Assembly (NCBI RefSeq): GCF_014203645.1
Contig: NZ_JACHJL010000014.1
Coordinates: 1 to 64,000, forward strand
DNA: 64,000 bases
Direction: 5' to 3'
Source: Streptomyces zagrosensis
Lineage (GTDB): Bacteria > Actinomycetota > Actinomycetes > Streptomycetales > Streptomycetaceae
The translations under genes were made by a program, and so were the position numbers. This document shows, one piece after another, positions 1 through 64,000 of this stretch (its first letter is position 1; each line of letters starts with the position of its first letter). The notes under the pieces were generated by a model. It had not been told where the DNA came from and did no database searches. It saw only the letters and a program-made list of their open reading frames with translations.

Positions 1-43
1 TACTGCAGGGGGGACCCTGTGGGAGAGTAGGACGCCGCCGAAC
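1..43 (+). rRNA. 5S ribosomal RNA, 3' end only
   Basis: The first bases match the conserved 3' third of actinobacterial 5S rRNA (the arm with GGGAGAGTAGG followed by CGCCGCCGAAC). The window therefore opens at the end of an rRNA operon transcribed rightward. The exact 3' end is set by similarity recalled from Streptomyces 5S and may be off by one or two bases. Confidence 0.9.
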
Positions 44-58
44 AATCTTTGGTAACGG

Positions 59-96
59 GAAGCCCCGTTGTGGATACACATCCACAACGGGGCTTC
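59..96 (+). terminator. rRNA operon terminator hairpin
   Basis: A perfect 16-bp stem (59-74 with 81-96) closes a 6-base loop just after the 5S end. It lacks a long T run, which is usual for high-GC actinobacteria. Its position makes it the rRNA operon terminator. Confidence 0.85.
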
Positions 97-118
97 TCTG
101 CGTTTGTAGGGTGGTCCC

Positions 119-763
119 ATGCGCTATGACCTGATCATTTTTGATAACGACGGGGTGCTCGTCAACAGCGAGCCGATTTCGAATCGCCTGCTTGCCGCGT
201 ACCTCACGGAGTTGGGTCACCCCACCACGTACGACGAAGCGATTCGTGACTACATGGGCTCCGCCATGCATCGCATTCACGACCTGGTGCTAGAGCGTTA
301 TGGTCGCTCATTGCCTCCGGAGTTCAACGCCACGTTTGACGAGCGGGTCTTTACGGCCTTTGGTGCCGAACTGGAGGCGGTGGCCGGAGCTGCCGACGTG
401 GTGGGGAAGCTGCGTGCCGACGGTGTCCCGTACTGTCTCGCGTCATCCGGCAGCCATGAGCGCATTCGGGTTGCCCTCAAGAAGACCGGTCTTTATGAGC
501 TGTTCGGCGAGGAGCGCATCTTCAGCTCGCAGGATGTGGGCCGAGGCAAGCCCGCGCCTGATCTGTTTCTGTATGCCGCCGCGGCCATGGGGGTGGCGCC
601 CGAGCGGTGTGCCGTGGTGGAAGACAGCCCACTCGGCGTCCAGGCCGCGCGTGCCGCGGGCATCGACGTCTACGGATTCACCGCGATGACACCAGCGGCC
701 AAGCTCGCGGATGCGACTGCGCTCTTCTCAGACATGTGTGAGTTGCCGCCGCTGCTGCTGTGA
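119..763 (+). CDS. HAD superfamily hydrolase (phosphoglycolate phosphatase/beta-phosphoglucomutase-like)
   Basis: A 214-residue soluble protein. The haloacid dehalogenase motif I is at the N-terminus (FDNDGVLVNSEP, nucleophile Asp near residue 9). Motif II lies in CLASSGS near residue 107, and the motif III/IV Lys and acidic pair are in GRGKPAPDLF and VVEDSPLG. The alpha-helical cap between motifs I and II is typical of subclass IA enzymes that dephosphorylate small sugar or organic phosphates; the substrate cannot be read from sequence. It sits alone directly after the rRNA terminator and its stop overlaps the start of a repeat-containing leader of the next gene. The ATG at 119 is the first in-frame start and leaves the catalytic motif at the usual distance. 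Confidence 0.85.
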   Translation: MRYDLIIFDNDGVLVNSEPISNRLLAAYLTELGHPTTYDEAIRDYMGSAMHRIHDLVLERYGRSLPPEFNATFDERVFTAFGAELEAVAGAADVVGKLRADGVPYCLASSGSHERIRVALKKTGLYELFGEERIFSSQDVGRGKPAPDLFLYAAAAMGVAPERCAVVEDSPLGVQAARAAGIDVYGFTAMTPAAKLADATALFSDMCELPPLLL

Positions 764-776
764 CGGCTACGGCTCT

Positions 777-804
777 ACGCAGCACGCAGCACGCAGCACG
801 CAGC
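777..804 (+). repeat. 7-bp tandem repeat, four units
   Basis: ACGCAGC is repeated four times without interruption between the HAD stop and the AcuC start. The unit is not a multiple of three, so copy-number change would alter the frame of any translation initiated upstream. The preferred AcuC start at 883 lies downstream and escapes this. Confidence 0.85.
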
Positions 805-882
805 CGGGCGACGCCGAGGCCCGTTCCCCGTGCAGCTACTCCCGTTCCCTCGGGCCGGGTGACGCCCGATACGGTGACGGGC

Positions 883-2055
883 ATGAATGTCCGCGCACAC
901 CTAATGTGGGACGAGGCTGTAACGGGCTACAACTTTGGCCCCGGCCATCCGATGGACCCGGTGCGGTTGGGGCTGACGATGCGCCTGGTCGAGGCGTTCG
1001 GCCTCGACCGTGAGGCGAAGGTCGTGGCCGCGAAGCCCGCCGGAGATTCCATGCTGCGGCTCGTACACCGGCCGGACTACGTAGAAGCGGTCCGCCGCGC
1101 CTCGGCCGACCCGGCCTCCGCCGACGGCTCGTACGGCCTCGGCACCGCGGACGACCCCGCCTTCGCCGGCATGCACGAGGCGGCGGCGCTCATCGCGGGT
1201 CAGTCGGTGGGCGCGGCTGAGGCGGTGTGGGGCGGCCAGGCGTTGCGCGCGGTGAACTTCAGCGGCGGTCTGCACCATGCGATGGCGGGCAGCGCGGCGG
1301 GGTTCTGTGTGTACAACGACGCGGCGCTCGCGGTGGCCCGGCTGCTGGAGCTGGGTGCCCAGCGGGTCGCGTACGTGGACGTGGATGTGCACCACGGTGA
1401 CGGCGTGCAGGCGGCCTTCTGGGACGATCCCCGGGTGCTGACGATCTCGCTGCACGAGCACCCTCAGACGCTGTTCCCGCAAACCGGCTGGCCGCAGGAG
1501 ACGGGGGGCCCCAAGGCCGAGGGCAGCGCGGTGAACGTGGCGCTGCCGGCCGGCACCGGGGACGCGGGTTGGCTGCGGGCCTTCCACGCCGTGGTGCCCG
1601 AACTACTTGCTGCATTCCAACCAGAGGTCCTGGTCACCCAGCACGGCGCGGACACGCACATCGAGGACCCGCTAGCGCATCTGGCGGTCACCGTGGACGC
1701 ACAGCGTGCGGTCGCGCAGAGCTGCCGGCGGCTGGCGGACGAGCACTCCGGTGGCCGGTGGATCGCGCTGGGCGGCGGCGGATACGCGGTGGTGGACGTG
1801 GTACCGCGCACGTGGACGCACCTGGTGGCCATCGCCGCGGGCCGCCCGGTCGATCCCCAGTCGGAGACGCCCGATGAGTGGCGCCACGAGGTGTACGCAC
1901 GAACCCGGCAGCAGGCGCCGCTGCGGATGACCGATGGCCGCGAACCGAGCTGGCGGGGCTGGGAGGAGTGGGGTTACGACCCGGACGACGCGCTGGATCG
2001 GGCCGTCGTCGCCACCCGGCGTGCGGTCTTTCCTTGGCAGGGGCTGCTGCCCTGA
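883..2055 (+). CDS. acuC: AcuC-like class I histone-deacetylase-family protein
   Basis: A 390-residue protein of the arginase/deacetylase fold. The zinc and charge-relay motifs are visible: FSGGLHHAM with tandem His, the DVDVHHGDGVQ zinc-binding Asp/His block, and QHGADTH with the second metal Asp. The N-terminal YNFGPGHPMDP is the class signature. In bacteria AcuC deacetylates acetyl-CoA synthetase and so controls acetate/acetoin use; the Streptomyces substrate is inferred. An open frame extends upstream to 760 through the ACGCAGC repeat, but its translation is low-complexity and unlike the family, so the ATG at 883 (or GTG at 874) is preferred. Family length is about 380-400. Confidence 0.9.
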   Translation: MNVRAHLMWDEAVTGYNFGPGHPMDPVRLGLTMRLVEAFGLDREAKVVAAKPAGDSMLRLVHRPDYVEAVRRASADPASADGSYGLGTADDPAFAGMHEAAALIAGQSVGAAEAVWGGQALRAVNFSGGLHHAMAGSAAGFCVYNDAALAVARLLELGAQRVAYVDVDVHHGDGVQAAFWDDPRVLTISLHEHPQTLFPQTGWPQETGGPKAEGSAVNVALPAGTGDAGWLRAFHAVVPELLAAFQPEVLVTQHGADTHIEDPLAHLAVTVDAQRAVAQSCRRLADEHSGGRWIALGGGGYAVVDVVPRTWTHLVAIAAGRPVDPQSETPDEWRHEVYARTRQQAPLRMTDGREPSWRGWEEWGYDPDDALDRAVVATRRAVFPWQGLLP

Positions 2056-2329
2056 CGGGCCGGTAGGGCAGCGTGGCTGAAACAGGCGGTCGTTTGGCCA
2101 ACTGGCCGCTGGGATGGCCGGTCGTCGCAGCGCCGAGTCGCGAGCTCGCTGCTGCTCCTCCCGCGGTTTTGGCCGTTGCCGGCTCAAGCAGGCACTGCGC
2201 CGGCAACGCAGTGCTCCACGGCCGGCCCGTGGTGCGGTCATCGGCCAACAAGCCTCCCCATTAGGCCAACTGTGGTCCGTATTCGCGTTTTTGAGCGCTG
2301 GGCCGGCGCCATCGGCCACCATCATCGGT

Positions 2330-3145
2330 GTGTTGAGCGCCTCCGAGCTGCGGGCTCATCTGCTCGCGTCGCGGCTCGCCGGTACCGTGGCCACCAGTCG
2401 TGAGGGGAGCCTGCGGAGGTATCGGCTGTTCGCGGACCGCGACCCACGGGCGCTGATCGGCCTGGAGCCCGAATACGACTGGTCTTTCACGGAGTTGCTT
2501 AGCCTCATGAGCGCTCGGTGCGGTGTTTCGAGTGATCTCGGGTATGTTTCGGGCCAGGATGTGATCGATCCTGACCGTACGGTGGCGGCGCTCGATGCCT
2601 TCGCGGATCGGCTGGGATACGTCGCACGGTGGCGTGCCCCGGTGCTGCTCGGAACCGGACATCCGCACCGATTGTTGGGCTTCTACGCCGCTTTAGCTGC
2701 TGCCCTGTCGTCAGCGGGCTGTCCCGTTCTCACCCCAGCGTGGGGGCGACGTATCGACATACCGACCCGGTTTGGGCTACGCACGCACAACCTTGAATAC
2801 GTTCGGGGAGTCGCGCTGATGCAAGAACCCGGCGCGCGAGGCGCGGGGAATGAGACCGGCGTGCACACCCATTCCCCGCTCCCCATTCGTATCGCTTTGG
2901 GGGTCGCTGCGGACTCCGACAGCGGCCTGCCTGAGTTGGTCATCGGGGACCACGGATGGGTCTGCGGAGCAGGTCAGCTAGGCATTGAGGCCATCGGGCT
3001 CGGCGATAGCGACGATCCCGCGCTGTTCGTTGGTGAGGCCGAGGGACGGGTGTCGGTTGCCGTTCCGCTTGATGACGCTGCGCGGTCTGATTACTACCGG
3101 CCGCTTACTCGCTATGTACTCAATCGGGCGTGTCTGTCACAGTAG
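2330..3145 (+). CDS. Predicted phosphatase (Streptomyces family)
   Basis: A protein of about 271 residues beginning at GTG 2330 (VLSASELRAHLLASRLAG). It has an LLGTGHPHRLL segment and an acidic GDHGWVCGAGQLGIEAIGLGD segment. In Streptomyces genomes such proteins carry the annotation phosphatase, but I see no HAD or calcineurin signature that proves activity. The open frame continues upstream to 2114 with Arg/Ser-rich sequence that looks non-coding, so it is trimmed. It precedes the HTH/bS22 pair as in other streptomycetes (from memory). Function should be treated as provisional. Confidence 0.65.
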   Translation: MLSASELRAHLLASRLAGTVATSREGSLRRYRLFADRDPRALIGLEPEYDWSFTELLSLMSARCGVSSDLGYVSGQDVIDPDRTVAALDAFADRLGYVARWRAPVLLGTGHPHRLLGFYAALAAALSSAGCPVLTPAWGRRIDIPTRFGLRTHNLEYVRGVALMQEPGARGAGNETGVHTHSPLPIRIALGVAADSDSGLPELVIGDHGWVCGAGQLGIEAIGLGDSDDPALFVGEAEGRVSVAVPLDDAARSDYYRPLTRYVLNRACLSQ

Positions 3146-3273
3146 GCGGCCGAACGCTACTCCTCTTCCCCACTCGTATCACCCGCCCCTAGTCTGGTGA
3201 GTGAGCGCACAGCGACGAGGAGTCACCGGAGGGGAAGCCGGTGCCCGTCATGTGCGGAAGGTTCAGGTGTGTC

Positions 3274-3483
3274 ATGGCTGCTGGCGAGAGGCCTCTGAAT
3301 GAGGTCCAGTTTCTGACCGTGGCGGAAGTCGCCTCGGTAATGCGAGTCTCGAAGATGACCGTGTACCGACTGGTGCACAGCGGTCATCTGCCCGCGATCC
3401 GGGTAGGCAGGTCTTTCCGGGTTCCAGAGCAGGCGGTGCACGAGTACCTCCGCGAGTCATATGTGGGGGTGGAGTCCGCCTAG
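3274..3483 (+). CDS. BldC/excisionase-type helix-turn-helix DNA-binding protein
   Basis: A 69-residue MerR-like single-domain protein. The helix-turn-helix VAEVASVMRVSKMTVYRLVH and the wing IRVGRSFRVPEQAV are clear. It is a close relative of BldC (BldC-like proteins bind direct repeats as asymmetric head-to-tail oligomers) and matches the small HTH gene that precedes bS22 throughout actinobacteria (Rv0500A in M. tuberculosis, from memory). ATG 3274 gives the usual length. However, GTG 3241 has a much stronger ribosome-binding site (GGAGGGGA eight bases ahead) and would add 11 residues, so the start is not settled. Confidence 0.85.
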   Translation: MAAGERPLNEVQFLTVAEVASVMRVSKMTVYRLVHSGHLPAIRVGRSFRVPEQAVHEYLRESYVGVESA

Positions 3484-3611
3484 ATCGTCCGGTCGTTCGC
3501 GTTGACCCTCGGATTACGCCGTTCGCTCGGTGCCAGGTAGGCTGGCCTGATGTAGGTCGTGTGGGCTCGGACGCCCCGCACCGAGTGAAATCGAAGTGAG
3601 CGAGGGTAGTC

Positions 3612-3710
3612 GTGGGCTCTGTTATCAAAAAGCGGCGTAAGCGGATGGCCAAGAAGAAGCACCGCAAGCTGCTCAAGCGCACGCGCGTTCAGCGACGTAA
3701 CAAGAAGTAA
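3612..3710 (+). CDS. Small ribosomal protein bS22 (AURKAIP1/COX24 domain)
   Basis: A 32-residue, extremely basic peptide (GTG start, [16 protein letters not shown]...). It is the actinobacterial AURKAIP1/COX24-domain protein, identified in mycobacterial ribosome structures as bS22 in the 30S subunit. It is short enough to be missed by ordinary gene callers. It follows the BldC-like HTH gene by about 130 bases and is followed at once by a strong terminator, as in Mycobacterium (Rv0500A-Rv0500B). Confidence 0.93.
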
Positions 3711-3728
3711 GCGACGCTGTGCGACGTA

Positions 3729-3766
3729 CCGCAGCCCTCTCACCGACACGGTGGGAGGGCTGCGGT
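3729..3766 (+). terminator. Hairpin terminator after bS22
   Basis: An almost perfect stem (CCGCAGCCCTCTCAC pairing with GTGGGAGGGCTGCGG) around a short loop begins 19 bases after the bS22 stop. It separates the HTH/bS22 unit from the epimerase-acyltransferase unit. Confidence 0.85.
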
Positions 3767-3926
3767 GTTATCGGGCGCCGGGCGGGCGGCATATGCCGCG
3801 TCATGGCGCGCGGGGTCAGCGCGGTGTCACATCCAGTGGATACGGTGAGCCGTAAGCCCGTAGGTCCATAGCACTGGGCCGGACGGGCCCGGAGCTTTCG
3901 CGAGGGTGGGAAGGTAGGCGCTGATC

Positions 3927-4973
3927 GTGGGCAGGGTCGTGCTCGTCACCGGAGTCGCACGGCAGCTTGGGGGCCGTTTCGTCCGACGTATTCAGCGCGA
4001 GCCCGATGTGGATCGGGTGATCGGCGTGGATGCCGTCGCACCGGAGCACCATCTGGGCGGCGCGGAGTTCGTACAGGCTGATATCCGACAGCCCACGATT
4101 GGCAAGCTGCTCGCCGAGCACCAGGTGGACACCGTGGTCCATATGGATATCAATGGCACGCCGCTCAACCCCAGAGGCAGCCGTACCGCGGTCAAGGAAA
4201 CCAACGTCATCGGCACCATGCAGCTCCTCGGGGCCTGCCAGAAGGCGCCGACGGTGGCTCGCCTCGTAGTGAAGTCGAGTACGAGCGTCTATGGCTCAGC
4301 GCCGCGCGATCCCGCCGTGTTCACCGAGACCACGCCAGCCAAATCGCTGCCGAGTGGCGGCTTCGCCAAGGACACCGTCGAGGTCGAGGGGTACGTTCGC
4401 GGCTTCGCCCGGCGCCGCCCCGATGTCGCGGTGAGCGTGCTGCGCTTCGCCAATGTGCTGGGCCCGTGCGCGGACTCGCCGCTCGCCGAATACTTCGCGC
4501 TGCCCATACTGCCCACCATTATCGGCTTCGATCCCCGGCTCCAGTTCGTCCACGAGGACGATGCCATCGAAGTGCTGCGCATCGCCGCGGACGAGCCGCG
4601 CCGGGGCACGCTCAACAGCGGCACGTTCAACATCGCGGGGGATGGCGTGCTGCTGCTCTCGCAGGCGTCACGGCGTCTTGGCCGCCCGACGCTGCCGCTG
4701 CTGTCGCCCACCGTCACCTGGCTCGGCTCGGTACTGCGCTCGGTGGGCATCACCGACTTCTCACCGGAGCAGATCCGGCTGCTGACCCACGGCCGGGTCG
4801 TGGATACGACGCAGATGCGCGAGACACTGGGATTCGTGCCCAGGTACAGCACTGCTGAGGTCTTCACGAACTACGCGCGCAGCCACGGCCCGGGGCTGCT
4901 GCCGCCCGAGGCTCTTGCTCGTACCGTCGATCAGCTCGCCGCGGCGCTGCCCGCCGGCGCCGGCCAGAACTGA
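3927..4973 (+). CDS. NAD-dependent epimerase/dehydratase (extended SDR, GalE2-like)
   Basis: A 348-residue Rossmann protein. The N-terminal nucleotide-binding motif is VTGVARQLGG (residues 7-16), with Asp 35 at the end of beta-2 favouring NAD(H). The SSTSVYGS segment carries the family Ser/Tyr, but the expected YxxxK is not obvious here (the equivalent region reads GFAKDTVEVEGY), so catalysis may be altered. GTG 3927 is preceded by an AGGT-type ribosome site. It is 14 bases ahead of the acyltransferase gene and likely cotranscribed; the pair corresponds to Rv0501-Rv0502 of M. tuberculosis (from memory). A role in modifying a lipid or envelope sugar is inference. Confidence 0.85.
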   Translation: MGRVVLVTGVARQLGGRFVRRIQREPDVDRVIGVDAVAPEHHLGGAEFVQADIRQPTIGKLLAEHQVDTVVHMDINGTPLNPRGSRTAVKETNVIGTMQLLGACQKAPTVARLVVKSSTSVYGSAPRDPAVFTETTPAKSLPSGGFAKDTVEVEGYVRGFARRRPDVAVSVLRFANVLGPCADSPLAEYFALPILPTIIGFDPRLQFVHEDDAIEVLRIAADEPRRGTLNSGTFNIAGDGVLLLSQASRRLGRPTLPLLSPTVTWLGSVLRSVGITDFSPEQIRLLTHGRVVDTTQMRETLGFVPRYSTAEVFTNYARSHGPGLLPPEALARTVDQLAAALPAGAGQN

Positions 4974-4987
4974 GGAGCGCAATTACG

Positions 4988-6013
4988 ATGGCGGATGCCA
5001 AGGTCATCCCGTTCGGTGAGGACCCAAGGACTCGGCGAAAGGGCCAGCGCGCTGTGCGTACGCAGCGCGCCCAGGCCCCGCTGCAACCCGTGCCCCCGCA
5101 GCGCGACGAGGAGCAGCCCGTCGCGGAGCCGCCCGTCGTCGAGGCCGCCGGTGACGAGCCCACGGCGGGCGCCGTGGGCTGGGAGCAGCGGCTAGCTGGC
5201 GGGCTCGACTTCCTGCGCCGCCGGATCACCGGTGACTACGAGGTCGATGACTTCGGCTTCGACGAGGAGCTGACCGACCAGGTCCTGATGTCACTGCTGC
5301 GGCCGATGTACGAAAAATACTTCCGGGTCGAGGTGCGGGGCATGGAGAACATTCCCCGCACCGGCGGTGCGCTGATTGTCGCCAACCACTCCGGGACCGT
5401 GCCGCTGGACGGTCTGATGCTTCAGGTGGCGGTGCACGACCATCACCCGGCCAATCGCCATCTGCGGCTGCTCGCGGCCGATTTGGTGTTCATGCTGCCG
5501 GTCATCAGCGAGCTGGCCCGCAAGGCCGGACACACGCTCGCCTGCGCCGAGGACGCGCAACGGCTGCTGGAGCGGGGCGAGGTGGTGGGCGTGATGCCCG
5601 AGGGCTTCAAGGGGATAGGGAAACCGTTCTCCGAGCGCTACAAGCTGCAACGTTTCGGCAGGGGCGGCTTCGTCTCCACGGCGCTGCGCGCCCGCGCCCC
5701 CATCGTGCCCTGCTCGATCGTGGGCGCCGAGGAGACCTACCCCATGGTGGGGAACTCCAAGACGCTGGCGCGGTTGCTCGGGTTCCCCTACTTTCCGATC
5801 ACGCCGACCTTTCCGCTGCTCGGGCCGCTGGGGGCGGTGCCGCTGCCGACGAAGTGGACGATCCAGTTCGGTGAGCCGATCCCGACCGACGTCTATCCGC
5901 CCGAGGCGGCCGATGACCCGATGCTGATGTTCAACCTGACCGACCAGGTGCGCGAGACCATCCAACACACCCTGTACAAGCTGCTCGTGCGGCGGCGCTC
6001 CGTCTTCTTCTGA
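4988..6013 (+). CDS. Lysophospholipid acyltransferase family protein (PlsC-like)
   Basis: A 341-residue protein with a disordered, Gln/Pro-rich N-terminus (about 75 residues) and a PlsC-type acyltransferase domain. The catalytic region reads NHSGTVPLDG, which spaces His and Asp by six residues instead of the canonical four. The glycerophosphate-binding loop is MPEGFKGIGK. This variant is known in the actinobacterial Rv0502-like subgroup. The likely role is acylation of a glycerolipid or glycolipid at the membrane. It follows the epimerase by 14 bases, with AGGAGCG before ATG 4988, and the conserved pairing suggests a shared lipid product. Confidence 0.88.
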   Translation: MADAKVIPFGEDPRTRRKGQRAVRTQRAQAPLQPVPPQRDEEQPVAEPPVVEAAGDEPTAGAVGWEQRLAGGLDFLRRRITGDYEVDDFGFDEELTDQVLMSLLRPMYEKYFRVEVRGMENIPRTGGALIVANHSGTVPLDGLMLQVAVHDHHPANRHLRLLAADLVFMLPVISELARKAGHTLACAEDAQRLLERGEVVGVMPEGFKGIGKPFSERYKLQRFGRGGFVSTALRARAPIVPCSIVGAEETYPMVGNSKTLARLLGFPYFPITPTFPLLGPLGAVPLPTKWTIQFGEPIPTDVYPPEAADDPMLMFNLTDQVRETIQHTLYKLLVRRRSVFF

Positions 6014-6168
6014 GCCGGCTTGGCTGAGCCGGCCCGTGCGGCCGGGCGGCGGGGTCGGCCCAACCGGGGTGAAGACGGAGCGCCTAGGCAGTGGCTGGCG
6101 GGTGCCAGCGGGGGGCCGGTGGCGCACTGGTCGTGCCGTGGCGCCGGTCGTACGGTGCTCGGGGTGGG

Positions 6169-7446
6169 TCAGCCGCCGTCGAGCTGTGGGGAATGCGTCG
6201 TGTCGTGGGCGTCGAGGCCGAGCCCAGGCAGCAGGTCAAGCAGCGGCGGGACCGTGACGTCCGGCGCCGGTGTCTGACTGCCGCTCTCGTCGGACGGCAG
6301 CGAGAGATCGGGGCCGCTCTCGCCGGCCGGCGGCTCTAGGAGGTCGGGGCCGTCGAGCAGGTCGGGGCTCTTCGTGGTCGGAGCCATCGACGGGTGTGGG
6401 CTGCCATCGCGCTGTTGTTGCTCCGTACGGTCTGTTGGGCGCGGTTTCGCGTGTCGCGGTGCGGGCCGGTCCGGCTGGGCGGGGACCGAGGCGTTGGGTG
6501 CGGTGGGCGCGGGCTGTGTCTCCTTTGCCTCGTCCGGGGCCGGTGGCGTGAGCAGCGATCGCAGCGGCTCGACCTCTTGGTCTATGGCGTCGAAGACCGA
6601 GCTCACCTCGTCGCCCATGTCGCTGAGGGGCAGTGGAAGCCGTGCGCGCAGTGCGCTCCAGCCCTCGCGGTGATCGGTGGCGAAGGAGGACAGCTCCCGG
6701 ATCGGCTCCAGCGAGCCATCGCGCTCGTGCACCCGGTGTAGGAGTCGATGGCCTTCCGCCGCCGCATGCCGCATGCCCGACAGGGCCTTGCGCACCTCGC
6801 CGACCGATTCGTGGTCCATCTCGCCCGCGCGGGCGCGCTCCATGAGGCGGCGCGCCTCCTGCATACGGGTGGATGCCTGGTCCAGATAGATGCCGCCGCG
6901 GTCGGCGTCGTCGTCGGCCATCCCGCGCTTGAAATCCTCTATGCCCCGCTTGAGGCCATAGAGAGAATCGCCGGGCAGCGCGTCGGAGCTGGCCGTGGCC
7001 ACACCGCCGAAGGCGCCCGCCGCAACCCCCACGGTCAGGCCCCCCGCCGCCAGTCCCTTGGACCACCGTGAGCGGGGCCGGAATCTGCCGAGCGGGCTTG
7101 CCCGATGACTCCCTTTGCCTGTTTTGATCGCTTTTGCGAATTTAGTGTTCTTTGCGGGTTTTTTCGTAGATGGTCCCGAACGTTGTTCGGGTACCTGGAT
7201 GGCACCTTCAGCGAAGGCCGTCTCCATCGCGGCAATCAACTGAGCCCGCTGAACGGTTTTTGCTGTGGGGTCCAACTCTGGTGCTGGCAGTTCGCCGAGC
7301 TCGTTTGCCAGGGCCAGCATGCGGTCACACTCGGTGTTCTCCGCCGGGTGCTCGGACTGGCTGGCTGCCGTGCCCTGGAGTCTGTGCTTCTCCAGGGCCT
7401 GGGCGAAGGCGTTAGCCCGCCGGTGCGCCGATACGTTCGCGATCAC
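6169..7446 (-). CDS. rsbN: RsbN, membrane anti-sigma factor for BldN
   Basis: A 425-residue protein. The cytoplasmic N-terminal part (about 130 residues) contains ECDRMLALANELGEL. A membrane segment lies near residues 131-152 (GLAAGGLTVGVAAGAFGGVA), followed by the DUF5667-type extracellular helical region (GDSLYGLKRGIEDFKRGM) and a Pro/Ala-rich tail. This is the layout of RsbN, which sequesters the developmental ECF sigma factor BldN. It lies directly downstream of bldN on the same strand, as in S. coelicolor and S. venezuelae (from memory). GTG 7446 is chosen because GGAGG lies eight bases ahead; GTG 7455 would overlap that site. A sigma-BldN-like promoter lies in the upstream gap. Confidence 0.9.
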   Translation of the reverse strand: MIANVSAHRRANAFAQALEKHRLQGTAASQSEHPAENTECDRMLALANELGELPAPELDPTAKTVQRAQLIAAMETAFAEGAIQVPEQRSGPSTKKPAKNTKFAKAIKTGKGSHRASPLGRFRPRSRWSKGLAAGGLTVGVAAGAFGGVATASSDALPGDSLYGLKRGIEDFKRGMADDDADRGGIYLDQASTRMQEARRLMERARAGEMDHESVGEVRKALSGMRHAAAEGHRLLHRVHERDGSLEPIRELSSFATDHREGWSALRARLPLPLSDMGDEVSSVFDAIDQEVEPLRSLLTPPAPDEAKETQPAPTAPNASVPAQPDRPAPRHAKPRPTDRTEQQQRDGSPHPSMAPTTKSPDLLDGPDLLEPPAGESGPDLSLPSDESGSQTPAPDVTVPPLLDLLPGLGLDAHDTTHSPQLDGG

Positions 7447-7771
7447 GGGCGGCACCTCCTCTCGTCATGGTGGTTGACTCCTCAGGGCGCCTTGGAGGTT
7501 GCACGCCTTGAGCGCCTCCACTCGATCGAGTGAGTAGTTGCGGGCATGGCGTGACCGCAGGGAGCCTGCATCCCGCACAACGAGCGGCGCGGCAGCCGGG
7601 TTACGCGGCCACGATGATCGGACCGCCGACTGGAGTAGGAGTAAGCCGACCGATGGCCCGCCAGCGGATGGCGACGGGGCCGACGGGTGAGCCGCCGAGC
7701 GGGTCGAAAGGCGGCCCGCGAGGACGACGGGTGACGTGATGAGGTGCGCCGATGTGACGCGGCTGGGAGGG
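7447..7771. other. Intergenic region rsbN-bldN
   Basis: A stretch of 325 bases between the bldN stop and the rsbN start. It holds the candidate BldN-type promoter described separately. No credible coding frame is seen; open frames here have atypical composition. Confidence 0.6.
7577..7605 (-). promoter_or_regulatory. Candidate sigma-BldN promoter of rsbN
   Basis: On the minus strand, CGTAAC (7605-7600) is followed after 17 bases by CGTTGT (7582-7577), about 130 bases before the rsbN start. I recall the BldN consensus as CGTAAC and CGTTGA separated by about 16 bases, so only the last base and the spacer differ. It would place the anti-sigma factor under control of its own sigma factor. Confidence 0.5.
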
Positions 7772-8563
7772 TCAGCGGGCGTCGTCCGGCAGCAGCCGGG
7801 CGAGGGTGCGCACCGCGCGGTACTGGAGGGTCTTGATGGCCCCTTCGTTCTTGCCCATCACGCGGGCTGTCTCGGCAACCGAGAGCCCTTGCAAAAAGCG
7901 CAGCGTGACGCATTCCTGCTGTTGGGGGTTAAGCCTGCGGACCGCCTGGAGAAGCGCGGCGTTGGAGAGTGATTCGAGAACGGAGTCCTCGGGGCTTCGC
8001 GCGACCTCGTTGGCGTCGAGCATCTCGCCGGTGGTGACCTCTAGGCGAAAGCGGCTTGATTTGAAGTGATCGGCGACCAGGTTACGGGCGATGGTCACCA
8101 GCCAGGCGCCGAAGTCTCGGCCCTGCCAGGTGAAGGTACCGATGCGGCGCAGGGCCCGCAGGAAGGTCTCACTGGTGAGGTCCTCGGCGGTGGCCCTGCC
8201 GCCGACGCGGTAGTAGATGTACCGGTAGACGGTGTCGGAGTACTGGTCATAGAGGCGGCCGAAGGCTTCGGCTTCGCCGGACTGGGCGCGTTCGACGAGT
8301 TCCATCATGCGGTGGCTGTCGCTGTCGGCACTCGGGCGGCGGGTAGTCGCGGGGGAGGCACTGCCGCGGGCTCGTCTTCCGACGGTCGCGCTTCCGTTTG
8401 CGAGGGTGTAGCAGGGTGCTGCTGAGGCGGCGGGGACGGGTGTGGCGAATGCGGGGACAGCGGGTACGGCGTACGCGGTGGGGACGTAGCCGCGAAGGCG
8501 GTCGATGACCGTTTCGCGGAGCGTAGCCAGGCCCGAGGCGTCAACCCCGACGTGTGGGTACAC
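7772..8563 (-). CDS. bldN: BldN, developmental ECF sigma factor with N-terminal pro-sequence
   Basis: A 263-residue ECF sigma factor. Residues 1-85 form the family-specific N-terminal extension (MYPHVGVDASGLATLRETV start), which in S. coelicolor is a pro-sequence removed by proteolysis. Region 2 follows (FGRLYDQYSDTVYRYIYYRVGG, then ATAEDLTSETFLRAL). Region 4 is near residues 205-258 (LNPQQQECVTLRFLQGLSVAETARVMGKNEGAIKTLQYRA). BldN directs bldM and the chaplin/rodlin genes needed for aerial growth. GTG 8563 has GGGAG upstream and reproduces the known N-terminus. It is paired with rsbN downstream, and expression is known to be repressed by BldD. Confidence 0.95.
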   Translation of the reverse strand: MYPHVGVDASGLATLRETVIDRLRGYVPTAYAVPAVPAFATPVPAASAAPCYTLANGSATVGRRARGSASPATTRRPSADSDSHRMMELVERAQSGEAEAFGRLYDQYSDTVYRYIYYRVGGRATAEDLTSETFLRALRRIGTFTWQGRDFGAWLVTIARNLVADHFKSSRFRLEVTTGEMLDANEVARSPEDSVLESLSNAALLQAVRRLNPQQQECVTLRFLQGLSVAETARVMGKNEGAIKTLQYRAVRTLARLLPDDAR

Positions 8564-9153
8564 GGGACTCCCAGAGGCAGAGCTTCCATCACGTGCAGTG
8601 CGGGACCGTTCACCCGTCGTAAGGACGTGTGGGTACCGGTTGCGTCTGAGGAGAATAACGCTTCGTATAGGTGACGCTACACCGAGTTGCTTAAATCGCC
8701 GTTTCGGTCCATTCTGTAGCGACTTGGCGGCCTATCAGGAGTCGAACGTTGATCGGAAGTTGATCGAAAACCTTCGTGATCTGTTTAATTACGGGGCGTG
8801 TTATGGCAATCCGGACGTAGCGGGACTGGGGAGAAACGCGTGCGGGTAAGCGGCCTGGATTGAGTGAACTCGCCTGTGTGCGGCGGCTGATGGGGCCCGG
8901 CGGTCGAGCGCGGAGCCCGCCCGGTTTCCGTGCGTTTCGTGTGTTCGGCATGATCAGCGCGTTCCGCATGTCCAGCGTGTGCTGCGTGCTTCCGTGTCCG
9001 CGCGGGGTGGGTCCGCGGCTCGGGGCGCACTTCCCAAGGAGGGGTGACCCGCGTGTGGGCGCGGCGGTATGGGCCTGGCCGTCGCTCTGTGTGACGGGCG
9101 GCTGGTTGGTGCGGCGTGTTGACTCGGTTCGAGCCTGTGCGGGCCCGTCTTGG
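8564..9153. other. Long bldN upstream region
   Basis: A stretch of 590 bases between bldN and the convergent end of the HAD-IB gene. The first 140 bases upstream of bldN are distinctly AT-richer than the flanks and should hold the promoters. The remainder resembles ordinary GC-rich intergenic DNA without a supportable gene. Confidence 0.6.
8656..8668. promoter_or_regulatory. Candidate BldD operator upstream of bldN
   Basis: TAACGCTTCGTAT lies about 95 bases ahead of the bldN start and matches the BldD box (TNACNCWGNGTNA) at seven of nine fixed positions. On the bldN strand it overlaps an AT-rich segment that could hold the -10 element. BldD control of bldN is established in Streptomyces; this exact site is my inference. 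Confidence 0.35.
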
Positions 9154-10131
9154 TCAGCGGCGCCGGCGGTGCAGGGCGACCGCTGCTGCGGCGCCGCCCG
9201 CCACCGCGCCCACACCGGCCGCCGCCGGGATGCCGACCTTGGCCGCCTTGCGGCCGGTGCGGTAGTCCCGCAGTCGCCAGCCGCGTTCGCGGGCGTGCTT
9301 GCTCAGTCGGGCGTCCGGGTTGATGGCGTACGGGTGGCCGACGATCGACAGCATCGGGATGTCGTTGGCCGAGTCGCTGTAGGCCGCGCAGCGCGTGAGG
9401 TCCAGGCCCTCGGCCGCGGCCAGGGCGCGTACCGCCTCCGCCTTCGCCGGGCCGTGTAGCGGCTCGCCGACCAGCTTGCCGGTGTAGACACCGCCGATGG
9501 ACTCGGCGACCGTGCCCAGGGCGCCGGTCAGCCCAAGCCGCCTGGCGATGATCGTCGCCGTCTCCACCGGGGCCGCGGTCACCAGCCAAACCTTCTGTCC
9601 GGCATCCAGATGGGCCTGGGCCAGCGCGCGAGTTCCCGGCCAAATCCTTTCGGCCATGTACTCGTCGTAGATCTCCTCGCCAATGGACATCAACTCCGAG
9701 ACGCGATGGCCCTTGACGATGGACAGAGCGCTGTTACGCGCGTCTTCCATATGCGCCGGGTCCTCGACGCCCGCGAGCCGGAACCATGCCTGTTGCCAGG
9801 CGAAGCGGGCGAGTTCACGCTTGCGGAAGAAGTGACGCTTATACAGGCCGCGGCCGAAGTGAAAGAGCGCGGCACCCTGCATCACGGTGTTGTCGAGGTC
9901 GAAGAAGGCGGCGGCATGGCGATCGCCGGGGACGGGAAATTCTGGTTCTGAGACCTCTTGGACTTCTTGAGCCTCTGCAACGCCTTGAGGCGCTTGCGCG
10001 GTCTTGTCCTCGAAGTCCTCGCCGAGTTCCCACGCGGTTTTCCGTGCTGCCTCCGCCGCGGCTTCGCCGGCCAACACACTGCGTGCGGTAGCCGAGCGCC
10101 TGCGGGGAGTGAGCCATCCTAGAGCGGCCAT
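9154..10131 (-). CDS. HAD-IB family phosphatase (SerB1-like)
   Basis: A 325-residue protein. After an Ala/Glu-rich N-terminal 75 residues comes the HAD motif FDLDNTVMQGAALFHFGRGL, the SerB/CicA-type subclass IB start. Motif II is in VWLVTAAPVE, and motif IV lies in AAYSDSANDIPMLSIVGHPYAINPD. The C-terminus has an Ala/Gly-rich helix (GIPAAAGVGAVAGGAAAAVAL) that could insert in the membrane, followed by basic residues. This is the gene class that precedes glutaredoxin and hem genes in actinobacteria (Rv0505c in M. tuberculosis, from memory). Possible substrates are phosphoserine or lysophospholipid head groups; not determinable here. Confidence 0.85.
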   Translation of the reverse strand: MAALGWLTPRRRSATARSVLAGEAAAEAARKTAWELGEDFEDKTAQAPQGVAEAQEVQEVSEPEFPVPGDRHAAAFFDLDNTVMQGAALFHFGRGLYKRHFFRKRELARFAWQQAWFRLAGVEDPAHMEDARNSALSIVKGHRVSELMSIGEEIYDEYMAERIWPGTRALAQAHLDAGQKVWLVTAAPVETATIIARRLGLTGALGTVAESIGGVYTGKLVGEPLHGPAKAEAVRALAAAEGLDLTRCAAYSDSANDIPMLSIVGHPYAINPDARLSKHARERGWRLRDYRTGRKAAKVGIPAAAGVGAVAGGAAAAVALHRRRR

Positions 10132-10317
10132 AGCGCGAGCATAGCTAGCCGGCTCGGACCAGTCGGAGTCGGGACGATTCGCAGAGCGTGAACATCCCGC
10201 TACGGGATTTCTTGCTCCGCTGGTAAAGCCACTGGGCCGCCAGTGCCGCCGGTGCCGCGGTGGGCGTAGGCGGTGGGCCTAGATGGTGGGCGCAGACGGC
10301 GAGGTGTGGCGTGTCGG

Positions 10318-10596
10318 TCAGCCGCCGAGTGCCTTGCGCAGCCGGTCGGGGTGTACGCGCCAAAAATCGTGCTGGTCGCCATCGACGAGGATGACCGGGA
10401 TCTGTTCCCAGTGCTTGCGGTACAGCTCTTCGTCCTCGGTAATGTCTTTCTTTTCCCACGACGCGCCGAGTTCGGCGCAGACCTTTTCGATCACTTGCTG
10501 TGCGTCATCACACAGATGGCAGCCGGGTTTGCCGATCAACGTCACGGTGCTCTCGGCGGGGTTCTTACGGCGCGATCGGGGCAGCAACGGGCTCAT
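10318..10596 (-). CDS. Glutaredoxin-like protein
   Basis: A 92-residue protein with a thioredoxin fold. It has the redox motif CHLC in VTLIGKPGCHLCDDAQQVIEKV and the cis-Pro segment EQIPVILVDG. Family members of about 80-95 residues with CxxC act as small thiol-disulfide carriers; the partner (mycothiol or thioredoxin system) is unknown. It is divergent from rex and next to the Rex operator region, which fits a redox theme, though transcription in that direction is not shown to be Rex-controlled. Confidence 0.85.
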   Translation of the reverse strand: MSPLLPRSRRKNPAESTVTLIGKPGCHLCDDAQQVIEKVCAELGASWEKKDITEDEELYRKHWEQIPVILVDGDQHDFWRVHPDRLRKALGG

Positions 10597-10968
10597 GTCG
10601 CCATTGTGCCGCCATTGTGCCGCCGTTTGTCGGGTTCGTAGTCAGCGCCTGTGGGGATCGAAGGTGGCGCGCGGTGGATTACCATCGTGGGCGATTTGTT
10701 GGCATCCGGGGGCATAGCGGTGAGGAGTGTGGGACGCGTGCTTCCGTTGGCGATCCTGGGGCCGTGGTGGGAATGCAGCGAACGGCGCGAACGGCGCGGC
10801 TCGGGTGGCGGTTCCGGAATCGGCCCGAAAGGGCGCGTGACACCCGTCACTTTGCTCGGACAAAGCGGACACCATCTTTGTGCACGCGTTCACAAAGGCA
10901 TAGCCTGCACTTCACGGGGCGGTCCTGGGACGGGCCGTCCGCAGCCCCGCTCTACCCGCAGGAGCACC
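10597..10968. other. Divergent glutaredoxin/rex intergenic region
   Basis: A stretch of 372 bases. It contains the Rex operator (listed separately) about 75 bases before the rex start. An open frame continuous with rex extends leftward to 10651, but its translation is not Rex-like. No other gene is seen. Confidence 0.6.
10879..10894. promoter_or_regulatory. Rex operator (ROP) upstream of rex-hemACDB
   Basis: TGTGCACGCGTTCACA matches the Streptomyces Rex operator TGTGAACGCGTTCACA with one difference in 16 bases, with an extra flanking T and A pair (TTGTG...CACAA). It sits 75 bases ahead of the rex start, so Rex should autorepress rex-hem when NADH/NAD+ is low, as known in S. coelicolor. Confidence 0.92.
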
Positions 10969-11883
10969 GTGGCAACTGGCCGAACTCACCGACCGGCGAC
11001 CCGAAGCCGAGGGATTCCCGAGGCCACCGTCGCCCGGCTTCCGCTGTATCTGCGCGCGTTGACCGCGCTCTCCGAGCGCTCGGTTCCCACGGTTTCCTCC
11101 GAGGAGTTGGCCGCCGCGGCCGGGGTGAACTCGGCGAAGCTCCGTAAGGACTTCAGCTACCTGGGCTCGTACGGCACCCGCGGGGTCGGTTACGACGTGG
11201 AGTACCTCGTCTACCAGATCTCCCGCGAGCTCGGCCTGACCCAGGACTGGCCAGTCGTCATCGTCGGCATTGGTAACCTCGGCGCCGCGCTCGCCAACTA
11301 CGGTGGGTTCGCCTCCCGCGGCTTTCGGGTCGCCGCGCTCATCGACGCCGACCCGTCGATGGCGGGCAAGCCCGTCGCGGGCATCGCCGTGCAGCACACC
11401 GACGAGCTTGAAAAGATCATCAGTGACAACGGGGTCTCCATCGGCGTCATCGCCACCCCGGCCGGAGCCGCACAGCAGGTCTGCGAGCGCCTGGTGGCCG
11501 CCGGTGTGACCTCCATCCTCAACTTCGCGCCGACCGTGCTGACCGTTCCTGACGGCGTGGACGTACGCAAGGTGGATCTCTCCATCGAGTTGCAGATCCT
11601 CGCCTTCCACGAGCAGCGCAAGGCCGGCGAAGAGGCGGCCCAGGACGCGGCGCAGGCAGACGCCACCGCGCCCGCGCCGCCGCCCATCCGCGCGAACCGT
11701 GGCTCGTCTGATGGCGGCGCGGGCCGCTCATCGGCCGGGGCCGACGCGACTGCCTCCGCCGGCTCCCGTGCGGCCTCCGCCGGCACTCGGGCACCCTCCG
11801 GCAGCACTCGGGCAGCCTCCGGCGCCGCAGCCCGTGACAACAAGGGACCTGACGGGGATGTGCCCGCGGTGATGCCGGCATGA
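10969..11883 (+). CDS. rex: Redox-sensing transcriptional repressor Rex
   Basis: A 304-residue protein. The N-terminal winged helix (IPEATVARLPLYLRAL ... SAKLRKDFSYLGSYGTRGVGY) is followed by the NADH-binding Rossmann core (VVIVGIGNLGAAL from about residue 94). Binding of NADH releases DNA; the regulon covers respiration and haem genes. The start GTG 10969 has AGGAG just upstream and gives the conserved N-terminus MATGRTHRPATRSRGIP. The C-terminal 75 residues (Ala/Arg/Ser/Gly-rich, with repeated SAGTRAPSGSTRAASG) extend beyond the usual end near residue 230 and look disordered. It overlaps hemA by four bases (ATGA), so coupling is expected. Confidence 0.95.
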   Translation: MATGRTHRPATRSRGIPEATVARLPLYLRALTALSERSVPTVSSEELAAAAGVNSAKLRKDFSYLGSYGTRGVGYDVEYLVYQISRELGLTQDWPVVIVGIGNLGAALANYGGFASRGFRVAALIDADPSMAGKPVAGIAVQHTDELEKIISDNGVSIGVIATPAGAAQQVCERLVAAGVTSILNFAPTVLTVPDGVDVRKVDLSIELQILAFHEQRKAGEEAAQDAAQADATAPAPPPIRANRGSSDGGAGRSSAGADATASAGSRAASAGTRAPSGSTRAASGAAARDNKGPDGDVPAVMPA

Positions 11884-13775
11884 GTTTGCTGGTCATCGGG
11901 CTGAGCCACCGCAGTGCCCCGGTGAGCGTGCTGGAGCGCGCCGCACTGCCGGGCGAGCGGCGGGCGAAGTTGGTGCAGGATGCCCTCGCCGCCGAGCCGG
12001 CGGCGGAGGCGGCGGTCTTGGCCACCTGTAACCGTGTCGAGTTGTACGCGGATGTGGACAAGTTCCACGCCGGGATCGCCGAGATGTCCACGCTCCTCGC
12101 GCTGCACACCGGTGTCGCGTTGGATGAGCTGACGCCGTATCTGTACGTGCACTACGAGGACCGGGCCGTCCACCATCTGTTCTCGGTGGCCTGCGGTCTT
12201 GACTCGATGGTGGTCGGTGAAGGCCAGATCCTCGGTCAGATCAAGGACGCGCTCGCGCTCGGGCAGGAGTTGCACACCGCCGGGCGATTGCTCAACGACC
12301 TGTTCCAGCAGGCGCTGCGGGTAGGCAAGCGCGCACACAGCGAGACCGGCATCGACAAGGCCGGGCAGTCGCTGGTGACCTTCGGGCTCGAACAGCTCGC
12401 TGGCGGGGTACCGGTGGAGCGCTGGGCCGCGGGCAAGCGCGCCCTGGTGATCGGCGCCGGCTCGATGTCCTCGCTGGCCGCGACCACGCTGGCGCGCGCC
12501 GGGGTGGCCGAACTCGCGGTCGCCAATCGCACCCTGGATCGGGCGCACCGACTGGCGACCGCGCTCACGGAGCAGACTGCGAACCCAGCAGACCCAGCAG
12601 ATCCCGTAGGCCCCGTCTACGACGTGGGCCGGATGCCAGCCGCGCGACAGGGCAGCGACGTAAGCCAGCGCAGCGACGCAGGCCAGAGCAATGACGCAGC
12701 CCAGAGCAGCGACGCAGGCCAGCGCAGCGACGCAGCCCAAAACCACGGCGCAGCCCAGGCCGACAGCGCGGCTCAAGCCGGTGCCGTTGGCCAAGCGGGA
12801 GAGGCCGGCCAGGATGGGCCGTGCGGCCACAGTGACGTCTTTGGACCCGCCGCCGCAGGCGCCAACGCCTCGGGTGCCGCGGCCTCAACCGCAGCAGCAG
12901 CCGCCAACGCCTCCGCCGTCATAGGTCTGGCCGCCGTGCCGGCCATGCCGTACCACGAGTGTGTTGCCGGCGTGCCATCGCTGGACGGCACCTCCTGCGG
13001 CACGGAAGCTTCTGGGCACGCTGGGCACGCCGCTGGGTATGCCTCTGGACACGGACACGCTGAGCGCCCCGCGCACACCGGGCGAGTCGCCGCGGACGTC
13101 GCGGACGCGGCCTGGCATGGCGGGCGCACGGGGCTCATCGCTCGCGCCGTGCCGATCGCCGAGGCCACCGCCGAACTGGCCGGCGCCGACATCGTCGTCT
13201 CCTGTACGGGCGCGACCGGCCTCGTACTGGATGCCGACGCGCTGTACAAGGCCGCGGCGCAGCGCCCCGACCAGCCGTTGGCCCTTCTCGATCTGGCGAT
13301 GCCGCGTGATATCGACGCCGCTGCGCACCGGCTTGAGGGCGTACGACTGGTCGATATCGAGTCGCTCGCCGAGGCGTCAGCCGACGCGCCCATGGCCGCC
13401 GATGTGGACCAGGTGCGGGCCATCGTCTCGGCCGAGGTGGCCGCCTTCGGGGCGGCCCAGCGGGCCGCGCACATCACGCCCACGGTGGTTGCCCTGCGCA
13501 CCATGGCCGCCGACGTGGTCGCCGGGGAGATCGCCCGGCTCGACGGGCGGCTTCCCGATCTTGATGAGAAGCAACGCGCGGAGATCACCCAAACCGTGCG
13601 CCGCGTGGTGGACAAGCTGCTGCACGCGCCGACGGTGCGGGTGAAGCAGCTTGCGAGCACGCCGGGCGGCGCAGGCTACGCGGACGCCTTGCGCGAGCTC
13701 TTCGACCTCGACCCGGAGGCGGTCGCGGCCGTCAGCCGGGCCGATGGGAACGACCTGAAGCGAGGACGGGCATGA
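11880..13775 (+). CDS. hemA: Glutamyl-tRNA reductase with large internal insertion
   Basis: A 631-residue enzyme for the first committed step of C5-pathway tetrapyrrole synthesis (glutamyl-tRNA to glutamate-1-semialdehyde, NADPH). Catalytic Cys50 lies in TCNRVELY. SMVVGEGQILGQIKDAL marks the catalytic domain, GAGSMSSLAATTLARAG (about 190) the NADPH site, and the C-terminal dimerisation helices read EITQTVRRVVDKLLHAPT. Between NRTLDRAHRLATALTEQ and GLIARAVPIAEA about 180 extra residues are inserted in the NADPH domain. They begin with hexapeptide repeats (QxSDAx) and then run through a Cys/His-rich stretch. Typical length is 420-580. The start overlaps rex, and the stop overlaps hemC (ATGA). 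Confidence 0.95.
   Translation: MSLLVIGLSHRSAPVSVLERAALPGERRAKLVQDALAAEPAAEAAVLATCNRVELYADVDKFHAGIAEMSTLLALHTGVALDELTPYLYVHYEDRAVHHLFSVACGLDSMVVGEGQILGQIKDALALGQELHTAGRLLNDLFQQALRVGKRAHSETGIDKAGQSLVTFGLEQLAGGVPVERWAAGKRALVIGAGSMSSLAATTLARAGVAELAVANRTLDRAHRLATALTEQTANPADPADPVGPVYDVGRMPAARQGSDVSQRSDAGQSNDAAQSSDAGQRSDAAQNHGAAQADSAAQAGAVGQAGEAGQDGPCGHSDVFGPAAAGANASGAAASTAAAAANASAVIGLAAVPAMPYHECVAGVPSLDGTSCGTEASGHAGHAAGYASGHGHAERPAHTGRVAADVADAAWHGGRTGLIARAVPIAEATAELAGADIVVSCTGATGLVLDADALYKAAAQRPDQPLALLDLAMPRDIDAAAHRLEGVRLVDIESLAEASADAPMAADVDQVRAIVSAEVAAFGAAQRAAHITPTVVALRTMAADVVAGEIARLDGRLPDLDEKQRAEITQTVRRVVDKLLHAPTVRVKQLASTPGGAGYADALRELFDLDPEAVAAVSRADGNDLKRGRA
12648..12773 (+). repeat. 18-bp in-frame repeats inside hemA
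   Basis: Six clear and one decayed copy of an 18-base unit (consensus CAGMGCAGCGACGCAGSC) encode the hexapeptide Q-R/S-S-D-A-G/A. The array begins at codon 257, inside the extra segment of HemA. Length change keeps the frame. Confidence 0.85.
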
Positions 13776-14896
13776 CCGACAGCACACCCCTCACCCCCGA
13801 CTGTCGGGGAGCTCCTCCGGGCCCGGCCGCCGTGAGCAGCGGAGCCGTGGGCAGCGGAGCCGTTGGCAGCGGAGCCGTTGGTTTCGGCGCCGCGCTGCGG
13901 CTCGGCACCCGGCGTAGCGCGCTGGCGATGGCCCAGTCCGCCCAGGTCGCCACGGCTGTACGGAAGCTGACTGGCCGTCCGGTCGAGCTGGTGGAGATCA
14001 CCACGTACGGCGACACCTCGCGCGAGCACCTGGCGCAGATCGGTGGCACCGGCGTGTTCGTATCGGCGCTGCGTGACGCGCTGCTCAGCGGCGCCATCGA
14101 TCTGGCCGTGCACTCCCTCAAGGACCTGCCGACCGCCGACCCCGCTGACCTGGTGCTGGCGGCGGTGCCGCCGCGTGCGGACCCGCGCGATGCGCTGGTG
14201 GCGCGCGACGGCCTCGGGTTTGAGGCGCTGGCTGCCGACGCGTCGGCCGCTGGGCGTGTGGCTCGCGTCGGTACGGGTTCGCCGCGCCGCATGGCGCAGC
14301 TCAACGCGTGGGCGCGGGCGTATGGTCTGGCTGTTGAGATCGTGCCGATCCGCGGCAATATCGACACTCGGATCGGTTTCGTCCGCTCCGGTGAGCTGGA
14401 CGCCGTGGTGTTGGCTGCCGCCGGCCTCCACCGCATTGGCCGGATCGAGGAGGCGACCGAGATCCTCGACGCCGACCTGGTTTTGCCTGCCCCCGGCCAG
14501 GGGGCCCTGGCGATCGAGTGTGCTGCCTCGCACCCCGTGTATGGCACTGCGCTCGTTGCCGACCTCGCCGAGCTCGACGACCCGTACACTCGGGCCGCCG
14601 TGACCGCTGAGCGATCTCTACTCGCCGCCCTGGAAGCCGGCTGTAGCGCACCTGTGGGGGCGCTGGCCGATTTGCTGGGCGACGGGCAGGCTGTTTCCGA
14701 GATGCGCCTGCGGGGCGTCGTTGGCACGACCGACGGCTCCGCGCTGGTGCAGCTATCCACCACTGGTCCCGTACCTACCTCTACTCCTCGCAGTGCAACG
14801 CACGGCGCCGTGTCCCCAGCCACGCTGGGGCGCGAACTCGCCGCTGACATGCTCGCGAAGGGTGCGGCCGGTCTTATGGGGGAGCGAGCACATTGA
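13772..14896 (+). CDS. hemC: Porphobilinogen deaminase (hydroxymethylbilane synthase)
   Basis: A 374-residue enzyme joining four porphobilinogens. The LGTRRSALAMAQ motif starts the conserved core at about residue 45. HSLKDLPT, the GTGSPRR substrate-binding arginines, and ALEAGCSAPVGA with the dipyrromethane-attaching Cys (about residue 290) are all present. The first 42 residues are a species-specific extension containing three SGAVG repeats. ATG 13772 overlaps the hemA stop, fixing the start by coupling. Family length is about 310-330, so the extra length lies in the N-terminal extension and the tail. Confidence 0.95.
   Translation: MTDSTPLTPDCRGAPPGPAAVSSGAVGSGAVGSGAVGFGAALRLGTRRSALAMAQSAQVATAVRKLTGRPVELVEITTYGDTSREHLAQIGGTGVFVSALRDALLSGAIDLAVHSLKDLPTADPADLVLAAVPPRADPRDALVARDGLGFEALAADASAAGRVARVGTGSPRRMAQLNAWARAYGLAVEIVPIRGNIDTRIGFVRSGELDAVVLAAAGLHRIGRIEEATEILDADLVLPAPGQGALAIECAASHPVYGTALVADLAELDDPYTRAAVTAERSLLAALEAGCSAPVGALADLLGDGQAVSEMRLRGVVGTTDGSALVQLSTTGPVPTSTPRSATHGAVSPATLGRELAADMLAKGAAGLMGERAH
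13838..13882 (+). repeat. 15-bp in-frame repeats in hemC 5' end
   Basis: Three tandem copies of AGCGGAGCCGTKGGY encode SGAVG. They sit in the non-conserved N-terminal extension before the LGTRRSALA core. Confidence 0.85.
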
Positions 14897-16557
14897 ACCC
14901 CACCGCCCCGAACCACCCCGGCTGCGGGCACGTCACCTTCCTAGGTGCCGGGCCAGGCGATCCGGGTCTGCTCACGCTGCGCGCCGTGGAGGCACTGGCT
15001 ACGGCCGATGTGCTGATCGCCGACGCGCAGGTGCTCGACGTGGTGCGTCCGCATGTGCGGCCGAATGTCGCGGCCGACGCGCAGAGCGCACTACGGCAGA
15101 CCGAGGCTGACGGCGCGTCAGTGGCCGCCGGAGTCCCGGTGCTTAGGGATACCGCCAATCTTGTCATGGTGGCTGCGCGCGGCGGCAAGCGGGTCGTCCG
15201 TGCGGTCGCGGGCGACCCTGGCCTCGACGGCAATGCCGGCGAGGAGATGCTGGTGTGCGCCGCCGAGTCCATCGCCTTCGAGGTCGTGCCCGGTGTCGCG
15301 GCTGCGGTCGGCGTGCCGGCCTACGCCGGGGTGCCGCTGCGCGACGCGCGAGGCACGGACGTGCGCTTCGTCGATGCCCGTACCGCCGATGAGCGGTGCT
15401 GGGGCGAGGTCGGCGCAAGCGACGGCACCGCCGTGGTCACGGCCACGCTGGAGACGGTCGCGGCTGCCGCGGGCGAGCTGGTGGCCGCGGGCCGTAAGCC
15501 GGACACGCCGCTGACGGTGACCGTCGCGGGCACCACGACGCGCCAACGCACCTGGACGGCAACGCTTGGCACCATCGCGCAGGTCTTCAAGTCGGCCAAG
15601 GTGCTGCCCTCATCCGATGGGGGCCAGCCCGTCATAGCCGTGGTCGGTGAGCGTGGCGCTGCCGGACGGCGCGATCGACTGTCGTGGTTTGAGTCCAAGC
15701 CGCTGTTCGGCTGGAACGTGCTCGTGCCGCGTACGAAGGAACAGTCCGCTTCGCTCTCCGACCAACTGCGCTCCTACGGTGCGGTGCCCAGCGAGGTGCC
15801 GACCATCGCCGTGGAGCCACCGCGTACCCCGCAGCAGATGGAACGGGCCGTCAAGGGCCTGGTCACCGGGCGCTACGAGTGGATCGCCTTCACCTCGGTC
15901 AACGCGGTCAAGGCGGTACGGGAGAAGTTCGAGGAGTACGGGCTCGACGCCCGCGCGTTCGCCGGCATCAAGGTCGCGGCGGTCGGTGAGCAGACCGCCA
16001 AGTCGCTGATCGAGTTCGGCGTCAAGCCGGACCTGGTGCCCAGCGGCGAGCAGTCCGCCGCTGGGCTGCTGGAGGACTGGCCGCCGTACGACCCGGTCTT
16101 CGACCCGATCGACCGCGTCTTTTTGCCGCGTGCCGACATCGCCACCGAGACGCTGGTGGCCGGGCTGATCGAGCTGGGTTGGGAGGTGGACGACGTCACC
16201 GCCTACCGGACGGTGCGCGCGTCGCCGCCGCCGGTCGAGACCCGCGAGGCCATCAAGAGCGGCGGCTTCGACGCGGTGCTCTTCACCTCGTCATCGACCG
16301 TGCGCAACCTCGTCGGCATTGCGGGCAAGCCGCACAATGTCACTGTCATCGCCTGCATCGGCCCGGCTACCGCGAAGACCGCGGAGGAACACGGCCTGCG
16401 GGTGGATGTGCTGTCGCCCGAGCCCTCGGTGCACAAGCTGGCCGAGGCACTCGCCGAGTTCGGCGCGGCGCGGCGGGTTGCCGCCCTGGAGGCCGGGGAC
16501 CCGGTCACCCGCCCGAGCGAGCGGCGGCCCGGATCACGTAGGAGGGCACGCTCTTGA
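14893..16557 (+). CDS. hemD: Uroporphyrinogen-III C-methyltransferase / uroporphyrinogen-III synthase fusion
   Basis: A 554-residue bifunctional protein. Residues about 15-255 are a tetrapyrrole methylase domain (SUMT motif [16 protein letters not shown]). Some consensus in the middle is weak, so SAM methylase activity is probable but not certain. Residues about 270-545 are uroporphyrinogen-III synthase ([26 protein letters not shown], then [12 protein letters not shown]), which closes and inverts ring D. This fusion is standard in actinobacteria. It starts at TTG 14893, overlapping the hemC stop as TTGA, and its stop overlaps the hemB ATG. The fused methylase would divert product to siroheme/cobalamin. 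Confidence 0.92.
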
Positions 16558-17555
16558 TGGAGTACGGCAACTTTCCCGGGGCCAGGCCCCGCCGGTTGCG
16601 CACCACCCCCGCCATGCGGCGCATGGTCGCCGAGAATCGGCTGCACCCGGCCGAACTGATCCTGCCCGCCTTCGTCCGTGAGGGCATCAGCGAGCCGGTG
16701 CCGATCGCGGCCATGCCGGGCGTTGTGCAGCACACCCGGGACACGCTGCGCAAGGCAGCCGCCGAGGCGGTGGCTGCCGGGCTCGGCGGGATCATGCTCT
16801 TCGGAGTGCCGGAGGATGCGAAGAAGGACGCCGTGGGCACGCCGGGCACCGATCCGGACGGCATCCTTCAGGTCGCGCTGCGGGACGTACGGGCCGAGGT
16901 CGGCGACGACCTGGTGATCATGTCCGATCTGTGCTTGGACGAGCACACCGACCACGGCCACTGCGGCGTCCTGGACGCCGCGGGGCGGGTGGACAACGAT
17001 GCGACGCTGGAGCGGTACGCCGAGATGGCCCGTGCCCAGGCCGAGGCGGGCGCGCACACGGTCGGGCCGAGCGGCATGATGGACGGTCAGGTCCGGGTGG
17101 TCCGCGAGGCGCTCGACGGTGCGGGGCACCAGGACGTGTCGATCCTGGCGTACACCGCGAAATACTCCTCCGCCTTCTACGGCCCGTTCCGGGAGGCGGT
17201 CGGCTCCTCGCTCAAGGGCGACCGCAAGACGTATCAGCAGGACCCGGCCAACGCCCGCGAGGCGTTGCGCGAGCTGGCCCTCGACCTCGCCGAGGGCGCG
17301 GACATGGTGATGGTCAAGCCGGCGTTGCCGTACCTGGATGTGCTGCGGCAGATCGCGGACGCGGCGACGGTGCCGGTCGCCGCGTACCAGATCTCCGGTG
17401 AGTACGCGATGGTTGAGGCAGCCGCCGCCAACGGCTGGATCGAGCGGGACCGGGCGATCATGGAGACGCTCACGTCCGTGCGTCGGGCCGGGGCGGGCAT
17501 GATCCTCACCTACTGGGCGACGGAGGTCGCCGGCTGGCTGCACTCCGAGCGCTGA
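16557..17555 (+). CDS. hemB: Delta-aminolevulinic acid dehydratase (porphobilinogen synthase), Mg-type
   Basis: A 332-residue enzyme condensing two aminolevulinates. The two catalytic lysines are in [13 protein letters not shown] and [11 protein letters not shown]. The metal loop reads [14 protein letters not shown], in which the zinc-type cysteine pattern (CxCx...C) is replaced by Asp, pointing to the Mg-dependent class. ATG 16557 overlaps the hemD stop (TGATG), with AGGAGGG 7-13 bases ahead. It is the last gene of the rex-hemACDB operon, with a terminator some 90 bases downstream. Confidence 0.95.
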
Positions 17556-17647
17556 TGGCCGCGCCGGGACGCGTTCCCGGTTGGCTCGGCTAGCTCGCTA
17601 GCCCGGTGGTACACGTGCACGGTGGCCGCTTGCCCACTGGCTCTTTG

Positions 17648-17684
17648 AGGCTCCGCCCCTGGATTTCGTCGCCGGGCGGAGCCT
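17648..17684 (+). terminator. Terminator of the rex-hem operon
   Basis: An 11-bp perfect stem AGGCTCCGCCC / GGGCGGAGCCT with a 15-base loop, followed by TTTG, lies 93 bases after hemB. Confidence 0.8.
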
Positions 17685-17752
17685 TTGCCTTATCGTCGCG
17701 GCCTTACCGTCTCGGCCCTGGGGCTGAAAGCAGAGGTTGACAGCCGTGCGGC

Positions 17753-19237
17753 GTGACACCAGAGTCCCGGCTGGTGGACATCAGTGATCTCACGCCTGCC
17801 GAGCTGCGGGTATGGCGAGCCTTTCCCCGGGGTACGGCCGTGGACTTCCGCGCGGCGGACGACGAGGAAGCGGCGCAGGGGGCGAGCTGGGGCGCGGAGC
17901 GGACCGTACGGGCAGCCGTGTTGCGAGCCCTACTCCTCAACGCTTCTTTAGAAGACGGTGAGATACCCGCCCTGCACCTGGAGGGCGCGCGGGTCACCGG
18001 GCTCCTCAATGTGCAATACGGCACCATTGACCACGCCGTAGAACTGAGCAACTGCTTCTTCGACAGCGTACCCCTGCTGTACGCCGCCCGGCTTCGCCAA
18101 CTCAATCTGACCGGCTCCGTGCTGCCCGGACTGGCCGCCGCCACCGTTCAAGTGGAGGGCATGGTGCAGTTGACCGGCACCCAGTTCTTCGGGCCGGTGC
18201 GACTCGGCGGGGCGGAGATCGGTGGGGCGCTGTTCCTGGACGGATGCGTGATCGCTCCGCCGGACACGGTCTGGCCCGCGCTGCGGCTCGGCTATGCGAC
18301 CATCGGCGACAATCTGTGGGCCCCCGGGCTACGCACGCACGGGGAGGTGCGGCTGAGCGGCGCCTCGGTCGCCGGGTCGATCACCCTCAACGACGCGTGG
18401 CTCAGCCACCCGGGCAGCGTCGCACTCGACGGGCAGACGCTGGTGGTGGAAGGCGACTTCCACCTGCGGCGCGTACGTACGCAAGGCTGGATCGGCCTTC
18501 GGGGCGCGCGCGTCACCGGGCGGCTCGACCTGTCGTACGCACGCCTGTCGAACCCCGGCGAGGCGGCGCTGCGCGCGAGCAGTTGCACCCTGGGCGAACT
18601 GTGGTTGCGCAAGGGCCCGGCCATCGACGGCGTGGTCAATTTGCGCCATGCCCAGATCGACGTACTGCTCCTGGAACCCGAGGTGCTTCCGAACGAGGTC
18701 CTCCTCAACGGCCTCGCCTACGGCAGTCTCACCCCGCACGAGCCCGCGGAGCGCCGGCTGCCCATGCTGGACAAGGAGCGCGAGGGGTACCTCCCGCACG
18801 GTTACGAGCAGTTGGCCGCGGCCTACCTTCGCGTCGGCGACGACCACGCCGCCCGCGCCGTCCAACTCGCCAAGCTCCGCAGACACCGCCGGACCCTGCC
18901 GTGGTACGGCCGCGTGTGGGGTCTCCTCCAAGAGGTCACGGTCGGCTATGGCTTTCGCCCCATGCTCGCCTGCGTGTGGCTGCTGTCCCTGCTCGCCGCC
19001 GGCTCGGCCGCCTACGGCCTGCATCACCCCCGCGCGCTCAAGGCGGACGAGGCCCCCGACTTCAATCCGGTGTTCTTCACCCTCGATCTGTTGTTGCCGG
19101 TGATCTCCTTCGGTCAGGAGGGGGCGTTCGCCCCGCAAGGGTGGTATCAGGCACTTTCCTACGCCCTCGTCATCGCCGGCTGGCTCTTGGCCACGGCGGT
19201 CTTCGCCGGCGTGACCCGAACCGTCAACCGCCAGTGA
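17753..19237 (+). CDS. Beta-solenoid (pentapeptide-like) protein with C-terminal membrane anchor
   Basis: A 494-residue protein. From about residue 70 to 330 it repeats a pattern of A/L-x-L-x-G/D with turns (LEGARVTGLLNV, LGGAEIGGALFLDGC, LRGARVTGRLDLSYARL), the appearance of a right-handed beta-solenoid of the pentapeptide/bactofilin type. The C-terminal third has a helical linker and two hydrophobic segments (MLACVWLLSLLAAGSAAYGL and SYALVIAGWLLATAVFAGV). Such proteins are often annotated as membrane-associated oxidoreductases, but I see no cofactor motif. GTG 17753 is used. It stands alone after the hem terminator. Function unknown. Confidence 0.75.
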   Translation: MTPESRLVDISDLTPAELRVWRAFPRGTAVDFRAADDEEAAQGASWGAERTVRAAVLRALLLNASLEDGEIPALHLEGARVTGLLNVQYGTIDHAVELSNCFFDSVPLLYAARLRQLNLTGSVLPGLAAATVQVEGMVQLTGTQFFGPVRLGGAEIGGALFLDGCVIAPPDTVWPALRLGYATIGDNLWAPGLRTHGEVRLSGASVAGSITLNDAWLSHPGSVALDGQTLVVEGDFHLRRVRTQGWIGLRGARVTGRLDLSYARLSNPGEAALRASSCTLGELWLRKGPAIDGVVNLRHAQIDVLLLEPEVLPNEVLLNGLAYGSLTPHEPAERRLPMLDKEREGYLPHGYEQLAAAYLRVGDDHAARAVQLAKLRRHRRTLPWYGRVWGLLQEVTVGYGFRPMLACVWLLSLLAAGSAAYGLHHPRALKADEAPDFNPVFFTLDLLLPVISFGQEGAFAPQGWYQALSYALVIAGWLLATAVFAGVTRTVNRQ

Positions 19238-19364
19238 CCGCCCCCTCGTAGAGCGCGCGAACGTGAGCTCTGCATGCGTTGGGCGCGCGAGTTCCGCCGA
19301 GGGCGATTCCGCTGTCAGCGTGCGGGCGTTCCGTTGGGGCGCCGCCGGGGGCAGAGTCAGCCCT

Positions 19365-20390
19365 ATGAGACTGCTGATGCTGGGTGGGACGGAGTTCGTG
19401 GGGCGCGCCATCACGGAGGACGCGCTGGCGCGGGGGTGGGAGGTCACGGTCTTCCACCGGGGCCACCACGCCGCGCCGGCCGGGGCCCGGGTGCTCCTCG
19501 GCGACCGGACGGCCGCGGACGGGCTCGGGGCCCTGGCGGTGGGTGATGGCGCCGGGCACGAGTGGGACCTCGTGGTGGACACCTGGTCGGGGGCGCCCGC
19601 CGTCGTACGGGATGCGGCCGAGGCGTTGGCAGGGCGAGCCGGGCGGTATGTGTACATCTCCAGCGGCTCGGTGTACACCTACCCCTCAGCAGCCGGGCAC
19701 GACGAGAGCTGGCCGGTGGTGGCGGCCTCCCCCCATGACGGCGCGACCGGCGCTGACGGTGAAGAGATCGACTATGCGCGGGCGAAGCGCGGCGGGGAAC
19801 TGGCCGTTGTGGCGGCCTTTGGGGAGCGGGCCCTCCTCGTACGCGCGGGGCTGATTCTCGGCCCGTACGAGAACATCGGGCGGCTGCCGTGGTGGCTGGG
19901 GCGGATGGCGCGCGGTGGCCCCGTTCTGGCGCCGGGGCCGCGCGAGTTGGCGGTGCAGTACGTGGATGTACGAGACCTGGCCGCGTGGTGCCTGGACGCG
20001 GGGGCTGCGGGGCTCGGCGGTCCGTACAACGTGATCAGCCCTCCGGGGCACACCACCATGGGCGCGCTGCTTGCGGAGTGCGCACGGGTGACGGGTGGCA
20101 AGGCCGAACTGCGCTGGGTTGACGCCGAGACGGTCCTGGCGGCGGACATCGCACCGTGGACGGACCTGCCGGTATGGGTGCCCGAGGGAGAGCTGTACGA
20201 CACGCTGCACCGTGGTGATGTGGCCAAGGCGCTGGCGGCCGGGCTGCGGTGCCGTCCCATGGCGGAGACGGTTGCCGACACCTGGTCTTGGCTGTGCGAC
20301 CTCGATGGTGTGGCTCCGCAGCGCCCAGACCGCCCCAGCGTCGGCCTCGATCCGGAGGTGGAAGCGAGGGTGCTGTGGGGGGCGTCATAG
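19365..20390 (+). CDS. NAD-dependent epimerase/dehydratase family protein
   Basis: A protein of about 341 residues. It starts MRLLMLGGTEFVGRAITEDAL with a GGTxFVG dinucleotide loop characteristic of the atypical/extended SDR isoflavone-reductase-like group; YISSGSVY and EIDYARAKRGGE provide the Tyr and Lys of the active site. The open frame reaches upstream to 19263, but only from ATG 19365 does the protein match the fold. The ribosome site is weak. The substrate is unknown. A 20-bp tandem repeat begins two bases after its stop. Confidence 0.8.
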   Translation: MRLLMLGGTEFVGRAITEDALARGWEVTVFHRGHHAAPAGARVLLGDRTAADGLGALAVGDGAGHEWDLVVDTWSGAPAVVRDAAEALAGRAGRYVYISSGSVYTYPSAAGHDESWPVVAASPHDGATGADGEEIDYARAKRGGELAVVAAFGERALLVRAGLILGPYENIGRLPWWLGRMARGGPVLAPGPRELAVQYVDVRDLAAWCLDAGAAGLGGPYNVISPPGHTTMGALLAECARVTGGKAELRWVDAETVLAADIAPWTDLPVWVPEGELYDTLHRGDVAKALAAGLRCRPMAETVADTWSWLCDLDGVAPQRPDRPSVGLDPEVEARVLWGAS

Positions 20391-20392
20391 GC

Positions 20393-20590
20393 GCTGCGCG
20401 CCGGTGGCGCGGGCTGCGCGCCGGTGATGCGGCGCTGCGCGCCGATGGTGCGGGCTGCGCGCCGGTGGTGCGGGCCGCGGGGCTGTGCATCGGGTGCGCG
20501 GGCTGCGCGCCGGTTATGCCGGCTACGCGCCGGTGAAGCGGGCTGCGCGCCGGTGAAGCGAGCCACGCGCTGACCATGCGGGCTGGCGGT
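20393..20590. repeat. 20-bp non-coding tandem repeat (about nine units)
   Basis: The unit GCTGCGCGCCGGTGNNGCGG is repeated about nine times, with one decayed 28-base unit in the middle, filling the space between two convergent genes. The GCGCGC core and GC-rich arms could form hairpins and act as a bidirectional terminator; that is inference. Confidence 0.85.
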
Positions 20591-20606
20591 GCGGCCCGCG
20601 CTTCGG

Positions 20607-21905
20607 CTAGGCGATGAACCGCACCTGCGGGTAGCGGGGCGAGGGGGCGTCCAGGAGGCGCTGCGGGCGGTGCAGTAGGTGTCGGGTGAAGAAGGCGGTC
20701 AGATAGGCGCGGCGGACGGCGACGAACCGGGCCGGGTCCACGGTGCCGATCTGCCGCAGCGCCTCCTCCCGCACGCCGAACTCCTCGTCCAAAATGGGCA
20801 GTATGTGCTGAAAGTCGGTATACGACTGGTGGGCGGCCTCCTTCGACCACAGGTCGCGCTTCCAGCCGGGCGAGTTCTTCCAGAGCGCGGCGAGCCCGGC
20901 GGCGTGTGGGGAACGGTGGTGGAAGGGCTCGGCCGAGTCCTTGCCGATGTTGCTGCACATGAGCAGGAACGGTTGCTGCACGCCGCTCAGGGCCGCATCG
21001 ATGGGCTGGTTCAGGCCCTGGACGAGCGGGCCGTCCTGCACACAGCCGGCGCGAATGCGGCGGTCGGTGCGCATGGTGTCGAAGAGGCCGGAGGGGCCGA
21101 TGGAGTGCCCGTATCCGCCGATCCGGGAGGTGTCCACGGCGCCGCACAGGCCGCGCGGCAGGGGCCGGCCCGCCGCGTCCGGGTTGTGCCCGCTGGCCAG
21201 CTTCTCCAACTCGTCCACAACGAACCGCAGATCCGCCACCCTGGTGGCGATGGCCGCCCGCACCATCTCATCCCGAGGCAGCCCGGTGAGGAGCGGTGAG
21301 GCCGTGCGGAGCCGGCCGTCCGGGAACTCGACCGCCATCGCGTCGTAGGTGTGGTCCACGGTGACCACGAGGTAACCCCTGCTGGCCAGTTCCGATATGA
21401 CGACGGTGTCGGAGTTTCGGTACGACCCGAAGCCGGGCGTGTAGAGCACCACCGGCCTGGGGTGCGGGCTCGGGGCAACCGGAACGCCGGCCCGCGTATG
21501 CGTGCCGATGCCGTGCCAGTTGACGGCGCCGTCCGGGAGCCCGAGTTGGGAGGTGGCGTACGTCGAAAAGGCCGTGTCGAGTCCGGGTGTGGAGTACGGC
21601 AGGGGCGGGCCGTCGCCGCCGGGCCGGGCCGGGTACCAGATGCTGATCATCAGTTCCCGGGGCTGATGCGGCTCGTCGGTCCACCGCTCGTTGCGTGAGC
21701 GGTCGATGAGATGGAGATGCGTGGCGCCGACCTCGTTGCTCCCGGTCGGGGCCGGGAGGTCGAAACGGAACGCACCGCCCCTGGGCGCGGCCGTGGCCGT
21801 GGCCGCAGCTGCGAGAGGGGACGACAGGGCAGCGGTCAGCCCCACTGCGGCGGCGCCACCGAGAACGGCGCGCCGGGGCAGGGGCGTTGAACGAATATGC
21901 CTCAT
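20607..21905 (-). CDS. Tat-exported PAF-acetylhydrolase-like alpha/beta hydrolase
   Basis: A 432-residue secreted esterase. The N-terminus LPRRAVLGGAAAVGLTAALSS is a twin-arginine signal peptide, with cleavage near residues 35-40. The body has the PAF acetylhydrolase II layout. ISIWYPA and VVLYTPGFGSYRNS (oxyanion region) come first. The nucleophile elbow is GYGHSIG, as in the platelet-activating-factor acetylhydrolase GHSFG, and the conserved DHTYDAM follows. It probably cleaves short acyl esters or lipids outside the cell. It converges with the epimerase across the repeat array. Confidence 0.85.
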   Translation of the reverse strand: MRHIRSTPLPRRAVLGGAAAVGLTAALSSPLAAAATATAAPRGGAFRFDLPAPTGSNEVGATHLHLIDRSRNERWTDEPHQPRELMISIWYPARPGGDGPPLPYSTPGLDTAFSTYATSQLGLPDGAVNWHGIGTHTRAGVPVAPSPHPRPVVLYTPGFGSYRNSDTVVISELASRGYLVVTVDHTYDAMAVEFPDGRLRTASPLLTGLPRDEMVRAAIATRVADLRFVVDELEKLASGHNPDAAGRPLPRGLCGAVDTSRIGGYGHSIGPSGLFDTMRTDRRIRAGCVQDGPLVQGLNQPIDAALSGVQQPFLLMCSNIGKDSAEPFHHRSPHAAGLAALWKNSPGWKRDLWSKEAAHQSYTDFQHILPILDEEFGVREEALRQIGTVDPARFVAVRRAYLTAFFTRHLLHRPQRLLDAPSPRYPQVRFIA

Positions 21906-22083
21906 GGCTCGACCCTGTCACGGGGCCGGCGCGGCGCAGCGCGGGGGGCCCTGCTGCGGGCATATGTACGGGCCGGCACGGCGAAGGCCCCGGGCCGCCC
22001 ACATGGCGGGCCCGGGGCCGTGCACCGGCGGGCCGACGTTGGCCGAGCGACTGGCGGCCGATGTTGGCTTGTATCAGCCGGTG

Positions 22084-22707
22084 TTAGCGCGTCGCGGTCC
22101 AGGAGTGGGCGACGTCCACGATGAGGTGGTTGTCCGTCTGCGTCACCCGGAACGGCAGCCGTGCGCGGACGCCGACGCCGATCTGTGTGTCACCCTCGAA
22201 GCTGCTGCCGAAGCGAGCGTCCTTGAACGTCTGGTAGCCGGACAGGTTCACGCCGGGCAGCGGCTGGCCGGCCCGCCCGTTGTACGTGGCGTTGCCTGTC
22301 TCTGGGTCATAGCTCGGTGCCGCCGCGCGCACCTCCAAGATGGCGCCGCCGTTGACCTTGATCAGGTCGCCGGAACCGTCCTGGCGAAGCTCCTTGACGT
22401 ACCCCACGCGGTAGCCGATCTGCCGATCATCGTCGCTGCGGACGTCGAAGACCATGCGGTCGAAGCAGGCGTGCTGGCCGGTCCTGATGTTCTCCAGCGG
22501 CTTGTACTCCGTCGGCTCGGCGGTCTTCTCGCCACTGCCCCAGATCGGGTCGCAGGGGGTACTGGCCGGGCTGACGCCCCAGATCGGATCACGGTCGCTG
22601 TCTGCCGTCGTCGCCGATGGCGTGGCAGCGTAGGCCGTAGCGGCAGTCGCCGTCAGACCGGCGCCCGCCAGCACGATCGCGGCCAGTGCAGTGCCCCACC
22701 GTCGCAT
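22084..22707 (-). CDS. Secreted AMIN-like domain protein
   Basis: A 207-residue protein with a Sec signal peptide (RRWGTALAAIVLAGAGLTATAATAYA). The mature part begins with Asp/Pro-rich repeats (DPIWG appears twice) and then a beta-rich domain with the recurrent Streptomyces pattern HACFDRMVFDV, IGYRVGYV, NLSGYQTFKDARFGSSFEGDTQIGVGVRARLPFRV and HLIVDVAHSW. It corresponds to the AMIN-like domain found in many actinobacterial exported proteins, thought to bind cell-wall material. ATG 22707 is preceded by GGGGGTAAAC. Confidence 0.8.
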   Translation of the reverse strand: MRRWGTALAAIVLAGAGLTATAATAYAATPSATTADSDRDPIWGVSPASTPCDPIWGSGEKTAEPTEYKPLENIRTGQHACFDRMVFDVRSDDDRQIGYRVGYVKELRQDGSGDLIKVNGGAILEVRAAAPSYDPETGNATYNGRAGQPLPGVNLSGYQTFKDARFGSSFEGDTQIGVGVRARLPFRVTQTDNHLIVDVAHSWTATR

Positions 22708-23030
22708 TGTTTACCCCCATGTTGGTGTTGATCGGTTGCGCTTGGATCGGTTGTGCCTCTGTGCGGTGGGACGCGCCGTGGGGCGAGAAAGTTGCCCTGA
22801 GACGGTCACCGTGGCGCGAAGTGCGCCCACAACTAGCCGCTAACCTAGCGGAATTGGTGCGTCCCTGTGTACGCGGAGTGCAGCCATGGCCTATGCCTGG
22901 TGTCCATGCTGCATACACGTGAAGTAGTGGCTGCGGACCGGACCTTGGCCGCCCCGGGCAATGGGGTTATCCCCCTGATCGGCCGGCTACCTGGCCCACT
23001 GGCCCCTGGTTCAGACTTAGGAGAGCCTCC
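22708..23030. other. Divergent intergenic region
   Basis: A stretch of 323 bases between two divergent exported-protein genes. It should contain both promoters. The segment around 22830-22870 is less GC-rich. I see no operator or gene with confidence. Confidence 0.5.
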
Positions 23031-23132
23031 ATGGCATGGAGCACCCAGAGCACCGACAGCACCGACAGCACCGACAGCACCGACAGCACCGACAGCACCC
23101 AGAGCACCGACAGCACCAAAAGCGCCAGTTAA
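23031..23132 (+). CDS. Possible 33-codon upstream reading frame of STD tripeptide repeats
   Basis: ATG 23031 has AGGAG seven bases ahead, the best-placed start in this leader. It encodes MAWSTQ followed by repeated Ser-Thr-Asp and ends at TAA 23132. Its third codon positions are almost all G or C, more typical of Streptomyces coding than the overlapping frame used by the peptidase. It may be a regulatory leader peptide, or the original N-terminus of the peptidase now separated by a frameshift. Confidence 0.4.
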   Translation: MAWSTQSTDSTDSTDSTDSTDSTQSTDSTKSAS

Positions 23133-24742
23133 ATGAGCCCCGTCAGCCCGCGCGGTTCGGCTGGAGCGCTGCGCGTGGCGAAAACAGAGCGGCCCTGCGC
23201 GCGGCTCCGGCTCTCGTACTCGTACTCGCCGCGTCCCTGCTGGGCGCCGCCCCCGCGACCGACGCCTCCTCCACAGACCGCGCCCGCACGTCGGACGCTC
23301 GCACCCAAGGTGCCTCCACGACCTCCCTGACCTGGGGCCCGTGCGAGGGTGACGGCGCGGATGAGCGTCAGGAGTGCGCCACGGTCAAGGTTCCCCTCGA
23401 CTACGCGCACCCGAACGGCCGCCAGATCGACATCGCCGTCTCCCGTATCCGCAGCGAGCAACCGTCCACCCGGCGTGGCGCGTTACTGCTGATCCCGGGC
23501 GGACCCGGCGGTCCGGGCCTGAACGGGCCATCCACCAAGGGGCAGCGGCTGCCGCAGGAGGTGCGCGACGCGTACGACGTCATCGGGTTCGACCCACGGG
23601 GCGTTGGCCAGAGCACCCAGGTGACCTGCGGCCTTGGGCACGGGGAGCTGGCAACGGTGAATCTGCGGCCGTGGCCCGACGTGGACGGCGGCATCACCGG
23701 GGCCGCGGCGCGCGGCCGGAACATGGCGGCGACCTGTGCCCGCGACGGCGGAGAGCTGTCCCGCAACATCAGCACCCGCAACGAGGCCAGGGACATCGAC
23801 CGTATCCGGCGGGCGCTCGGCGAGCGCAAGCTGTCGGCGTGGGGTGTCTCGTACGGGACGTACGCCGGTGCCGTCTACGCGCAGATGTATCCCGACCGCA
23901 CCGACCGTTGGGTACTCGACAGCAACGATGACCCCAACCCGCGGCTGGTGTCGCGGCAGTGGATGGCGAACTATGGGGTGGGCGTCGAGGACACCTTCCC
24001 GGACTTCGCCAAGTGGGCGACGCGGCCCGGCAACGCGGATCGCGTCGCCGACCGCCCCGAACAGGTGCGCCCCATGTTCCTGCGGCTCGCGGCCCAGCTC
24101 GATCGTGCCCCGCTCGACTGGCCCGGTGCCAACCCCGCGAAACTGACCGGCAACCACCTGCGCCAGACGATGGTGGACAGCCTGTACCTCAAGAACCGGT
24201 TCCCGTTCCTCGCCAAGGTGATCAACGCGGCGCGCACGGGCGGCACATTGCCCACGCCCGGCACACCGCCCACGGACGACGAGCTACGCAACAACATCGC
24301 TGTCTCCATCGCCACCATCTGCAACGACGTCTCCTGGCCGCGCTCACTGCCCGCATACGAACGGGAAGTGCCCAAGAACCGGGCGCGCTATCCGCTCACG
24401 GCCGGCATGCCCGCCAGCGTCATGCCGTGCGCCTTTTGGCCGTACGCGCCGAAGGAGCCCGCCACCCGGATCACATCGCACGGCCCGTCGAACGTGCTGC
24501 TCACACAGAACCTGCGCGATGTAGCCACCCCGCACAGTGGCGCGGTGAACCTGCGCCGCGCCTTCGGCGACCGGGCGCGGATGGTGTCGGTGGATGAGAT
24601 GGGGCACGGAGTGTACGTGTCGAACGGCAACGCGTGTGGTGACCAAGTGGTGACTGACTTCCTCGTCACCGGCAAGCGGCCGGCCCGCGATGTGCTGTGT
24701 GCGAGTGATCCGTCGCGTCCGTCGCGTTCCTCCGGTAGCTGA
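23036..24742 (+). CDS. Secreted S33-family (tripeptidyl aminopeptidase-like) alpha/beta hydrolase
   Basis: About 568 residues. The open frame begins with basic RQH repeats, followed by a signal sequence (RAAPALVLVLAASLLGAAPATDAS), as in secreted SlpD/SlpE and Tap-type proteases of Streptomyces. The oxyanion segment LLIPGGPGGPG, the nucleophile elbow GVSYGTYAG and the C-terminal TAP-like domain with the active-site His in DEMGHGVYV are intact. It probably removes N-terminal di- or tripeptides from proteins outside the cell. The true start is uncertain: ATG 23036 is 12 bases from AGGAG, while ATG 23031 in another frame is better placed. No other in-frame ATG or GTG precedes the signal peptide. 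Confidence 0.85.
   Translation: MEHPEHRQHRQHRQHRQHRQHPEHRQHQKRQLNEPRQPARFGWSAARGENRAALRAAPALVLVLAASLLGAAPATDASSTDRARTSDARTQGASTTSLTWGPCEGDGADERQECATVKVPLDYAHPNGRQIDIAVSRIRSEQPSTRRGALLLIPGGPGGPGLNGPSTKGQRLPQEVRDAYDVIGFDPRGVGQSTQVTCGLGHGELATVNLRPWPDVDGGITGAAARGRNMAATCARDGGELSRNISTRNEARDIDRIRRALGERKLSAWGVSYGTYAGAVYAQMYPDRTDRWVLDSNDDPNPRLVSRQWMANYGVGVEDTFPDFAKWATRPGNADRVADRPEQVRPMFLRLAAQLDRAPLDWPGANPAKLTGNHLRQTMVDSLYLKNRFPFLAKVINAARTGGTLPTPGTPPTDDELRNNIAVSIATICNDVSWPRSLPAYEREVPKNRARYPLTAGMPASVMPCAFWPYAPKEPATRITSHGPSNVLLTQNLRDVATPHSGAVNLRRAFGDRARMVSVDEMGHGVYVSNGNACGDQVVTDFLVTGKRPARDVLCASDPSRPSRSSGS
23040..23120 (+). repeat. 9-bp tandem repeat, nine units
   Basis: The unit AGCACCGAC (variants AGCACCCAG and AGCACCAAA) occurs nine times. 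It encodes STD in one frame and RQH in another, and spans the start region of the S33 peptidase. Confidence 0.9.
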
Positions 24743-24788
24743 GAGGTCCTGACGGCAGTCGTCGGGCGAAGGTGGGTACCGGCTGCCT

Positions 24789-24823
24789 CGTACGGCTGAA
24801 GGGCGCGCTCCTTCAGCCGTACG
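24789..24823. terminator. Bidirectional hairpin terminator
   Basis: A perfect 14-bp stem CGTACGGCTGAAGG / CCTTCAGCCGTACG around a 7-base loop sits midway between the convergent S33 peptidase and DUF4360 genes. Confidence 0.85.
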
Positions 24824-24863
24824 GGAACGCCGCTCAGCGGAGTTCCGTCACCCGCTGCGCAGG

Positions 24864-25511
24864 TCAGGGCTTGGGACACTGCTTCCAGGCGAGCCGGTAG
24901 ACGGTGTTGATGTCACCGTCCGTGGAGTCCATGGTCATGAAGCTGGTCTTCTTCGGGTCCGAGGTGCCCGCGTTGACGCGCAACTCGGTGTTGACGTTGA
25001 AGTTCCGCCGTACGCCACAGGGCGCCCAGACCATCTGGCCCCAGTCGGTCTTGTCCGTGGCCTGCCAGTTGTCCTCCTTCGGGCCCTTGAACGGGTGAGT
25101 CATGGACGCCGTGTCCGGTGAGCCCTGGAAGTAGTACGAAGCCTTCTGTTGCGCGGTTGCACCGGGCTGGAGGGACGCGTAACCGCGGTAGTCGGCGCTG
25201 GCGACGGCGTAGGTGAAGCCGCTCGGGACGTACACGATGAGGCTGAGCTGGCAGTTCTTTCTGTAGTCGGTCGGGTCGGACTGACCGCCGACTCTCGCCA
25301 GGTAGCGGCTGTACGTCACGGTGAAGGCGGTGTTGTCGGGGGAGACGGCCACCTCGGCCGTTCCCTTGGGGCATCCCGAGCCGTTCACCGTCGCGACCTC
25401 GATCACGATCTTGTCGGTGGGCGGGTTCTCGATCGTGGCCGGGCTCTGGGGAGAGAGCGTCGCCGAGAACAGTCCTACTGCCGCGGTAGTTGCGAGCATG
25501 CCGGTGTACAT
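24864..25511 (-). CDS. DUF4360 family exported protein
   Basis: A 215-residue protein with a signal-like N-terminus (MLATTAAVGLFSATLSPQSPA). It then follows the DUF4360 pattern: VNGSGCPKGTAEVAVSPDNTAFTVTYSRY, then DYRKNCQLSLIVYVPSGFTYAVASADYRGYA, with paired cysteines at about residues 48, 88, 165 and 212. Members occur in actinobacteria and fungi as secreted proteins without known activity. ATG 25511 gives the family length. A longer open frame reaching 25676 adds residues before the signal peptide and is rejected. Confidence 0.85.
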   Translation of the reverse strand: MYTGMLATTAAVGLFSATLSPQSPATIENPPTDKIVIEVATVNGSGCPKGTAEVAVSPDNTAFTVTYSRYLARVGGQSDPTDYRKNCQLSLIVYVPSGFTYAVASADYRGYASLQPGATAQQKASYYFQGSPDTASMTHPFKGPKEDNWQATDKTDWGQMVWAPCGVRRNFNVNTELRVNAGTSDPKKTSFMTMDSTDGDINTVYRLAWKQCPKP

Positions 25512-26068
25512 GGGGGTCCAATCGTTTGCCTTGGGGATCGGGCATTTTTGGGGGAGCCCAGGGGTCGCTGAGGTGCTGGGGACGTTCTTCACGCGAGCGG
25601 CGACCGCCGGAACCCGTAAACGATGGAGCGAAAGAGGCACAGGCGCAGATGATCCGAGCGGACATGCGCATGCCAATCGAGCGAGATGCTAAGGAACTGC
25701 GGAGGCGTCGGCTAGGGCGAACTCCGGCCATTAACGGGGATGTTGCCTCGGCTTGGCCCAGACTGCATGGACCGTTTCTCGTGTCCTGCGTGACATGTGC
25801 CGCGTGTCGCGCCTCATGTGCTGCGCGCCGCGCCCCCTGTGCAGCGTGCCGAATGCCATGTCCTATGTCCTATGCCTATGTCCTATGCCGAAGCCCCGTG
25901 GTCGAAAGGCCCCAGCAGAGGCCAACGCCCAGGTCAACCCAAGGCCACCTGCTCAAAGCACCTGCTCAAAGCACCTGCCCAACGACGTCTGCCGGGACCT
26001 CTGAGGGACAATGAGGCCCGGCCCCGCCGCCGGTACCGACAAAGCCCCTGCACGAAGGACGTACGACG
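25512..26068. other. 557-base region with short repeats, no gene recognised
   Basis: The space between the DUF4360 gene and the acetyltransferase. Around 25854-25890 TGTCCTATG-like words repeat, and at 25946-25980 a 13-base unit CACCTGCTCAAAG is repeated two and a half times. Sequence 25780-25870 is rich in TGC/TGT words and unlike the coding neighbours. It could be a degraded gene, but no product can be named. Confidence 0.5.
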
Positions 26069-26770
26069 ATGTCCGACCACAGCCCCGCACCGCACCCCGA
26101 CCAGGGCAGCGCACCACGCCCCGTGCACATCCCCGACCCCGGTGTGCTGCACCCGCTGCCCGAACACGAGCGGGTGGTGCTACTCAGGCCGCTGGTCACC
26201 GACCCGCGCATCGAGATCGGGGAGTTCACGTACTACGACGACCCCGACGACGCCGAGTCCTTCGAGCAACGCAACGTGCTGTACGCGTACGGGCCCGAGC
26301 GGTTGGTCATCGGGAAGTTCTGCGCGATCGCCACCGACACGGTGTTCGTCATGGCGGGCGCCAACCACTACACGCGCGGGGTCTCCACCTTCCCGTTCAC
26401 GATCTTCGGTGGGTCATGGGCGGAGCGCACGGCGGACATCTTCACCGAGATGGAGACCCGGGGCGACACCGTCATCGGCAACGATGTGTGGTTCGGGCGG
26501 GGCGTGACGGTGATGCCGGGCGTGACCATAGGGGACGGCGCGATCGTCGCCACGGGCTCCGTCGTCGTCGCGGATGTGCCCCCGTACACGATCGTCGGCG
26601 GCAACCCGTCTCGTACCGTCAAGCAGCGATACGACGACGCCGACGTCGAGCGGCTGCTCCGGGCGGCCTGGTGGGACTGGCCGCTGGAGACGATCACCGA
26701 ACACGTCCGCACGATCATGACCGGCAGCCCGTCCGATATCGAGGCGATCGCGGCCGGCCTCGGGGGCTGA
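26069..26770 (+). CDS. CatB-related O-acetyltransferase (xenobiotic acetyltransferase type)
   Basis: A 233-residue protein of the left-handed beta-helix acetyltransferase class. The Vat/CatB signature is clear: IGEFTYYDDP, LVIGKFCAIATDTVFVMAGANHYT with the catalytic His, the FTIFGG segment, then VIGNDVWFGRGVTVMPGVTIGDGAIVATGSVVVADVPPYTIVGGNP. Family enzymes acetylate streptogramins or chloramphenicol or sugar metabolites; host-genome copies may act in secondary metabolism or self-protection. ATG 26069 follows GGACGTACGACG. No neighbouring cluster identifies the substrate. Confidence 0.9.
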   Translation: MSDHSPAPHPDQGSAPRPVHIPDPGVLHPLPEHERVVLLRPLVTDPRIEIGEFTYYDDPDDAESFEQRNVLYAYGPERLVIGKFCAIATDTVFVMAGANHYTRGVSTFPFTIFGGSWAERTADIFTEMETRGDTVIGNDVWFGRGVTVMPGVTIGDGAIVATGSVVVADVPPYTIVGGNPSRTVKQRYDDADVERLLRAAWWDWPLETITEHVRTIMTGSPSDIEAIAAGLGG

Positions 26771-26865
26771 GCCCCGAAGTGGTCGCACTGCTGAGCGTGT
26801 TGGAGGCTTGAGGCTGCCGCGCGGCGCCGGGGGCTGGTCGTGGTGACGGTGCCGCGCACAGTCGG

Positions 26866-27642
26866 CTACGGCTGGTTCTGCGCGTCGATCAGTTGCGTGG
26901 CGAGGTCGAACTTCCGCCGGTTGCGTGGCAGTTGTACGGCCGCGGGGTCCAGCAGGTCGATCAGCTCGACCAAGGCGTTTTGGAGTGCCTGTAACCGGGC
27001 CATGGCGGGGGCCGGATCGACCGCGAGGCGGTCCACATCGTCCAGCAGGTGGGCGAACCAGGGCACGAAGCCCTCGTCATGGTCAAGGCGCCGACAAAAC
27101 TCCGCGTAACCGAGGCACCAACGCTGACCGGGGACGCTGTCCGGGTGGACCATCAGCTCGCCGATCGCGCGCTGGTGGGCGCGGAAGACCCGCAGTTCGT
27201 TGCCGGTCTGCGAGACCCGGCCGACGAGCTCGCCGACCTGTCCCAACTTGCGCATGATCTTCCGGTTGGTGTGACTGCGTCCCAAGTTGAGGAACTGGAT
27301 GTCCCGGCGCAGAATCTCCGCCCAACCCAAGTACTCCGCGAGTACGAACACGGTGCTACGCCGCGCGTACGCGGCCTCCGCCGGCGTTCCGTGGCTGAGA
27401 AAAAGCGTCAGATAGCCGGCGTGACCCACCGCCGACGTCTGGTCGATCACATGGCCACGGAGAACGTTGTACAGGCGACTTTGCAGGTCATAAGCGGCCA
27501 GAGCGAGAGATGAGCGGTAGCGCTCCATGAAGTTCCGCTCTGTACGGGCGTGTAGCCGACGCTGCTGCCAGTAGCCGAAAAAGCCCGTCAAAACGGCGCC
27601 GATTACGGCGACAGCCGCCGACACCACGGACACCGAGTCCAC
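26866..27642 (-). CDS. Membrane-anchored hypothetical protein
   Basis: A 258-residue protein with one N-terminal transmembrane helix (VSAAVAVIGAVLTGFFGYW) and a mostly helical cytoplasmic body rich in Arg, Leu and aromatic residues (HARTERNFMERYRSSLALAAYDLQSRLYNVLRG). Proteins of this form are scattered in Streptomyces without assigned function. GTG 27642 has GGGGGG four to nine bases ahead. No enzyme motif is visible. Confidence 0.75.
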   Translation of the reverse strand: MDSVSVVSAAVAVIGAVLTGFFGYWQQRRLHARTERNFMERYRSSLALAAYDLQSRLYNVLRGHVIDQTSAVGHAGYLTLFLSHGTPAEAAYARRSTVFVLAEYLGWAEILRRDIQFLNLGRSHTNRKIMRKLGQVGELVGRVSQTGNELRVFRAHQRAIGELMVHPDSVPGQRWCLGYAEFCRRLDHDEGFVPWFAHLLDDVDRLAVDPAPAMARLQALQNALVELIDLLDPAAVQLPRNRRKFDLATQLIDAQNQP

Positions 27643-27829
27643 TTAGCCCCCCTGCTCACCGACCTACCGCAAGCTACCTCGTGGACGTCCGCCGCCGCCT
27701 GGGACCCTGGTCCCGGTGGCCGCTAGGGCCTGGGACCCCGGGCCCGCAGTCCCAGGGGGATACCCCCCGGCCGGGTTAGGGCGCTGCCCGCATGGCCGTG
27801 GACGTGGCCGGCCGGAACGCTGGTGAGCC

Positions 27830-29134
27830 ATGAACTCACGGAACACAGCCCTACGGTCCCGCCTTACCGCCGCCGTCGCGCTGACCACGGCCTTGGCCGG
27901 GGTAGTGGCCGCAGCGCCAGGCGCCGCCGCCACCGCACGCAGCGCACCGACCACATCTGCCCCGCGCCAGGCCGCCGGGCCCGGAGCTGACGCCGAAGCC
28001 CCTGGCAGTAGGGGGGCGCGAAAGCCGCTCACTCAGCGGCAGTTGCAGCGCGCGGTGGAGCGGACGCTACGCGAGGCCGGGTACGTCAACATCTCGGTGG
28101 AACTGCGCGACGGGCGGCGGCACATCGGCGCCCGGGCCGGTGAGGCGAAGCTGAATACCGGCCGGCCCGTTCCGCGCGGTGCCTCCTTCCGCGCCGGCAG
28201 CGTGACCAAGACCTTCGTCGCCACGGTGATCATGCAACTTGTCGCCGAAGGCCAGTTGGCGTTGGACGACACGGTGGAGGAGTGGCTGCCCGGCCTAGTC
28301 GCCGGCAAGGGCAACGACGGTCGCCGCATCACGATAAAGAACCTGCTCCAGCACACCAGCGGCCTCCACAACTACGACATCACCGAGGACATCGGGGAGA
28401 CGGCGGCCGACTTCGAGCGGACGAGGTTCCTCCACATCGAGCCGCGGCGGCTCATCGCCGGTGCGGTCAAGCACGAACCCGACTTCCCGGCCGCTGACCC
28501 GAACGACCCCGCCCCCAAGTGGAAGTACAACAATCCGGGCTACGTCCTGCTCGGCATGATCATCGAGAAGGCGACCGGCCACCCGTGGGGCGAGGAGGTC
28601 AAGCGGCGCATCACCAAGCCGCTCAAGCTGAAGGGGACGTACGCACCGGGCGACGACCCGTACCTACGCGGCCCGCACGCGCACACCTATCACGTGTTCC
28701 CGGGCTCGAAGGGGTGGACGGATACGACCACACGCAACATGACGTGGGGCGACGCGGCGGGCGCCATGGTGACCACCGAGCGCGATGTGAACCGTTTCTA
28801 CACGCAGTTGCTGACCGGCCGTCTCCTGCCAGCGGCCCAGTTGAAGCAGATGCGTGCCGTCGTCCCCGTGTCCGAGGAGTTCGACGAGGTCATGCCGGAC
28901 CTGCAATACGGCCTTGGCCTGATGCGGCAGCCGCTCACCTGCGGCGGAGTCCGGTGGGGCCATGGGGGAGACATCGACGGTGGCGTGGTGCGTACCGGCT
29001 TCACGGCCGATGGCAAGCGTGGCGTAGTGATCGCGGCGAGCGGCAAGAAGGTGGACTACGACCACTTGATAAAGGCCGAACGCGCCTTCCAGGGCCTGGT
29101 GAACCAGGCCCTGTGCGGGCCCGACACCCGCTGA
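27830..29134 (+). CDS. Secreted serine hydrolase, D-Ala-D-Ala carboxypeptidase/beta-lactamase class C family
   Basis: A 434-residue exported protein. A signal peptide (AAVALTTALAGVVAAAPGAAA) is followed by the penicilloyl-serine transferase fold. Catalytic SxxK is in RAGSVTKTF (about residue 125), YxN in WKYNNPGYVLLG, and HGG in RWGHGGDIDGG near the C-terminus. This matches secreted DD-carboxypeptidase/esterase proteins of Streptomyces (R61-like family). Acting outside the cell on peptidoglycan peptides is likely; beta-lactam hydrolysis cannot be excluded. Confidence 0.9.
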   Translation: MNSRNTALRSRLTAAVALTTALAGVVAAAPGAAATARSAPTTSAPRQAAGPGADAEAPGSRGARKPLTQRQLQRAVERTLREAGYVNISVELRDGRRHIGARAGEAKLNTGRPVPRGASFRAGSVTKTFVATVIMQLVAEGQLALDDTVEEWLPGLVAGKGNDGRRITIKNLLQHTSGLHNYDITEDIGETAADFERTRFLHIEPRRLIAGAVKHEPDFPAADPNDPAPKWKYNNPGYVLLGMIIEKATGHPWGEEVKRRITKPLKLKGTYAPGDDPYLRGPHAHTYHVFPGSKGWTDTTTRNMTWGDAAGAMVTTERDVNRFYTQLLTGRLLPAAQLKQMRAVVPVSEEFDEVMPDLQYGLGLMRQPLTCGGVRWGHGGDIDGGVVRTGFTADGKRGVVIAASGKKVDYDHLIKAERAFQGLVNQALCGPDTR

Positions 29135-29173
29135 TCGGCGGGTGCCGGGGCCCCCTGACCCCGCTCCTGACCG

Positions 29174-29386
29174 TCAGGCGTCCGTCCGCCCGCCCCCAGG
29201 CACATCGAACCGCCCCGCCTTCGCGGCCCGTACCAGGGCCCGAAGCTGGGCGGGGGTAGCGGCGAGCACAACCTCGGGCGTCTCGCTTTCGCGGAGGTGG
29301 AGGGTGTCGTTGGGGGTGGCGGCGACGTTGAGGCAGTTGGCACCCTCGCCACAGTAGGAGGACTTGTGCCAGATCGGAGTGGTCAT
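29174..29386 (-). CDS. DUF397 protein
   Basis: A 70-residue protein with the DUF397 signature WHKSSYCGEGANCLNVA, LHLRESETPE and LRALVRAAKAGRFD. DUF397 proteins lie beside XRE regulators in the whiJ/abaA-type loci of Streptomyces and are thought to bind and modulate the regulator. ATG 29386 has AAAGGCGG upstream; an N-terminally longer open frame reads into the preceding paralogue region and is not used. Confidence 0.9.
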   Translation of the reverse strand: MTTPIWHKSSYCGEGANCLNVAATPNDTLHLRESETPEVVLAATPAQLRALVRAAKAGRFDVPGGGRTDA

Positions 29387-29412
29387 CGTCGCCGCCTTTC
29401 GCCGGAGTGCGG

Positions 29413-29610
29413 CTATGCGTTGAGGTGGTCGAGCTTGCCCGTCTTCACCGTGTCTATGAAGGCTCGCAGGGTGGCGGGGGCGGTGGTGAGTACAGTCTCG
29501 GGCGTTTCGCTCTCGCGGAGGTGGAGGGTGCCGCCGGGGGTGGCGGCTAGGTTGAGGCAACTGTTTCCTTCGCCGCAGTAAGAGGACATCCGCCAGTTCA
29601 GGATGGTCAA
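29413..29610 (-). CDS. DUF397 protein, second copy
   Basis: A 65-residue paralogue of the neighbour (WRMSSYCGEGNSCLNLAAT, LHLRESETPETVL, LRAFIDTVKTGKLDHL). The two share the core SSYCGEG and LHLRESETPE and probably arose by duplication. TTG 29610 is the start, with AGGA just ahead. It is followed by the other DUF397 and preceded by the XRE regulator on the same strand. Confidence 0.88.
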   Translation of the reverse strand: MTILNWRMSSYCGEGNSCLNLAATPGGTLHLRESETPETVLTTAPATLRAFIDTVKTGKLDHLNA

Positions 29611-29622
29611 CGGTCCTGCCTT

Positions 29623-30474
29623 TCAGAGATCGCGGGCGATGTTGCGAATGAAGTCGCGGGACGCCCCTGGATTAAGGGCGGCGGACTCCATCCTGTCGAG
29701 AAGCGTGCGGTACTTAGTCAATTGTGCTTCCGCATCCAAAAGCACGGACCCATGGCTTTGGTCGAGTTGCACCGTATCGAGTTGGGGCACAGCTCCCGTG
29801 GCGTAGCAGACGGACTGTCCCGAGCCGGGAAACGCGCCGCTGGCGAACGGGATGACCGCGATGGTGACGTGGTCACGCTCGCTCATGTGCAGAAGGTGCT
29901 GCAACTGCGCGCGTGCGGTGCCTGGACCGCCGAACTGCATCCTGATGGCCGCCTCGTGCAACACGGTGGTGAAGGCAAGCGGAGTGTCGCGGTACATCAC
30001 TGCTTGCCGCTTGATTCGGTGAGACAGTCGGTGCTCTACCTCCGGCGGCGAGAGCGTTGGCACTACCTGTTGAAAGACAGTCCGCGCATGGTCGATCGTC
30101 TGAAGCAGGCCCGGGATGTGCACAGTGTGACCGATGCGTAGCCCGGTCGCATGATGCTCAAGCTCCGCCAAATCCAACAGGCCAGGCGGCAAGACGCCCC
30201 GGTACTCCTCCCACCAGCCGCGCTTGCGCTCGCCGGTCATGCCCGCGAGTGCGTCGATCAGGGCTTGGTCGTCGCACTCGTAATTGCAGGCGAGGGTACG
30301 GACCATCGTCGCGCTGACTGGAGCGCGGCCCGTCTCGATGTTGCTGATACGTGCCTGGTTGCCGCCCAGCAGCGCACCCGCCTCACGCGCGGTCATGCCC
30401 GCCTTCTCGCGCAGCTTGCGCAACTCCGCACCGAGTCGCTGCTGACGTGCAGTTGGTGTCGTTCGCGACGTCAT
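29623..30474 (-). CDS. XRE-family regulator with DUF5753 domain (WhiJ/AbaA-like)
   Basis: A 283-residue regulator. A helix-turn-helix of the Cro/C1 type occupies residues 10-65 (LRKLREKAGMTAREAGALLGGNQARISNIETGRAPVS), and the DUF5753 ligand-like domain the rest (HIPGLLQT, HRIKRQAVMYRDTPLAFTTVLHEAAIR). Members control development and antibiotic production and work with DUF397 partners and a divergent ATPase, exactly the set seen here. A strong ribosome site (GGAGAGGAGG) precedes ATG 30474. The gene is 12 bases ahead of the first DUF397 gene. Confidence 0.92.
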   Translation of the reverse strand: MTSRTTPTARQQRLGAELRKLREKAGMTAREAGALLGGNQARISNIETGRAPVSATMVRTLACNYECDDQALIDALAGMTGERKRGWWEEYRGVLPPGLLDLAELEHHATGLRIGHTVHIPGLLQTIDHARTVFQQVVPTLSPPEVEHRLSHRIKRQAVMYRDTPLAFTTVLHEAAIRMQFGGPGTARAQLQHLLHMSERDHVTIAVIPFASGAFPGSGQSVCYATGAVPQLDTVQLDQSHGSVLLDAEAQLTKYRTLLDRMESAALNPGASRDFIRNIARDL

Positions 30475-30799
30475 GGGCCTCCTCTCCCCTCGATGGCCGA
30501 CAGTCTGCCGGGGATCACCCCGTACGTCTAAGGAGTGATGTATTGCTCTCAGAGACTAGCAACATTGCTCCGTTGCCCTTACGGTGTGTGTCAGGTCACT
30601 CACGCAGTGGCGCTAGTAAGCCGGAAGCGCACCGTACCTCCCCCATGTCCGCAGCCCGAAAACAGGCTGCATCGCCCCCGATAGGGCCTCGCCGATCGTG
30701 CACCGGCGGAGGACACCTAGCGGGTGGGAGGCGCGGCAAGCCACCGCACGGCGCCGCACCCGCGTGAGCGGAAGTCCGCACGTCCGCAGGGAGATCCGC
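30475..30799. other. Divergent XRE / ATPase intergenic region
   Basis: A stretch of 325 bases with the ribosome sites and promoters of both genes and three TTGCT/AGCAA words (listed separately). No other gene is seen. Confidence 0.6.
30543..30569. promoter_or_regulatory. Candidate operator: TTGCT/AGCAA half-sites
   Basis: TTGCT at 30543, AGCAA at 30558 and TTGCT at 30565 form two overlapping inverted repeats 70-95 bases upstream of the XRE start. The arrangement suits dimers of the XRE regulator next door. No footprint information is available, so this is a proposal. Confidence 0.4.
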
Positions 30800-31318
30800 A
30801 TGAGCAACGACGTTCACGCCCCCGCCCTCCTCGAACCGCCGGAGCCGCCCGACTCGTGGTCGTACGGCATCGACGTCCCCCACGATCCACGCAGCCCACG
30901 CTTCGCGCGCCATGCCGTGCGGATGCTGCTCGATGAACACGGACTGGCGCAACTGGGTGAAACGGCCGAGCTGTTGACTTCCGAACTGGTCACCAATGCC
31001 TACCGCTACTCGGACGGCGGCGCCACCGTGCGGGTGACGTGGTCGGATCAGCGGCTGCGGGTCAGTGTGATCGACGAGAACCCCGAACTTCCGCCGCCCC
31101 ACTGGGCGCGGCCCGTCAGCGAACGCTCGGTGGGCGGACGCGGGTTGGGGCTGCTCGATATGTGCGCGGACCGGTGGGATGGGTTCGCCATCAAGGAGGG
31201 TGTGTTCGCGACCGGGGGCAAGCTGATCTGGTTCGAACTGGGGACGGCCGAGGACAAGGGCGAGGACGGGCGCAAAGGCGCACGTCGGGGCGGCGATCAG
31301 GGCCAAGAAGGAGCATGA
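30800..31318 (+). CDS. ATP-binding protein of the anti-sigma/serine kinase type
   Basis: A 172-residue HATPase_c domain protein (RsbW-like). The N-box TSELVTNAYRYSDGGATVRV, the G1-like VIDENPELPPP and GGRGLGLLDMCADRWD are visible. It is the divergent partner of the XRE/DUF397 set, as in whiJ-like loci. Such proteins may phosphorylate or sequester a partner; target unknown. ATG 30800 has AGGGAG ahead. An open frame reaches 30698 but lacks similarity and a ribosome site. Confidence 0.88.
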   Translation: MSNDVHAPALLEPPEPPDSWSYGIDVPHDPRSPRFARHAVRMLLDEHGLAQLGETAELLTSELVTNAYRYSDGGATVRVTWSDQRLRVSVIDENPELPPPHWARPVSERSVGGRGLGLLDMCADRWDGFAIKEGVFATGGKLIWFELGTAEDKGEDGRKGARRGGDQGQEGA

Positions 31319-31427
31319 CCCCGACACGTCAGTGACCCGCCGCGGGATGGGCTTGGACAACGGGGGCCATCCGTCGCGCGAGCGCCCGGCTTGGGGGCGC
31401 TGTCGCTGGCTGGCTTGTTGCGGGCGG

Positions 31428-31796
31428 TCACTGGTGCTCCCGGACGCTCATGATGCGCTTGTGCCGTTTCATGAGTTCGTCGAGGGTGTCCCGGGTGCGC
31501 CGGAGATCTGCGATGTGCTGGGAGAGTCGCTTGCGCTCCTGGGCCATGCGCTCCAGTGCGGCGCCGGAGTTCTCTGTGCTGGGCGCATCGACACAGGGCA
31601 GCATGTCGCCGATGGTGCGGCTGGACAGTCCCGCCGCGTACAGCCGCTGAATGAACGCCACCCGATCAACGTGGTAGTCCGTGTAATGCCGTTGTCCGCT
31701 GGCGCTGCGCTCGCTGATGAGCAGCCCCTGCTCCTCGTAGTACCGCAGCGACCGGATGCTGACGCTGGTTCGCGACGCTAGTTCCCCGATGCGCAT
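31428..31796 (-). CDS. MerR-family transcriptional regulator
   Basis: A 122-residue regulator. The N-terminal MerR winged helix (MRIGELASRTSVSIRSLRYYEEQGLLISERSASGQRHYTD) is followed by a dimer helix ending RRTRDTLDELMKRHKRIMSVREH. The effector region has one Cys (PCVDAPS) but lacks a clear metal pattern. It is divergent from an ene-reductase, a pairing known for quinone/electrophile sensors in actinobacteria. ATG 31796 is the first residue of the conserved HTH; the longer frame to 31898 is rejected. Confidence 0.9.
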   Translation of the reverse strand: MRIGELASRTSVSIRSLRYYEEQGLLISERSASGQRHYTDYHVDRVAFIQRLYAAGLSSRTIGDMLPCVDAPSTENSGAALERMAQERKRLSQHIADLRRTRDTLDELMKRHKRIMSVREHQ

Positions 31797-31835
31797 GGCG
31801 CCCTCCGGCTGTGATCTGCGCCATAAAGGCTTACC

Positions 31836-31853
31836 CCTGACGCTGATGTGAGG
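31836..31853. promoter_or_regulatory. Candidate MerR operator before the ene-reductase
   Basis: CCTGACGCTGATGTGAGG forms an imperfect dyad (CCT-AC... GT-AGG), the style of MerR/SoxR boxes. It lies between a TTACCC -35-like and TAGCGT -10-like element about 20 bases apart, the long spacing MerR-type activators need. Confidence 0.45.
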
Positions 31854-31911
31854 TTTTAGCGTAGCTGGCGAGCCCAGGAAATGGGTACCGGTGATCATCG
31901 AGGAGCCTCAC

Positions 31912-32988
31912 ATGTCGAACCTTCTACACCATTACCAACTCGGTGAACTGGTGCTGCCCAACAGGGTGGTGATGGCCCCGATGACCCGCGTACGGGCTGC
32001 CGCCGGCGGTCTGGCGACGCCGTCGATGGCTACCTACTACGCCCAGCGGGCGACAGCTGGGCTGATCGTGTCCGAGGGCGTGCAGCCGAGCTTGATCGGT
32101 CAATCGAATCCGGGTACACCGGGGCTGCACACCGACGAGCAGGTTGCCTCGTGGCTGCCGGTGACCGATGCCGTACACGCCAACGGTGGACGGATCTTCG
32201 CCCAGATCATGCATGGCGGTCGGGTATCCCACCCGGACACCACCGGGTTGCAGCCGATCGGGCCTTCGGCGGTTCCCGCCCTCGGTGACGTCTTCACTCC
32301 GACCGGACTCAAGCCGCCGCCGATGCCGCGCGCCTTGGCCACCGCTGAGGTGCCCGAGCACGCCCAGTCGTACGCCCAGGCTGCGCGCCGTGCCGTCGAT
32401 GCCGGGTTTAACGGCGTTGAGTTGCACGGCGCCAACGGCTATCTGATCTCGCAGTTCCTCTCGTCGAACGCCAACCTGCGCACCGACCGCTACGGGGGTT
32501 CGGTGGCCAACCGCATCCGGTTTGCGGTGGAGGCGGCGTCCGCGACCGTGCAGGCCATCGGCGGCGCCAGGACCGGCATTCGGCTCTCGCCCGGTGCTTC
32601 TTTCTGGGGGGTTGAGGACACCGAGGTGCGCGCGCTGTACACCGAGTTGCTGACCGAGCTGGCCGGACTCGACCTGGCCTACGTCCATTTTGAAGCCACC
32701 ACCGATGAAGAGGTGCTGGTCGCCCTGCGTCGTGCCTGGCCAGGGACCCTCATCATGAACCCGACGCTCCCGATGGGGCCGAAGCAGACCGGTCGGGCCG
32801 ACGCCGATCATTGGCTCGGGCTGGGTGCTGACCTCATCGGCTTCGGCCGCGCGTTCATCGCCAATCCCGACCTGGTCGAACGGCTACGTACGGGGCTTCC
32901 GATCGCCCCCGACGACCCGGCCACGTACTACCAGGGTGGCGACGCGGGCTATTTGACCTACTCGGCCTATCAGCACGCCGCAGCATGA
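31912..32988 (+). CDS. Old Yellow Enzyme family alkene reductase
   Basis: A 358-residue FMN enzyme with the OYE plan: N-terminal LGELVLPNRVVMAPMTRVRAAAGGLAT, QIMHGGRVSHPD, the substrate pair HGAN in GVELHGANGYLISQFLSSNANLRTDRYGGS, and RIRFAVEAA. It reduces activated C=C bonds of quinones, enals or nitro compounds with NADPH. ATG 31912 has GAGGAG seven to twelve bases upstream. It is divergent from the MerR regulator, which probably induces it with electrophiles. Confidence 0.93.
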   Translation: MSNLLHHYQLGELVLPNRVVMAPMTRVRAAAGGLATPSMATYYAQRATAGLIVSEGVQPSLIGQSNPGTPGLHTDEQVASWLPVTDAVHANGGRIFAQIMHGGRVSHPDTTGLQPIGPSAVPALGDVFTPTGLKPPPMPRALATAEVPEHAQSYAQAARRAVDAGFNGVELHGANGYLISQFLSSNANLRTDRYGGSVANRIRFAVEAASATVQAIGGARTGIRLSPGASFWGVEDTEVRALYTELLTELAGLDLAYVHFEATTDEEVLVALRRAWPGTLIMNPTLPMGPKQTGRADADHWLGLGADLIGFGRAFIANPDLVERLRTGLPIAPDDPATYYQGGDAGYLTYSAYQHAAA

Positions 32989-33027
32989 CGCCGATCCCCG
33001 CCGAAGATGCGACGCATCTTTTTCGCT

Positions 33028-33053
33028 CTAGTGCAAAAAACTCTTGCATCTAG
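33028..33053. promoter_or_regulatory. Operator-like palindrome over the GNAT promoter
   Basis: CTAGTGCAA, seven bases, TTGCATCTAG (with one extra T in the right arm) forms a dyad. A further CTAGTGC begins at 33050, 22 bases from the first, so the sites face the same DNA side. TTGCAT (33044) and TAGCCT (33066) could be the promoter, with the ATG at 33079. Confidence 0.5.
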
Positions 33054-33078
33054 TGCGAAGCCGGCATAGCCTTTTTTC

Positions 33079-33699
33079 ATGCCTCCCGTGAACCCTGTCC
33101 CTACGGTCCTTGAGGGTCGCGCCGTGCGACTGGAGCCGCTGACCCTCGACCACGTGCCCGACCTCTTCCGCGCCGGCGGCGACGACGACGAGGTCTGGCG
33201 CTGGCTGTCATCTCCTACCCCTCGTACGGAGGATGAGCTGCGCCGCATCGTCGGGGCGCAGCTCGCCGACGAGTGGAAGGAGGCCATCCTGTTCGCGGCC
33301 GTGCTGCCGGACACGGGTAGGGCCGTGGGGCAGACGTCGTACCTGGACATCAGCGTGCGCGATGAGCGGCTGGAGATAGGCGGCACCTGGTACGGACGGG
33401 AGGTGTGGCGCACAGCCGTCAATACCGAGGCCAAGCTGCTGCTGCTCACGCACGCCTTCGAGGAACTGGGCATGAGCCGTGTGCAGTGGAAGACCCACCA
33501 CCTCAACGTCCGCTCCCAGCAGGCAATAGCCCGGCTCGGCGCACACCACGAGGGCGTACTGCGCCACCACATACGCATGCCGGACGGCACCTGGCGAAAC
33601 AGCGTGTACTACTCGATGCTCGCCGACGAGTGGCCGGGGGCCAAGGAGCGGCTGCGTGCGCGCCTGGCGTCGGGCGCTGCGCGGAGCGTGGCCGCGTAG
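33079..33699 (+). CDS. GNAT acetyltransferase, RimJ/RimL type
   Basis: A 206-residue N-acetyltransferase. It starts LEGRAVRLEPLTLDHVPDLFRAG. TSYLDISVRDERLEIGGTWYGREVWRTAVNTEAKLLLLTHAFEELGMSRVQWKTHHLNVRSQQAIARLGA contains the acetyl-CoA loop and the typical NxRSQxAIxRLGA helix. The substrate is likely an amino group of a small molecule or protein. ATG 33079 is close to the promoter (short leader). Confidence 0.9.
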   Translation: MPPVNPVPTVLEGRAVRLEPLTLDHVPDLFRAGGDDDEVWRWLSSPTPRTEDELRRIVGAQLADEWKEAILFAAVLPDTGRAVGQTSYLDISVRDERLEIGGTWYGREVWRTAVNTEAKLLLLTHAFEELGMSRVQWKTHHLNVRSQQAIARLGAHHEGVLRHHIRMPDGTWRNSVYYSMLADEWPGAKERLRARLASGAARSVAA

Positions 33700-34083
33700 G
33701 GCCTGGCGGGGAGCCTCGTGTGGGCGGCTGGTGTGGCGACTGCGCAAGGTGGGGGCCATCGAGGCGTTCGCCCGGGCCGAGCGCGCGCCACGCCTTCGCG
33801 AGTGGCGGATCGCCGATGCGCTTGAGCAGTCACCTACCGAGCTCGCGGCCGTCCGGTGGACTGTGACTGGCTGCCGATCCCGGCACGCTCCCCGCGGCGG
33901 CTGGTGAACACCCGCCCCGCGTACCTCCAGTTGGCCACCGCGAAGCCGGGCGTACGCCGACTCCCGCTATCCGGCGCTTACTTGACGGTAGGCCCACCTG
34001 CGCCGAACCGCACACAGCCTGTTACTTTCAGGTGCCAGGGAGTCAACAGTGGCTTCGGTGGCGTGGGTGACCTAGGGGGACGG
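33700..34083. other. Intergenic stretch, possible gene debris
   Basis: A stretch of 384 bases between the GNAT gene and the next operon. One frame (33720-33860) reads as plausible protein (VWRLRKVGAIEAFARAERAP...) without start, stop or recognisable homologue; it may be a decayed gene end. Composition becomes more AT-rich toward 34000. Confidence 0.4.
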
Positions 34084-34551
34084 GTGACGTTCAATCAGGA
34101 GTGGGAACAACTCAAGAAGGACGCGTCGGACCGACTGCAATTGGCGAGTGCCGGTGTGACAAAGGGCGACAACGGCCGGGGCGAGCTACGGAGTTCCAGG
34201 ACCGCGTGGAATCAGGCGTCCCAAGGCGTGGGCTCGGTGATCGGCATCATGCGGTCCGCTGTGGGTGGGTTGACTGAGGGACAACGCGGAGCGGGCGGCG
34301 GTGACGCGGCTATGGAGGGCTTACTCAGTGCCGTGACGCAAGGCAGCGTATATCGGTCATGGCAGCGCAAGATCGAGCTCTTGCATCGCGAGTGTGATGA
34401 GCTCAAGGGCAAACTCGAGAAATCCGGCAACGCCTTTTACTACACCGACAGCGCGATCAAAGACGCGTTCACGGAACAGCAGACCAGACCGGACGAGAAG
34501 CCGGACACCGGCCGACCCGCGCCGGGCGAAGGGGGTCAGTCCCGATGGTGA
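34084..34551 (+). CDS. Small helical protein, partner of the DUF1023 hydrolase
   Basis: A 155-residue protein starting at GTG 34084 (GGGGGA upstream). The sequence is almost all helical heptads (FNQEWEQLKKDASDRLQLASAG, then YRSWQRKIELLHRECDELKGKLEKSGNAFYYTDSAIKDAFTEQ). This is reminiscent of WXG100/ESAT-6-type helical hairpins, including a W near the middle, but is longer and not a proven member. Its stop overlaps the start of the hydrolase gene. No similarity beyond Streptomyces hypothetical proteins can be claimed from reading. Confidence 0.75.
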   Translation: MTFNQEWEQLKKDASDRLQLASAGVTKGDNGRGELRSSRTAWNQASQGVGSVIGIMRSAVGGLTEGQRGAGGGDAAMEGLLSAVTQGSVYRSWQRKIELLHRECDELKGKLEKSGNAFYYTDSAIKDAFTEQQTRPDEKPDTGRPAPGEGGQSRW

Positions 34552-36308
34552 CCTTCGCCCAACTGACCCAGTTGCGTCCGGCAGAGTTCGGAGAAGCCGC
34601 AGACGGGTGGCACAAACTCAGCAGTGCAGCGAGCGCGGCCAAGGACCGCGTATCGGATGACATCGCCACGCAGCTACAGAAGCTTCTGATAGGCGAGGGG
34701 GTTGACGCCGCCGTTGTACGGCTGCGACGGCTCGCGCAGAACTTCCATTACGTTCAGGTGGAGAGCGGCCTGGTGCGCGCCGCGCTCAACGGTTTGGGCG
34801 AGGAACTCGGCGCGGCGCAGAAGAAGCTGCTCGATGTCGTGGCGGAGGCCGAGGCGGAGAAGTTCACCATCAAGCCGGACGGTTCCGTGCACTGGGTCGA
34901 AGCGGACCCAACGATTCCGACCACCCCACAGAAGAGCGTGCAGGGCGAGCGGCCCGTCGTGGTCATTGGGTCGGACGCGGACCCGAAAAGGGCGAAGGCG
35001 CAGGAGTATGCCGACCGTGTTGGGGCTGCACTCAAGGAAGCCACGGAGGTGGACACCCGTTACGCGCAGGCCCTGGGGCGACTCCACGCGGATAACGACC
35101 TGAACGTTTCCGACGCGGACTGGGTGGACGCGCAACGGGACATGGGAACAGTACGTACCGCAACTGGAAGCCTTGCGGAGGGGAGCATACCCAAAGACAA
35201 GTCTCCCAAGGAGAACGCCGAGTGGTGGAAAGGGCTTTCGGGGGACGATAAGGCAGACTACGCCGCGCTCTACCCGGCAAGTGTCGGCGCCCTGGACGGC
35301 ATCCCGTCCGACGTCCGCGACACGGCTAACCGTGTGGTCCTCGCAGAGAAGCGGGCCGACTACCAAACTCAGCTCAACGCCATCCCCGCAGAGCCGTGGA
35401 AATATCAGCCGGGCAGTAAGGGGAATCCCATGGCGACCAAGACAACTGAATGGGTCAAGTGGGATAGAGAGTGGGCTGGAAAGAAAGCCCAGCTTGAGGC
35501 GTCGCTCAAGGGGATGGGCGATATCCGGAAGCGCTTCGAGCGTGATATCGAACCCGGAGATGACCGTTTCCCGCGAGCGTACCTTCTGGGGTTCTCCCCC
35601 GAGGGTAGGGGGCGCGCCGTCATCGCCAACGGCAACCCGGACACCGCCGACCACACAGCGGTGTACGTGCCGGGAACCAATGCTGGATTTGGCAATCTCG
35701 CCCACGATATCAAGCGAGCAACCACTCTGTGGACCGTTTCCGATGCCGTTTCCGATGGCGGCAGCGTGTCAACCATCACGTGGCTCGGCTACGACGCGCC
35801 GCAGGGTGCGAAGGCAGCCGTCTCCAGCGATTATGCCAATAATGGCGCACCGAGTTTGAACAGATTCGTCGATGGCCTGAATGCTTCACACGAGGCAGGT
35901 TCACCCGGTCACCTCACCGTGACGGGCCACAGTTATGGCACCACGTTGATCGGCTCCGCAGCTCGCCAAGGAGATCTCAATGCGGACGACATCGTCACCT
36001 TAGGCAGCCCTGGCGTTCAAGTGGGACGGGCGACGGACTTGGACGTCCCTCGCGGGCATGTGTGGAATGAAGAAGCCTCGGGGGACCCTATACCGGAGGC
36101 TGGCCGTATGAAACATGGCCGCACGGAATACCATTTCGATACCGGCGTGGATTACGTCACGCCAAGCAACGAACGCTTCGGAGCAAACCCGATGCGTACC
36201 GACACGAGCGGACACGGTAGCTACTGGGACAGGGATTCTGAGACTCTCCTTAATCAGGCGCGCGTTGTCGTGGGGGATTATGACAACGTGAGTAGGAGGG
36301 GTCGGTAA
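34545..36308 (+). CDS. DUF1023-type alpha/beta hydrolase with helical N-terminal half
   Basis: A 587-residue protein. The first 290 residues are helical and resemble ESX-type substrate or WXG-like modules. The C-terminal half is the alpha/beta hydrolase of the DUF1023 type seen in actinobacteria (AVYVPGTNAGFGNLAHDIKRATTLW, the nucleophile elbow TVTGHSYGTTLIGSAA, then VTLGSPGV and a late GHGSYWD His). No classical signal peptide is visible. Start ATG 34545 overlaps the upstream gene. The gene is followed after 1 base by a lipoprotein gene with an excellent ribosome site, so operon organisation is probable. Substrate unknown. Confidence 0.8.
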   Translation: MVTFAQLTQLRPAEFGEAADGWHKLSSAASAAKDRVSDDIATQLQKLLIGEGVDAAVVRLRRLAQNFHYVQVESGLVRAALNGLGEELGAAQKKLLDVVAEAEAEKFTIKPDGSVHWVEADPTIPTTPQKSVQGERPVVVIGSDADPKRAKAQEYADRVGAALKEATEVDTRYAQALGRLHADNDLNVSDADWVDAQRDMGTVRTATGSLAEGSIPKDKSPKENAEWWKGLSGDDKADYAALYPASVGALDGIPSDVRDTANRVVLAEKRADYQTQLNAIPAEPWKYQPGSKGNPMATKTTEWVKWDREWAGKKAQLEASLKGMGDIRKRFERDIEPGDDRFPRAYLLGFSPEGRGRAVIANGNPDTADHTAVYVPGTNAGFGNLAHDIKRATTLWTVSDAVSDGGSVSTITWLGYDAPQGAKAAVSSDYANNGAPSLNRFVDGLNASHEAGSPGHLTVTGHSYGTTLIGSAARQGDLNADDIVTLGSPGVQVGRATDLDVPRGHVWNEEASGDPIPEAGRMKHGRTEYHFDTGVDYVTPSNERFGANPMRTDTSGHGSYWDRDSETLLNQARVVVGDYDNVSRRGR

Positions 36309-36309
36309 A

Positions 36310-36867
36310 ATGGCCAGCGTGGGGGTAGCTTTTATGGGTCGGCCAAAAATCGCTTTCACTGCCTTATTTATGGCCCTAGCGATCGGAATGACGGGGTGTT
36401 CGAGCATGGCCGACAATGAGTCAACGGTCGAGGATATCGGCGAGGTCAAAGCGCAGTCTCGTGGGCTATCCGATGGATTGCTGCGAATTATTGACCTGGA
36501 GGGTGACCTGAAGGAACCAGTGACCTCAGTCGGAACGTGCGGCGACAAGGACGCGGATAAGTTCTATCGCATCAACAGTTCTTGGTCGCTGGCGGGCCCA
36601 CCGGCACAGGACTTGCGGGGGGCGATGGGTCGGCTCAGCAAGGTGATGCCGAAGAGTGGCTGGGATATCACCGAGCACGGCCGGGAGAACAGCGTAGCCA
36701 AGTCACATTACTTGAAAGCCAATAGCACGGAAAGGGCATTTTCTGTATACATAGTCGTCCTTGAAGCCTCGCCTAACTCCGGACGGACCAGGCCCTTGCT
36801 CTATGTGGGCCTTGCATCGGACTGCTTCCAGGTCCCGGATGGCCAGTCGGCGAGGGACAAATACTGA
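36310..36867 (+). CDS. Lipoprotein, first of two paralogues
   Basis: A 185-residue lipoprotein. The signal peptide IAFTALFMALAIGMTGCSS has a lipobox MTGC, with a modified Cys at about residue 30. The mature part is Ser/Asp-rich and then has a conserved core of LSDGLLRIIDLEGD, CGDKDADKFYRINSSWSLAGPPAQDLRGAM, PKSGWDITEHGRENSVAKSHYLKAN, then FSVYIVVLEASPNS and DCFQVPDG. The same core recurs in the next gene. AGGAGGGG precedes ATG 36310, directly after the hydrolase stop. Confidence 0.85.
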   Translation: MASVGVAFMGRPKIAFTALFMALAIGMTGCSSMADNESTVEDIGEVKAQSRGLSDGLLRIIDLEGDLKEPVTSVGTCGDKDADKFYRINSSWSLAGPPAQDLRGAMGRLSKVMPKSGWDITEHGRENSVAKSHYLKANSTERAFSVYIVVLEASPNSGRTRPLLYVGLASDCFQVPDGQSARDKY

Positions 36868-36911
36868 CGTCTGCCCGGGCCGGTACGGATTGGTGCGACA
36901 GCGGTAAGGGG

Positions 36912-37487
36912 ATGGCGGGCGATGTGTGGATTAGCGGAGTTGGTGCAAAAACCTTGATCGCCGCATTTATCGTGGCGCTGATAACCGGGCTGGCAGGGTG
37001 CTCAATGATGTCCGACGCAAACGGTGGCCGTCACGGCAATGCTGGGGTCAAGCCAATCGCCCATGCCAAGGCAGATGCCGAAGCGCTGAGCGCCGGACTG
37101 GAAGAAATTATCGATCTGGACGGCGAAATGACGAACGTAGGGCCCGGTGTCCGGCCGTGTGAGGGCGACGATGCGGACAAGTTCTACCTGATCCGCAGCG
37201 GATGGTCGCTGTGGGGTCCGCCGGCGGAAAAGATGCGAGTAGCGATGGATCGACTCATCGATGAGATGCCGAAGAAGGGCTGGACCATCACCGAGCATGG
37301 CCGGGAGAAAAGCGTGGCCAGGGACCGCTATCTGAGGGCCACCAATGAGAAGGCCAAGTTTTCCGTGCACATCGGCCTTTTGGAACCATCGCCGAACTCC
37401 CGCCTGAAAAAGCCGCTGTTCAAGGCGACCCTCGTGTCCGGTTGCTTTGAGGTTCCGGAAGGGGCGTCGGCGGAGAACGCGTACTGA
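36912..37487 (+). CDS. Lipoprotein, second paralogue
   Basis: A 191-residue lipoprotein. Lipobox LAGC lies near residue 30. Its core repeats the upstream gene: LSAGLEEIIDLDGEM, CEGDDADKFYLIRSGWSLWGPPAEKMRVAM, PKKGWTITEHGREKSVARDRYLRATN, SVHIGLLEPSPNS. It is separated from the first copy by 44 bases with AAGGGG before ATG 36912. The duplication implies neofunctionalised subunits, or one anchored sensor and one partner of the hydrolase; both are inference. Confidence 0.85.
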   Translation: MAGDVWISGVGAKTLIAAFIVALITGLAGCSMMSDANGGRHGNAGVKPIAHAKADAEALSAGLEEIIDLDGEMTNVGPGVRPCEGDDADKFYLIRSGWSLWGPPAEKMRVAMDRLIDEMPKKGWTITEHGREKSVARDRYLRATNEKAKFSVHIGLLEPSPNSRLKKPLFKATLVSGCFEVPEGASAENAY

Positions 37488-37683
37488 GTCCGACCCGACC
37501 CGCCCGACCCGAGCCGCGCCGAGCCAGCACCCGACCCGACCCGGGCCTCCTCCGGTCCCCGCCCCGCGCCGGGTGATCCCCGCCTCGCCGCTGCGAGGCG
37601 GGGCCGGTGTCGGCTGGGCTGCCACGGTTCGAGCCGGCCCACAGCGCCGCGACGAGAGTCGCGTAGCGGAAGGGAGAGACGCC

Positions 37684-38250
37684 ATGACCCTGACCACCCC
37701 CGGGCGCACCATGACGCCGTTGCGTCGGGCCGCAGAGGCCGCCGAAGAGGCGAGCGGGTTGCGCGCCGACATCATCCGAGGAGTCCTCATGATCTCCCCG
37801 ACCTCGCGCGGCAAGCACGCCGGGATCATCAACGCCCTCTACGACCAACTTCGCCCCGCTTTGCAGGAGCGTTTGCGGCCCTTTCAGATCGCCTCCGTAA
37901 CCATGCCGGATGACGAGGATGACTACGCGACCCCTGATCTGCTGGTCTGCGATGCCGGGTTTGGGGAGTCGGACGACTGGCTGGCCGATCCCGCCGATGT
38001 GGAGTTGGTGGTGGAGGTCGTTTCCAAGGGCAACAGCACCAAGGACAGCCGGGACATGGTCGCCTGGTACGCCGACGTTGGCATTTCGACGTACCTGCTC
38101 GTTGATCCGCGCGACGGTACCTGGACGCTGCGTACCGTGCCCCGCGATGGTGCGTACCAGGGCAGCCCGCGCGGCCGGTATGGCGAAAGCGTCGAGCTGA
38201 CGGCGTTGGGCGTGAAGATCGCGACGGACGGCTTCGTCCGTTACGGCTGA
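37684..38250 (+). CDS. Uma2-family (DUF820) endonuclease-like protein
   Basis: A 188-residue protein starting at ATG 37684 with GAAGGGAG ahead. It has the Uma2 PD-(D/E)XK features: an ADIIRGVLMISPTSRGKHAGIINAL N-terminal segment, the ATPDLLVCD acidic position, VELVVEVVSKGNSTKDSRDM with the E-x-V/K pair, and YLLVDPRDG. Uma2 proteins are multicopy in actinobacteria and cyanobacteria with unproven biological roles. The open frame to 37447 overlaps the upstream lipoprotein and is ignored. Confidence 0.85.
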   Translation: MTLTTPGRTMTPLRRAAEAAEEASGLRADIIRGVLMISPTSRGKHAGIINALYDQLRPALQERLRPFQIASVTMPDDEDDYATPDLLVCDAGFGESDDWLADPADVELVVEVVSKGNSTKDSRDMVAWYADVGISTYLLVDPRDGTWTLRTVPRDGAYQGSPRGRYGESVELTALGVKIATDGFVRYG

Positions 38251-38376
38251 CGACCGCTCGCCCATATCGGCGGGTTCGCATGGATCGTCCGCACGCCCAC
38301 CCGTACCCACGCCCCAGCCTCACCAGCACCCCGCCCGCCCCGCGCCCGGGGACGGGCCAAGGGTGGCCCGGTACCG

Positions 38377-40170
38377 CTACAGGCGTGCCGGGGTGCGGAT
38401 GCCCAGGAGGGACATGCCCTGGTGCAAGGTGCGGGCGGTGATGTCGCACAGGAACAGGCGGTTTTCGATCTGCTGCGGGGAATCCGCCTTGAGGACCGGG
38501 CACTCCGAGTAGAACGTGGTGTAGTGCGAGGCGAGTTGGTAGAGGTACGCGGTCAGCTTGTGCGGCTCGTATACCTCGGCTACCTCGGCCAGTGTCTGTG
38601 CGAACTGGTCCAGGTGTAGGCCCAATGCGCGTTCGGCCGGGGCGAGTTCCAGCTCCGGGTGGGCGGTGGGGCCGGTGTCGCCCGCCTTGCGGAGGATGGA
38701 CTGGATGCGGGCGTACGCGTACTGGAGGTACACGCTCGTATCGCCGTTGAGCGACACCATCTGGTCCAGGTCGAACTTGTAGTCACGGGACGCCGACGTG
38801 GACAGGTCCGCGTACTTGATGGCGCCGATGCCGACCTGGGTTGCGCGCTCGGCGATCTCCTCGTCAGTGAGGTCCTGGGCCTTCTCGCGGACCACGACCG
38901 CCGCCCGGTCCACCGCCTCATCCAGCAGATCCACCAGCCGTACGGTCTCGCCCTCCCGGGTCTTGAACGGCTTGCCGTCCTTGCCCAGAACCGTGCCGAA
39001 CGCCAACTGCACCGCGTTGACGTCGTCACCCAGCCAACCCGCCCGGCGCGCCGTCTCGAAGACCATCCGGAAGTGCAGCGACTGCCGGGCGTCCACAACG
39101 TAAAGGAGCGTACTGGCCTTGAGGTTTTGGACCCGGTCACGTACGGCGGAGAGGTCGGTGGCCGCGTAGCCGTAGCCACCGTTCGACTTCTTCACGATCA
39201 GCGGCGTCGGCTGGCCGTCCGGGCCCTTCACATCGTCGAAGAACACGCACAACGCACCCTCCGAGCGCACCGCGACACCGGACTCCTCCAGCATGCGACA
39301 CGTGTCGTCGAGCATGTCGTTGTAGCCGGATTCGCCCACCACGTCCGGGTCGCGGATCTCCATGCCGAGCTTGTCGAAGACCGAGTAGAAGTAGATCTTC
39401 GACTCGTCCACGAAGTGCTGCCACAGCGCCAGCGTCTCCGGGTCGCCTGACTGGAGCGCCACCACCCGGTCCCTGGACCTGACCTTGAACTCCTCGTCGG
39501 AGTCGAACAGTGCGCGGGACGCCTTGTAGAGCCGGTTCAGGTTGGACATGGCCTCCTCGCCGGAGACCTCACCCTCGCCCGCGGTGCGGTGGTCGAGCTC
39601 GTGCGGGTGCTCGATCAGGTACTGGACGAGCATGCCGAACTGGGTGCCCCAGTCCCCGATGTGGTGCCGCCGGACGACCTGCTCGCCCGAAAACTCCAGG
39701 ATGCGCACCATGGCGTCGCCGATCACGGCCGAGCGCAGATGGCCGACGTGCATTTCCTTGGCCACGTTCGGCTGGGCGTAGTCGATCACCGTGGTGCCGG
39801 GCTGCGCCGCGTACGGGACGCCGAGTCGCTCATCGGCGGCGCGAGCGGCCAGCGTCCGTACGATCGCCTGATCGCTGACGGTGATGTTGAGGAAGCCGGG
39901 GCCGGAGATTTCGACGTCCTTCAGTACGTCGTCCGCCGGGCGCTGCGCACCGGCGGCGGTGCCGTCCAGTACGCCCACGACCTGGGCCGCCAGCTCGCGC
40001 GGGTTGCCCTTCAGCTTCTTCGCGAGGGCGAGCAGCCCGTTGGCCTGGAAGTCGGCCCGGTCGCTTCGTCGCAGCAGAGGGTCGGCCGAGCCGGACTCCG
40101 GCAGTGCTGCCGAGAGGGCGTTCGCGACGCGCTGATGGACCGTAGCGGCAAGGGAAGGGACCGAGGCCAT
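38377..40170 (-). CDS. argS: Arginyl-tRNA synthetase (class I)
   Basis: A 597-residue synthetase. The N-terminal add-1 domain is followed by the HIGH-type motif [15 protein letters not shown]. The KMSKS region is replaced by a divergent [22 protein letters not shown], as in many ArgRS. The C-terminal anticodon-binding part reads [20 protein letters not shown] and ends in the usual LGIRTPARL. It attaches Arg to tRNA-Arg in the cytosol. Full family length. It is divergent from the lysyl enzyme. Confidence 0.95.
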
Positions 40171-40518
40171 AACAGGGGTGCCATTCCTTTAGAGGTGCGA
40201 AGAGTCGGTCAAGTATCCCACGGTGCGTCCAACCGGTTTCCTGTTGAAGCACGCGGTGGGCGCCTGGGGTACGGGGCGCGCGGCTGGCGTACGCGGTGGG
40301 CTCTTCACGTAAGAACGTAAGAGTTGCATACGAGGCACGTACGAGCTCGCGCGTCCGTGCGCCCGGCCGGGCCACGCGCGCGAGCCACACCGCACCGGCG
40401 TGGACCCGCGCCGTCTGGGAGGGGCCGTCTGGGAGGGGCCCTGTGGATAACTTCGGACCGGTCCCTGTCGTCTGGGAGGATGGTCACTGCTAGGACCGCA
40501 AGGAAGGAAGTGCCGACC
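40171..40518. other. argS-lysS divergent intergenic region
   Basis: A stretch of 348 bases holding both promoters. A 14-base word CCGTCTGGGAGGGG is present twice in tandem at 40411-40438, with a third variant at 40467-40480 (GTCGTCTGGGAGGA). Neither promoter can be fixed. Confidence 0.5.
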
Positions 40519-42237
40519 GTGGCTCAGACCATCGAGGCCGACTGGGTCTCCCGTTTCGCAGACGAGGTCATTGCCGAGGCGGAGCGACGCGCCCCGGGCA
40601 AACCCGTCGTCTGCGCCTCGGGCCTTAGCCCGTCCGGCCCGATCCACCTCGGCAACCTGCGGGAAGTCATGACCCCGCACCTGGTCGCCGACGAGATCCG
40701 GCGCCGTGGCCACGCAGTGCGGCACCTGATCTCGTGGGACGACTACGACCGGTTCCGCAAGGTGCCGGCCGGGGTAGCCGGCGTGGACGAGTCCTGGGCC
40801 GAGCACATCGGGCGCCCATTGACCTCCGTGCCGGCGCCGGCCGGCTCCCCGCACCCGAACTGGGCCGAGCACTTCAAGGCCGCGATGACCGAAGCGCTCG
40901 CCGAACTGGGCGTGGAGTACGACGGGATCAGCCAGACCGAGCAGTACACCACCGGCGCCTACCGCGACCAGGTGCTGCACGCCATGAAGCACCGCGCCGA
41001 CATCGACGCAATCCTGGCGCAGTACCGGACCAAGAAGGCGCCGCCGAAGAAGTCACAGAAGCCGGTGGACGAGGCGGAGCTCGAAGCCGCCGAGGGCTCC
41101 GGCGCGGCGGCCGAGGACGACGGTGCCGTCAGCGCGGCGGGCTACTTCCCGTACAAGCCGTACTGCGGCGGTTGCGGCAAGGACACGACCAACGTCACCG
41201 CGTACGACGACGAGACCACCGACCTGACCTACACCTGCGCAGGGTGCGGTTTTTCGGAGACGGTCCGGCTGACCGACTTCCACCGCGGAAAGCTGGTGTG
41301 GAAGGTGGACTGGCCGATGCGCTGGGCGTACGAGGGCGTCATCTTCGAGCCCTCAGGCGTCGATCACTCATCGCCTGGGTCGTCGTTCCAAGTCGGGCAG
41401 CAGATGGTGGGCATCTTCGACGGCGAGCGGCCGATCGGGCCGATGTACGCGTTCGTGGGCATCTCCGGGATGGCGAAGATGTCGTCCTCACGGGGCGGCG
41501 TGCCGACACCGGCCGATGCTCTGAAGATCATGGAAGCCCCGCTCCTTCGCTGGCTGTACGCGCGCCGCAGGCCCAACCAGTCCTTCAAGATCGCCTTCGA
41601 CCAGGAGATCCAGCGGCTGTACGACGAGTGGGACAAGCTGGAGGCCAAGGTGGCGGATGGCACCGCGCTGCCCGCCGACGTCGCCGCGCACTCCCGGGCG
41701 GCCCGCACCGCGACAGCGGAGCTGCCCCGCACGCCGCGCCCGCTCTCGTATCGCACACTCGCATCGGTCGTGGACGTCACGGCGGGCGCCGAGGACCAGA
41801 CGCTGCGCATCCTCAGCGAACTCGACCCGGCCCACCCGATCACCTCGCTGGATGAGGTACGCCCCCGGCTCGACCGCGCCGAGAGCTGGATCTCCACCTA
41901 CGTACCGGCCGACCAGCGCACCCTCGTACGCGACGAGCCGGACAAGGAACTGCTCGGCTCGCTGGACGAGCAGGACCAGGAGTCGCTGCGGCTACTGGCC
42001 GATGGCCTGGACACGCACTGGTCGCTGGAGGGTCTGACCACCCTCGTCTACGGCGTGCCCAAGTTCCAGGCGGGACTGCCGGCCGACGCGAAGCCGACGC
42101 CGGAGCTGAAGGTGGCCCAGCGGACGTTCTTCGCGCTGCTCTACCGGCTGTTGGTGAGCCGGGACACGGGCCCGCGGCTGCCCACGCTGCTGCTGGCCGT
42201 GGGCGCGGACCGCGTCCGGCGACTGCTCGGAAGGTAG
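40519..42237 (+). CDS. lysS: Lysyl-tRNA synthetase, class I
   Basis: A 572-residue class I enzyme, unusual among bacteria, which mostly use class II. HIGH-type GLSPSGPIHLGNLREV lies at about residues 35-50 and KMSSSRGG near 319. Two CxxC pairs (CGGCGKDTT at about 215 and CAGCGF at about 240) make the zinc knuckle of class I LysRS. It charges tRNA-Lys. The start GTG 40519 has AAGGAAG eight bases ahead; GTG 40510 is an alternative, and an open frame to 40324 is rejected. Confidence 0.93.
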   Translation: MAQTIEADWVSRFADEVIAEAERRAPGKPVVCASGLSPSGPIHLGNLREVMTPHLVADEIRRRGHAVRHLISWDDYDRFRKVPAGVAGVDESWAEHIGRPLTSVPAPAGSPHPNWAEHFKAAMTEALAELGVEYDGISQTEQYTTGAYRDQVLHAMKHRADIDAILAQYRTKKAPPKKSQKPVDEAELEAAEGSGAAAEDDGAVSAAGYFPYKPYCGGCGKDTTNVTAYDDETTDLTYTCAGCGFSETVRLTDFHRGKLVWKVDWPMRWAYEGVIFEPSGVDHSSPGSSFQVGQQMVGIFDGERPIGPMYAFVGISGMAKMSSSRGGVPTPADALKIMEAPLLRWLYARRRPNQSFKIAFDQEIQRLYDEWDKLEAKVADGTALPADVAAHSRAARTATAELPRTPRPLSYRTLASVVDVTAGAEDQTLRILSELDPAHPITSLDEVRPRLDRAESWISTYVPADQRTLVRDEPDKELLGSLDEQDQESLRLLADGLDTHWSLEGLTTLVYGVPKFQAGLPADAKPTPELKVAQRTFFALLYRLLVSRDTGPRLPTLLLAVGADRVRRLLGR

Positions 42238-42406
42238 CGGGAGGAGCAGCGGCGTAGCGGCGGCAGCGGCAGCCGGCGTGCAGGTAGCGGCGGTGGCGGC
42301 AGCGGCGTGAAGGTAGCCGAGCGGTCGGACTCTGCATCGTTTGGCGGACTCGTGGTTCGCTCCCGGGGAGGACGTATCCCGGGAGCGAGCCGACGATGCT
42401 GAACCC

Positions 42407-42616
42407 ATGAGAGAACTGGTCGGCATCGCCGGAATCGTCATCGCCATTCAGGGCGCGCTTGGCGTCTGTGGACGCATCGTCGGGGAGAAGCCATGGGGCC
42501 TGCTCCAGCAGTGGTTCGACATCCCGACCCCCGGCTACGTCGGCATCGCCGTGGTCGGCCTCGTGTTGGCGCTGTGGGGCGAAAGCGCCCGCATAGCACG
42601 CCGCAAGCGAGTCTGA
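42407..42616 (+). CDS. Small two-helix membrane protein
   Basis: A 69-residue protein starting at ATG 42407 with hydrophobic helices LVGIAGIVIAIQGALGVCGRIVG and GYVGIAVVGLVLALWGESA and a basic C-terminus RIARRKRV. It probably resides in the membrane with both ends inside or outside. No family can be assigned, and the gene is isolated between lysS and the DUF2637 gene. Also open upstream to 42341 without a better start. Confidence 0.7.
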   Translation: MRELVGIAGIVIAIQGALGVCGRIVGEKPWGLLQQWFDIPTPGYVGIAVVGLVLALWGESARIARRKRV

Positions 42617-42737
42617 GGGCGCGCGGGTGAGAGCTGGTGCCTGCGCCTGGCGCGCGCCGGTAGCGCGGTGGCCGCCGGGGCGCTTTGGTCATGCTGACCG
42701 CGCCCACAGGCGAGCCTGGCGAGGAAAGACGCCTTGG

Positions 42738-44813
42738 TTACGGGCTGTGCTGCGTCTCCATCTCCATGCGGTAGCGCTCGCGTAGTTCGCGTAGCTCGCG
42801 ACGGAGGCCGTGTGCGGGCAGCGGCCCGCCGCCTACGCCCGCGATTCCGTAGAGGTCGAGCAGATAGCGGCTGAACTGTCGGGAGTCGGGGAAGTCACCG
42901 CGTTCGGTGACGAACCGCCGGAAGGCGCCGTAGAAGGCCTCGTCTCGCGGGACGTCGTCCGGCAGCGCGGCCAAAGCGATCTCCTGCGTGGTGTCCGACC
43001 GGTATTCCGCAACCGGTGCGGCTTGCGGGCGCTGCGCATCGCGCCGCATATCGCTCCGCTGCTCGGCACCACTGCTGTCATGGCCGGGATGACTGTCCTG
43101 ACTGTCATGGCTGTCATTGCCGGCGTTGCCGTAGTCGAGCCCCTGGCCGGTGCCGTTGCGGTGGCCGCTGTCGGGGGCGTTCGCGTGGGCGTAGCCGTTG
43201 TCGGGAGCGTTCGCGTAGCTGGTCTCGTAGCCGATGACGCGCGCGTTCTCTTCCTCGGTCGCATTTCCGTTCTGGCGCCGGCTTGCGGCCCTGTTTCCGT
43301 TGCCCTGCTGGTCATCGATCCCGGCGCCGCCGCGGTCATCGTGTTGCACGGGTTCCGCGGCTCGCGGCTCCGGAATGTAGGGCTGCTCGCCCGCATACGG
43401 TGCTGCCGCACCCGGATAGCCGACGAACTGAGCGTTGCCCAGCGCCCGGCGTCGCCCGCCAGAGCCGACCGGCACGGTCACGTGCGCGCCCTCAGCCCCA
43501 TGCTCCGGGCCCATCTCGGCTGCGTACTCGGGGCCTGCCTCAGCTCCGGGTGCGACACCCGCAGCGGCTTCGGCCGTGCCCGCGCTCGCCGCCCTGGTCT
43601 GGGCAGCCTGCGGCGCGGGAGAGCCGGCGGTGGGCTGCGCCGGCGAAGGGCCGCCGTTCGCGATGGGCGGTACGCGGGACCCGTTGGCGGCGCGTACGGC
43701 ATGCGGGCCCGTGCCCGCGGCGGTGGCCTGCGTCGCGGCCGGCGCACCGGCGCCGGCACTGGCACTGGCCGCGGCATCGGCTTCCGCGCCGGCTTCCGAA
43801 GCGTTCGCGGTCTGCGGCGCGCTCGGGCCTTGCGGACTCGCGGATGCCTGTGCGCGGTCGGGTGTCTGTGTGTTGGCGGGTGTCTGTGTATTGGCGGGTG
43901 CCTGCGAGGCGCCCGAGGGTGGTGTTGCGGCCGTGGCGACTGCCAAGGTCTTCGCTGGGCCGCTGCCGCTGCCGCTGCCGCTGCTGCCGGTGGCGCTGTT
44001 GCCGTCGCTGGGCGTGCCCGGTGCGGGCTCCAGTGCTGCGGGCGCGGGCGCACCCGCGCGGGCGCCCTCGGATGGCGCCAGGTTGCCGGCCATCTCGCCC
44101 GCGGCCAGCACCCGCTCCGGGGGGATCACGATCCCGGCGGCGGCGAGTCCGGCCGGGGCCGTCTGCGAGATGGGCACGCCAAAGCGCGCCAGCCGCAGCG
44201 GCATCAGGGACTCGACGGGGGCCTTGCGGCGCCAGGCACGGCCGAAGCGTGCGCGAAGCCGGGCGCGGTAGACGAGGCGGTCCTGTTCGAGGCGGATGAC
44301 CTCGTCGTACGAGCGCAGTTCCCAGAGCTTCATCCGGCGCCAGAGCCGGAAGGTGGGTATGGGGGCCAGGAGCCAGCGGGCGACGCGTACCGACTCCATG
44401 TGCCGGTCGGCGGTGATGTCCGCGATGCGGCCGATCGCGTGCCGGGCGGCCTCGACGGAGACGACGAACAGGATGGGGATGACCCCGTGCATGCCGACGC
44501 CCAGCGGGTCGGGCCAGGCCGCGGCGCCGTTGAAGGCGATGGTGGCGGCGGTGAGTAACCAAGCGGTTTGCCGCAGCAGCGGGAACGGGATGCGAATCCA
44601 CGTCAGCAGCAGGTCGAGGGCGAGGAGGACGACGATTCCGGCGTCGATGCCGATGGGGAAAACGTTGGCGAAGTCGCCAAACCCCTTGTCGCGGGCGAGG
44701 TCACGGACGGCGGCGTAGGAGCCGACAAAGCCGATCGCGGCGATCACCACCGCACCGGCGATGACCACCCCGATAAGTATTCGGTGTGTGCGCGTCAACT
44801 GCATCGCGGCCAC
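42738..44813 (-). CDS. DUF2637 (SpdB-like) membrane protein with long disordered tail
   Basis: A 691-residue protein. Residues 1-220 contain four hydrophobic helices (ILIGVVIAGAVVIAAIGFVGSYAA, FPIGIDAGIVVLLALDLLLTWI, then LLTAATIAFNGAAAW, GVIPILFVVSVEAARHAIGRIAD) of the DUF2637 family. In conjugative plasmids this family is the SpdB2 spread protein. The middle 400 residues are low-complexity Ala/Pro/Gly/Gln with short repeats. The C-terminal 90 residues fold again (RDEAFYGAFRRFVTERGDFPDSRQFSRYLLDLYGI), a helix-turn-helix-like end seen in DUF2637 proteins. Start ATG 44813 or 44804. This is a chromosomal copy, with no plasmid genes nearby. Function unknown; possible DNA-binding at the membrane. 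Confidence 0.85.
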   Translation of the reverse strand: MAAMQLTRTHRILIGVVIAGAVVIAAIGFVGSYAAVRDLARDKGFGDFANVFPIGIDAGIVVLLALDLLLTWIRIPFPLLRQTAWLLTAATIAFNGAAAWPDPLGVGMHGVIPILFVVSVEAARHAIGRIADITADRHMESVRVARWLLAPIPTFRLWRRMKLWELRSYDEVIRLEQDRLVYRARLRARFGRAWRRKAPVESLMPLRLARFGVPISQTAPAGLAAAGIVIPPERVLAAGEMAGNLAPSEGARAGAPAPAALEPAPGTPSDGNSATGSSGSGSGSGPAKTLAVATAATPPSGASQAPANTQTPANTQTPDRAQASASPQGPSAPQTANASEAGAEADAAASASAGAGAPAATQATAAGTGPHAVRAANGSRVPPIANGGPSPAQPTAGSPAPQAAQTRAASAGTAEAAAGVAPGAEAGPEYAAEMGPEHGAEGAHVTVPVGSGGRRRALGNAQFVGYPGAAAPYAGEQPYIPEPRAAEPVQHDDRGGAGIDDQQGNGNRAASRRQNGNATEEENARVIGYETSYANAPDNGYAHANAPDSGHRNGTGQGLDYGNAGNDSHDSQDSHPGHDSSGAEQRSDMRRDAQRPQAAPVAEYRSDTTQEIALAALPDDVPRDEAFYGAFRRFVTERGDFPDSRQFSRYLLDLYGIAGVGGGPLPAHGLRRELRELRERYRMEMETQHSP

Positions 44814-45214
44814 CCGCGATCCCTCCCCGCCCTCGGCAACTAGCGCGCCCAGCCTGGCATACGCGTCAAGTCCGGAGTGCGACCAGGGGCGAACACGCGT
44901 ACGTATGCACTCCGTTCCGCGCCCCGAGCCCTGCCTCAGCCCGCTGCCGTACCCCCGCTTCAGCTCACAGCCGTACCCCGCCTCGGCTCATTGCAGTACG
45001 CGGGCTGAGCCTGTCGGCGTACCCGATCACATACGCGACTGCGGCCCCGACTACGACCCGACTGCGGCCCCGACCCCGGCCCGGCCTCGGGCCCGCCGCA
45101 CGCGCAGGCCGAAGCCGGAAGCCGGAAGCCGAAAGTACGAAGCCGAAAGCCGTAGGCCGGAAGCACGAATCCGGAAGCCGAAGGCCGGAAGCCGCGTCGG
45201 TGGTCCGCTTTGGG
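44814..45214. other. Intergenic region with heptad repeats
   Basis: A stretch of 401 bases between DUF2637 and DUF3558 genes, both transcribed leftward. It contains GCCGAAGCCGGAAGCC-type heptad repeats at 45105-45193. No gene is supportable. Confidence 0.6.
45105..45193. repeat. Degenerate 7-bp tandem repeat
   Basis: About twelve imperfect copies of GGAAGCC / GAAAGCC / GAAGGCC between 45105 and 45193, upstream of the promoter of the DUF2637 gene and after the DUF3558 stop. Confidence 0.75.
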
Positions 45215-45970
45215 TTAGTTCGCGGCGGACTTGGTCGGGTCCGCGCCCTCGCCCGTGGTGCCGCTCGGGCTCTCGGTCGCGCCCTCATTCGCCTTGGGGA
45301 CCGACGTCACCGCGTCCTTCGCCGCGTTTTTGGCGTCCTTCATCAACTCGTCCGGCTTCGGCGGCTTCGCGTCCTCGTAGCCCGCGCCCCGGTACTCGAC
45401 CGTCACGACCACATTGGCGATACGGGCGACAACGGTCTCGTTCTTGAACTCGTCGCCGTCCTTCTTCGTGCTCGTCGCCACGGTCTGCGCCTCGTCACCG
45501 ATGCCGGCCACCGCGCTCGTCTTGGCGCCCTTCGCGCCGTCCGCCGTAGCGGCCTTCCCGGTCTGCTGCGTGGCGTACGTCGCTGCGCGCTTCTCACCCG
45601 TGCCCAGACCAACGTCCGATGGGAACAGCTTCAGCGACACCGTGAGCTGCCGGTACTGGAACCCGTCGAGGCCGGACCACAGACAGCTCGCGGACTCGTT
45701 GATGTTGCCGGACGGCAGCGTCTTGCCCTTTTTGTCCTTCGCCTCCGGAACGAGTTTCTCCGCCGTCTTCTTCGGCAGCGTCTTGCACGCCTCGGGGAGC
45801 TTGTCGAACCTCGCGGCGGCGACGGTCGGCGACGGGCTCGCGGTGGCCGACTTCGAGGCGTCCTCTCCGCCGTCCTTGTCACCGGAGCCGGATGAGCAGC
45901 CGGCGACGAGCATCACCGGTACGGCTGCGCAGGCGAGCATTCGGGCGAGTCGCGGTGCTGTTCGGTGCAT
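45215..45970 (-). CDS. DUF3558 lipoprotein
   Basis: A 251-residue lipoprotein with lipobox MLVAGCSS (Cys about residue 25). The DUF3558 core follows (ARFDKLPEACKTLPKKTAEKLVPEA, NESASCLWSGLDGFQYRQLTVSLKLF, GIGDEAQTV, VVARIANVVVTVEYRG). Two cysteines bracket the core, as expected. The tail is Ser/Thr/Gly-rich. It sits upstream of a longer relative, and the two likely come from one ancestral pair. Function unknown; surface-exposed. Confidence 0.85.
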   Translation of the reverse strand: MHRTAPRLARMLACAAVPVMLVAGCSSGSGDKDGGEDASKSATASPSPTVAAARFDKLPEACKTLPKKTAEKLVPEAKDKKGKTLPSGNINESASCLWSGLDGFQYRQLTVSLKLFPSDVGLGTGEKRAATYATQQTGKAATADGAKGAKTSAVAGIGDEAQTVATSTKKDGDEFKNETVVARIANVVVTVEYRGAGYEDAKPPKPDELMKDAKNAAKDAVTSVPKANEGATESPSGTTGEGADPTKSAAN

Positions 45971-46080
45971 GGTCCTTCGCTCATTCTCTGTCGGTGTGCG
46001 GCCGTTCCGCCGCGTGACTCAGCTGGCACGGTACGCGGTGACGGCGTCCGGTCGGCCGAACCGTGACGGTACTCGCCGGG

Positions 46081-47490
46081 CTAGTCGCTGAAGTGCCCGG
46101 GGAGCTTGCGGGCGAGGTTCTGCGCCTTCTCCTGGAGCTCCGCGCTGCTGGGAATGTGCTGCGGATCGGTTGACCACTGGTCGTATTCGACCGTGACGAT
46201 GACGTTGGACGACCGGAAGACAATCGTGATGTCGCGGTGCACCCCGGAGTCGGCGGTGCTGAACTCATCGTTCAAAAACGCCTCGTCGCCGAGCCCATCG
46301 AGCTGGCGCGGCGCGAGATCGAGGCCGTCGTCCCCTTCGTCGCCCTGATCCCCTTCATCGCCTTGGTCACCCTCATCGCCTTGGTCACCCTCACCGCCGC
46401 CGCTGTCCGCATCGCCGTCACCCTCGCCCGCACTGGGGGTGGCGTCGGGGCCGGCAGAATCGCCGCCGCCGGAGGGAGTGGCGGACCCCACACCGGGCGG
46501 GGCGCTCGGCTGCGTACCGACCCCGGGTGTCTCCACGTCGTGGTCGAGGCCGCGGTCGAGAGCACCGGACGCGCGAGCGTCCGTAACACCCGTGACGTCC
46601 GTAACACCTGTAGCGCCCGTAACACCCGTAACGTCCGCAACGACGGAATGGGCGCCGAAGACCGAGGTGCCGACCGTCTCACTGCCGGACAATTCCGCAC
46701 TGGCCGATTCCGCGCTGGCCAATCCCGTACCAGCCGACTCCGAGCTGGCGTTGGCATCGCTGTCATCGCCTGCTGACGCCAGGCGCCAGGAGGCGGTGTT
46801 GGCCGGGTCGCCCGAGCCCGTACGGAAGTCGCTGCCTGGGCCGCCGTCCGGGCCGTCCCCGGGGCCTCGCACAATGCCCGGGTCGGCCGGGTCGGCTGTT
46901 TTGGCTGGGCCGATCGGCTTGCCGGTCGCGTCCGGCGGTGCGCTGCCCTTTGCGCTGGGCCCGGTGCCCTTGGGCTGGGGTGGCGCCGAGCCCGTTCCCT
47001 CCGGGCTGGTCGGGCTGCCCGGAGTCGGAGTAGGGGTCGCAAGGGGGATCTTCGCGGCCGACGCCTTCTTCGTATACGCCGCCGCCGCGCGGTCGTCGTC
47101 GCCGACCTTCGGGTCGTACGACACGACGCGCTCAAAGTCGAGCGTCAGATGCCGGGAGCCCTCGGGCGTCGTGAGCTTCCAGCGGCAGCCGACACGTCGA
47201 TCGGTGTCGTACGTGACGGAAGGCTGGCCCTCGAACGCCGCCTCCTGCGCCTCCTCGTCCTGGTCTTCCAGGCCCGGCAGCATGGAACGGAGCGTGTCGC
47301 CCTCCACGGTTCCGCAAGGTTCCGGGAGGGTACGGAACTTGCCGGGCCGGGCATGCGTCGTGGAGCTGAAACTCCCGGGCTTTCCGTCGTCGCTACCGCT
47401 GGTGGTGGTCTCGCCGCTGCATGCGGCGAGCCCCGTGACGAGCACGGCGGCGGTCAGCGCGGTGCCCGATAGGTACGGCCTTCGCTGCAC
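46081..47490 (-). CDS. Long DUF3558-like lipoprotein with low-complexity insertions
   Basis: A 469-residue lipoprotein from GTG 47490 (GGGAAGGGAG upstream, lipobox GLAACSG). The N-terminal DUF3558-like domain reads FRTLPEPCGTVEGDTLRSMLPGLEDQD and RRVGCRWKLTTPEGSRHLTLDFERV, and the end has ITIVFRSSNVIVTVEYDQW. Between them 250 residues are low complexity: VTGVTGATGVTDVTG repeats and a GDEGDQGDEGDQGDEGDQ acidic run. The ordinary family is about 250 residues, so the central block is an expansion. Located just upstream of and on the same strand as the other DUF3558 gene. Confidence 0.8.
   Translation of the reverse strand: MQRRPYLSGTALTAAVLVTGLAACSGETTTSGSDDGKPGSFSSTTHARPGKFRTLPEPCGTVEGDTLRSMLPGLEDQDEEAQEAAFEGQPSVTYDTDRRVGCRWKLTTPEGSRHLTLDFERVVSYDPKVGDDDRAAAAYTKKASAAKIPLATPTPTPGSPTSPEGTGSAPPQPKGTGPSAKGSAPPDATGKPIGPAKTADPADPGIVRGPGDGPDGGPGSDFRTGSGDPANTASWRLASAGDDSDANASSESAGTGLASAESASAELSGSETVGTSVFGAHSVVADVTGVTGATGVTDVTGVTDARASGALDRGLDHDVETPGVGTQPSAPPGVGSATPSGGGDSAGPDATPSAGEGDGDADSGGGEGDQGDEGDQGDEGDQGDEGDDGLDLAPRQLDGLGDEAFLNDEFSTADSGVHRDITIVFRSSNVIVTVEYDQWSTDPQHIPSSAELQEKAQNLARKLPGHFSD
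46328..46404 (-). repeat. In-frame acidic repeat in the long DUF3558 gene
   Basis: About seven imperfect copies of a nine-base word (roughly GATGAGGGT / GATCAGGGC) encode the GDEGDQ run. They keep the reading frame. Confidence 0.65.
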
Positions 47491-47651
47491 TGTCCGCGGC
47501 TCCCTTCCCCGGAAAATTGGTTGCCGCGCCAGGGCGGCCGGTGGAGACAATGTTTACCTCAACCGCTAGCGCGTGTGCCGGTTCGCGGCCGTGAATGTGG
47601 CGCGAGGTCCGGCTTTTTCCTTTTCGGTATTTTTCTGTCTTTCACGGGGGA

Positions 47652-48857
47652 ATGGAGTATGTCGTGTCGTACACAGAGGTAGCGGGCGCGCGCGTTCCGA
47701 TTCGGATGTGGGCCGATCCTGCCACGGTCGAGGGCGTGGCGATGCAGCAGCTTCGTAACGTCTCGACGCTGCCGTGGATCAAGGGCCTGGCCGTCATGCC
47801 CGACGTGCACTACGGCAAGGGGGCCACGGTCGGCTCCGTCATCGCCATGCACGGCGCGGTCTGCCCGGCGGCGGTCGGCGTGGACATCGGCTGCGGGATG
47901 AGCGCGGTGAAGACGTCGCTGACCGACCGCGACCTGCCAGATGACCTGTCGCGGGTGCGGTCGAAGATCGAGGAGACGATCCCGGTGGGTCGTGGCATGC
48001 ACGACTCGCCGGTGGACCCGGGACGGCTGTACGGCCTTGAGACGGCAGGCTGGGACGACTTCTGGTCCCGGTTCGACGGGATCGCCGACGCGGTGAAGTT
48101 CCGTCTGGAGCGCGCGACCAAGCAGATGGGGACGCTGGGCGGGGGCAACCACTTCGTCGAACTGTGCGTGGACGACCAGGGGGCCGTGTGGCTGATGCTG
48201 CACTCCGGCTCCCGCAACATCGGCAAGGAATTGGCCGAATACCACATCGGCCAGGCCCAGAAACTGCCGCACAACCAGGGACTCGTGGACCGTGACCTCG
48301 CGGTTTTCATCGCAGACACCCCACAGATGGCCGCGTACCGCAATGACCTGTTCTGGGCGCAGGAGTACGCGAAGAAAAACCGATCGGTCATGATGGCGCT
48401 GTTCCAGGAAGTGCTGCGGCGCGAGTTCCGCAAGGCCCGGGTGACGTTCGACGACATCATTTCCTGCCACCACAACTACGTCGCGGAGGAGCAGTACGAC
48501 GGAATGGACCTGCTGGTGACCCGGAAGGGCGCAATCCGAGCCGGGGCGGGGGAGTACGGCATCATTCCGGGTTCGATGGGCACCGGCTCGTACATCGTGA
48601 AGGGCCTCGGCAACGCCGCGTCCTTCAATTCGGCCTCGCACGGCGCGGGCCGCAAGATGAGCCGCAACGCCGCGAAGAAGCGCTTTTCGACCCAGGACCT
48701 GGAGGAGCAGACGCGGGGCGTGGAGTGCCGTAAGGATGCCGGAGTGGTGGACGAGATTCCGGGCGCGTACAAGCCGATCGAGAAGGTCATCGAGCAGCAG
48801 CGCGACCTGGTGGAGGTCGTGGCGAAGCTCAAGCAGGTCGTTTGCGTGAAGGGCTAA
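47652..48857 (+). CDS. rtcB: RtcB-type RNA ligase
   Basis: A 401-residue protein. The Mn-dependent ligase motifs are intact: CGMSAVKTSL near the N-terminal third (GVDIGCGMSAV metal cluster), GGGNHFVEL (about 180), HSGSRNIGKE and SCHHNYV with the metal histidines, and NAASFNSASHGAGRKMSR with the guanylylated His near the C-terminus. It joins 3'-phosphate or 2',3'-cyclic phosphate to 5'-OH RNA, as in tRNA repair. ATG 47652 has GGGGG ahead. Archease, the usual helper, is not in this neighbourhood. Confidence 0.93.
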   Translation: MEYVVSYTEVAGARVPIRMWADPATVEGVAMQQLRNVSTLPWIKGLAVMPDVHYGKGATVGSVIAMHGAVCPAAVGVDIGCGMSAVKTSLTDRDLPDDLSRVRSKIEETIPVGRGMHDSPVDPGRLYGLETAGWDDFWSRFDGIADAVKFRLERATKQMGTLGGGNHFVELCVDDQGAVWLMLHSGSRNIGKELAEYHIGQAQKLPHNQGLVDRDLAVFIADTPQMAAYRNDLFWAQEYAKKNRSVMMALFQEVLRREFRKARVTFDDIISCHHNYVAEEQYDGMDLLVTRKGAIRAGAGEYGIIPGSMGTGSYIVKGLGNAASFNSASHGAGRKMSRNAAKKRFSTQDLEEQTRGVECRKDAGVVDEIPGAYKPIEKVIEQQRDLVEVVAKLKQVVCVKG

Positions 48858-48935
48858 CCCTGCGCGCCCCGCCCGCCCCCCCTGGCTACCAAAGCTCCCC
48901 GCGCGTCAACCTCCTATGCCTCAGCTCCCCGCGCG

Positions 48936-49730
48936 TCAACTCTCGCGGTGCACCTTGGAGTTGGACGCCTGGGCGCGGGGGCGGAGAACGAGCAGGTCCA
49001 CGTTGACGTGGCTGGGGCGGGTGACGGCCCAACCGATGGTGTCGGCCACGTCGTCGGCGGTCAGGGGCTCGGCGACGCCCGCGTAAACGGCGTCGGCCTT
49101 CTGCTGATCGCCACGGAAGCGGGTGGTGGCGAACTCCTCGGTCTTCACCATCCCCGGCGCGATCTCAATGACGCGGACCGGGGTGCCGCACAGCTCAAGC
49201 CGCAGCGTCTCGGCGAGGACATGCGCACCGTGCTTGGCGGCGGCGTATCCGGCGCCGCCCTCGTACGTCGCGTGCCCGGCCGTCGAGGACACGATGACAA
49301 CGGTGCCTGCGCCGCCGCCTGCGCCAGCGCCGGGGTGGTCCGCCGACGCGGTGAGCGCCGGCAGCAGGGCCTGGGTGAGATGGAGCGTGCCGAGCACGTT
49401 CGTCTCGTACATGGTGCGCCAGTCGTCCGGGTCGGCGGTGGCCACCGGGTCGGCGCCCAGCGCCCCACCCGCGTTGTTCACCAGGACGTCGATGGACGGG
49501 TAGGCGTTGAGTGACGCGGCAAAGGCATTGACGGCGGCACGGTCGGTGACGTCCAGCGGGTACGCGACGGCCTGCTGTCCGGCCGCCGTCAGTTCGGCGG
49601 CGAGCGCCTCGATCCGGTCCGCTCGACGCGCGGTCAGGACGACGCGGTAGCCGGTGGCGGCGAGCCGGCGCGCGGTCGCGGCCCCGATGCCGCTGCTCGC
49701 GCCGGTGATGACGGCGGTGGGTGCGGCCAT
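48936..49730 (-). CDS. Short-chain dehydrogenase/reductase
   Basis: A 264-residue classical SDR. TGASSGIG at the N-terminus, NNAGG, the catalytic Ser/Tyr/Lys (VSSTAGHATYEGGAGYAAAKHGAH) and the late PGMVKTE are intact. It resembles NADP-dependent serine/3-hydroxy-acid dehydrogenases (YdfG-like). ATG 49730 follows GGAGG. A much longer open frame to 50285 lies opposite the PepSY gene and is not used. Confidence 0.92.
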   Translation of the reverse strand: MAAPTAVITGASSGIGAATARRLAATGYRVVLTARRADRIEALAAELTAAGQQAVAYPLDVTDRAAVNAFAASLNAYPSIDVLVNNAGGALGADPVATADPDDWRTMYETNVLGTLHLTQALLPALTASADHPGAGAGGGAGTVVIVSSTAGHATYEGGAGYAAAKHGAHVLAETLRLELCGTPVRVIEIAPGMVKTEEFATTRFRGDQQKADAVYAGVAEPLTADDVADTIGWAVTRPSHVNVDLLVLRPRAQASNSKVHRES

Positions 49731-49920
49731 GGGTGCCTCCTGGGTGCGGCGGTCACGATCTCCGTACGCAGGATATGACGGGCCTGCATGGGTGCTCCAT
49801 GGCCGTCCGTTCGGGGGGAACGGGCCGCGAACTTGGTACGCCCGATGCGAGCGCGGGAGGTATGACAATAAGCCTGGCGTCGATGCCGGGCGGAGAACCC
49901 GTGAATGAGGAGCGGAATTC

Positions 49921-50361
49921 ATGTCCGTACGCATCCTTCGGCGCTGTAGCGCCGGTTTCGCCGGTGCCGTCGCCGCGGCGGCCCTCGCCATCGCGACCCC
50001 GGCAACGGCCGTCGCCGACCAACACCAGACGCACCACAACCGGCACCACGGCTCGCACGCCCACGGCAGCCACCACGGCCACCAGCACGGCAGCTGCCAC
50101 GACCGGTCGGCGTCCGCATACCACCACAACCGGCACCACGGACGGCACCACGCGCTGCCGATCCGCACGGCGATCGACATCGCCGAACGCCGCGTAGGCG
50201 GCAAGGCGGAGAGCGCCGAGCGCGAGTACCAGCGCGTCAACAAGAACGACCGACACAAGCGGCACGTGTGGGAAGTTGAGGTCAAGCGGCACGGCCAGGT
50301 CTACGAGGTGCTGCTCGACGCGTACACCGGGTGCGTGCTGAAGGTGTCGAAGGACGACTGA
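49921..50361 (+). CDS. Secreted histidine-rich PepSY-domain protein
   Basis: A 146-residue protein. The signal peptide RRCSAGFAGAVAAAALAIATPATAVA is followed by a 46-residue stretch with more than twenty histidines (HHNRHHGSHAHGSHHGHQHGS), then a PepSY domain (LPIRTAIDIAERRVGGKAESAEREYQR, HVWEVEVKRHGQVYEVLLDAYTGCVLKV). PepSY modules bind or restrain peptidases or sense the envelope. The His-rich part suggests metal binding. AGGAG precedes ATG 49921. Isolated, convergent with the SDR gene's upstream region. Confidence 0.88.
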   Translation: MSVRILRRCSAGFAGAVAAAALAIATPATAVADQHQTHHNRHHGSHAHGSHHGHQHGSCHDRSASAYHHNRHHGRHHALPIRTAIDIAERRVGGKAESAEREYQRVNKNDRHKRHVWEVEVKRHGQVYEVLLDAYTGCVLKVSKDD

Positions 50362-50375
50362 CGCGGGTGGCTGGC

Positions 50376-50490
50376 GCGACCGGCTGATCCGGCTGGTTGG
50401 TGCGGGTGGCTGACCCGGCTGGTTGGTGCGAGTCGCTGACGCGGCTGGTTGGCGGGACCCGCTGACCCGGCCGATTGGTGCGGGTGGCTG
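50376..50490. repeat. 26-bp non-coding tandem repeat
   Basis: Four full and one partial copy of GCGGGTGGCTGACCCGGCTGGTTGGT (units at 50376, 50402, 50428, 50454 and partial at 50480), with two to seven differences each, begins 15 bases after the PepSY stop. Between the PepSY gene and the YnfA-like gene this could act as terminator or target for recombination; unproven. Confidence 0.8.
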
Positions 50491-50635
50491 GCGCCGGCTC
50501 ACTGGGCGCATCGGCTTACGCCAGCGCTGGCCGGGCGGCGGCTTCCGCCGCGCATCTCCTCGTCCGTGCGTTTCCGGCCGATGACGGCGGGCGGGACGCA
50601 CGGGCGGGGCGGGGTGATGCGGCCCTCGTCGGCGG

Positions 50636-50971
50636 TCAACCGCCGCGCGGCGCGTACATGATGACCGCGACGCCGGCCAGGCAGATCAACGCCCCGCTCA
50701 CATCGAAGCGGTCGGGCCGGTACCCATCGGCCACCATGCCCCAGGCGAGCGACCCCGCGACGAACACGCCCCCGTACGCGGCAAGGATGCGCCCGAACTC
50801 CGCATCCGGCTGAAGCGTGGCGACGAACCCGTACGCCCCCAGCGCGATGACCCCCGCCCCGATCCACAGCCACCCGCGGTGCTCGCGTACGCCCTGCCAC
50901 ACCAGCCACGCCCCGCCGATCTCCAGCAGGGCGGCGAGGACGAACAGGGCGATGGACCGGGTGGCGAGCAT
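50636..50971 (-). CDS. YnfA/UPF0060 family small membrane protein
   Basis: A 111-residue protein with four membrane helices ([75 protein letters not shown]). It matches the UPF0060/YnfA family, distant from small multidrug-resistance transporters. ATG 50971 gives the family length; an open frame to 51259 contains no conserved sequence. Confidence 0.92.
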
Positions 50972-51295
50972 GACGGCAGCGTACGGAAGCGGGGCGCCCG
51001 CACGCCCGACCACCCAGCGGGGCATCTGTCGCTCGCGACTGGTGCTGGGTTGGGTGGCCTTCCGCGTGCCCGCTGGCCGCTCGCTGGAGTGCCTGCGTGC
51101 GTGATGCCGGAGTTCGCGGAAGTGAATGAAAACCGGGGTGCGGCTCGGTAACGTTGCAGGTCGCGGAGCGTGGTCCCCGCGGGCGCGGGGGTGGTCCGTG
51201 ACGCAGTCACATACGGAAATCCGGAGGTGGCGGTCCCGCGGGCGCGGGGTCGCCCTCACCAGCCAGATGGCACGTCCTGGGCAGGTGGGTCTCCA
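50972..51295. other. Intergenic stretch around the CRISPR-like remnant
   Basis: A stretch of 324 bases. Apart from the two repeat copies at 51170-51257 no gene or clear promoter is seen. The HD-domain gene ends immediately to the right. Confidence 0.5.
51170..51257. CRISPR. CRISPR-like remnant, two repeats and one spacer (type I-E style)
   Basis: The 28-base GTGGTCCCCGCGGGCGCGGGGGTGGTCC (51170-51197) is palindromic around CCGCGGGCGCGG and looks like Streptomyces type I-E repeats (GTGGTCCCCGC-GCGGGGGTGGTCC style). A 32-base unrelated spacer (51198-51229) is followed by a second, degenerate copy (51230-51257) missing bases in the stem and altered at its end, as terminal repeats often are. No cas gene is in the window. 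It could be a simple hairpin instead, hence moderate confidence. Confidence 0.5.
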
Positions 51296-51871
51296 CTACC
51301 GCAGGTACGTGCGCTGCCAGTCCGCCGACGACATGCCTTGTGCAGCCTCAGCTAGCTTTATCGCCGATGCCGTCTTGAGTTTCGCCCGTGTGCTGTCAAC
51401 CCACTCGGACGCGTTGCTGTACCCCTGTTCCAGGTATTCGAGTCCCTGGATCATGCATTCCAGCTTGTCTGCGTCGTGCGCGATCAGCACCTCGACGGAG
51501 TCGCCGGTTTCGTACTCATCGACCACAGCCTGAATGCCTGCCGCCACCACGGGATGCGCGTCAGCGACCTGGTCTCGGGTGACATCCTGATTCTTTGCAG
51601 CCGTCAGGTACCGACGCCCGATCCACGGGATGTCCCCGACGCGGGTCTCCTGAGTGTCATGGAAGGTGCACAACAGCGCCACCTTGGCAGCGTCCGCGCC
51701 CTCCAGCATGGCCAGGACAGCACCGATGACGGCGACACGGAAACTGTGCTCGGCGATTGACTCGGGGTCCCGGATACCCGCGATCCACCACCCGGACCTT
51801 CGGCCGCGCTTCAGCGCGCCCATCTCCATCAGGTAGCCCATGGAGCCCTTGGCGTGCTGATCATCAGACAT
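51296..51871 (-). CDS. HD-domain hydrolase (YfbR/HDDC2-like 5'-nucleotidase)
   Basis: A 191-residue protein with the HD signature IAEHSFRVAVIGAVL, then LLCTFHDTQETRVGDIPWIGRRYLTA and AHDADKLECMIQGLEYLEQG, typical of metal-dependent HD hydrolases of the 5'-deoxynucleotidase group. It probably cleaves dNMPs. ATG 51871 has AGAGGAC upstream. It is divergent from the XRE gene. Confidence 0.9.
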   Translation of the reverse strand: MSDDQHAKGSMGYLMEMGALKRGRRSGWWIAGIRDPESIAEHSFRVAVIGAVLAMLEGADAAKVALLCTFHDTQETRVGDIPWIGRRYLTAAKNQDVTRDQVADAHPVVAAGIQAVVDEYETGDSVEVLIAHDADKLECMIQGLEYLEQGYSNASEWVDSTRAKLKTASAIKLAEAAQGMSSADWQRTYLR

Positions 51872-52044
51872 GCGAGCTGTCCTCTCAACGAATCACCGGG
51901 TGCCCAGTCTCAGACCGTAGTGCACAGCGTCTAGCTCGCGCCGGGAATCCATAACCCTCACGCGAGGTGAGGCCGGCCCGCAACGCGCCCTAGACCAGGT
52001 CCGGTTAGCAGTACCGTGCTGGTGTCCACAGAATGGGGGATGCC

Positions 52045-53229
52045 GTGCACAATCACACCGACATCGGCGCGCGGATGCGCGACTTTCGCCTCATCCGCGA
52101 CTACTCCCTACAGGAGCTGGGCCGCCGGTCTCACGTGTCTGCGAGCCAGCTCTGCCGTATCGAAAGAGGGGACCGGTACCCTAGCGAGCCCATTCTCGCT
52201 GCCGTCGCCCGCGCTCTCGGCGTCAACATCTCAGTCCTACGTGGTCAGCCCTATGTTCAGGCTTTGCAGCGCGATCAGATTGATGCGCTCCTTACCCCGA
52301 TCAGCGCCGCGTTCGACGACTGGGACCTGCTCCCCGACGACGCCCCGCCACCTCGCTCCCTGCACAGCCTCGAAGCGGATATAGAAGCGCTCGTCAGCCT
52401 GCGGGTCGCGGCCGAGTTCATGGAGATCGCCGCACGCCTCCCAGGACTGGTCAGTGAGATCGCCATCACCACCCAACTCCAGCCCGCAGGGCACCGTCAC
52501 GAGCGTGCCCACGCGCTGCAGGCCGAGGCTTCGCGTACGGCGGCCATCGTGGCCTATCGGCTCGGGTACATGGACCTGGCGCGGCTGGCCCTGTCCCGCA
52601 TGGCTGTTGCTGCTCCGCACTCCGGCGACCCCCGGCAGGTGGCAATTGAGCGGTATGAGCGTGCGCAGATGGCCGCCGACAGTTCGCGCCTGAGCCGCGG
52701 AGTTACCCTGATGCGGCACGCGCTGCGTGATCTGGACGATGACGGAGACCGCGTCACCCGAGCCGTACGTGGCACTCTCCAGCTACGGGCCGCGGTTCTG
52801 TCGGCGCGTGACGGTGACGACACCGCCTCGGACGAGTGGCTGGCCCAAGCAACCGAATTGTCGACCGAAACCGGCGAAACGCGCGATTACGCCCTGTCGT
52901 TCGGGCCCCTGAACGTGCGGCTGCATCAAATCGCGACGGCGGGCGACCGGGACGATCACGCGAAGGCGTTGGAGCACGCCCGGACAGTCCGGCTGCCCGA
53001 GGGGTACGCGCCGACGCGAGCAGCGCACTACTGGATTGATCGGGCCCGCGCGGAGGCGTGGACCGCGCAGCAATCGGCGGCCTTGACCTCTCTGCATGCG
53101 GCGCGCGCGGCATCGCCCCAGCTCACCCGCTATCACCACTCGGTACATGCGACCGTGGCGACGCTACTGCGAGCACGCCAACGCGCGGAAGAGCCACTCC
53201 GTCAGTTCGCGGAGTGGTGTGGGATCTAG
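52045..53229 (+). CDS. XRE-family regulator with TPR-like C-terminal domain
   Basis: About 394 residues. A helix-turn-helix lies at residues about 9-60 (GARMRDFRLIRDYSLQELGRRSHVSASQLCRIERGDRYPSEPILAAVARALGVN), followed by about 320 residues of helical hairpins that look like tetratricopeptide repeats (RTAAIVAYRLGYMDLARLALSRMA and similar). GTG 52045 is preferred because GGGGGA lies just ahead; ATG 52033 is an alternative. Just downstream are three very small overlapping genes, so this could be the regulator of a peptide- or small-protein-based system. Confidence 0.88.
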   Translation: MHNHTDIGARMRDFRLIRDYSLQELGRRSHVSASQLCRIERGDRYPSEPILAAVARALGVNISVLRGQPYVQALQRDQIDALLTPISAAFDDWDLLPDDAPPPRSLHSLEADIEALVSLRVAAEFMEIAARLPGLVSEIAITTQLQPAGHRHERAHALQAEASRTAAIVAYRLGYMDLARLALSRMAVAAPHSGDPRQVAIERYERAQMAADSSRLSRGVTLMRHALRDLDDDGDRVTRAVRGTLQLRAAVLSARDGDDTASDEWLAQATELSTETGETRDYALSFGPLNVRLHQIATAGDRDDHAKALEHARTVRLPEGYAPTRAAHYWIDRARAEAWTAQQSAALTSLHAARAASPQLTRYHHSVHATVATLLRARQRAEEPLRQFAEWCGI

Positions 53230-53342
53230 CAGCCGCACATACGCACGTCAAGGTCAGCGGCGTTGCCAATCGCGCAACGCAGCGGGCCTTGCGCGCGATC
53301 ACTATGTAACGGTCAGTACGCACACCGTTACGGAGCTGCCCC

Positions 53343-53513
53343 ATGTCTACTGCCGCTGCGCCCACCCCACCGCCCCACGACTGGATTCCGCCCGGTGGTG
53401 GGGTGAACTGGACCCGGGTCGGTGGCCTCGGTTGGCACGCGCTGACCCTGCCGACCTACCTCGGCAACCGCGTCCTCGCGCACCTCGGTGACGCCAGCGG
53501 CGCGGCGCGATGA
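53343..53513 (+). CDS. Very small hypothetical protein
   Basis: A 56-residue protein beginning MSTAAAPTPPPHDWIPPGGG at ATG 53343, ending at 53513 so that its TGA overlaps the next ATG as ATGA. The centre GGVNWTRVGGLGWHALTLPTYLGN is hydrophobic/aromatic, the end Ala-rich. Too short for standard callers, but placement and start-stop overlap support it. No family recognised. Confidence 0.7.
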   Translation: MSTAAAPTPPPHDWIPPGGGVNWTRVGGLGWHALTLPTYLGNRVLAHLGDASGAAR

Positions 53514-53986
53514 ACCTCCCCTGGTCCCCACCCGCCAGCACCGACGCCCTACCGCTCCCCGCAGGCCACATCTGGGACGCGGTACGTACCAACGTCGCGG
53601 TCGCCCGCTGCGCGTTCGCCTTCCTCGACCACGAACACCCCACCTCCGCAACCATCATCGACGCCTTCGGCGGCTCGGCCTACTGGCTCGTCCCCAAGGG
53701 CCGGGCCACCCGCGAACCCGGCCTGCCCTGGGACCGCATGAGCCACCACGTCACCCTCATCACCGGCGAACGCGGCGCCCATTACGTCGCCGTGCCACCC
53801 GCACACCACCGCACCAGCCCCGGCATCTACTGGCGCATCCCCCACACCTGGTCAGGGCACTACCTCACCGACCCCTACACCCTCGCCGCATTCCTCGAAC
53901 CCGCCGCCCTCCACGTCCACGGCACACAAGCACTCGAAACACAGGCACTCGGGACACAAGCACTCACACAAGGGCCAACCACATGA
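53510..53986 (+). CDS. Hypothetical protein
   Basis: A 158-residue protein starting MNLPWSPPASTDALPLPAGHIWDAV, with a beta-rich core (FAFLDHEHPTSATIIDAFGGSAYWLVPKG, then HVTLITGERGAHYVAVPP) and an Ala/Gln/Thr repeat at the end (ALETQALGTQALTQG). Overlaps both neighbours. No known domain assigned; I do not infer a function. Confidence 0.75.
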   Translation: MNLPWSPPASTDALPLPAGHIWDAVRTNVAVARCAFAFLDHEHPTSATIIDAFGGSAYWLVPKGRATREPGLPWDRMSHHVTLITGERGAHYVAVPPAHHRTSPGIYWRIPHTWSGHYLTDPYTLAAFLEPAALHVHGTQALETQALGTQALTQGPTT

Positions 53987-54282
53987 CCCGCAGCACCTAC
54001 CGCTTCGTAGACATGGCCATCGGCCCCGACCCGCAAGGGGTGCCGTACGCCGTGCGCGCCACCTGCGTCACCTGCGGTGAACAGTCACCGCAACCCGAAC
54101 CCGACCAAGGGCCGACAGGGCAACACAGCCAGGCGCAGCGCTGGTGCCGCAGCCACGCGGCCACCGATCACCCCGGTGGCCGCCACCTCCACTACACCGC
54201 AACGGTGACCTTCGGATGGCTGGTCACCCCGGCCGAGGACATCGGACCCGCCGCCGACGAACCCGCGTGGGGCCACCCGTGA
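53983..54282 (+). CDS. Small zinc-finger-like protein
   Basis: A 99-residue protein, start ATG 53983 overlapping the preceding stop. It begins with TYRFVDMAIGPDPQG and has RATCVTCGEQSPQ with a CxxC and a later WCRSHAATDH, a possible Cys2-His pair. It matches small Streptomyces proteins of the DUF7848 kind (name from memory, unsure). It is the last of the group downstream of the XRE regulator. Confidence 0.75.
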   Translation: MTRSTYRFVDMAIGPDPQGVPYAVRATCVTCGEQSPQPEPDQGPTGQHSQAQRWCRSHAATDHPGGRHLHYTATVTFGWLVTPAEDIGPAADEPAWGHP

Positions 54283-54608
54283 CGTACGAGTGGCCGCCGT
54301 CACCCGGGCCGCCGTCACCCGGGACGCCACCACCCGGCACCGGCCTCTCGGCTCGGCCCTGCCCAGGAGCCCGCACCCGCAATGGGGCGCGCACGCCCGG
54401 TGCGTAGAACTTGCCCGCGCCCTCCGAGCCCAGGGCGTTCGGCCCAGACCAGTAACGTGATCGTAATATTCACGTGCCGGTCATGCTCCGCTTTGCGCCA
54501 CTTCCACGACCGCTCAGCACGCGCTGCTTCGCTGCTCAGGTACTCGGCCCCCGGCCCGTGGCGGACCATCGACCATCGCCGCGGGCTCTCAGCGATCAGG
54601 AGCCCCCA
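54283..54608. other. Intergenic region before the metallophosphoesterase
   Basis: A stretch of 326 bases. The beginning has CACCCGGG-type repeats at 54300-54345. The AT-richer centre (54450-54490) carries the dyad listed separately and probably the promoter of the downstream gene. Confidence 0.5.
54456..54474. promoter_or_regulatory. Candidate operator before the metallophosphoesterase
   Basis: CGTGA, nine AT-rich bases, TCACG lies about 135 bases before the gene start. The unusual AT content in this GC-rich genome suggests a regulatory site, perhaps phosphate-related; the link is speculation. Confidence 0.3.
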
Positions 54609-55637
54609 GTGAAACGCACCGTAGTGTCCGCCGCTGCCGTCCTCACCGCCGCGCTGGGCCTCGCAGCCGCCGCGCTCGTGCCTGCGGGCGCCAGTGCCGG
54701 TGGCCATGAGGCCAGAGAGCGGCATAGAGGCGTGACCTTCGACGTCGTCAGCGATGTGCAGGGAGACACGGCCGACTTCGGGCGGGCGCTCGACCAGATG
54801 AAGGGGCTGCCCGGCAAGAGCAGTGCCCTGGTGGTCAACGGCGACATCACCAACCGTGGATATCCGCAGGAGTACGCGGACGTCCGCAAGACGCTCAATG
54901 CGCATCCGCATCCGAAGAAGACGTACTTCACCATCGGCAATCACGAGTTCTACGTGCCGAAGTATTGCGACCCGTCGAAGCTGTGTCAGAGCACCTGGCC
55001 GAACGGCACAAAGGAAAGCACGCTCTTCCAGAACTTCTACGATTTCACCGGCCTGGACAAGGTCTATTACGAGCGCGTTGTCGATGGGGTGCCGATGTTG
55101 ATGCTCGGTACCGAGAAGTACATGAAGTACCACGATGCCTCGAAGTGGGACGAGGTGTGGATGAGCGATGAGCAACTCGCTTGGCTTGACCAGCGTTTGG
55201 CGTACTGGCAGCGCAAGGGTAAGCCGGCGATGGTGTTCTCGCACCATGTACTGCCCAACACCGTGTCCGGTAGCCGCAACAAGCTCTACAGCGCCGACTA
55301 CCTCCAGGCCGATCGACTCCTCGGCATCCTCGGTAAGTACAAGGACGCGGTCCTTTTCACCTCGCACACGCACTGGGACCTCGGTCTCTCCGACTGGGCC
55401 GTGCGCAAGGTCGTGCCCGGGACGGGCAATCTGGAGGGCTTCACCGTCGTGAACACGGGTGCCGTACAGACCTCGTGGACCGATGACGGAAAGGGTGGGG
55501 AAAGCGCGGTGTCCGGCAAGGAGAACAGCGGGCTTCGGGTCCGGGTCGAGAAGAAGGAAATCGTCATCAAGGCCCGGGACTACCTGCGGAACGACTGGAT
55601 CAAGGAGATGCACATCCCCCTCCACCGAGGCCGTTGA
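54609..55637 (+). CDS. Secreted metallophosphoesterase (calcineurin-like)
   Basis: A 342-residue exported protein. A signal peptide (VVSAAAVLTAALGLAAAALVPAGASA) precedes a calcineurin-type fold: FDVVSDVQGD, LVVNGDITNRG, FTIGNHEF, MVFSHHVLP, LFTSHTHWDLG supply the metal-binding Asp/His/Asn set. It probably hydrolyses phosphoester or phospholipid substrates outside the cell. GTG 54609 has AGGAG seven bases ahead; the longer frame is rejected. Confidence 0.9.
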   Translation: MKRTVVSAAAVLTAALGLAAAALVPAGASAGGHEARERHRGVTFDVVSDVQGDTADFGRALDQMKGLPGKSSALVVNGDITNRGYPQEYADVRKTLNAHPHPKKTYFTIGNHEFYVPKYCDPSKLCQSTWPNGTKESTLFQNFYDFTGLDKVYYERVVDGVPMLMLGTEKYMKYHDASKWDEVWMSDEQLAWLDQRLAYWQRKGKPAMVFSHHVLPNTVSGSRNKLYSADYLQADRLLGILGKYKDAVLFTSHTHWDLGLSDWAVRKVVPGTGNLEGFTVVNTGAVQTSWTDDGKGGESAVSGKENSGLRVRVEKKEIVIKARDYLRNDWIKEMHIPLHRGR

Positions 55638-58181
<2,544 letters not shown>

Positions 58182-58323
58182 GCTGACGCTCGCGGCGTGC
58201 TGAACCGGTCTTACGGTGTTGGCTGAGTCCCCGCGGGGTGCTGACCTGGTGTCGGCGCGCCGCGGGGGGCGTCCGCCCGGCTCGGCAGAGGCTTCTCCGG
58301 ACCCGCGGGGGTGCCCGCCCGGG

Positions 58324-59202
58324 CTAGCGGGCGAGGAGGTCGCGGAGGGCCTTGGCGATGTCGGCGGGGGCCTCCTCGGCCATGAAGTGGCCGTAGGTGA
58401 CGGAGATGTGTCGGAGGTCGGGGGCCCAGGCGCGCCACAGGGCCGCGGCGTCGAAGCCGAGCGCGGAGCCCCAGTCCTGTTGGAGCACGGCGACCGGCAT
58501 CCCAAGTTGCTGACCGGCGTCCCGGTCGGCCTGGTCGTGCTTGACGTCGATGCCGGCGGAGGCGCGGTAGTCGGCCACGATCGAGGGCACGGCGGCCCGG
58601 CAGGCGTCCAGGTAGGCGGCGCGTACGTCGCTGGGAATGGCCCGCGGGTCGCTCGTCCAGGCATCGAGGAAGTGGCCGAAGAAGGCGTCCGCGCTCGCGC
58701 TGATGAGCTGTTCGGGCAGGCCAGGGGGCTGGGCCATGAGGTACAGATGAAAGCCAACGGCCGCGGAGGTGCCTTGCATCACCTCCCACATGTCCAGGGT
58801 CGGCAGCACATCGAGGCAGGCCAGGTGGGTGACGGCCGAGGGGTGGTCGAGGGCGGCGCGAAAGGCGACGAGCGCGCCCCGGTCGTGCCCGGCCAGCGCG
58901 AACCGGTCATGCCCGAGCGCCCGGGCCAGGGTCACGATATCGGCGGCCATGGTGCGCTTGGAGTATGCGGTGCCATCGCCTTCGGCGGGCTTGTCACTGG
59001 CGCCGTAGCCGCGTAGGTCGGGGCAGATCACGGTGTGGTCGGTGGCGAGGTCGGCCGCCACATGCCGCCACATGAGATGGGTCTGCGGAAAGCCGTGCAA
59101 CAGCACGACCGGGCTCCCCGTACCCGCGACGGCCGCGTGCAGCGACACGCCATCGGCGACGGGGACGCGCTGATAGTCGAAGTGAGCCAGGGTGGGCGCC
59201 AT
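58324..59202 (-). CDS. Alpha/beta hydrolase, haloacetate dehalogenase-like
   Basis: A 292-residue alpha/beta hydrolase. GHDRGALVAF has a nucleophilic Asp instead of Ser, as in fluoroacetate/haloacetate dehalogenases and epoxide hydrolases. LLHGFPQTHLMWR and LRGYGASDKP fit the dehalogenase/epoxide hydrolase subgroup. The late His lies in YGHFMAEEAP. ATG 59202 has GGAAAGGGG ahead. Substrate unknown; the family converts haloacids to hydroxyacids. Confidence 0.88.
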   Translation of the reverse strand: MAPTLAHFDYQRVPVADGVSLHAAVAGTGSPVVLLHGFPQTHLMWRHVAADLATDHTVICPDLRGYGASDKPAEGDGTAYSKRTMAADIVTLARALGHDRFALAGHDRGALVAFRAALDHPSAVTHLACLDVLPTLDMWEVMQGTSAAVGFHLYLMAQPPGLPEQLISASADAFFGHFLDAWTSDPRAIPSDVRAAYLDACRAAVPSIVADYRASAGIDVKHDQADRDAGQQLGMPVAVLQQDWGSALGFDAAALWRAWAPDLRHISVTYGHFMAEEAPADIAKALRDLLAR

Positions 59203-59362
59203 GACGGTGCCCCTTTCCGTAGAAGAGCGGGTACGTCACCAAGCCTGCTGGCCGCGAATGAGCATCGGATGAGCGCGCTATACCGTGGCTGGTGACTGTG
59301 CCCGGTAGGGCCGGGCCGGTGTGCCGGTGCCGGTGCCGGTGTCGGGGTTGGGGAAAGGGCGG

Positions 59363-61603
59363 ATGCGGGTGCGGGTGGTGTTCGGTGTGCTGGGGCCGGT
59401 AGTGGCCTGGGACGACACCGGGGACCCGATTGCCTTGAGGGGGCCGCGACACCGCGCGGTGCTGGCCCGACTGATCATCGCCCGCCGCCGCGTCGTTCCG
59501 GTCATCCGCCTGGTCGAAGACCTATGGGTGGAGCCGCCGCAGGGAGCGGTGAGTGCCGTACGCACCTTCGTGGCCGCCCTGCGGCGTGCGCTGGAGCCAG
59601 CGCGCCCCCCGCGTGCGCCGGCCCGGCTGCTGGTCACCGAGGGGCCGGGGTACGCCCTGCGCGCGGAACCGGACACGGTGGACGCCTGGCGCTTCGAACG
59701 AGTGGTGGCCGCCGCCGCGGCGCTGCCACCCCAGGATGCGCTCGTACGGCTGGAAGAGGCGCTGGGCTGGTGGCGCGGGCCCGGCTACGCGGACTTCGCC
59801 GATGCGGACTGGGCCACGGCTGAGCGTGCAAAGTTGGCCGAATTGCGGCTGCACGCCGTCGAGCGGCAGGCGGAGGCCCGGCTCGCCCTAGGGCTCGCCG
59901 CCGCCGCGGTGCCGGACCTGGACGCGCATGTGGCCGAGCACCCCTGGCGCGAGGACGCCTGGCGGCTGCTGGCACTCGCCTTGTACCGAGCCGGTCGCCA
60001 GGGCGACGCGCTCGCGGTACTGCGCCGGGCACGCACCTTGCTGGTCGAGCAACTCGGCGTGGACCCGGGCCCGGCGCTGCGTCGCCTGGAGGCGGACATC
60101 CTCCACCAGGCGGAACACCTCGATCCGGTGCCGGCCACAGCCCCCGGCAGGGCGAAGCCCGCTCCCACAGCGGGCCCCGAATCGCCCGGCTCCGACGTGC
60201 CCAGCCTCGACTGGTCAGGCCCTGAATCGGCCGGTGCCGCGGCCCAGGTGTGGGTGCGGGCCGCAGCCGCGTACGACCGGACCGTGGCCTCCGGCGCCCG
60301 GGCCCGGCTGGAATCGACGGTGGGCCTGTTGCGCAGCCTCGCGGTGACCGGGGGCGATGGCCTGCGGCAGGCCCGCGAGCACCGCATGGCGACGGTGACG
60401 GCGGCCGAGGAGACCGGCGACCCGGAGCTGACGGCACGCGTGATCGGCGCGTACGACGTACCAGCGATCTGGACCCGCTCGGACGACCCCGAGCAGGCGG
60501 CGCAGCTCGTAGCCGCGGCCGAACGCACGCTGTCCGCGCTCCCGCCCGGCGGCCACGAGGCCGCGCGGGCCCGGCTGCTGGCCACCATCGCGCTGGAAGC
60601 CCGCGGCACGCTCCCGCGGTCCCTGCCGGTGGGCGCCGCGGACGATGACGCACCGGAACTGAAGGATGGTGCTCGGGGGCCGGAGGCTTGGCACATACGC
60701 ACGGCACCCGTGGCGCGCGGGCTTCAGGCTGCCCGGCAGGCGGTCGTCATCGCTCGCAGCCTGGACGATCCCGCGCTGCTGGCGTTCGCGCTCAACGGCC
60801 TGTTCATGCAGGCGTTCCACCGCGCGGGCCTGGCCCCGCGCCGGGATGAGATCGGCGCCGAGCTCATTGCCCTCTCCGCCCGGCACGGCCTGGTCACCTA
60901 CGAGGTGCTCGGGCACCTCATCCGCATCCAGGCCCGCAGCGCACTCGCCGACTTCGCAACGGCCGACCAGCACGCGGAAGCCGCCGACCGACTGGCCGAA
61001 CGCCATGAACTGCCGCTGGTGGGCGTGTTCACGCAGTGGTACCGCGCGCTGCGGCTCGCCGCGACGGGCAAAGGGCCGTACGCCGAAGCTGAGTTGGCTT
61101 ACCGAAAGGCCGCTGCGCGCCTCGAAGGTGCCGGCATGGCTGGCCTGGAGCACGGGCTGCTGCCGCTCGCGCTGCTATGCCTGCGCCTGTCGCGCAGCTG
61201 GCCCGCCCCGACCGACGTAATGACCGAGGTACGCGCTGATGTACGCACCGAGGTACGCACCGACGTACGCGCTGACGTAACCACCGATGTGCGCACCGAC
61301 TGGGGCCCGTACGAGCCGTGGGCCCGCCCGTTGGTCCTGCTGGCCGAGGGCCGCAGGGACGAGGCGGCGGCGGCGCTGCGCGAGGCCCCGGTGCCACCCC
61401 GTGACCTGCTGTTCGAGGCCCTGTGGTGCCTCGTGGGGCGGGCGGCCATCGGTGTCGGTGACCGGGAGCTGATGGAGCGCGCCCGCGCCGAACTGGCCCC
61501 CGCGGCGTCGGAACTGGCGGGTGCGGGCAGCGGCCTGCTGACCATCGGCCCGGTCGCCCGGCACCTGGATGAGCTGGACGCGGCGCTGCGGGACGGCCGT
61601 TGA
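59363..61603 (+). CDS. SARP/AfsR-type regulator (BTAD family) with long C-terminal half
   Basis: About 746 residues. The N-terminal OmpR-type DNA-binding domain (FGVLGPVVAWDDTGDPIALRGPRHRAVLARLI, LVEDLWVEPPQG, LVTEGPGYALRAE) is followed by the bacterial transcriptional activation domain (LRLHAVERQAEARLALG, VAEHPWREDAWRLLALALYRAGRQGDALAVLRRARTLLVEQLGVDPGPALRRLE). The remaining 450 residues are helical repeats without NB-ARC, so it is a large SARP without ATPase. A tandem TDVR repeat lies at about residues 617-646. ATG 59363 follows GGGAAAGGGCGG. It probably controls secondary metabolism. Confidence 0.9.
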   Translation: MRVRVVFGVLGPVVAWDDTGDPIALRGPRHRAVLARLIIARRRVVPVIRLVEDLWVEPPQGAVSAVRTFVAALRRALEPARPPRAPARLLVTEGPGYALRAEPDTVDAWRFERVVAAAAALPPQDALVRLEEALGWWRGPGYADFADADWATAERAKLAELRLHAVERQAEARLALGLAAAAVPDLDAHVAEHPWREDAWRLLALALYRAGRQGDALAVLRRARTLLVEQLGVDPGPALRRLEADILHQAEHLDPVPATAPGRAKPAPTAGPESPGSDVPSLDWSGPESAGAAAQVWVRAAAAYDRTVASGARARLESTVGLLRSLAVTGGDGLRQAREHRMATVTAAEETGDPELTARVIGAYDVPAIWTRSDDPEQAAQLVAAAERTLSALPPGGHEAARARLLATIALEARGTLPRSLPVGAADDDAPELKDGARGPEAWHIRTAPVARGLQAARQAVVIARSLDDPALLAFALNGLFMQAFHRAGLAPRRDEIGAELIALSARHGLVTYEVLGHLIRIQARSALADFATADQHAEAADRLAERHELPLVGVFTQWYRALRLAATGKGPYAEAELAYRKAAARLEGAGMAGLEHGLLPLALLCLRLSRSWPAPTDVMTEVRADVRTEVRTDVRADVTTDVRTDWGPYEPWARPLVLLAEGRRDEAAAALREAPVPPRDLLFEALWCLVGRAAIGVGDRELMERARAELAPAASELAGAGSGLLTIGPVARHLDELDAALRDGR
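61211..61300 (+). repeat. 12-bp in-frame repeats in the SARP gene
   Basis: Seven and a half 12-base units (about ACCGACGTACGC) encode T/A-D/E-V-R tetrapeptides in the C-terminal part of the regulator. The reading frame is kept. Confidence 0.85.
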
Positions 61604-61938
61604 GCCTTCCCGGGAGTGGCCGGGCTGCTGGGGTGGCGTGGTGCGCGAGGGGGGCCGCCGTTCGCGCCGTCGTCCACAGGCCCTAGGTCGGGCCTTCACT
61701 GCTTACTCACAGGAAGTGCACGACGTGACGTTGTCGTGCAGGGCGCCCCGGGAAGACTTCTGCATCTCACCCTGCCGTTGAAGTTGTGACGTGCATCATA
61801 TCGACATGTCTACATCGATTATCTACTTGCCACTCTTTGTGCGTATTTGCTGTAGTAGACCGACTGCGCTGCGTATCCCTACGGTCACCGCACTACCGCG
61901 ATGTTGGTCATCGCGTTCGGCGGGGGAGGGGTGGTCGC
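61604..61938. other. Upstream region of the large secreted protein
   Basis: A stretch of 335 bases. The segment 61785-61870 is notably AT-rich for this genome and should contain the promoter. No operator is assigned. Confidence 0.5.
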
Positions 61939-64000
61939 GTGCGCATGCGCGCTGTTCGGGGTGTCGTGATCGGCACACTTGGTATCGCGTTATCCGTTGG
62001 GCTATTGCCCTCCACGGTGTCGGAGGCGACGGCCCGGCCGGCGGCTGCGCAGGCCGTGGAGGGGGACGCCGAAACTGGTTCCGAAGCGTCATCCACAACT
62101 GAGGGCAAGGGCGCGGGCAGCACACAGAGGAAACGTTTCTCCGCCTTATCCAAGAAGGCCGCACCCAAGAGCGCCACATCCAAGTCCGCCGCTTCCGAAA
62201 CCGCCAGCTCCGAAAGCGCCGCGCTCGACCAGGCGCGGCGTACCGGCGCGAAGGTGGAGGTGACCTCGCTGCGGACCGAGACCAGCGAGGTGTTCGCCAC
62301 TCCCGAGGGCGACGTGGAAGCGCGGGAGCACGTTCGCCCGGTGCGGGTGCGCTCGGGCGGAGGCTGGCGGCCGGTGGACACCAGGTTGCGCCGATCCCCT
62401 GAAGGGGCGGTGGTGCCCGGTGGTACGACGCTGGGTCTTGAGTTCTCCGGCGGCGGCGACGCCCCGTTGGCCCGGTTGCGCCGGGCGGGCCGCGAGTTGG
62501 CCCTGAGCTGGCCGAAGCCGCTTCCCGAGCCGCGGCTTGAGGGCGACGCCGCGGTGTACCCGGAGGTGCTGCCGGACGTTGATCTGCGGGTGACGGCAGA
62601 GGTGGACGGCTTCGCCCAGTTGCTAGTGGTCAAGTCGGCCGAGGCGGCGGACAACGAGGAGTTGGCCGAACTGCGGATGCGGGTCGCGGCCGATGGCGTG
62701 ACGGTGAAGGAGACGTCCGAGGGGACCCTCGCGGCAGTGGATCGCGGGTCGGGCAACGCGGTGTTCGAGGCTCCGCAGCCGGTGATGTGGGACTCCAGCG
62801 GCACCTCCGCGCCACCGAACCGTGCGCCGAACGGCACGCAGAGCACCCGCGGCACGTATTCCCGTACGGCCCCCAAGACGAGCGCCAGCGCTGAGCAAGC
62901 CCAGCCGTCGCCAGGCAGCGCCGGGGGCGGCCGGCCAGCGCCGGTTGGCGTGGAGGTCGCCGCGGGCGGCTCTGAGCTGGTGTTGACGCCGGACGCGGAG
63001 TTGCTGACCGGCGAGGACACGGTGTACCCGGTGTACATCGACCCGCAGTGGTACACCCCGCGGGCATCGTCGTGGACGGTGGCCTCGCGGTACTGGGCGG
63101 GGACTCCGCAGTGGAAGTTCAACGGTGATGCGGACGCCGGGCTCGGCTACTGCGGTTGGGCGTACTGCAAGCCGGAGGACACCAAGCGGCTCTTCTACCA
63201 GATCCCGACCTCGCGGTTCACCGGCCGCAGCATCCTGTCGGCCGAGTTCGTGGTGCGCGAGACGCACGCGGCCTCCTGCGAGGCGCGGGAGGTGCAGTTG
63301 TGGCGTACGAAGCCGATCTCCTCGTCCACGACCTGGAACTCCCAGAACGTCGATGGCTTTTGGGCCGACCACCTGCGGAACAAGAGCTTCGCGTACGGCT
63401 TTGATGGGTGCGCGGCGGCGGACGCGGAGTTCGAGGTGGCCGGTGTGGTGCGGCAGGCCGCCGAGAAGGGTTGGCCTTCGCTCACCTTCGGCATGCGGGC
63501 CTCCAGTGAGAGCGACCGGTATGGCTGGAAGCGGTTCGCCGACGACGCGTACCTGCGGGTCAAGTACAACCGCCGGCCGACCCAGTTGCGTACCGCGCAG
63601 CTGACGATCGATCCGGGTGGCACCTGCCGCCCGGCCGATCAGGCGGTGCGCGTACGGTCGCTGCCCACGATGCGGGTGAACGACGTGAGCGACCCGGACG
63701 GCGACGCGGTGAAGGTGCAGTTCCAGGCCACCTGGGATGCCGGGGACGGGCAGGGGTGGAAGCCGCGCTGGGCCTCGACCACTACCGCCAAGCGCTCGGG
63801 TTCCGACTTCTCGACGAAGTTGCCGTCGAGTCTGCCGAAGAACAAGCGGATCGACTGGCACGCCCGGGTGTGGGATGGCGCCCAGTGGTCGCCGTGGAGC
63901 TATGACGGCTCTGCCCCCGGTTGCAATTTCCTACTGGACACCAGTGTGCCGGCCGGCCCGGCGATCTCATCGGGGCAGTACCCCCGCTCGGACGCGGAGG
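61939..64000 (+). CDS. Large secreted DNRLRE-type protein (polymorphic-toxin/wall-protein N-terminus), truncated by window end
   Basis: At least 687 residues, with no stop before the window end. The signal-like start (MRMRAVRGVVIGTLGIALSVGLLPS) uses GTG 61939 with GGGGAGGGG seven bases ahead (ATG 61945 also possible). A Ser/Ala-rich linker is followed by a beta domain (VEVTSLRTETSEVFATPEGDVEAREHVRPVRVRS, then GWRPVDTRLRR). Near residues 370-535 a DNRLRE-like region follows (ASSWTVASRYWAGTPQWKFNGD..., SAEFVVRETHAASCEAREVQLWRT). Proteins with this front half usually carry RHS or other toxin modules downstream; the missing C-terminus decides. Confidence 0.8.
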   Translation, partial: MRMRAVRGVVIGTLGIALSVGLLPSTVSEATARPAAAQAVEGDAETGSEASSTTEGKGAGSTQRKRFSALSKKAAPKSATSKSAASETASSESAALDQARRTGAKVEVTSLRTETSEVFATPEGDVEAREHVRPVRVRSGGGWRPVDTRLRRSPEGAVVPGGTTLGLEFSGGGDAPLARLRRAGRELALSWPKPLPEPRLEGDAAVYPEVLPDVDLRVTAEVDGFAQLLVVKSAEAADNEELAELRMRVAADGVTVKETSEGTLAAVDRGSGNAVFEAPQPVMWDSSGTSAPPNRAPNGTQSTRGTYSRTAPKTSASAEQAQPSPGSAGGGRPAPVGVEVAAGGSELVLTPDAELLTGEDTVYPVYIDPQWYTPRASSWTVASRYWAGTPQWKFNGDADAGLGYCGWAYCKPEDTKRLFYQIPTSRFTGRSILSAEFVVRETHAASCEAREVQLWRTKPISSSTTWNSQNVDGFWADHLRNKSFAYGFDGCAAADAEFEVAGVVRQAAEKGWPSLTFGMRASSESDRYGWKRFADDAYLRVKYNRRPTQLRTAQLTIDPGGTCRPADQAVRVRSLPTMRVNDVSDPDGDAVKVQFQATWDAGDGQGWKPRWASTTTAKRSGSDFSTKLPSSLPKNKRIDWHARVWDGAQWSPWSYDGSAPGCNFLLDTSVPAGPAISSGQYPRSDAE

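Follow-up and report, generated by a model that had tools for sequence, protein, structure and literature searches.

A set of four genes in the window, the 64,000-nucleotide stretch of Streptomyces zagrosensis DNA analysed here, is a conserved Streptomyces cassette (Table 1). It quite probably encodes a lipase or esterase effector secreted by a type VIIa (ESX) system, together with a dedicated partner and lipoprotein immunity. The set is more than a chance arrangement because other Streptomyces have it as well. An earlier note on this DNA had listed a small helical protein, a DUF1023 hydrolase and two paralogous lipoproteins in close succession, and the ORF coordinates agree: The hydrolase ORF overlaps the small-protein ORF by 7 bases, lipoprotein 1 begins one base past the hydrolase stop codon and lipoprotein 2 follows 44 bases beyond lipoprotein 1. 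The drop in GC content seen at that time is real, too: Successive 1-kb blocks between 34 and 37 kb have 64%, 62% and 58% GC vs. 66-69% in the adjoining blocks.

Table 1. Features of the four-gene cassette and of its hydrolase (coordinates refer to the window)
Feature	Position	Strand	Details and basis
Small helical partner, WXG100-like	34084..34551	+	GTG start, 155 aa; WXG100 profile comparisons
Putative hydrolase effector, helical half and alpha/beta hydrolase	34545..36308	+	587 aa; Pfam Abhydrolase_8, AlphaFold2 model
N-terminal helical hairpin, residues 12-104, probable export/partner-binding domain	34578..34856	+	model helices 12-47 and 51-104; role inferred
LxG motif, residues 48-50, hairpin turn	34686..34694	+	alignment of 52 hydrolases
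Abhydrolase_8 match, residues 352-519, catalytic domain	35598..36101	+	Pfam
Ser463 (GHSYG), predicted catalytic	35931..35933	+	identical in 52/52 aligned hydrolases; role from fold
Asp514, probable triad partner	36084-36086	+	identical in 52/52; role from fold
His557, probable triad partner	36213-36215	+	identical in 52/52; role from fold
Lipoprotein 1, probable immunity protein	36310..36867	+	185 aa; lipobox Cys30; family downstream of hydrolase in related loci
Lipoprotein 2, paralogue of lipoprotein 1	36912..37487	+	191 aa; 48% identity, model, VIA-align

The hydrolase matches Pfam Abhydrolase_8 (PF06259, presumably the former DUF1023) with E=9.4e-33. Its AlphaFold2 model (pLDDT 90.5) predicts a helical half followed by the alpha/beta hydrolase, and the long helical N-terminal half proposed before is found there as four long helices (residues 12-47, 51-104, 147-179 and 190-207). 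An N-terminal half unlike a hairpin had been named as evidence against the whole idea; the model predicts a helical hairpin. The claim that a signal peptide is missing agrees with the N-terminus as read by eye, not with predictor output. At the hairpin turn, L48 and G50 are present in 45 of the 52 aligned hydrolases and [LV]xG in 47. With the hairpin profile, hhalign found no match to WXG100 (prob 1.5) or to the small protein (prob 0.3), and no type VII entry is among its 11 PDB matches at E<=10. Pfam searches with 24 hydrolase N-termini yielded scattered weak matches to WXG100 (3/24), PPE (2/24 at E<=0.1, best 0.0081) and T7SS_signal (1/24) amid many unrelated ones; LXG is absent from the matches of the 52 hydrolases and the 24 N-termini (E<=0.1). 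According to its model, the protein is a predicted ester-splitting, probably fat-splitting enzyme, with PGAP1 and B. subtilis lipase A as top VIA matches (Z 13.7 and 13.5, respectively) and many other esterases tied. Since numerous alpha/beta hydrolases crowd the match lists within about one Z unit of each other, the fold comparison, which hardly probed the helical half, does not point to a particular substrate or enzyme specificity.

The small protein is, judging from profile comparisons, a remote relative of WXG100 proteins (ESAT-6/CFP-10). A profile of 31 relatives has five EsxA/EsxB sequences as its sole PDB matches at E<=1 (best 0.014). Using hhalign, it aligns with 12 Streptomyces WXG100 proteins over 99 columns (E=1.7e-6, prob 90). 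In addition, Pfam WXG100 matches 9 of the 31 small proteins at E<=0.1 (best 0.00068); that of the window has no Pfam match above cut-off. The earlier description 'all helices' would be in line with this relationship, from which it is taken here. Likeness to WXG100 or LXG had been considered for both proteins: It stands for the small protein and WXG100; for the hydrolase N-terminus, likeness to WXG100 is confined to the scattered weak Pfam matches, and Pfam LXG is absent. A C-terminal YxxxD/E motif occurs in 9/31 small proteins and is absent from the window's; visual inspection found it at L163, L164, L171 and L172, four diverged loci. The small gene is located upstream of the hydrolase in 75 of 80 related loci (best 80 of 386), with one such gene per cassette in locus tables and maps. 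In L087 and L093 it is missing from all six frames, in L094 it is cut off, in L095 it is on the opposite strand beyond the lipoprotein, in L066 it is split and in L082 it is short. A bond between small-protein Cys104 (30/31) and hydrolase Cys74 (49/52) was considered and rejected, as their presence is not matched in the 28 cassettes compared: Three hydrolases without Cys74 have a small protein that keeps its Cys, and one small protein without it has a hydrolase that does.

Lipoproteins 1 and 2 are the paralogues they had been taken for, with 89 identical residues over 184 aligned (48%), and the lipobox Gly-Cys is invariant across 38 aligned family members. On the locus map of S. buecherae (L017), no counterpart of lipoprotein 2 is seen at the same site. 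The lipoprotein 2 model (pLDDT 84.4 on average, and 78-98 per ten-residue block beyond residue 40) has a predicted DcrB/LppA-like fold, from which no function follows: VIA-align gave DcrB (Z 9.6), DUF4853 (Z 9.4), LppA (Z 9.0) and Eag chaperones (Z about 7). Foldseek found no match at E<=0.001, the best (0.0034) being the T6SS chaperone SciW. Pfam offered 16 assorted families, each in 1-2 of the 38 members (E<=0.5) and none convincing; DUF576 is not among them. PDB sequence matches at E<=1 look like chance. Anti-phage defence was discarded after PADLOC returned no match at E<=0.01 for any of the four proteins.

A family lipoprotein is encoded downstream of the hydrolase in all 80 related loci (best 80 of 386). 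In a survey of 200 family genomes, evaluated by reading lists, 28 of 31 full-length hydrolases have a neighbouring family lipoprotein, and 12 of these 28 have more than one nearby. A hydrolase widespread without the lipoproteins had been expected to overturn the earlier proposal. For the full architecture this is not what the survey found, but the catalytic domain alone matches in 199/200 genomes vs. 32/200 for the lipoprotein family at E<=1e-5. In one genome (G558), an orphan C-terminal catalytic tip precedes a lipoprotein, and locus L033 combines a catalytic tip with a broken lipoprotein. At 16 diverged loci, hand-picked from the survey, a lipoprotein lies behind 17 of 18 hydrolases, two of the 17 being called by eye and three by HMM only; 13 are unmatched by the family HMM. 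The L157 (G498) hydrolase has no lipoprotein by the test used on these loci. The window's genome carries a second, divergent copy of the cassette (paralogue L014). Some survey lipoproteins are situated away from the 31 full-length hydrolases, e.g. G546 C3:185724, G550 3157504 and G511 1497063.

Type VII genes (eccC, eccB, a mycosin-like protease or esxAB) are present in the flanks of 11 of the 80 related loci (best 80 of 386), a count that excludes L083 with its subtilase only. Among these 11, eccC is located upstream in five, and in another one it lies on the far side of the lipoprotein; in two further genomes (G580, G460), it directly precedes the cassette. The linkage is scattered over the hydrolase tree, a quick tree with some long branches, on which the label needs 10 changes and starred branches force 9, be they gains or losses. 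EccC itself is found in 198 of the 200 family genomes at E<=1e-100 (189 pass the curated cut-off), and therefore genome-level co-occurrence says nothing and was abandoned as a test. Linkage to eccC, raised in the earlier note, is thus found at some related loci and in the two further genomes, but not at the window's copy: No type VII gene is beside it or anywhere else in the window. The proposed type VII-like export gains from the relatives beside type VII genes and from the apparent WXG100 kinship of the small protein.

Covariation was analysed in 75 cassettes: that of the window, represented by lipoprotein 1, its paralogue L014 in the same genome and those of 73 loci. L066, L087, L093, L094 and L095 were left out, as were L082 and L046, whose calls were short or odd, and for L053 and L069 the second lipoprotein was disregarded. 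Small-protein divergence tracks the helical half of the hydrolase (partial Mantel 0.68, p 0.001; catalytic domain -0.01, p 0.55), and lipoprotein divergence tracks the catalytic half (0.66, p 0.001; hairpin 0.03, p 0.32). The residual correlation between small protein and lipoprotein is 0.16 (p 0.019). Because each covarying pair is also an adjacent pair, exchanged DNA tracts may account for this pattern. Together with the constant hydrolase-lipoprotein pairing at the best 80 of 386 loci, the lipoprotein arrays and the orphan catalytic tip, the covariation of lipoprotein and catalytic domain speaks for the effector-immunity idea put forward before: The lipoproteins probably protect the producer as immunity proteins.

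In the proposed mechanism, the WXG100-like small protein would pair with the N-terminal LxG hairpin of the hydrolase; EccC would recognise this pair, which would then be exported. The Ser-Asp-His hydrolase would then, as its fold suggests, cleave an ester, most likely in a membrane lipid of neighbouring cells. The lipoproteins, which according to their lipobox would be exported by Sec and anchored to the outer face of the producer's membrane, might bind and block the catalytic domain in self and kin, as covariation, arrays and the analogy to TilA (see below) suggest. Against variant enzymes, lipoprotein 2 would provide broader or stronger immunity. Weak points are the hairpin, unrecognised in profile searches, and the mostly missing YxxxD/E motif.

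Conceivable, but rather unlikely, is a type VII-exported housekeeping hydrolase acting on lipids or the envelope, for the producer's own envelope or development instead of against competitors, with the lipoproteins as regulators, anchors or substrate carriers. Streptomyces EsxAB is reportedly linked to development, the lipoprotein model looks like DcrB and LppA, neither of which is to our knowledge an immunity protein, and the divergent second copy in the same genome would suit such a role. However, the patchy presence of the lipoprotein family (32/200 genomes, E<=1e-5), the variable lipoprotein number, the orphan tip with its lipoprotein and the out-of-family lipoproteins behind related hydrolases fit a conflict better. 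An ordinary hydrolase operon that is not exported by type VII and resembles type VII substrates superficially would have to accommodate a WXG100-related partner and repeated placement in type VII loci scattered over the hydrolase tree; it is very improbable, even if the hairpin has weak sequence support (hhalign prob 1.5; no type VII PDB match) and the window contains no type VII genes.

The preferred reading, a type VIIa-secreted effector with immunity, can be compared with known systems. S. aureus TslA is, in the available part of its description, a lipase with a Ser-Asp-His triad, lipase first and helical domain last; its cassette comprises the partners TlaA1-TlaA2 and the membrane lipoprotein TilA in variable paralogue numbers and lies within a type VII locus in some strains but at a separate site in others (PMC10730906). 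Compared with this partial description, the Streptomyces cassette shares a triad lipase (predicted here), small helical partner(s), variable lipoprotein paralogues and a position within a type VII locus at some sites and apart at others (PMC10730906). In contrast to TslA, the Streptomyces hydrolase has its helical domain first like usual type VII substrates, belongs to Actinomycetota (T7SSa) instead of Bacillota (T7SSb) and is accompanied by one small partner gene instead of two, a second one elsewhere being possible (PMC10730906). Unlike TslA immunity as described there, the Streptomyces lipoproteins do not match DUF576; the two enzymes are likened by their triad and cassette layout.

Similarly, LXG toxins with Lap partners and tandem immunity (EsaD/EsaG, TelC/TipC) have, in the accessible sections of two papers, an N-terminal helical export domain and small helical genes in front (PMC9484751, PMC10730906) as well as an immunity gene behind and strings of non-identical immunity paralogues (PMC9484751). 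They differ in Pfam LXG, which is absent in the 52 Streptomyces hydrolases, in enzyme class and in their T7SSb instead of T7SSa (PMC9484751, in part). As far as partial sources tell, mycobacterial PE/PPE proteins including the PE-lipase LipY share T7SSa, an N-terminal helical domain before a lipase-type enzyme and a helical heterodimer partner; they differ in that PPE matches of the hydrolase N-termini are weak (see above). We know of no lipoprotein immunity partner of LipY. The available part of a paper on Micrococcus DUF1023 holds nothing on this domain beyond a table row, that of a paper on T7SS variants mentions neither Streptomyces nor any hydrolase, and titles and abstract starts of the open-licence literature yielded no description of the cassette, a weak negative.

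Beyond this cassette, there is about an even chance that Streptomyces ESX systems are, at least partly, interbacterial weapons that export a modular family of lipase effectors. Two modules would be exchanged near a fixed boundary, one for export, made up of the WXG-like partner and the helical half, and one for killing, made up of the catalytic domain and the surface lipoprotein immunity. With many families of immunity lipoproteins, this would be a T7SSa counterpart of the polymorphic toxins of T7SSb. If the preferred reading of the cassette is right, Streptomyces type VII systems gain a large, concrete substrate whose enzyme activity can be tested, and the S. aureus strategy of lipase and lipoprotein immunity would also exist in Actinomycetota, within their T7SSa and with reversed domain order.

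The four reading frames placed by the earlier note, for a small protein, a hydrolase and two paralogous lipoproteins, were recovered at the same coordinates. GC content by block from 34 to 37 kb is 64, 62 and 58%. Pfam recognizes Abhydrolase_8 on hydrolase residues 352-519 (E=9.4e-33); above cut-off it finds nothing in the small protein or the lipoproteins.

Features of the cassette and its surroundings in the window
Feature	Position	Strand	Remarks
Small protein and regulator	29413-30474	-	by eye, resembles the XRE-DUF397 pair that is frequent in Streptomyces
Small protein gene	34084-34551	+	reading frame
Cys104 of small protein	34393-34395		kept in 30/31 small proteins
Hydrolase gene	34545-36308	+	reading frame; 7-base overlap with small protein gene
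Hydrolase position 74	34764-34766		Ser here; Cys in 49/52 hydrolases
Lipoprotein 1 gene	36310-36867	+	reading frame
Lipoprotein 2 gene	36912-37487	+	reading frame
Uma2-family protein	37684-38250	+	Pfam E=3.3e-22

The small protein is remotely related to WXG100 proteins. An hhalign comparison of its profile with 12 Streptomyces WXG100 proteins yielded a collinear match across 99 columns (E=1.7e-6, probability 90). When a profile of 31 small proteins was searched against 177,635 PDB sequences, all five matches at E<=1 were ESAT-6 or EsxB (best E=0.014). The motif YxxxD/E occurs in 9/31 small proteins and is absent from that of the window. The hydrolase model, built on a 52-sequence alignment (pLDDT 90.5), displays the helical-hairpin-like N-terminal half that had been proposed: helices 12-47 and 51-104 are joined by a turn comprising residues 48-50, with L at 48 and G at 50 in 45/52 hydrolases. 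Profile searches give no recognition of this hairpin, and Pfam matches to it are weak and scattered. Ser463, Asp514 and His557 are invariant (52/52), and the catalytic half resembles lipases and esterases, with many rows tied (PGAP1, Z 13.7; B. subtilis lipase A, Z 13.5). The lipoprotein model, whose mature part is well predicted, has the order beta-alpha-beta-beta-alpha-beta4. Foldseek found no match to this model at E<=0.001; VIA-align ranked DcrB (Z 9.6), a DUF4853 protein (9.4) and mycobacterial LppA (9.0) at the top.

Hydrolase and lipoprotein recur as a pair. A lipoprotein of the same family lies behind the hydrolase in 80/80 loci, counts that describe close relatives because only the best 80 of 386 were kept. 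The small gene precedes the hydrolase in 75 of them (short in L082); it is split in L066, relocated in L095, cut by the contig end in L094 and was not found in L087 and L093. The hydrolase profile has matches in 199 of 200 genomes drawn evenly from the family, most of them weaker and partial, and 32 of the 200 carry the lipoprotein family. The earlier note regarded a hydrolase widespread without lipoproteins as an argument against a joint system. For the full-length form (profile position <=3 to >=586; at least 31 among the matches listed) this is not the case: the lipoprotein adjoins 28/31 of those listed, lists being compared by hand. As to the three exceptions, G528 (hydrolase at 3.79 Mb) shows a weak family-lipoprotein match, the lipoprotein of G400 goes unmatched by the family HMM, and in G498 a lipoprotein was looked for and not found. 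In 16 diverged loci hand-picked from this survey, a lipoprotein follows 17/18 hydrolases (two assigned by eye and three on the HMM alone); the family HMM matches 4 of these 17. In two loci another hydrolase (L158 6918-9299, L159 8052-10538) comes after the first hydrolase-lipoprotein pair and has a lipoprotein of its own behind it; this second enzyme matches the profile only from ~204 on and therefore has a different N-terminus. In a phylum sample, 43/396 genomes match, mostly partially. In genomes of other genera, some open frames are very long (G074, 4292 residues; G050, 4990; G235, 20955) and show similarity to the middle or catalytic portion of the hydrolase profile. Either giant proteins may also contain the module, or these frames may be mere long open stretches.

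Among the relatives found, the nearest to the window hydrolase (72% identity) is that of S. buecherae. There, a cassette with one lipoprotein only occupies the same site, flanked by a GNAT gene and, judged by eye, an argS-like gene. The Uma2 relative (L017 3660-4337) is on the opposite side of the cassette compared with the window; therefore, the spot has been rearranged. The 8.75-Mb source genome contains a second, divergent cassette on contig C9 with a small protein, a hydrolase (48% identical over residues 146-583) and one lipoprotein, flanked by ABC-transporter genes resembling oligopeptide transporters (by eye). Two more Abhydrolase_8 proteins on contig C1 have no small-protein or lipoprotein match nearby.

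Type VII genes are present in the fetched flanks of 11/80 loci. The cassette is preceded by eccC in five (L023, L024, L029, L044 and, separated by a single short called frame, L056) and by eccB plus a mycosin-like protease gene in four (L019, L021, L040, L049). In L095, eccC lies beyond the lipoprotein, and in L018 the cassette is followed by WXG100 genes and one for a mycosin-like protease. For the proteins submitted to Pfam, the EccB, FtsK/SpoIIIE, WXG100 and S8 peptidase assignments were confirmed. In survey genomes G580 and G460, eccC is also directly in front of the cassette. By the eccC density of the source genome alone, a rough yardstick, a 12-kb stretch taken at random would hit eccC in ~0.7% of cases, i.e. 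0.6 of 80 loci versus six seen, which is no test because the loci are related. A quick hydrolase tree of 89 rows, 13 of them labelled as linked, requires 10 changes of the label, 9 of them forced by well supported branches as gains or losses. The linkage holds for these loci and not for the window's own cassette, which no type VII gene adjoins; the source genome carries such genes elsewhere, including four strong eccC matches (three above the curated cut-off). Co-occurrence at the genome level is uninformative, since almost every genome of the family has EccC. Protein-kinase-like genes, mostly assigned by eye, follow the eccC-linked cassette in L145 (1700-5020) and L146 (17390-18343); L145 4088-5020 matches Pfam Pkinase below cut-off (E=2e-6).

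Covariation was analysed in 75 cassettes, with partial Mantel correlations holding the other parts constant. Lipoprotein identity follows that of the catalytic domain (r 0.82); partial values are 0.66 for this domain (p 0.001), 0.03 for the hairpin (p 0.32) and 0.02 for the middle (p 0.36). The small protein follows the hairpin (0.68, p 0.001) and the middle (0.27, p 0.001), and not the catalytic domain (-0.01, p 0.55). The leftover correlation between small protein and lipoprotein is small (0.16, p 0.019), and the picture is the same after thinning to 43 cassettes. The small-protein signal stays level at 0.72-0.78 up to roughly residue 216 of the hydrolase, reads 0.60 for 202-256 and drops to 0.07-0.18 beyond. 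The lipoprotein signal is about zero to residue 176, 0.33-0.38 at 162-256 and 0.48-0.63 from 322; it is low at 242-336, a stretch that tracks neither partner well. This profile resembles a switch close to the domain boundary more than a gradient, and would fit two predicted modules, one for export and one for killing/immunity. Alternatively, since the partners in each covarying pair are also neighbours, it could stem from swapped DNA tracts and involve no physical contact.

At least two family lipoproteins are near 12/28 survey cassettes among the matches listed. In G558, an intact cassette is followed by a gene that by eye looks like a transposase, then by an orphan hydrolase C-terminus, a lipoprotein behind it and three more lipoproteins; in L033, by a hydrolase C-terminal tip and a broken lipoprotein. 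The leftovers and extra lipoproteins could be remnants of ordinary duplication, but type VII toxins of Bacillota are on record as having non-identical immunity genes in strings (PMC9484751). Linkage, WXG100 relationship, pairing and covariation together argue for keeping the type VII-like effector-immunity idea of the earlier note, and the cassette is best filed as a predicted variant of such systems in the T7SSa of Streptomyces. It would work like TslA/TlaA/TilA, the T7SSb lipase toxin, small helical partners and lipoprotein of S. aureus (PMC10730906). It does not belong to the TslA family, from which it departs in the order of the domains, in how many partner genes it has and in the family of its lipoproteins.
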